A DNA stretch of 22,352 nt, from the IMG/VR virus record IMGVR_UViG_3300007765_000054, positions 1 to 22,352 of that record; one strand, written 5' to 3'. Positions 1 to 22,352 of this stretch are shown here, piece after piece (the stretch's first letter is position 1; each line of letters starts with the position of its first letter). This DNA comes from a virus. Under the pieces are notes generated by a model. That model saw only the letters and a program-made list of their open reading frames with translations. It was not told the origin of the DNA and did not search any database. Both the position numbers and the translations under genes were made by a program.

Positions 1-849
1 GGCGAATTAGATGAAATGGAATTGGTCCTCACCGACGACGACCTAGAAGCCCTTGGTGTTGAAGATGCCGAGGCCGCTGATGTTGAGGCCTTAGATATTG
101 AGGTCGCAAGTGATCTTGGCGAGGAAGAAGCTGAAGGCGAGGAAGAAGAAGCCGAAGGTGAAGAGGAAGAAGCTGAAGGCGAGGGAGAAGAGGAAGAAGT
201 TGCTCTTGACCTTGGTGAGGTTTTTGAGATTGACCCCCGTATGTTAAAAATGGAGCTTCGCAAGCTTCGTAGAATGCGTGAAGCAACCGAGGGTAGCACG
301 GAAGCTACCGATCAGGCCGATGCGTTTGGTGGTGGAGAAGTGGAAGATGAGTCTTTTATCGACGTCGATGAAGAAGATCTTCTAAATGCCCTCGCTGACG
401 AACTCGGCGATCCCGGAGTTCCTACTCCAACAGTTGAATCCCGCCGTCGTGCCCGCCGCCGCCGAGTCTCTGAGACCCGTCGCAGTCGCCGCACTTCAAA
501 AAGAGGCTCCGCTACAGTCCGCGAAAACCGCGCCCTGAAGCAGCAGCTTACTGAAATGAATCTTTTTAACGCAAAACTGCTTTATGTGAACAAACTGATG
601 CAAAATCGTAATGTAAGTTCTAAGCAGCAGCGTGCCATAGTCGAGGCTTTAGATAATGCCAAGACAATCCGTGAGGCAAAGCTGGTATACGAAAGTATTA
701 CTCGTTCGCTAAACAAGAAGTCCCTCTCTGAGGGCAAGAGAAGAGTTCTTGGATCTTCTAGCAAGCCGACTCGTAGAGGTAGCTCTACAGTAAATGAGTC
801 GACACAGACAGATCGTTGGGCGAAGCTCGCTGGTATTACAAACAAATAG
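1..849 (+). CDS. Head scaffold / prohead core protein, T4 gp22-like (5' end outside window)
   Basis: Probable internal scaffold around which the capsid shell assembles, normally degraded by the prohead protease during maturation. The frame is open to the left edge (codons 1-15 read GELDE), so the ATG at 16 is probably not the true start; numbering here is from that ATG. Residues 1-75 are strongly acidic, with Glu-rich repeats at 35-61. Residues 143-166 are Arg-rich. A predicted helical region at about 175-235 contains NLFNAKLLYVNKL (from 182) and a following AKTIREAKLVYES segment, a pattern I recognise from scaffold proteins of distant T4-like phages. It lies directly upstream of the capsid gene, as gene 22 precedes gene 23 in T4, with a 30-base gap and no terminator. 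The missing N-terminus could hold more scaffold or a fused protease; that cannot be decided here. The family call is from motif and synteny, not a search. Confidence 0.75.
   Translation, partial: GELDEMELVLTDDDLEALGVEDAEAADVEALDIEVASDLGEEEAEGEEEEAEGEEEEAEGEGEEEEVALDLGEVFEIDPRMLKMELRKLRRMREATEGSTEATDQADAFGGGEVEDESFIDVDEEDLLNALADELGDPGVPTPTVESRRRARRRRVSETRRSRRTSKRGSATVRENRALKQQLTEMNLFNAKLLYVNKLMQNRNVSSKQQRAIVEALDNAKTIREAKLVYESITRSLNKKSLSEGKRRVLGSSSKPTRRGSSTVNESTQTDRWAKLAGITNK
118..198 (+). repeat. Imperfect tandem repeat encoding Glu-rich GEEEEAE units
   Basis: Four imperfect units of about 18-21 bases encode GEEEAE, GEEEEAE, GEEEEAE and GEGEEEE in the scaffold protein. The DNA units differ at third codon positions (gcc/gct, ggc/ggt, gag/gaa), so the array is older than a recent slippage event or is under selection for the acidic protein. 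Confidence 0.7.
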
Positions 850-879
850 ACGCTAAATTCTTAAAGGAGAAAAAAGAAA

Positions 880-2787
880 ATGTCCAAGAAGTTTACACTT
901 GACCAACTGACGGAAGGTATTCGTCAGCGTCACCAAGGCGACTCTAACAAGCGCCTGACAGAAAAGTGGAGCAGGACTGGTCTTCTTAGAGGTCTCGAGA
1001 GCGTCCATCGTGAAAACATGGCAACGTTGCTCGAGAACCAAGCAGGTCAGATCCTACGTGAGCAGAACACCCTTGGTGGTGGTGGTCTCACACCCGCTGC
1101 AAGCTCCGGAGATATCCGGGGTTTTACTAACATCGCTTTCCCCATTGTTCGCCGAGTCTTCGGTGGCCTTGTGGCAAACGAGTTGGTTTCCATTCAACCG
1201 ATGAGCCTACCTTCCGGTCTGCTCTTCTATCTTGACTACACTTACGGTTCAAACGTCGGTGGTACTGTTGACGGTTCCCTAGGGTCCGCCACCAAGAACA
1301 TCTACGATGCCGGTCAGTCAATTTATAATAACCCCGCAGGTAAGGGCATTCAGTCTGGTTCACTCGGCGCCGGTGGTCAGTATGACCTCGCTGGTTCCGG
1401 TTATTCCAGAGTCCATACCGGTTCTAATCTCGCACTTGGCACATCTGCCATGTTCGCTCTTGGTACCAATGCTGCACAGACTCGTACAACCACCATCAGT
1501 TCTGGTGTAGGTTCTACTGGTGCTGACGGCCGGTTCCTACAGTTCGATCCTCAGGTAACGCAGAAGATAGACGATGATAGCAATGGCTACTTCTTCTTGA
1601 CTGTTGACCTTGGTGTGCTTGGTTCAGACTTTGACGTTACAGCTGTTAAGGAAGCTGCGCTTGTATTAACAGGTTCGTCTCTTAACGCTAGTTCAGTCAT
1701 GGCGGTTCCTGGTGAGACATTCCAGGGTGGTAAGGGTGTATATAACATCCGTCGTCTTAACCAACTTGTTAAGTCTGGTTCTGCACTAGGTGCGATTTCA
1801 CCGGATCCGATGGCAACTGCACAGAAGGCGGGTTCCGCTCTTCTCATGGTTATGTCTGGAACGGCTCTCGCAAGTGGAGACCTCGCAAGTTTCCGTTTGA
1901 GTTATCCCAAGACGAACACACTGAACGTTAACTCTTCCAACGCTGACACTCTTGTTGTCCCCGTTTTTGAGTCTAACTTTAGCACTGGTACACCCGCTCC
2001 CGCCATTCCTGAGATTGACATTAAGATCGAGGCTATCTCGGTTGTCGCTCAGACTCGGAAGTTGCGTGCACGTTGGTCCCCAGAACTCGCACAGGATTTG
2101 AACGCCTACCACAGCTTGGATGCTGAGGTTGAGCTTACTCAGATTCTCTCTGAGCAGATTGCTCTTGAGATTGACCGCGAGATCCTGAATGACCTCCTCA
2201 TGCAGGCTGACACAAACTACTACTGGAGCCGTAAGCCCGGTGACTTCGTTAATAAGAAGTCTGGTGCTTCTGCTGTCAAGGCCTCCTCCCTCGCGGGTGG
2301 TCCAGCCTTTACCGGTACAGTTCGTGAGTGGTACGAGACTCTCGTTGAGACCATCATTGATGTCGCAAATGAGATTCACCGCTTGACTCTTCGTGGGTCC
2401 GCCAACTTTATCGTCGTTAGCCCCGACGTTGCAACAGTCCTTGAGGCCTCCGTGCTTTACAAGCCTGTTTACAGCATCGACGGTGACGGTCAGGTTGCGC
2501 CCGGTATGAGTCTTGGTGCCGAGAAGGTTGGTACACTGAGCAACCGTTTCACAGTCTATAAGGATCCCTACTTCCCACGCAACAAGATTCTTGTTGGGTA
2601 CAAGGGCGGTAGCTACCTTGAGACCGGTTACGTATACGCTCCTTACGTGCCACTGATCGTTACGCCTACTATCTTCGCTCCCGAAGACTTCACACCCCGC
2701 AAGGGCGTGATGACTCGGTACGGCAAGAAGATGGTGCGTTCCGACTTCTACGGTACAGTAACGTGCATGGGTATGGACGTCATCTAA
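880..2787 (+). CDS. Major capsid protein, T4 gp23-like
   Basis: Main subunit of the icosahedral head shell (HK97 fold in this family). The ATG is preceded by AAGGAG at 864-869, 10 bases away. Recognisable gp23 features, in order: an IVRRVFGGLVANELVSIQPM segment beginning near residue 88 (T4: MVRRAIPNLIAFDICGVQPM); RKLRARWSPELAQDLNAYHS from residue 393 followed by an AEVELTQILSEQIALEIDRE segment, the strongest family signature; then VGYKGG, YAPYVPL and MTRYGKKMV near the C-terminus. At 635 residues it is longer than T4 gp23 (521); the extra length lies mainly between about 130 and 390. An L-R-E triplet at 59-61 lies where T4 gp23 is cut by its protease (after residue 65, L/I-x-E rule), so the mature protein probably starts at Gln62. 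It ends just before a strong terminator. Confidence 0.93.
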   Translation: MSKKFTLDQLTEGIRQRHQGDSNKRLTEKWSRTGLLRGLESVHRENMATLLENQAGQILREQNTLGGGGLTPAASSGDIRGFTNIAFPIVRRVFGGLVANELVSIQPMSLPSGLLFYLDYTYGSNVGGTVDGSLGSATKNIYDAGQSIYNNPAGKGIQSGSLGAGGQYDLAGSGYSRVHTGSNLALGTSAMFALGTNAAQTRTTTISSGVGSTGADGRFLQFDPQVTQKIDDDSNGYFFLTVDLGVLGSDFDVTAVKEAALVLTGSSLNASSVMAVPGETFQGGKGVYNIRRLNQLVKSGSALGAISPDPMATAQKAGSALLMVMSGTALASGDLASFRLSYPKTNTLNVNSSNADTLVVPVFESNFSTGTPAPAIPEIDIKIEAISVVAQTRKLRARWSPELAQDLNAYHSLDAEVELTQILSEQIALEIDREILNDLLMQADTNYYWSRKPGDFVNKKSGASAVKASSLAGGPAFTGTVREWYETLVETIIDVANEIHRLTLRGSANFIVVSPDVATVLEASVLYKPVYSIDGDGQVAPGMSLGAEKVGTLSNRFTVYKDPYFPRNKILVGYKGGSYLETGYVYAPYVPLIVTPTIFAPEDFTPRKGVMTRYGKKMVRSDFYGTVTCMGMDVI

Positions 2788-2815
2788 TCTGATTAGACGA
2801 AGTCATTAATATTCA

Positions 2816-2850
2816 GGGGCGGTCCTTTCGGGGTCCGCCCCTTTTATTTT
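2816..2850 (+). terminator. Intrinsic terminator after the capsid gene
   Basis: Stem GGGGCGG (2816-2822) pairs with CCGCCCC (2835-2841) and is followed by TTTTATTTT (2842-2850). It lies 28 bases after the capsid stop codon. Confidence 0.92.
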
Positions 2851-2876
2851 GGTAATTCGAATGCTTGTGCTATACT
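2849..2876 (+). promoter_or_regulatory. Probable sigma70-type promoter for the decoration-like gene
   Basis: TTGGTA (2849-2854) and TATACT (2871-2876) are spaced by 16 bases, and TG at 2868-2869 makes an extended -10 (TGCTATACT). It overlaps the tail of the capsid terminator and would give a leader of about 90 bases. TATAATAA at 2951-2958, similar to the T4 late box TATAAATA, is an alternative start signal but sits only just ahead of the ribosome-binding site. Confidence 0.45.
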
Positions 2877-2973
2877 TAATGATAAGCCCCTGGCATGGAC
2901 ATAAGGCGGACCCCACACGCTAGCTAGGGAATCATGTGGACAAGTAACTCTATAATAAAAAAAGGAGAAAATT

Positions 2974-3432
2974 ATGCCAAAAATACTAGTAACAGGTGCA
3001 AAAGGTTTGTACCAAAAGGGTGGAACAACTGGTGCAACGGGTACGGCCGGAACACTCTCGGGTCACCGTTCAATGGTTGAAACAATAACAGCCTCTAAGA
3101 CACTGGACGCAGAAGACAGTGGAAAAGTTTTCCTCGTCGGCACAGACGCTCTAACTATAACACTTCCTGCTACCAAGTCTGGACTGACTTATACTTTCAT
3201 TAACACCGGCGCTGATGAAGCAGTGCTTATTACAATCAGTCCCAACGCTAGCGATGCGATTGAGGGAACTATTGCAAATGCTGCTGCCGATTCAGTATGC
3301 ACCGGCACCGATGACGGTGATCTTACTAACACTAAGGCAACCGCCAACAAGGGGGACCGCGTCACGTTAGTGGGAGACGGCTCTGCCGGATGGTATATCG
3401 TTGAGGGTGTAGGTATCTGGGTTGGCGCCTGA
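2974..3432 (+). CDS. Probable capsid decoration / small virion structural protein
   Basis: A 152-residue protein with AAGGAG at 2962-2967, 6 bases before the ATG. The N-terminus (about 1-33) is Gly/Thr-rich and flexible. Residues 34-152 look like one beta-rich domain with TITASKTLDAEDSGKVFLV, LTITLPATKSGLTYTF and, near the end, KGDRVTLVGDGSAGWYIVEG. I have seen these strings in small structural or decoration-like proteins of marine phages, but cannot name a family with certainty. No signal peptide, membrane segment or catalytic motif is visible. Position right after the capsid gene, with its own promoter and terminator, fits a protein needed in many copies, such as an outer-capsid decoration protein. 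A fibre or tail-associated role is a possible alternative. Confidence 0.6.
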   Translation: MPKILVTGAKGLYQKGGTTGATGTAGTLSGHRSMVETITASKTLDAEDSGKVFLVGTDALTITLPATKSGLTYTFINTGADEAVLITISPNASDAIEGTIANAAADSVCTGTDDGDLTNTKATANKGDRVTLVGDGSAGWYIVEGVGIWVGA

Positions 3433-3450
3433 TACGTAGATCTATATTCT

Positions 3451-3481
3451 AAAAATGCCGTCCTTTGGGCGGCATTTTTTT
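3451..3481 (+). terminator. Intrinsic terminator after the decoration-like gene
   Basis: AAAAATGCCG (3451-3460) pairs with CGGCATTTTT (3470-3479). The intervening TCC-TTT-GGG extends the stem around a TTT loop, and a T run follows. Confidence 0.92.
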
Positions 3482-3532
3482 ACTTCTGACTCTGCCTTAT
3501 TAAATTAAGCGAGTAGATAGGAGGCCCCAACA

Positions 3533-3886
3533 ATGGCAGCATCAACAACAAAGACAAGTACTAGTACAAAGAAAACCCCAGCAAAGGCACCTGCGACAGA
3601 GACAGCCCCAGCGACAGAGACAGGCGCATCAGCAGCTGAACTCGCCGCGGCACAAAAAGAAATCGCAGCGCTGAAAGGGCAGCTGGCTGAAATGTCCGCT
3701 GCTGATGAACCCGATCCCGGTCCGCCCACGTTATCACAGATGGTCGCAGGATGTGAGACAGCAGATGAGAGCATGGCTCTTTTGGCTGGTCATATCGAGA
3801 CGCAGACAAGAAGATCTGATAAAATGGTTGCTTTATTTAAGCGGCTGTGGGGTGAAGGACCCCTGGAAGACTTTGGCATCTTCTAA
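3533..3886 (+). CDS. Small protein of unknown function, Lys/Ala/Thr/Pro-rich N-terminus
   Basis: A 117-residue protein I do not recognise. It has a near-perfect AGGAGG (3519-3524), 8 bases before the ATG, which argues for good expression. Residues 1-33 are low-complexity Thr/Lys/Ala/Pro with an ATETAP/ATETGA repeat; about 34-56 form a predicted amphipathic or coiled-coil helix (AAELAAAQKEIAALKGQLAE); after a DEPDPGPP linker, 66-117 look globular and helical, ending in FGIF. It has no membrane segment. It sits between the decoration-like gene and the neck genes, so a small head or neck accessory protein is plausible, but that is from context only. Confidence 0.7.
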   Translation: MAASTTKTSTSTKKTPAKAPATETAPATETGASAAELAAAQKEIAALKGQLAEMSAADEPDPGPPTLSQMVAGCETADESMALLAGHIETQTRRSDKMVALFKRLWGEGPLEDFGIF

Positions 3887-3935
3887 GTAAGAAGCCAACT
3901 TTTTCAAGAAAGTTAAGAAAGACATTTCACGCCCT

Positions 3936-3948
3936 ACTTAATAGTTAT
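3936..3948 (+). promoter_or_regulatory. ATAGTTAT motif, possible phage-specific promoter element
   Basis: ACTTAATAGTTAT lies 14 bases before the gp13-like start. It belongs to a set of five similar sites in front of late genes, described in the findings. Confidence 0.4.
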
Positions 3949-3962
3949 CATTAGGGTGTGAT

Positions 3963-5135
3963 ATGTCTTCTTTTGCTTATACCAAAAATCCAACTCCGTT
4001 TAGTTTCTTCGATACTGATACAGATTTTCAGCAAGAAGCTGATGCTGTAGTTTCCTTTGTTAAGAGGAAATTAGGTGATGATATTCTAAGCGTTGAGTTG
4101 ACAAAGAAACAGATGTGGGCTTGTCTAGAAGAGTCATTCCTAGAATACGGTCGCATAATCAATCAAGCAGACGCTAAATCTCAATTAAGCAATCTTTTAG
4201 GGTACGCCACCGGAAGTAACAAGACCGGCCTTTTCCCCAAGCAGAATCTTGAATTTTTGCTCCGAATGGCAGAACCTTATTCTATGGAGGCTGGTATTGG
4301 AGGTTCTTATAACGAGGTTTCCGGCTCGATTCAGCTTGCATATAAGAAGCAAGACTACAACATCTACAATAGTCTGAAAGACTCTGCTGGGAATCTTATC
4401 GTCTCAAGCAGTAAAAATTCTCCCCGAACGAAGATGAGGATTAAAGAAGTATTTCACTTCAGTCCGCAAGCTGCGTATAGGTTTTTTGATACCACATCAG
4501 CTGTCAATTATCTTAATAACGAATTTAGCTTTGAGTCTTTTACACCAGAGACTATTTTTTACGTTCTTCCGGTTTTCGAAGATGTTTTAAGAGCTGGTCA
4601 AATGGACATTTCTAATCGTGTTAGGAAATCGAATTATTCTTATCGAGTGATTGGTGAGAATATTCGTATTTATCCAATGCCAACTCAAACAACTGGTTCT
4701 AGCGCGATGAAATTATGGATACGAGTTGCGTTTGCTCCCGACCCGTACGACCCAGACATTAAAGATGACACGATTTATGGCGTCTCTAATTTGTCGAATG
4801 TTCCGTTCGGTCGCATGAAATATAGCAAAACAAATTCTGTTGGCAGACAATGGATTCGTCAGTACTGTCTTGCATTATGTACAGAATTATTGGGCGCAGT
4901 CCGTTCAAAGTTTGCTACGGTCCCTATCCCGTCTGGCGATCTACAGTTAAATGGCTCAGATTTGGTGTCACAGGGAAGAGAAGACCAGACACGTTTAAGA
5001 GACCAGTTGGTTGAGCTGTTAGATAGTTTAACATACAGCGCATTGCTTGAGGGTCAAGCAACAGACGCAGAAAATATCATGAGGGCGTTAAAGCACATGC
5101 CGATGCCGCTAGGCAAATCAATAATCATAAAGTGA
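3963..5135 (+). CDS. Neck / head-completion protein, T4 gp13-like
   Basis: Probable component of the collar between portal and tail, working with the gp14-like protein encoded next. The ATG is preceded by AGGGTG. The N-terminal part has a helix, then LSVELTKKQMWACLEESFLEYG (first residue at 42), resembling the T4 gp13 pattern [22 protein letters not shown]. A later segment, YRVIGENIRIYPMPTQTTGS, also suits a structural beta domain. At 390 residues it is longer than T4 gp13 (about 309). The order gp13-like, gp14-like, gp15-like matches T4 and supports all three calls. Only motifs were compared, so the exact family remains probable. Confidence 0.65.
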   Translation: MSSFAYTKNPTPFSFFDTDTDFQQEADAVVSFVKRKLGDDILSVELTKKQMWACLEESFLEYGRIINQADAKSQLSNLLGYATGSNKTGLFPKQNLEFLLRMAEPYSMEAGIGGSYNEVSGSIQLAYKKQDYNIYNSLKDSAGNLIVSSSKNSPRTKMRIKEVFHFSPQAAYRFFDTTSAVNYLNNEFSFESFTPETIFYVLPVFEDVLRAGQMDISNRVRKSNYSYRVIGENIRIYPMPTQTTGSSAMKLWIRVAFAPDPYDPDIKDDTIYGVSNLSNVPFGRMKYSKTNSVGRQWIRQYCLALCTELLGAVRSKFATVPIPSGDLQLNGSDLVSQGREDQTRLRDQLVELLDSLTYSALLEGQATDAENIMRALKHMPMPLGKSIIIK

Positions 5136-5145
5136 GTAGTATAAG

Positions 5146-5820
5146 ATGGCACGACTTTTCATAACTCCTCGAGAGCAAGACCTGATATCAGATATTACAA
5201 AAGAGCTGATAAAAGACGTTGTCGGTCAAAAGATATACTACTACTCTATTCGCACCGACGTTACTAAGATTCACGATATATACGAAGAAGCAGTAGACAA
5301 ATATTTCAATCCACCGATCGAGATTGACGCGCAGGTAGCTTGGGAACCCCAAGCAGTATCAACCGGTCGATTTGGGAGTGAAAATCTTTATACAACAGAA
5401 GCATATCTGCACTACAAAGATTTGATCGACAAAGACATTGATGTTCAGGAGGGTGATTATTTTTCATACGGTGAAACATTCTTCGAAATTACTTCAATCA
5501 CATGGCAGTCCAATATTTATGGCGAGATTGAATATATGACTGGGGTGAAGCTGCTTGGGAAGCAAGCCAGAAAAGGTCTTATTGATAAGGAACCACACGG
5601 CCCGACAGATGAGGGATATTATCCTGGAGATCCAGATGCGATTCAGAGAACGTTTATTCAGCAGAGGGGCTTCGCTGAAATTGATGGAGAAGCGACAGGA
5701 GACACCAGGGCTTTGATTGAGCAGGGAAAACTCCAATTACCACCCGAACCGGCACCGGCTGAGGTTTCTCCAGAGGGATCCCCCGGTGAAATAAGTTCTT
5801 CATTCTACGACGAGAGTTAA
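5146..5820 (+). CDS. Neck protein, T4 gp14-like
   Basis: Probable collar protein that helps close the DNA-filled head before tail joining. Residues 26-60 (GQKIYYYSIRTDVTKIHDIY and following) and 101-145 (QEGDYFSYGETFFEITSITW, then a YGEIEYMTGVKLLGKQ stretch) resemble the T4 gp14 pattern [20 protein letters not shown] followed by YQLGQNAIRKI. The last 30 residues are Pro/Glu/Ser-rich and probably disordered. Length 224 against 256 in T4. It starts 10 bases after the gp13-like stop with only a weak ribosome-binding site (GTGAG), and the next gene starts 1 base after its own stop, so translation of the three is probably coupled. Confidence 0.65.
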   Translation: MARLFITPREQDLISDITKELIKDVVGQKIYYYSIRTDVTKIHDIYEEAVDKYFNPPIEIDAQVAWEPQAVSTGRFGSENLYTTEAYLHYKDLIDKDIDVQEGDYFSYGETFFEITSITWQSNIYGEIEYMTGVKLLGKQARKGLIDKEPHGPTDEGYYPGDPDAIQRTFIQQRGFAEIDGEATGDTRALIEQGKLQLPPEPAPAEVSPEGSPGEISSSFYDES

Positions 5821-5821
5821 T

Positions 5822-7144
5822 ATGGCAACACGATATTCTATAACCAAGGGTGCGTACGAGAGAGTTGAAACTGGCTACACGAATGAGGATGTTGCCGATG
5901 ATTTCTTTATGCCGTCATGTACGATCGAAGATGTAGATAGAGGAGTTTTTAATCTCTTCAATAAAGAGCTTCCATTATTTTATAAGCGCAAAGACCAGCT
6001 TAAACGAGTTCCAGTTATTTTCGCAACAGGTGAACGTTTTGCGTTATTAGCTAGAAATAGGCCCCTTAGAGATAAGGCTGGTGCATTGATACTACCACTC
6101 ATATCTGTGATTAGAACTGGTATCGATCAAGAAAGTGCAAAGGGAGCCGCACAATTTCAGGGTGGACCGATAACAGTAAAAGTTAGGTTAAGCAAAGACG
6201 ATTTAAGATATCAGCGTCTTAAAAATAATCATCTATTTAAGAATTCGGATGAAATAGTTATTAGTGCATACGATAAACTTGCTGATGGAGACGGTGGCGG
6301 AACTACAGGCGGCCGCCTGGCTACAAGAAGAGCAGCTCCACCTGTTTCTGTATCTAGTCGTCTTGGGACTGTATTAACGCCGTCAATATCAAGTAACCTA
6401 ATCGAAACCATTCAAATTCCACCGATCAAGCAATACACGGCATCATATGAAATAACTTTCTGGACACAGTACACGCAAGAAATGAATTCTCTCATTAATG
6501 TAATGATGAACGGATATGTCGAAAATAGAAGAAGAACATTCGTGATTGAGACTGAAGACGGCTATCGATTTACTGCATTTGTCGACGCCGCGTTAACACC
6601 GCAGAATAATTTTGATGATTTTACAGACGTAGAAAGATTAGTCAAGTATAGCTTCTCGATGAGCGTTGCTGCTTATATGGTGGCTGCCCAAGAGCCCGGC
6701 ATGCCCGTGCCATTCAGGCGAACCGTTTCGTCTCCAGACGTTTCGTTCGACGCTTCTCAAACCATCGGTGGTGTTCCTACTGGTCCCCCACCCGCTGGAA
6801 TTCCTTCCGGAAACCCTGCTGACTGGATTTTAACAGACATCATGCCTTTAGATGAGGGAGTGCCCCCAGCGGGAATTGGCGTAGGAACCGGAATAATTAC
6901 TGGCTTTCCAGGTACTCCCACATTAGAGATCGGAGGACAGTCTGCAGCCAATATTGCTGGCTCAACGAGTTTAACGCGTCCGACGACTATAATTACAAAT
7001 ATCAACCCTTTTACAGGGGAGAAGGAGCACATCGAAATTATAATTTCTAGTGCAGACCCGAAGAACGGAGAGGCTGTTTTTAAGTTTAGTAAGAAGTCCC
7101 CAAGTGGCATTGCTATTGATCTTGGAAAACTCCTTAAAGATTGA
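5822..7144 (+). CDS. Tail sheath stabiliser / tail completion protein, T4 gp15-like
   Basis: Probable terminator ring at the head end of the tail that stabilises the sheath and docks onto the neck. Residues 61-75 (KRVPVIFATGERFAL), ILPLISVIRTG near 90-100 and PIKQYTASYEITFWTQYTQE (201-220) match the T4 gp15 series FIRVPITYASKEHF, TILPRINLHL and SPIKMIYELSIFTRYED. Residues 150-175 are a Gly/Arg/Ala-rich loop. After about 295 there is a long Pro/Gly/Thr-rich, probably flexible region and a short terminal domain ending in Lys-Asp, so the protein (440) is much longer than T4 gp15 (272). Its ATG lies 1 base after the upstream stop codon with no strong Shine-Dalgarno. It is immediately upstream of the sheath genes. 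Confidence 0.72.
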   Translation: MATRYSITKGAYERVETGYTNEDVADDFFMPSCTIEDVDRGVFNLFNKELPLFYKRKDQLKRVPVIFATGERFALLARNRPLRDKAGALILPLISVIRTGIDQESAKGAAQFQGGPITVKVRLSKDDLRYQRLKNNHLFKNSDEIVISAYDKLADGDGGGTTGGRLATRRAAPPVSVSSRLGTVLTPSISSNLIETIQIPPIKQYTASYEITFWTQYTQEMNSLINVMMNGYVENRRRTFVIETEDGYRFTAFVDAALTPQNNFDDFTDVERLVKYSFSMSVAAYMVAAQEPGMPVPFRRTVSSPDVSFDASQTIGGVPTGPPPAGIPSGNPADWILTDIMPLDEGVPPAGIGVGTGIITGFPGTPTLEIGGQSAANIAGSTSLTRPTTIITNINPFTGEKEHIEIIISSADPKNGEAVFKFSKKSPSGIAIDLGKLLKD

Positions 7145-7173
7145 TAGGTCGATATAAGACATTTAGGCATCGT

Positions 7174-7186
7174 ACGAAATAGTTAT
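7174..7186 (+). promoter_or_regulatory. ATAGTTAT motif upstream of sheath 1
   Basis: ACGAAATAGTTAT ends 32 bases before the sheath 1 ATG. Same motif family as the sites at 3936, 10451, 13591 and 15333. Confidence 0.4.
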
Positions 7187-7218
7187 TTGTGACAAAGAAG
7201 ATCCAGGAGACCCAACTC

Positions 7219-10200
7219 ATGGCAGAGCAAACATTTAGATCCCCAGGTTTTTTCGAGCGTGAAATTGACGCTACAGCGAGAACAACCGAAATAGTAGGTG
7301 TACCAGCAGGTGTTGTTGGTACAGCAGAAAAAGGTCCTGCCTTCGTACCAGTAACGGTAGGGAGCATGACTGACTTCATTAACAAGTTTGGTGATATTGA
7401 TACGAACAGATTCGGTCCATACGCAGTCCAGGCTTTCTTGAGCAACAAGACTGCCCTAACATACATGAGAGTGTTGGGCGCTGGCGCTAATGAAACAACT
7501 ACCGATCTTAACAATACCCTCAAGTATGGAACAGTAAAGAACGCAGGGTTTAAGATAGCACCCAAGCTTTCTCAATGGAACATTGACAAACTTGGAGCAG
7601 TTACAGACGGACAATATTCAGATAGTTGTGTCCAATTCCTTGTTGCGAGGCACTACGTATCAGCATCAGCTGACTATTCCTTCCCACAGTTCGTGGATAA
7701 CCCATCATTCAATTCGAGCGGTGGAGACACAGTAAACCTTGTTCGAGCAGTCATGTTCACCGCGTCTGGTAGCCGGATGCAGATTATGGATGTACCGAAT
7801 ACTTCGAATACAGCAGAGGCCTGGTCTAACACGCTTGATTCTCTTGCCAGAGTTCAGAGATCTACGAACAACAAGTATTTTGGGCTGGTCGTTTCTTCCT
7901 CACGAGGCGGAGCTTACACAAACGAAATTAATAGTCTTCCTGGTGTTCGAATCATGACAGCATCGCTTGATCCTTCTGATGAAGCGTATATTACAAATGT
8001 CCTGAATACCGATCCCCTTAAGTTTTATGAGCACCAGCATCTGCTGTATCTTGACTTTGCTGTTGAAGATGAGCTAGCTAGTATCGATCAAAGTTCAAGT
8101 CCGGATGTGTATCCCGTTGGATTACTTTCTGGTTCTACCTCTAATCTGGCGAATGCGCTAGCCGGCGCCGATAGATATGCACTATCTTCATTCGGCCGCT
8201 TTGACACGAGATACGCCACAGCACGAACACCCCAGATATTCTCGCAGCCTTACGGTGGGCAAGAATACGCTCTTATGTACTTTGAGTCTCTTTCCGATGG
8301 AACATATGGAAATGATAAGGTAAAGATCACCATTGGTAACCTGCGGGCTTCCACGAATGACAATTATCCTTATCCTGAGTTTGAAGTCCAGGTACGAAGA
8401 TTTGATGATTCCGACTTACAGCCTCAGGTTTTAGAGACGTATCCCGCGTGTAATCTTGATCCTTCATCCGAGAACTTCGTTGCAAGAAAAATTGGCGATT
8501 ACAAAGCTCGTTATAACTTTGACGCTGATAATGACGCTGAAAAGAGAATTGTCGTAACAGGTCGTTATCCCAATCTTTCAAACTTCGTTAGAGTTGTGAT
8601 CGCTGATAAGGTCTACAAGCGTGATGTTCCAAAGAACGCATGTCCTTTCGGCTTCAATGGTGTACCAGTTATTAAGACAAATGATACCTTGACTGATGGT
8701 CTTTCTCGACTTGAGGTTAATGGCGTCATATATGGTAACACAAAAACAACAGACGCCTCTGCTGCTGACCCCAACCCTGGACGACTTTGGGGTGACGGGG
8801 TTCGCTCCCCATTAACGGGATCGATTGTTCCTCCACTGCCGTATCGCTTTAAGCTTACACGTGGAGCTGTAAAGAACAATTACTCTGGGTTCAGTGGCGA
8901 CCCCAGCTCTACGGAAATTGTTGATAAACGATTGAACTGGGGTGTTAAGTGGTCTAGATGTCCAGAGACTGGAAGCATGACTAATGCTAATCTTGATGTT
9001 AACGCTTCGTCGATCCCTAACCCGTTGATTAAGTCATACGGTAAGTTCCAGGGCATCATGAAGTTGGATACGTTGGTTTCTGGTTCTGGGGCCGATGCGT
9101 TCAATGGTAATAAGTTCACGCTCGCAAGAGTTGCTCTGGCAGAGATTGGCTCTAATGCCGCAACACTTCTCCAATATATAACTGCTTCTGCTACCGATAG
9201 CATCAAGGAAGCTTGCTACTTAAGAGAAGCTGTTCCCGATTCTCAGAATTATTCTATTCTAGATCCTGATAAGTCGAATTACTATCGCGTTTCACTTGCG
9301 ACCCTAATTCAGTCTAGCTCGGTTAAGTTCAACAGGTTTACTTCGTATACTGCGTTCAACGTTCCGTTCTACGGCGGATTTGATGGTGTGAATATTCTTG
9401 ATAAAGACATGTACTATATGACAGATAGGGCCAGCTCCACCGACGCTAGCTCTGGTGGTCTTACTGGAAAGGCTTCTGATGAGTTCAAGGCCTCTACAAT
9501 CGGAATGGCATCTAACCCAGCTGGTGATGGTCGACTTAACAATAGCATCGCTGCATATCGTAAAGCTGCCGAGATTATGACGGACGCTACGACTACTAGA
9601 ATTAATATTCTTGCGATTCCTGGAATCAGAGATTCATTCGTTACAGATTGGGCGGCTGAGAAGACTAGAGACTATTCTATGGCGATGTATGTTATGGATA
9701 TTCCTGCATGGACAGAGAGCGAAACACGCCTCTTCGGTATGGAAGATAGTTCATTGATCGCTAGCGCGTCTTACTCTGTACCTGATGTTAGAGAAACAGC
9801 AGAACAGTTCGAGAGCAGAGTGTTCGACAACAACTACACTGCGACATACTTCCCTGACGTCTTTATTACAGACTCTAATACAAGCTCGAAGGTTCAGGTT
9901 CCCGCTTCCGTCGCGGTTATGCAGGCGCTTGGATATAACGATAAGGTAGCTTATCCATGGTTCGCACCCGCCGGCTTCAATCGAGGCGGTCTAGGGATTG
10001 TAAGTAATACTGAGGTAAGACTTTCAGCGGCTGACAGAGATGATCTTTATGATGCACGAATTAATCCGATTGCTAACTTCTCGGATGGAAGCTTCGTTAT
10101 CTTTGGTCAGAAGACATGTCAAATGGCGAAGTCTGCTCTTGACAGAGTGAATGTTAGAAGAATGCTACTTGAAGTCAAGAGACAAGTTGTGGGCGTTGCA

Positions 10201-10455
10201 GACAGATTATTGTTTGAGCCCAACACAGATGCTACAAGGGCACGTTTTATCAATCAAGTTACTCCGCTACTTGCCACGATCCAATCACAACAAGGGATTG
10301 AATCCTTCCAGGTGGTCATGGATGGTTCAAATAATTCAGTGGAAGATGTTGAGAACAATCGCTTGAATGGTCGCATCGTCGTCGTACCGACAAGAGCAAT
10401 CGAATTTATTGCGATTGATTTTATCATAACAAACAGCGGCGTATCGTTTGACTAA
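7219..10455 (+). CDS. Tail sheath protein 1, T4 gp18-like
   Basis: Contractile sheath subunit. I choose the ATG at 7219 (1078 residues) over an in-frame GTG at 7189 because AGGAG lies at 7205-7209 and the resulting N-terminus, MAEQTFRSPGFFEREID, aligns with that of the next gene. The N-terminal domain has VPAGVVGTAEKGPAFVPVTV and a FINKFGDID motif typical of sheaths. The C-terminal core (from about 912) has YPWFAPAGF, then INPIANF, VIFGQKT, ALDRVNVRRMLLEVKRQV and RAIEFIAIDFIITNSGV, the signature of the phage tail sheath family. Large domains between about 100 and 850 make it roughly 1.6 times T4 gp18 (659). It is a clear paralogue of the following gene. Confidence 0.93.
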   Translation: MAEQTFRSPGFFEREIDATARTTEIVGVPAGVVGTAEKGPAFVPVTVGSMTDFINKFGDIDTNRFGPYAVQAFLSNKTALTYMRVLGAGANETTTDLNNTLKYGTVKNAGFKIAPKLSQWNIDKLGAVTDGQYSDSCVQFLVARHYVSASADYSFPQFVDNPSFNSSGGDTVNLVRAVMFTASGSRMQIMDVPNTSNTAEAWSNTLDSLARVQRSTNNKYFGLVVSSSRGGAYTNEINSLPGVRIMTASLDPSDEAYITNVLNTDPLKFYEHQHLLYLDFAVEDELASIDQSSSPDVYPVGLLSGSTSNLANALAGADRYALSSFGRFDTRYATARTPQIFSQPYGGQEYALMYFESLSDGTYGNDKVKITIGNLRASTNDNYPYPEFEVQVRRFDDSDLQPQVLETYPACNLDPSSENFVARKIGDYKARYNFDADNDAEKRIVVTGRYPNLSNFVRVVIADKVYKRDVPKNACPFGFNGVPVIKTNDTLTDGLSRLEVNGVIYGNTKTTDASAADPNPGRLWGDGVRSPLTGSIVPPLPYRFKLTRGAVKNNYSGFSGDPSSTEIVDKRLNWGVKWSRCPETGSMTNANLDVNASSIPNPLIKSYGKFQGIMKLDTLVSGSGADAFNGNKFTLARVALAEIGSNAATLLQYITASATDSIKEACYLREAVPDSQNYSILDPDKSNYYRVSLATLIQSSSVKFNRFTSYTAFNVPFYGGFDGVNILDKDMYYMTDRASSTDASSGGLTGKASDEFKASTIGMASNPAGDGRLNNSIAAYRKAAEIMTDATTTRINILAIPGIRDSFVTDWAAEKTRDYSMAMYVMDIPAWTESETRLFGMEDSSLIASASYSVPDVRETAEQFESRVFDNNYTATYFPDVFITDSNTSSKVQVPASVAVMQALGYNDKVAYPWFAPAGFNRGGLGIVSNTEVRLSAADRDDLYDARINPIANFSDGSFVIFGQKTCQMAKSALDRVNVRRMLLEVKRQVVGVADRLLFEPNTDATRARFINQVTPLLATIQSQQGIESFQVVMDGSNNSVEDVENNRLNGRIVVVPTRAIEFIAIDFIITNSGVSFD

Positions 10456-10464
10456 TATAGTTAG
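10451..10464 (+). promoter_or_regulatory. ATAGTTAG motif upstream of sheath 2
   Basis: ACTAATATAGTTAG overlaps the sheath 1 stop codon and ends 26 bases before the sheath 2 ATG. Confidence 0.4.
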
Positions 10465-10490
10465 GAAAAGAATACAGGAGATTATTTCAA

Positions 10491-13400
10491 ATGGCTGAAC
10501 TTACATTTAAGAGCCCGGGCGTTTCTACCAGAGAAATAGACCTTTCCGGTCCAACATCAGTGGGACCCTCGGGAACACCTGCCGGAGTCATTGGCATGGC
10601 TGATCAGGGACGTGCTTTCGTTCCGATTACAATGGCAACTTTTGCCGATTTTATTGCTGAATTCGGCAATACAGACGGTACAAAATTTGGGCCGATGGCT
10701 ATGAGGCAATGGCTGACATATGCTCAGGCTGGAACCTACTTGCGTACGCTTGGTATCGGTGACGGTAAGAAGCGTAATACAAACGGTTCTGTTACTAATG
10801 CCGGCTTCACCGTCGGTCAGCAGCTGCCAAAGGCGAATGGAATCCTTGGACAAAATGCTTTTGCTGGAACAGCACCAGCGGCGACGCAGAACGGCGGCTT
10901 GGGAAGAACTTCGTTCCTCGCGGTTTGTATGGCAGAACAGAACAGTTCGGGCCTCTTCACAAACGCTGGTCTTAAGGCATCACAACCCGTCCTTCGAGGG
11001 GTCCTTATGGCTCCTTCTGGAGTACTACCAGCGTTAAGCGCTTCAAGAGCGACAACAACTGGTTTTCATGGCGGCGGAAATTTCAGTGGTAATAACACTC
11101 CGCTTGGATCTCCTACGGCTCTTAATTACGCTTGCAGAGAATCATTCGGTTCCGCGGCAGGAGACGATGCGGGTTCAACTCTGGGTGCTGTTGATATCGC
11201 TGGTGGAAAGCAGGAGTTTGTGCTTCTATTAAATGGTCATACTCACACTGATTCATATCCTACAGTAATAACTGCGTCTTTTGATCCTCTTGCCCCCAAC
11301 TATTTTGCGAACGTATTAAATACTGATCCGACGTTATCCCAGAAAGCTGGTCACCTTCTATACGCTCACTACGACATCTTCCCCAACATGGCAGTCCCGA
11401 CAGGTTCGGCGCTAATGTCCTACAATTACAACCCCACCGTTAATGGAACTATTGCTGGGAAGAGTATAAAGTATGAAGATATCGCATTCCTCGTAACTTC
11501 GTCAGCAGGACGTGGAGCTGGGTCTGCAACGATCCCTGACTTTGAAGGGTTTAGTGATCGTTTCCGGACTGCTAAGACTCCGAAGGTTATATCTCAAGCG
11601 TTCGGTGGTAAGCCGAAGGACCTATTTTCTGTGCACTGCCTTGATGATGGTGCGATAGGAAATAAGAGAATTAAGATCTCTATTGAGAATATCGTCAAGT
11701 CTACCAACATTAACAACAAATTTGGAACGTTCGATCTACTTGTACGTGACTATAACGACACAGACGACCTTCCACAAGTTATTGAGAAGTTCCCCAAGCT
11801 TTCTCTTAATCCTCTAGATGAGAGGTATGTCGCTAGAGTGATCGGTGATTATTATCTTTTCTACGATTTCGACAAGCGTGCCGGTTCACAGAAGCTCGTT
11901 GTTGAGGGATCATACCCCAATAAGTCTAACTACATCCGAATCGATCCAGTTGATGCTCTTGATAAGGGACAGATTCCAGCGACTGCTCTCCCATGCGGTT
12001 TCCGTGGAATTCAACACTTGGTCACATCGGCTTCTGCAATCTTCAAGGTAGACTCTGCGGACTTCGCGGTAGGAATTGGATCATATCCTTCGCTTGGTAT
12101 TGTGCAGCCCCCTGTTCCATTCCGTGCTAGCGTTTCTAAGGGTGAAGCACCTAAGAAGAAACTGGCTGGTAATCTTTACTGGGGAGTTCAGTTTGAAAAG
12201 AAGATGCGCGTCGCAACTCCGAATGAGAGTACAGTGAACGATGCTCAGATGGATTCATTCTCGAAGTACTTCCCCAACTATCACCAGACTTATCGTCCTG
12301 CGATGGTCGGAGACAATGCTGGAACAGCTGATAGCGGTGGCACCATTCTTGACTCTGATAGATTCAACAACAATAAGTTTACCTTAGAGAATATCCAGGT
12401 TATTACCACCACGTCTGACCAAGCTGATGCGAATCAGTGGGCAGCTGCTACCTACAAGAGAACGGGTGTGGCCGCCAGCACGATGAATGATATTGACGGA
12501 AGCTCTTCGTCTTCTACAAGGTTGCTTTCTGTATCGAAGGACTTCGGTCTATCCTCAGCAAGAAGATTCTTGAAATATACGTTTATCGCTCAGGGCGGTT
12601 TCGATGGGTTGAATATCCTCGATAAAGAAAAGGCAACAATGTCTTCAACTGCCTGCAAGAGAGAGATGGACGATTCCAACCAGGGCGAGACAAATGGACC
12701 TACAGTTGCAGCGTATCGTAAGGCTCTAGACATCCTTGAAGAGCGCTCAGACGTGAATATCCAGCTTCTTGCTATTCCAGGTATCCGTCATTCGTCTGTT
12801 ACTGATTACGCGATTACGACTGTTGAGGATCGCTTTGATGCGATGTATCTAATGGATATTGAAGCGCAGAATAATCTAGGTAATATTGTGACTGGTTCTT
12901 CCGACCTGATTAGCGTGACAAATACTGTGACTGCATTCACGAGTAGAAACTTGGATTCTTCATTCGCAGCAGCGTACTTTCCTGATGTACTGATGACAGA
13001 GGTTGCAACCGGACAGACTGTTGTTGCACCCCCAAGTGTTGCGGTTCTCGGGGCATTTGGTCTCAATGATCAGGTTGCGTATCCTTGGTTTGCCCCCGCT
13101 GGCTTCACCCGAGGAGCACTAAAGAATGTTACCGAAAGTCAAGTAAAGCTTAATAGGACTAACCTCGACGCTCTTTATGATGCTGATATCAATCCTATCA
13201 CAGCGTTCCCACAATCTAAGGAAGTTATGGTATTCGGCCAGAAAACATTACTCGCCGCGCAGAGCGCGTTGGACCGAGTTAATGTTCGAAGACTACTCAT
13301 CGACATTCGTCGTCAGGTAAGAGCGATTGGAAACACATTCCTCTTCGAGCCGAATAGAGAAGCTACCCTAGCAAGATTCTCAGCTGCTGTTAATCCAATA

Positions 13401-13583
13401 TTAGGTAGAATTCAGCAGCAGCAGGGCCTTGAAAGATTCAAGGTGCAGATTGATGCAACCACAACCACCCAGGCTGACGTGGAAAATAACACGGTACGAG
13501 GTAAGATCTTCTTACAGCCTGTTCGTTCAGTCGAGTTTATATCACTAGATTTTGTGGTAACTAACGCCGGTATGGACATTTAA
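10491..13583 (+). CDS. Tail sheath protein 2, T4 gp18-like paralogue
   Basis: Second sheath protein, 1030 residues, AGGAG at 10476-10480 and 10 bases to the ATG. It matches sheath 1 at the N-terminus (MAELTFKSPGVSTREID, TPAGVIGMADQGRAFVPIT, FGPMAMRQWL), around residue 274 (NVLNTDP in both), in an internal domain (TAKTPKVISQAFGG; LPQVIEKFP; VARVIGDY; EGSYPNKSNYIRI) and across the C-terminal core (YPWFAPAGF at 864; ALDRVNVRRLLIDIRRQV; SVEFISLDFVVTNAGMDI). Regions at about 100-250 and 570-700 diverge, so the copies are old and probably specialised. Both frames are intact and both have good translation signals. Whether they mix in one sheath or form separate parts cannot be read from sequence. 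Confidence 0.93.
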   Translation: MAELTFKSPGVSTREIDLSGPTSVGPSGTPAGVIGMADQGRAFVPITMATFADFIAEFGNTDGTKFGPMAMRQWLTYAQAGTYLRTLGIGDGKKRNTNGSVTNAGFTVGQQLPKANGILGQNAFAGTAPAATQNGGLGRTSFLAVCMAEQNSSGLFTNAGLKASQPVLRGVLMAPSGVLPALSASRATTTGFHGGGNFSGNNTPLGSPTALNYACRESFGSAAGDDAGSTLGAVDIAGGKQEFVLLLNGHTHTDSYPTVITASFDPLAPNYFANVLNTDPTLSQKAGHLLYAHYDIFPNMAVPTGSALMSYNYNPTVNGTIAGKSIKYEDIAFLVTSSAGRGAGSATIPDFEGFSDRFRTAKTPKVISQAFGGKPKDLFSVHCLDDGAIGNKRIKISIENIVKSTNINNKFGTFDLLVRDYNDTDDLPQVIEKFPKLSLNPLDERYVARVIGDYYLFYDFDKRAGSQKLVVEGSYPNKSNYIRIDPVDALDKGQIPATALPCGFRGIQHLVTSASAIFKVDSADFAVGIGSYPSLGIVQPPVPFRASVSKGEAPKKKLAGNLYWGVQFEKKMRVATPNESTVNDAQMDSFSKYFPNYHQTYRPAMVGDNAGTADSGGTILDSDRFNNNKFTLENIQVITTTSDQADANQWAAATYKRTGVAASTMNDIDGSSSSSTRLLSVSKDFGLSSARRFLKYTFIAQGGFDGLNILDKEKATMSSTACKREMDDSNQGETNGPTVAAYRKALDILEERSDVNIQLLAIPGIRHSSVTDYAITTVEDRFDAMYLMDIEAQNNLGNIVTGSSDLISVTNTVTAFTSRNLDSSFAAAYFPDVLMTEVATGQTVVAPPSVAVLGAFGLNDQVAYPWFAPAGFTRGALKNVTESQVKLNRTNLDALYDADINPITAFPQSKEVMVFGQKTLLAAQSALDRVNVRRLLIDIRRQVRAIGNTFLFEPNREATLARFSAAVNPILGRIQQQQGLERFKVQIDATTTTQADVENNTVRGKIFLQPVRSVEFISLDFVVTNAGMDI

Positions 13584-13590
13584 TCCAAGA

Positions 13591-13603
13591 ACTATATAGT
13601 TAG
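13591..13603 (+). promoter_or_regulatory. ATAGTTAG motif upstream of the tail tube gene
   Basis: ACTATATAGTTAG ends 23 bases before the tube ATG, within a 43-base gap. Confidence 0.4.
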
Positions 13604-13626
13604 ATAAGAACAAGGAGTAAGATAAA

Positions 13627-14115
13627 ATGCCAGAAACACTATCAGTTACCGATATGTTGCCGAACAAGTTTGAGCCCAAAAGAAAATTCAGATGGGTGTT
13701 CGCAATCGAAGGTATTGACGCATTTTTGATCAAGACGGCCGCTCGTCCCACAATGAACACCGCTGAGGTTGAAATTCCCTTTATTAACTCTACCCGCTTT
13801 ATTGCAGGTAAGACGAAGTTCGACGCTCTGTCAGTAACACTACACGATCCTATTGCTCCTTCGGGCGCACAGCAGGTCATGGAATGGGTTCGTACCCACT
13901 ATGAGTCTGTATCAGGTCGCGGTGGTTATGCTGACTTTTACAAGCGCGACTGCCAGTTAAAGCTTCTCGATCCCGTAGGGACCGTGGTAGAACTCTGGGA
14001 TATGAAGGGTTGTTTCCTCACATCAGCCGGTTTCGGTGATTTGGATTACGGCTCGGAAGACCCTGCTGAAATTGCATTGTCAATCCGTTTTGATAATTGC
14101 GTGCTTCAATACTGA
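13627..14115 (+). CDS. Tail tube protein, T4 gp19-like
   Basis: Inner tube subunit that stacks in hexameric rings inside the sheath. The length, 162 residues, is almost the same as T4 gp19 (163). It has the usual order: a short N-terminus, FEPKRKFRWVFAIEGIDAFL, a beta strand ending in a LSVTLHDPIAPSGAQQVMEW segment, then a C-terminal WDMKGCFLTSAGFGDLDYGS segment and a final SIRFDNCVLQY strand. The strong AAGGAG lies about 10 bases before the ATG, and an intrinsic terminator follows 21 bases after the stop. Placement after the sheath genes is the normal myovirus order. Confidence 0.92.
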   Translation: MPETLSVTDMLPNKFEPKRKFRWVFAIEGIDAFLIKTAARPTMNTAEVEIPFINSTRFIAGKTKFDALSVTLHDPIAPSGAQQVMEWVRTHYESVSGRGGYADFYKRDCQLKLLDPVGTVVELWDMKGCFLTSAGFGDLDYGSEDPAEIALSIRFDNCVLQY

Positions 14116-14136
14116 TCATTACATTTACTTCCTATT

Positions 14137-14167
14137 AAAGAGCGCGGTTTACCGCGCTCTTTTTTTA
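14137..14167 (+). terminator. Intrinsic terminator after the tail tube gene
   Basis: Near-perfect hairpin: AAAGAGCGCGG (14137-14147) and CCGCGCTCTTT (14152-14162) around a four-base TTTA loop, followed by further T residues. The symmetry with an A run upstream and a T run downstream could allow it to act in both directions. Confidence 0.94.
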
Positions 14168-14240
14168 TGTGGTTTGTTTTACACCCCACCTCCCCGGTTT
14201 AAGATAATCATAATGTTGGAAACTAATATGAGGTGTACGT

Positions 14241-15092
14241 ATGTCAACTGAAAAAGGTGGTCCCACCGAACGAAGTGAAATATTTGGTTCGATGAAAGAG
14301 CACATGCCAGCCAGAAATGTTATGAAAGATGATTTTGGCTTTGAAATTCCTGTAGAGACGGTACCGCTACCGTCGGGTGGAAAGTGTTATGATGCTGATC
14401 ACCCCCTCTCCGGAAAAAATACTGTTGAGATTCGAGCGATGACGGCTCGAGAAGAAGATATTCTTACTTCAAAAGCCCTAATCAAGAAAGGGACAGTAAT
14501 AAGTCATCTCATCAAGTCGTGTATGATTGATAAGAGAGTCGATCCAGACTCAATGCTCGCTGGGGATAGAAATGCCCTGATGGTTGCTCTACGTGTGACA
14601 GGCTACGGCGCTGATTATAACGTAGAGGTTGATTGTCCAGCATGCAGTGAGCGCTCAAAGCAATCTTTTAATCTGGGTGAACTTCCGATTAAGCGGTTGG
14701 AAATTGATCCAATTACAAATGGAACGAATATTTTTGAGGTTAAGCTTCCTGTGACTAAAGCGAAGTGCCGTTTTAAGCTTCTTACTGGTACTGATGAACA
14801 AGATATTATGACGGCGTCAGAGCGCCGTAAGAAGCAGGGACAACGTTCAGAGAATCTTGTAACACAAAGATTGAGATACTCCATTGTCGCTGTAAATGGC
14901 GTGACAGATCGCACGAAGCTCGATATGTTCGCCTCTAGTCTGCCCGCAAGAGATTCGTTGTTTTTGCGCAAGCATATTGATAAAAACGAGCCGGGTATAG
15001 ATATGAAGGCCTGGATGGATTGTCCAGCATGTCTAGAGCACTCGGAGGTTAGACTGCCCCTGGGGGCGGCGTTTTTTTGGCCTGACTCATAG
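14241..15092 (+). CDS. Baseplate hub / tail assembly protein, T4 gp26-like (zinc-motif family)
   Basis: A 283-residue protein of the T4 gp26-like baseplate family. Family signs: VPLPSGGKCYDADHPLSGKN, then EIRAMTAREEDILTS, GTVISHLIKSC and DRNALMVALRVTGYGADYNV. Two CPAC pairs (C132/C135 and C261/C264) probably bind one metal ion, most likely zinc, and hold the central domain together. GAGGTG at 14230-14235 precedes the ATG. The end of the gene reads AAFFWPDS and contains seven T residues; a +1 or -2 slip there would join it to the next reading frame. The position between tail tube and tape measure is where tail assembly chaperones with a frameshift normally lie, so that role is a good alternative or additional function. 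Confidence 0.8.
   Translation: MSTEKGGPTERSEIFGSMKEHMPARNVMKDDFGFEIPVETVPLPSGGKCYDADHPLSGKNTVEIRAMTAREEDILTSKALIKKGTVISHLIKSCMIDKRVDPDSMLAGDRNALMVALRVTGYGADYNVEVDCPACSERSKQSFNLGELPIKRLEIDPITNGTNIFEVKLPVTKAKCRFKLLTGTDEQDIMTASERRKKQGQRSENLVTQRLRYSIVAVNGVTDRTKLDMFASSLPARDSLFLRKHIDKNEPGIDMKAWMDCPACLEHSEVRLPLGAAFFWPDS
15072..15078 (+). other. Probable ribosomal frameshift site (seven T)
   Basis: The gp26-like frame reads GCG TTT TTT TGG and stops at 15090-15092. Moving +1 (or -2) on the T run enters the frame of the next small gene, which is open from 15037 to 15336. The joined protein would continue GLTHSTKEFYLEQIFLL into MYYMGFSY. That linking segment looks like real protein but has no ATG, GTG or TTG start. 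The total would be about 364 residues (+1) or 365 (-2). Confidence 0.6.
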
Positions 15093-15129
15093 TACAAAAG
15101 AGTTCTATTTAGAGCAGATATTTCTGCTG

Positions 15130-15336
15130 ATGTACTATATGGGCTTCTCGTATATAGAAGCCTACAACGTCCCCGTGTGGATTCGACATTGGTTCATTCG
15201 GCGACTCAACGATGAGATAAAGAAATCTAACAAGAACCAATCAACCCACGCGGCACACCAAAATTCCCCTGACGCAAGAGCGATGATGGGAAGATATAGG
15301 TCACAAGTTCCAGCAAAATTACGTAGATTCACATAG
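15130..15336 (+). CDS. Tail assembly chaperone-like extension (probably expressed as a frameshift fusion)
   Basis: From the first ATG this is 68 residues, MYYMGFSYIEAYNVPVWIRH onward, ending in DARAMMGRYRSQVPAKLRRFT. I recognise this kind of short protein after gp26-like genes in T4-related phages: an EQIFLL-YYMGFSY-EAYNVPVWIR-WFI helix pair and a basic C-terminus. The coding signal seems to start earlier than the ATG, since STKEFYLEQIFLL lies in the same open frame at 15091-15129. No Shine-Dalgarno stands before the ATG (only a weak AGAG at 15111-15114). I therefore think most of it is made as an extension of the gp26-like protein through the T run at 15072-15078. Independent initiation at 15130 remains possible. 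By analogy with the lambda G/GT pair it would assist assembly around the tape measure. Confidence 0.65.
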   Translation: MYYMGFSYIEAYNVPVWIRHWFIRRLNDEIKKSNKNQSTHAAHQNSPDARAMMGRYRSQVPAKLRRFT

Positions 15337-15340
15337 TTAT
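15333..15340 (+). promoter_or_regulatory. ATAGTTAT motif upstream of the 82-residue gene
   Basis: ATAGTTAT overlaps the stop codon of the preceding frame (TAG at 15334-15336) and ends 16 bases before the chosen ATG. It lacks the AC five bases upstream seen at the other sites. Confidence 0.3.
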
Positions 15341-15356
15341 CTTAGAGGTGTTGGAA

Positions 15357-15605
15357 ATGAATGCAGCTAAAAGACAGTTTCTAAAAGATTGCGCCAGATA
15401 CATCAGCGGTGAAATCGCTGAAATAAAATTGAGCGGATCTGAAAAAACGATTGATTTGTTCGCGCGGACGCTAAGAGAGTCTAGAGCGCTTTATGTGGTT
15501 CTCGAGACGAAGAAGAATATAAGCGATGTTATTCCCGTCTTAGAGTCGAAGAAAAAAGCTGCAAAACTTCTACATGCGAAGACAGGGTTTGTTTGGCCCT
15601 TCTAA
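15357..15605 (+). CDS. Conserved-looking small protein upstream of the tape measure
   Basis: An 82-residue protein. I choose the ATG at 15357 over a GTG at 15348, because AGAGG at 15344-15348 is then 8 bases away. It is mainly helical and charged: KRQFLKDCARYISGEIAEIK, then a TLRESRALYVVLETKKNISD segment, and it ends GFVWPF. I have seen similar short proteins beside gp26-like genes in T4-related phages, with no known function. It has no membrane segment or metal-binding motif. Its location between the putative chaperone and the tape measure suggests a tail assembly role. Confidence 0.72.
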   Translation: MNAAKRQFLKDCARYISGEIAEIKLSGSEKTIDLFARTLRESRALYVVLETKKNISDVIPVLESKKKAAKLLHAKTGFVWPF

Positions 15606-15678
15606 TATCAATTTATTGTTTGTAGAATTCTGTTTACCATATTTAGTGTATGCAATGGTATACAGGGTGGTTTGTTAG

Positions 15679-18600
15679 ATGCCTGACTCAAAAGAGCTAC
15701 AGAACCAATTAGGAATCCAGCAGCAGATCAATAAACTGCTGAATGAGCGCGCTGCGCTGATGGATGCCCAAGCGAAAAAGCTGACCAGCCAAACGCAGCT
15801 AGCAATACAATTGTGCAAAGCTTTAGAGTGCAAAGATTTAGACCAGGTCGCCGCAAGGCTCGACGAAATAAATAGCGGTCTTCAAGATGCTGCCTCAAAT
15901 GCACAAGCCGCAGCAGACGGTCAGCGAGACGTCGCCGGCGCTATAGATGAAGCTGGGGGCGCCGCCGATGGGACTACCAAAAGCTTTGGCGAAATGGTCA
16001 AGGAGATCAAGACAGCAGACGTTGCTGCCGCATCGGCTGCTAGCGGAATAATCAAAGGATTCAATAGCGCCAAGGCAACGCTAACCATGGTTGTGGGTAC
16101 GTTAAGTTCCATGGCTAGTGGATTCATGAGTGTTGGTACAGCGATTATTTCGATGCCATTCAAGATGCTTGGCGGCTTGGTGGATATGGCGACGACCGGC
16201 GGCGGCGGAGTTAGCGCACTAACTCAAGCTATGGAAAAACTCAGGGGTGAGTTCGGTTCGTTAGCGTCTAATGAGGGTAAGGCCATAATGGATGGCTTTG
16301 ATGACCTTACGTCATCGACTGGTGCCCTCGCGCAGACCGGCCTTAGTGTTAGTGAGGTTTTTGGTCGGGGAAGCGCTGGGATGGCAGCAGCACTAGAGGC
16401 TGTTGCTGAAGTCGCTAGAGCAGCTGGGGCTGCATTCAGTATGCTTTCAGATTCCATTGCTGAAAATGCTGCGATGATGGTTACGATGAACAAGGGCTTG
16501 GGAATGACCAATGAAGCCCTTGCTGAAATGACAAGAAAAGCTCAAAACGCCGGCGAAGATGTCGGTGATATGTTAACCGCCACCGCGAGTATGGCAATTC
16601 AGATGGGCGACAAGTTTGGGGTTTCGAGCAAGATAATCGGTGCGAATATGTCTGCTCTTACTGAAGATGTTGCGAACTTCGGTAATATGAGTGTTAAGCA
16701 GCTTGGTGCAACTGCAACCTATATGGCGAAATTAGGGCTAGAGGCAAAAGACCTCCAGGGCGTTATCAGCAAGTTCGACAACTTTGAAGATGCTGCTGGT
16801 TCTGTTTCTCAATTGAACCAAGCTTTCGGAATGCAGCTTGATACTATGGAGATGATGAACGCTGAGAATCCTGCTGAGCGAATTGACATGATGCGTGATG
16901 CGTTCCACGAGGCTGGCAAGTCAGTCGAAGATATGACTCGACAAGAGAAGGCACTCCTTGCTGAGCAAATGGGTCTATCTGTATCCGCTATGGAGAATGC
17001 GTTAGCCGCAGAAAACCAGGGCGTATCTTATGAGGATCTTGAGGCTGGAGCTGAAGACGCTGAAGAGAACGCTATGTCGCAAGAAGAAGCGATGTCTAAG
17101 CTTGCTGACTCTATTGAGAAAATGACAGAAGGCGGCGGCGGCGGAGTCGAGGGCTTCTTTGATTCGTTCGCTAAGGGGTTCATGAAAGGCCTGGCGTCTT
17201 CCGAGGAATTTCAGGCAGTTATCCAGCAGATTCGTGATTCCTTAAAGGTTGTGTTTCAGTTCGGTGAACAGCTTGGAAAGATGTTTGCTGATCTTATGGG
17301 CGATTTAGGAGTGTGGGACGGCCTTAAAGATCTGTTCGATCCCAAAGACTTGAGAGACCTTTTGGGTATTAACGAGAAGGGCGGCCTAACCGGTACTGGT
17401 CTTTTGGGGATATTCAAACGATTCAAGGATTCGCTGACCGGAAAAGGGACGTACAGTCCTCAGAACATGGCTGAAGATATGGGCAAAGAATTCGAGAAGT
17501 TCTTTGGCAAAAAAGGTCCAGCCATGCAGAAGCTTAAGAACGCGCTCATCAAAGGTATCGAGATGGTCGGGGCGTTTATCGCCGGGATGATACCGTGGAT
17601 CGTTGGAAAGTTTGCGGACATGATTAAGGGAATCGCAGACTATATTAGAAACCCAGATGCAGTTAAAAATGCTGGTGAGAAGGGCATTGGCGGAGCTCTA
17701 GTCGAAGCGCTTTCTGGAATTGGGTCAGCGCTAATAGAGGCAGCTCCAGTTCTTTTAGACGCGATACTGGATCTTCTTAGCGCAGTTTTTGAGAAGCATG
17801 GAGATAAGATCCTCATGGTCGGTGGTGCCATGGCTGCGTTTGTGTTTGGAAAAATGATTTTGACAGGTGCTCTTACTGCCGCCAAGGGCGCGCTCATAAA
17901 GATGGCGACAGATAAACTTATCGGACTGATGGGCGGTGTTACCGACGACGCCGGCAGAGCCAATCAAGGGAATGCTAAATCCACCGGTGATGGTATTAGA
18001 GAAGGTATGGGTGGGCTGGCCGACGGCCTGAAGTGCTTTATAGAGAAAGTTGGCGGAATAGATAAAAAAGATATCGGAAAGGCAGCGATCAATTTAACGT
18101 TGCTGGCAGCTGCAATGATTCCCGCAATGATCTTGTTCGCCATAGGGATAACATTGATGGCGAAGATCTTGTCTTCTGTTCCATTTATGGCTGTCGTCGC
18201 CGCTGTCATTGCGTTGGTAGGAGGGATATGGGCAACTAAGTTCATGGTCGAAACTGCTAACGAGATGCAAGAAGGCCAAATTACAAAGTCTATCGGAAAA
18301 CTCCTCGCCGCAGCTCTAATGATGACAGTCGGTGGAGCTGCTTTCGTAGTTGGCTTGGGGGTCGTCGGTGAAGTGGTCTCACAGGTCGGTTTCGGAAAAA
18401 TACTAGCTGGAACATTCGGCGTAATTCTAATGGCGGCCGCAATCTTTGCGATGGTACCGATGATAAAAGCAGCATCCAAGCTGAACGTGACAAAGAAGCG
18501 TACTCAGAATTTGGTGAAAGCTGGGGCGTTACTGGTTATCGGTGGTAGCGCATTTGCCTTAGGCATCGGTGCTGTTGGCGTCGTAGTTGGCGAAGTTGGT

Positions 18601-21051
18601 TTTGGTAATATTATGAAGGGCCTTATGGGCTTGGTGGTTATGCTGCTCGCAGTTGGCGCTACGGTATTGCTAATTAAGGCTTCTAAGCCAATGCAGAAAG
18701 CCGGCTCTGCAATCGGGCCCATGCTTATGGGCGCTCTTTTCATGCTTGTTGGTGTGGTAGCATTTTTGGGCGCCTTGTGGGTGGCATCGATGATAATAAA
18801 TTCACTTGATATGGGTACCATAGCGATGAGCATGCTTTTCCTTCTTGGAATTGTTTTGTTAACAGCTGCTATCGGTGCGACGGCACTGCTCTTCAATCTT
18901 TATGCCGGTATGGACACAGTCGGTGCGTTGTTGGGTGCATTATTTGTGGCGGTTGGTTTATCTGTGCTCGGCCTGGCGTTCCAGTTATTCCAGTCTGTTT
19001 ATAGTTCTGTTGATTTACCGGGTGTTATTGTCACGATGTTACAGTTAACGCTGGCCATGTTAGCGCTTGTACTTCTTGCTGGAACCAGCGCCCTGGTGGC
19101 ACTGATGATTCCTATTATGATTGTCGGTGGTGTCGGCCTGATCGCCGCGGCTGCGTTCACCTTTGTAGTCTCAAAGACGTTTGCACCGGCGCTGCAAGAA
19201 TTAATGTCATCGATGTCGGGTATTGATGGCAAAGAATTAATGTGGATAGCGATAGGCATGCAGATGGCCATGGACGCGATTATCGAGATGTCGATATCTG
19301 CGAAGTCATTAGTGAAGTATCTTTTCCCGGGTATGATGAAACCGATCGAAGCGGGCTTTAGGGTCGTAAAGAAGATGGCAGATGCTATGCTGGACTCGTT
19401 AGTTCCTGCTCTGCGTATAATCGCTGATATGCCAATCGGGGATCCGAAATTATTCATATTAAAAATCAATGCGTTGCTGAAAGTCTTTGATGCCGTTAAG
19501 CAGATGGGTGACCTTGTTTATAAGATCGCGATGCTTGATGTTTTGGCAAGCTCAGGTGGTGGAGAGTCTGGTGCGATATTAGAAGGCGCAGCTGGCTTTA
19601 TCAATGCTATTTTCGGTGGAGCAAAGGAACTTATCTTTGCGCTTGTAAAGATGTTATCTGTGATGAAAGAGGGTGATATTGCAAAACTCGAAGCGATTGG
19701 TGGAGTTTTGGCTGCGATTGGGAACCTGATTCAAGCCATGCAGCCCCCGCCTGGATTGATGGATGCGATTGCCGATCTGGCTGGTGGTGGATTTATGAGG
19801 TCTGGAGATCCTGAAGGTGCTGCCAGTCTTATGAAGACGTATGGCGACATGATGGGAACCATTATGGGCGCAGTCAAGGAACACATTCCTCCAATGATCG
19901 CCGACATCTTAAAGATTAACATCGGGGATAATCCTGAGATGGCAAGAGTGAAGGCTGAGGTTATAGGAGCAGCAGTATCAGCTGTAGCGAAACTAATCGA
20001 GGCTGTTGGTTCGATAGCGCAGATGTTCATGGATAGAAATGCAAGCCAACAGTCTGGCTGGTTTGTCAAGTCGGGCCCATCGATGGGTCAAACGCTTAGC
20101 GAAATGAAGCCAATATTTACCTCAATATTCAACATGATCAAGGGTAATCTACCGCAGATTATAAAGGCAGTTATAGAAGCAGTACCAGACAATATTGATG
20201 CGAAAGCAGCAGAAGTCAAGGTTAAGCTTGTCGCAATGGCTATGGAAGCCGTGGCCAAATTTGGTGAATCCATCGGTGCGATTGGAGAACTAATGCCACC
20301 CACCAAAACAGCTGGTTGGTTTTCTGCAGGCAAAACCCTACAGGAAAGCTTGGGCGAATTGATGCAAATGATAGCACGTATTGTACAGGCTGTTAAGATG
20401 CACTTACCGTCGCTAATCGAAGCAGTTCTTTCTGTTAAGATCGCCAATCCCGATGCAGCGGTGAAGAAGCTTGAAGTGGTTGGTTTGGCCATGGACGCGG
20501 TGACGAAGTTTGCAGATGTTATAGGTTCTCTTGAGGGGAGTAACTTTGAGGGCGGCGCAAGCATGGCGATTGCAAATATGATGAGTGCTGTGAAGCACCT
20601 GATTTATTGGGATGGTTATTACGATATCGGAGATGTCTTCGAAGCCCTAGCAGATAACACAGGTACCTGGGATGCCGCGCTATTAACGAAGTTTGACCTT
20701 GGGATAGAGGCTCTAACCAAGATGGTAACTTTTGGCGAGAAGATTAATGAGTTATCTGGTTATATGGCGATGTTCGAGGGTGGCGGAATGGCAGCAGCAG
20801 TCACTGAGATGGTCGCTGAGGTTGTGGCTTCAATCGAAGCGCTAAACAGCATAGGCGAAGTAAGCGCTGCAGTTGCGCTTGACAACTTCGCTTCAGCGAT
20901 CGGAACAGGCGATGGGTCCTTCACAATTACAAACGAACCGGTTAATATAACTTTAAACGTTCAGGTAACTATGGACGCCAACAAGGTAGGAAAGGTGTTG
21001 GTAGATAAATCAGTTATGACAACCCCGCTAGCAGCCGCCGGCGGTGAATAA
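15679..21051 (+). CDS. Tail tape measure protein
   Basis: Sets tail length and occupies the tube lumen. At 1790 residues it is the largest gene in the window. Order: coiled-coil N-terminus (about 1-120); Ala/Gly/Met-rich helices; a region at about 273-434 (MTNEALAEMTRKAQNAGEDV; GVSSKIIGANMSALTEDVAN; NQAFGMQLDTMEMMNAENP) that resembles tape measures of other T4-related phages; a Gly linker at about 485-490; amphipathic helices; five tandem hydrophobic repeats at 801-1147; then more helices with three repeats of about 65-90 residues at 1385-1621; and a beta-like end (FTITNEPVNITLNVQVTM). No lysozyme or peptidase motif was seen. Using the usual 0.15 nm per residue, the tail would be about 270 nm long. 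AGGGTGG precedes the ATG. Confidence 0.92.
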   Translation: MPDSKELQNQLGIQQQINKLLNERAALMDAQAKKLTSQTQLAIQLCKALECKDLDQVAARLDEINSGLQDAASNAQAAADGQRDVAGAIDEAGGAADGTTKSFGEMVKEIKTADVAAASAASGIIKGFNSAKATLTMVVGTLSSMASGFMSVGTAIISMPFKMLGGLVDMATTGGGGVSALTQAMEKLRGEFGSLASNEGKAIMDGFDDLTSSTGALAQTGLSVSEVFGRGSAGMAAALEAVAEVARAAGAAFSMLSDSIAENAAMMVTMNKGLGMTNEALAEMTRKAQNAGEDVGDMLTATASMAIQMGDKFGVSSKIIGANMSALTEDVANFGNMSVKQLGATATYMAKLGLEAKDLQGVISKFDNFEDAAGSVSQLNQAFGMQLDTMEMMNAENPAERIDMMRDAFHEAGKSVEDMTRQEKALLAEQMGLSVSAMENALAAENQGVSYEDLEAGAEDAEENAMSQEEAMSKLADSIEKMTEGGGGGVEGFFDSFAKGFMKGLASSEEFQAVIQQIRDSLKVVFQFGEQLGKMFADLMGDLGVWDGLKDLFDPKDLRDLLGINEKGGLTGTGLLGIFKRFKDSLTGKGTYSPQNMAEDMGKEFEKFFGKKGPAMQKLKNALIKGIEMVGAFIAGMIPWIVGKFADMIKGIADYIRNPDAVKNAGEKGIGGALVEALSGIGSALIEAAPVLLDAILDLLSAVFEKHGDKILMVGGAMAAFVFGKMILTGALTAAKGALIKMATDKLIGLMGGVTDDAGRANQGNAKSTGDGIREGMGGLADGLKCFIEKVGGIDKKDIGKAAINLTLLAAAMIPAMILFAIGITLMAKILSSVPFMAVVAAVIALVGGIWATKFMVETANEMQEGQITKSIGKLLAAALMMTVGGAAFVVGLGVVGEVVSQVGFGKILAGTFGVILMAAAIFAMVPMIKAASKLNVTKKRTQNLVKAGALLVIGGSAFALGIGAVGVVVGEVGFGNIMKGLMGLVVMLLAVGATVLLIKASKPMQKAGSAIGPMLMGALFMLVGVVAFLGALWVASMIINSLDMGTIAMSMLFLLGIVLLTAAIGATALLFNLYAGMDTVGALLGALFVAVGLSVLGLAFQLFQSVYSSVDLPGVIVTMLQLTLAMLALVLLAGTSALVALMIPIMIVGGVGLIAAAAFTFVVSKTFAPALQELMSSMSGIDGKELMWIAIGMQMAMDAIIEMSISAKSLVKYLFPGMMKPIEAGFRVVKKMADAMLDSLVPALRIIADMPIGDPKLFILKINALLKVFDAVKQMGDLVYKIAMLDVLASSGGGESGAILEGAAGFINAIFGGAKELIFALVKMLSVMKEGDIAKLEAIGGVLAAIGNLIQAMQPPPGLMDAIADLAGGGFMRSGDPEGAASLMKTYGDMMGTIMGAVKEHIPPMIADILKINIGDNPEMARVKAEVIGAAVSAVAKLIEAVGSIAQMFMDRNASQQSGWFVKSGPSMGQTLSEMKPIFTSIFNMIKGNLPQIIKAVIEAVPDNIDAKAAEVKVKLVAMAMEAVAKFGESIGAIGELMPPTKTAGWFSAGKTLQESLGELMQMIARIVQAVKMHLPSLIEAVLSVKIANPDAAVKKLEVVGLAMDAVTKFADVIGSLEGSNFEGGASMAIANMMSAVKHLIYWDGYYDIGDVFEALADNTGTWDAALLTKFDLGIEALTKMVTFGEKINELSGYMAMFEGGGMAAAVTEMVAEVVASIEALNSIGEVSAAVALDNFASAIGTGDGSFTITNEPVNITLNVQVTMDANKVGKVLVDKSVMTTPLAAAGGE
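18079..19119 (+). repeat. Five tandem hydrophobic repeats inside the tape measure
   Basis: At protein level, units lie at about residues 801-869, 870-942, 943-1005, 1006-1078 and 1079-1147. Units 2 and 3 are clearest: VGGAAFVVGLGVVGEVVSQV then GFGKI, against IGGSAFALGIGAVGVVVGEV then GFGNI. Each unit has two membrane-like helices around a short polar turn. The DNA itself is diverged, so this is an old duplication. Confidence 0.65.
19831..20541 (+). repeat. Three tandem repeats near the tape measure C-terminus
   Basis: Units at about residues 1385-1473, 1474-1558 and 1559-1621 share the pattern M-x(n)-I-x-x-x-(V/I)K-x-(H/N)-(I/L)P followed by a Val/Lys-rich stretch and then A(M/V)xAVxKfxexIGsi. 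The first two end with SGWFVKSG or AGWFSAG and a TLxExL-type helix start. Confidence 0.55.
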
Positions 21052-21065
21052 AGGAGACTATGAAA

Positions 21066-21284
21066 ATGAGCAAAGAAGACAAAACTAAAACTATGCGTGA
21101 GAAATCTCTTGATGAATTAACGGATAATGAGAAAGCAGATCTGTCAGAGGAAGCAAAAAAGATATTGGGGACAGATTTATACCCGCAGCTTCAAAAAGCT
21201 CTTGATGTTCTGAAGAATGCTTTTAACGATGAAGCTGTTATGGAAAAGTTAAAAGAGCGAATACTTAAGGAAGATAGAGAATAA
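21066..21284 (+). CDS. Small charged helical protein of unknown function
   Basis: I choose the second ATG (21066, 72 residues). AGGAG at 21052-21056 is 9 bases from it, but only 3 from the first ATG at 21060. The protein is rich in Lys, Glu and Asp and predicted to be almost all helix (SLDELTDNEKADLSEEAKKI; LYPQLQKALDVLKNAFNDEA). The Shine-Dalgarno begins 1 base after the tape measure stop, and the next gene starts 6 bases after this stop, so it belongs to the same operon. It could be an assembly chaperone for the tape measure or the next protein; no sequence feature proves it. Confidence 0.7.
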   Translation: MSKEDKTKTMREKSLDELTDNEKADLSEEAKKILGTDLYPQLQKALDVLKNAFNDEAVMEKLKERILKEDRE

Positions 21285-21290
21285 GGTCTT

Positions 21291-22352
21291 ATGAGCGCTG
21301 ACGATCCTACATCAAGTGATTTTATTCCAGAACCGACTGGTGATGGTGATACTTTTGTAGTTGGGGATGATTTATCAATCCCTGCCAAGGATACCCTTGC
21401 TTCGTATTTAAGCTCAATAACAACCGACGCGATGATGGGGAACAAGTTTCCGATTTCCCCCAACAATCCGCGTAGTGAATTTTCGCTTGTGAATCCTGAC
21501 GGTACCCCAGCTGAATTTGTGACTGGTGGTCAAGATGAGACTGCTGGGTTTACGGACACATTCCCAACGGGTGACCACGCTTCTGAAGCTGCTGTTAGAA
21601 AATTTGAAACGTTAAGTAACTCTGGACAATTCGAGGGTAGCTCTAGCGGTCTTCAAGATATCATAGACAAAAATTCACAAAATGACGGCCACTTTCTTTA
21701 TCGCGATATTGTCTCAACCCAGGAAAATGATGTTCCCGGTATAGGTGGTACGTCTGGTCAGACCGCCTTTGATAACCCTGCTGGTGCGACACCCGTCCAG
21801 CACAAAATTTCTTCACTATTGGGCAGAAATCGTTTTGATCCCATGCCCACTAGTTCTCCCTATATTGAGCACGGTGAATTCACCGAACCAGGAATTCCTG
21901 TAGAGCAGGGCGCGTACGGTGTATATAATCAATATGCCAATAGAACTAGCATTGATGATATGCAAAAGGTCGCCTACTCAATGCTCATGAGGGCTTCTGG
22001 ACATAGAATGGGAAATCAGGATCCTGTAGGTGTCGCTGCGATGGCAGAGAGTATACTGCCCACATTCGTACAGACTGGTGCACAAGAGGTTTCTACTGAA
22101 GACATTCGAGCAGAGAATGCTTATCATGCGCCTGACCGACCCTCTATCGACAACGCAGAACTACGTTACGACGACATAGATGGATCACCTCTACTTCCGC
22201 AGAAGAGCGTGGGTACGCTAAATAACCCATATGAAAAATTTGAATATGCGACCATACCGCAGGTTTTAACAGGGGTGACAGCGCTGGCTGAAATGGCAGC
22301 ATTGTGTACAATATTCGGCGCAGTTATGACGATCATAGAAAGTGTTGCTTCT
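21291..22352 (+). CDS. Probable virion structural protein (3' end outside window)
   Basis: Open from ATG 21291 to the right edge, 354 codons without a stop. The ribosome-binding site is weak (AAGG at 21283-21286), so translation is probably coupled to the gene before. Residues 1-240 are rich in Pro, Gly, Ser, Thr and Asp and are probably extended or disordered, with possible short binding segments (SSLLGRNRFDPMP; YNQYANRTSIDDMQKVAYSM). A helical part near 225-265 is followed by another polar stretch, and a hydrophobic helix starts at about 325 (VLTGVTALAEMAALCTIFGA). I do not recognise the family. Position after the tape measure, where T4-like phages keep tail-tube cap and baseplate genes, suggests a baseplate or tail-tip part. 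Confidence 0.8.
   Translation, partial: MSADDPTSSDFIPEPTGDGDTFVVGDDLSIPAKDTLASYLSSITTDAMMGNKFPISPNNPRSEFSLVNPDGTPAEFVTGGQDETAGFTDTFPTGDHASEAAVRKFETLSNSGQFEGSSSGLQDIIDKNSQNDGHFLYRDIVSTQENDVPGIGGTSGQTAFDNPAGATPVQHKISSLLGRNRFDPMPTSSPYIEHGEFTEPGIPVEQGAYGVYNQYANRTSIDDMQKVAYSMLMRASGHRMGNQDPVGVAAMAESILPTFVQTGAQEVSTEDIRAENAYHAPDRPSIDNAELRYDDIDGSPLLPQKSVGTLNNPYEKFEYATIPQVLTGVTALAEMAALCTIFGAVMTIIESVAS

Follow-up and report, generated by a model that had tools for sequence, protein, structure and literature searches.

Background

Tail assembly chaperones of T4-like phages were reportedly identified in 2022 by Vladimirov, Gautam and Davidson (Virology 566:9-15), and from the title of that work, taken with the gp26 and gp51 sequence results given below, we infer that the genes concerned are gp26 and gp51; the chaperone idea for the T4-like gp26/gp51 family was already published in 2022 and is not new here. 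The review PMC3004832 lists gp26 and gp51 as hub assembly chaperones, gp51 being essential and of unknown function, and two further papers, each citing Vladimirov et al. 2022, attribute to T4-like phages one short and one long chaperone gene (PMC10885494) and poly-T -1 sites in these chaperone genes (PMC12846349). According to PMC5009743, phages use -1, -2 or +1 shifts at this locus and the G-T shift is conserved 'except T4'; the same paper gives a -1 shift for lambda and a very likely +1 shift in the tail chaperone locus of the haloarchaeal myovirus HSTV-2, which belongs to another host domain and is likened to the present locus by that published description, not by sequence.

The locus considered here lies in a stretch of 22,352 nucleotides of DNA from an uncultured marine phage (IMG/VR record IMGVR_UViG_3300007765_000054), the whole of which is called the window below. 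With the T4-like chaperones it has in common the PF12322 family, the place in the tail gene order and a predicted short and long product, whereas the T4-like genes are cited for poly-T -1 sites and the window and its relatives have a +1 relation at TTY TTT TGG, with a Shine-Dalgarno-like (SD-like) element at a fixed 25 bases. It is also like lambda gpG/gpGT, by gene layout and not by comparison with the gpG sequence, in having a short and a presumed frameshift-extended product encoded between tube and tape measure, the shift being -1 in lambda and predicted to be +1 in the window.

Gene order and features of the locus

The window contains a contractile-tail gene block that consists of a sheath-like pair, the tube gene, the gp26-like gene, the +1 frame, an 85-codon frame and a 1790-codon frame. 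The features used in this analysis are the following.

7189-10455 and 10491-13583: tandem pair of long genes resembling tail sheath (1088 and 1030 aa)
13627..14115, + strand: tail tube protein, upstream neighbour (phrog_4542 tail tube, E 1e-28)
14241..15092, + strand: gp26-like gene, short product (probable TAC-N / gpG equivalent), 283 aa (PF12322, phrog_150)
15042..15049, + strand: Shine-Dalgarno-like element TCGGAGGT within the gp26-like gene (anti-SD match, synonymous constraint)
15054..15069, + strand: possible small hairpin (6 bp) in the GC-rich spacer from the SD-like element to the slip site (weak)
15072..15078, + strand: predicted slip site TTT TTT T (second Phe codon TTT in 63/63 unique sequences)
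15078..15085, + strand: TGG CCT (mostly then GA) past the slip codon (invariant in 80/80)
15079..15336, + strand: +1-frame extension (T domain), 85 aa, GLTHSTK...LRRFT (conserved peptide, +1-frame codon periodicity, -1 profile)
15090..15092, + strand: frame-0 stop codon TAG of the short product, read from the sequence
15348..15605, + strand: 85-codon open frame in the interval between T domain and tape measure (likely start ATG 15357, SD -7.1 kcal/mol)
15679..21051, + strand: probable tape measure protein, 1790 aa, downstream neighbour (length and position)

The second gene of the tandem pair (10491-13583) matches tail sheath families in a profile search; the first (7189-10455) is sheath-like as judged by eye. 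The first 574 aa of the tape measure candidate give weak matches only, to families of no tail function, so that its identity is taken from its size and place. As the earlier note had proposed, the gp26-like gene and its downstream frame occupy the position of a G/GT-type pair, between the phrog_4542 tube and the 1790-aa open frame, the latter being a probable tape measure. The annotated order is tube - hub - tape measure in LIS04, tube - hub - putative tail protein in SP-15 and tail completion - hub - tape measure in immuto. Family profile searches returned no convincing match for the 85-codon frame at 15348-15605.

Sequences compared

From a scan of IMG/VR, the best 80 of 104 relatives were kept. 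One of these (L072), which ends before the 3' end of the gene, was left out of the site analyses, giving 79 loci and the window, 80 sequences in all; three others (L027, L063 and L069) are truncated past the site, which keeps them out of the 77 uncut sequences, and three (L001-L003) do not differ from the window anywhere in the gene. Codon-position and Phe counts refer to 63 sequences unique over -100..+100 of the site, and the SD, constraint, RNA-fold and start-codon counts to 63 sequences unique over -150..+60, with 690 bases upstream. The distant phage records examined were 13 of 21, 6 of 64, 2 of 52 and T4 of 1339.

The gp26-like protein

The 283-residue product of frame 0 matches PF12322 T4_baseplate (E 1.3e-15; 58.2 bits, above the curated cut-off of 24.5) and phrog_150 baseplate hub (E 6e-20). 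AlphaFold2 gave a confident model of it (pLDDT 84.1, pTM 0.78), with which Foldseek retrieved 62 viral models of baseplate hub or gp26-like proteins at E <= 0.001 and nothing from the PDB at that threshold. The tail assembly chaperone of HK97 (2OB9) appeared at Foldseek rank 50 with a weak E of 7.4, and it was the top row in VIA-align (Z 5.0 over 89 residues, rmsd 4.8), tied with a protein of unknown function (Z 4.9) and with a Z of a size that, according to the tool's own note, can be due to chance; this likeness of the model to 2OB9 is a hint, not proof, of a chaperone fold. The proposal that the gp26-like protein is the equivalent of gpG is supported, since it agrees with the gene order, with the homology to T4 gp26 and gp51 and with the similarity of the -1 relatives' extensions to the gp51 C-terminus.

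The downstream frame and the T domain

The +1 frame is open from 15037 to 15336 (99 codons) after a stop at 15034-15036, as had been noticed from the sequence alone. The absence of an ATG, GTG or TTG before its protein-like part was likewise confirmed: the first such codon, ATG 15130, is codon 17 of the extension and lies inside the conserved domain, and its SD pairing is -2.2 kcal/mol versus -6.9 to -8.0 for the starts of the gp26-like, tube, second sheath and tape-measure genes.

The frame relation is more than chance, because each of the 77 uncut sequences, the window among them, keeps the +1 frame open for 75-95 codons beyond the junction, because differences downstream follow the codon positions of the +1 frame (pairwise differences of 0.29/0.152/0.562 at positions 1/2/3; 220 pairs) and because the peptide is conserved from the junction onwards. 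Upstream, the variation keeps to frame 0, with a non-majority fraction at codon positions 1-3 of 0.225, 0.134 and 0.482 (-150..-30, 63 sequences). In 21 chosen members, conservation runs from the first post-junction residues (GL) nearly to the last (RRF, with an invariant F84), with the consensus GL(T/S)...KE.(Y/F)LE..F.LMYY.GF(S/T)Y.E.YN.P...R.WFI.R.N.E(I/L)K...LRRFT.

A sequencing error or a decayed gene would account for the missing start codon and for nothing else; the arrangement is kept, with purifying codon-position patterns, by the 63 unique IMG/VR sequences and by isolates of several phage groups, and the probability of such an origin is practically nil.

The T domain could also be a separate gene with an internal start that uses GGAGGT (15044-15049) as ribosome-binding site, and in 52 of the 63 unique sequences no other part of the last 690 bases is as strongly SD-like as that region. 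When a start proper to the downstream gene was looked for among the homologues, no ATG, GTG or TTG was found at or before extension codon 6 in 40 of the 63 unique sequences (51 of the 77 uncut). The other 23 of the 63 do have a +1-frame start codon in this range, some of them a GTG or TTG 11-14 bases past GGAGGT, so internal initiation is possible in those sequences. For the window, a separate ATG, GTG or TTG start of the T domain was rejected, codon 17 being the first available, and residues ahead of it (G1, L2, L11 and F15) are invariant in the 21 members; CTG, the second codon of the extension, could in principle serve as a rare start. An internal start would moreover leave unexplained both the invariant TTT T and the canonical -1 heptamers of the -1 relatives, and we regard it as very improbable. 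A T domain made only as a fusion to the gp26-like protein appears the better reading of the alignments.

With PF20546 (DUF6760) the window scores 16.4 bits, below the cut-off of 27, and the profile reaches 13 of the 21 members with E-values no higher than 0.05 (lowest 3.2e-5). The phrog_634 profile has no match in the window, a sequence search of the PDB gave no row for the two-frame fusion and none for T4 gp51, and a PDB search with the extension profile gave two rows, both at chance level.

The predicted slip site and the probable direction of the slip

Near the end of the gp26-like gene, TT[T/C] TTT TGG CCT is present in frame in 80 of 80 sequences (the 79 IMG/VR loci, drawn from the best 80 of 104, and the window), as TTTTTTTGG in 64 and as TTCTTTTGG in 16. 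It is followed by GA in 76, by AA in two and by GG in one, the remaining sequence ending there; what follows the slip codon reads W-P-D in frame 0 and G-L-T in frame +1. In the 63 unique sequences, the first Phe codon is TTT in 49 and TTC in 14, the second Phe codon (F279) is TTT in 63 of 63, against a gene-wide Phe pool of 462 TTT to 237 TTC, and P281 is CCT in 63 of 63.

When the 88 testable columns of the gp26-like gene (conserved, with a degenerate amino acid) were ranked by their departure from pooled codon use, the five most constrained were S268, P281, V270, E269 and F279; constraint on synonymous use thus clusters within the last 16 codons, in the slip site on the one hand and in the SD-like element on the other. 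Coding in two frames can account for the fixed T of CCT; for that of the second TTT it cannot, if the slip occurs at this codon. The conserved slip element would consist of the second Phe codon and the T of TGG.

The earlier note had pointed to the run of seven T at 15072-15078, ahead of the gp26-like stop (TAG, 15090-15092), both of which are present as described, and it had correctly reasoned that a shift of +1 or -2 joins the two frames and that -1 does not. The slip site does seem to lie there; the seven T, on the other hand, are not the key to it, since 14 of the 63 unique sequences read TTC TTT TGG. Comparison of the homologues thus shows the slip site and the frame relation to be kept and the seven-T run to be kept in only part of them.

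These same 14 sequences bear on the direction. A -2 frameshift of the kind known from tail assembly in phage Mu reaches the same frame with one more residue, and at TTT TTT one tRNA-Phe can re-pair two bases back, as it could in the window itself, where that codon is TTT; the argument against it therefore comes from the relatives. With TTC as first codon the codon two bases back is UCU, which tRNA-Phe is not expected to read, and in the Streptomyces phages (CTG TTT C) it is TGT, whereas the +1 codon is UUU in 63 of 63, so that tRNA-Phe could re-pair by +1 and not by -2. Of the two shifts that had been put forward, +1 is therefore the one favoured by the relatives and the Mu-type alternative is not supported; we consider it highly unlikely. 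The slip would be a +1 movement of tRNA-Phe at the second TTT, from 15075-15077 to 15076-15078.

A slip of the polymerase on the T run, giving mRNAs in the second frame, would suit the seven T of the window and the T runs of the -1 relatives. It is rejected because the long T run is not conserved while the frame is: at this place 16 of the 80 sequences have no more than TTCTTTT, and CTGTTTC stands in the Streptomyces phages. Transcriptional slippage accordingly seems to us extremely unlikely. The GGGGG run at 15062-15066, which resembles the slip site of phage Mu, was also rejected as the place of the slip, as it is not conserved in the relatives.

The base ahead of the Phe pair is never T: the third base of the preceding codon is G in 50, C in 20, A in 10 and T in none of the 80 sequences. 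Elsewhere in the gene, T makes up 38.6% of the third positions in codons for A, S, T, G and N, and it directly precedes 75 of 398 Phe codons (19%). A T before the Phe pair would create T TTT TTT, a classical -1 site.

Distant relatives with +1 and -1 arrangements

The +1 arrangement was found in ten distant phage records, at a Phe-Phe, Phe-Leu or Leu-Phe codon pair, and none of the ten has a T before the site. The sites are TTT TTT TGG in Mel-JY01 and RM378, TTT CTT TGG in immuto, TTT CTA in LR756508, TTC TTT CGT in GXN1, TTT TTT CAC in SP-15, TTT TTT AGT in LIS04 and CTG TTT C in the Streptomyces phages LuckySocke, BRock and pSt2308. A -1 extension is present in 15 phages (RAS14, XacN1, Atu_ph07, LR756511, Phosso, PA5oct, XaC1, 121Q, C48C1, GAP32, Vibrio 2.275, P-SSM2, S-PM2, HTVC008M and KVP40), all 15 of which have NNT TTT TTY, that is T TTT TTY. 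Records of like state, +1 or -1, group together in a tree of 36 rows, with at least two changes between states; as the tree needs only two, the association of site type with frame does not represent 25 independent events.

The extensions of both kinds appear to be related in sequence. A profile of the -1 extensions, searched against very small sets, recovers every one of the 58 distinct window-clade peptides (E 1e-12 to 4e-5) and nine of the ten distant +1 peptides at E <= 0.0013, RM378 being at 0.16. The window-clade profile, also in a very small set, reaches the majority of the -1 and +1 extensions, with E from 1e-10 to 0.06, and misses pSt2308 (0.14), RAS14 (0.28), PA5oct (0.59), the gp51 end (3.1) and RM378 (4.3). 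The link between all extensions rests on the -1 profile, because the window-clade profile misses the gp51 end, RM378 and PA5oct.

The deposited records of Mel-JY01, immuto and SP-15 give the downstream piece as a hypothetical protein and that of S-PM2 gives it as 'gp51', whereas those of GXN1 and LIS04 leave it out. In the open-licence PMC papers searched, no +1 member of the gp26/gp51 family was found in print. In Alishewanella phage Slicko01 (L104:1399-2353), a +1 frame is open behind the PF12322 gene and its peptide SPESISKMSVSKYDFYISALEK is gp51-end-like by eye; this record has no recognisable slip site and no phrog_634 match.

The two T4 genes

T4 has two PF12322 genes, gp26 and gp51, and each of the seven other records searched alongside has one. 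The gp26 protein ends at the domain end with FFELL and gp51 is about 48 residues longer; phrog_634 matches residues 147-246 of gp51. Among these eight records phrog_634 has matches in six, namely T4 gp51 and the -1 extensions of S-PM2, P-SSM2, KVP40, HTVC008M and C48C1, and none in RM378 or Slicko01; at E up to 1 it also matches in 2 of 14 control genomes. A note in the KVP40 record likens its downstream gene to the gp51 end, and the S-PM2 gene is named gp51. In a very small set, the -1-extension profile matches the gp51 end at 4e-6 and the whole of gp51 at 2e-5 and leaves gp26 unmatched (0.16). The tree pairs gp26 with gp51, next to KVP40 (93/79, then 82/90), and flags the branch to gp51 as long.

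At the end of T4 gene 26 (L113) the Phe-Phe pair is retained as TTC TTT GAG and the slippery run is lacking, which looks like decay of the frameshift site following duplication.

A Shine-Dalgarno-like element at a fixed distance

GGAGGT (15044-15049) is separated from the second Phe codon by 25 bases, and this element or its counterpart stands at an equal distance in the 63 unique sequences, columns -29..-24 being gapless. The G of GAG is present in 62 of 63 and GT is nearly always fixed; S268-E269-V270 is encoded as TCG GAG GT, with TCG in 48 of 61 Ser and GAG in 62 of 63. In 52 of 63 sequences nothing within the last 690 bases matches the anti-SD better than the region -31..-22, which has a mean of -10.0 kcal/mol (63 sequences) versus -4.9 for synonymous shuffles, of which 6.6% on average are as good. 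Together with the slip codon and the following Pro, this SD-like GGAGGT is the most synonymously constrained part of the gene, which is apparently a new observation. Similar elements stand at -33 in immuto and LR756508, at -34 in the Streptomyces phages and at -40 in Mel-JY01, and no strong SD-like element was found upstream of the site in SP-15, LIS04, GXN1 or RM378. In P-SSM2 and S-PM2, GGAGGGA precedes the -1 site by about 10 bases; an SD about 10 bases upstream is the placement in known -1 cassettes.

In the bacterial prfB +1 frameshift, the slip occurs at CUU UGA, with an SD about 3 bases ahead of it and the A site occupied by a stop codon. The window resembles prfB in its slip codon of the form NTT before a T, in its predicted +1 re-pairing and in its upstream SD-like sequence, and differs in having a sense codon, TGG, in the A site versus UGA, and in the 25 bases that separate the SD-like element from the slip codon versus about 3. 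The distance of 25 bases seems too long for direct SD action.

The spacer is rich in G+C at third positions (0.74 vs 0.42) and its predicted hairpin is more stable than those of synonymous shuffles (mean z -1.79; p <= 0.05 in 51% of 63), six other stretches giving p <= 0.05 in 5-11%. Versus G+C-matched shuffles only 3 of 63 are significant (mean z -0.67), and the hairpin is not claimed as a real element, since G+C content accounts for most of its stability. The folded spacer would leave 7-9 unpaired bases in 35 of 63, with registers that vary among sequences. Downstream of the slip site, no conserved structure was detected in the 40 of 63 sequences tested (mean z -0.33 over 7-67 and -1.01 over 7-97, 9 of the 40 below -2 in the latter), RNAalifold predicted no structure and Rfam gave no match.

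A speculative reading is that TCGGAGGT, the 22 GC-rich hairpin-prone bases and TTY TTT TGG CCT form a new kind of +1 stimulator, in which a remote SD would be brought to about 7-9 bases from the slip codon by a small hairpin; we put this forward as a doubtful suggestion. If it were true, one chaperone family would have three solutions: -1 with an SD about 10 bases upstream in the cyanophages, +1 with a remote SD, and duplication in T4. The constrained SD-like element at a fixed 25 bases, the feature of the locus that is most out of the ordinary, provides a concrete, testable puzzle on ribosome slipping.

Proposed mechanism and consequences

The frame relation, the sites of the relatives and the family membership together argue for a +1 variant of the lambda G/GT system, and the downstream frame is very probably expressed by a programmed +1 frameshift that gives the long form of a tail assembly chaperone of the gp26 family. 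Most ribosomes would read the gp26-like frame to its stop and produce the short chaperone. A minority would slip by +1 with tRNA-Phe on the second TTT of TTY TTT TGG, the tRNA re-pairing to the overlapping UUU, and would continue with GGC CTG, the product being a fusion with the T domain at its end. If the roles are as in lambda, the shared part may coat the tape measure protein and the T domain may recruit the tube protein. What speaks against this reading is that the usual helpers of +1 frameshifting are absent or odd, the A site having no stop codon and the SD-like element being 25 bases off.

Programmed +1 frameshifting would explain why a large group of marine phages has a reading frame that seems to lack a start, and it would correct the annotation of such genes, the downstream piece being the extension of a chaperone. 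As one chaperone family uses -1, +1 or two genes, it offers a natural experiment on the change of frameshift direction.

Minor observations concern the wider occurrence of the family and the rest of the window. A search of plasmids with the SP-15 gp26-like protein gave no match. One relative (L089 / L036) comes from a contig of 108,871 bases that has been placed in a Halobacteriovorax MAG (PBIO01000013.1); of 290 genomes from that MAG's phylum, 1 contains PF12322, on the MAG's own phage-like contig, and the placement may be a pointer to the host or a binning error. At about 121-199 of the window, the first open frame encodes a strongly acidic, repetitive stretch, EEEAEGEEEEAEGEE.
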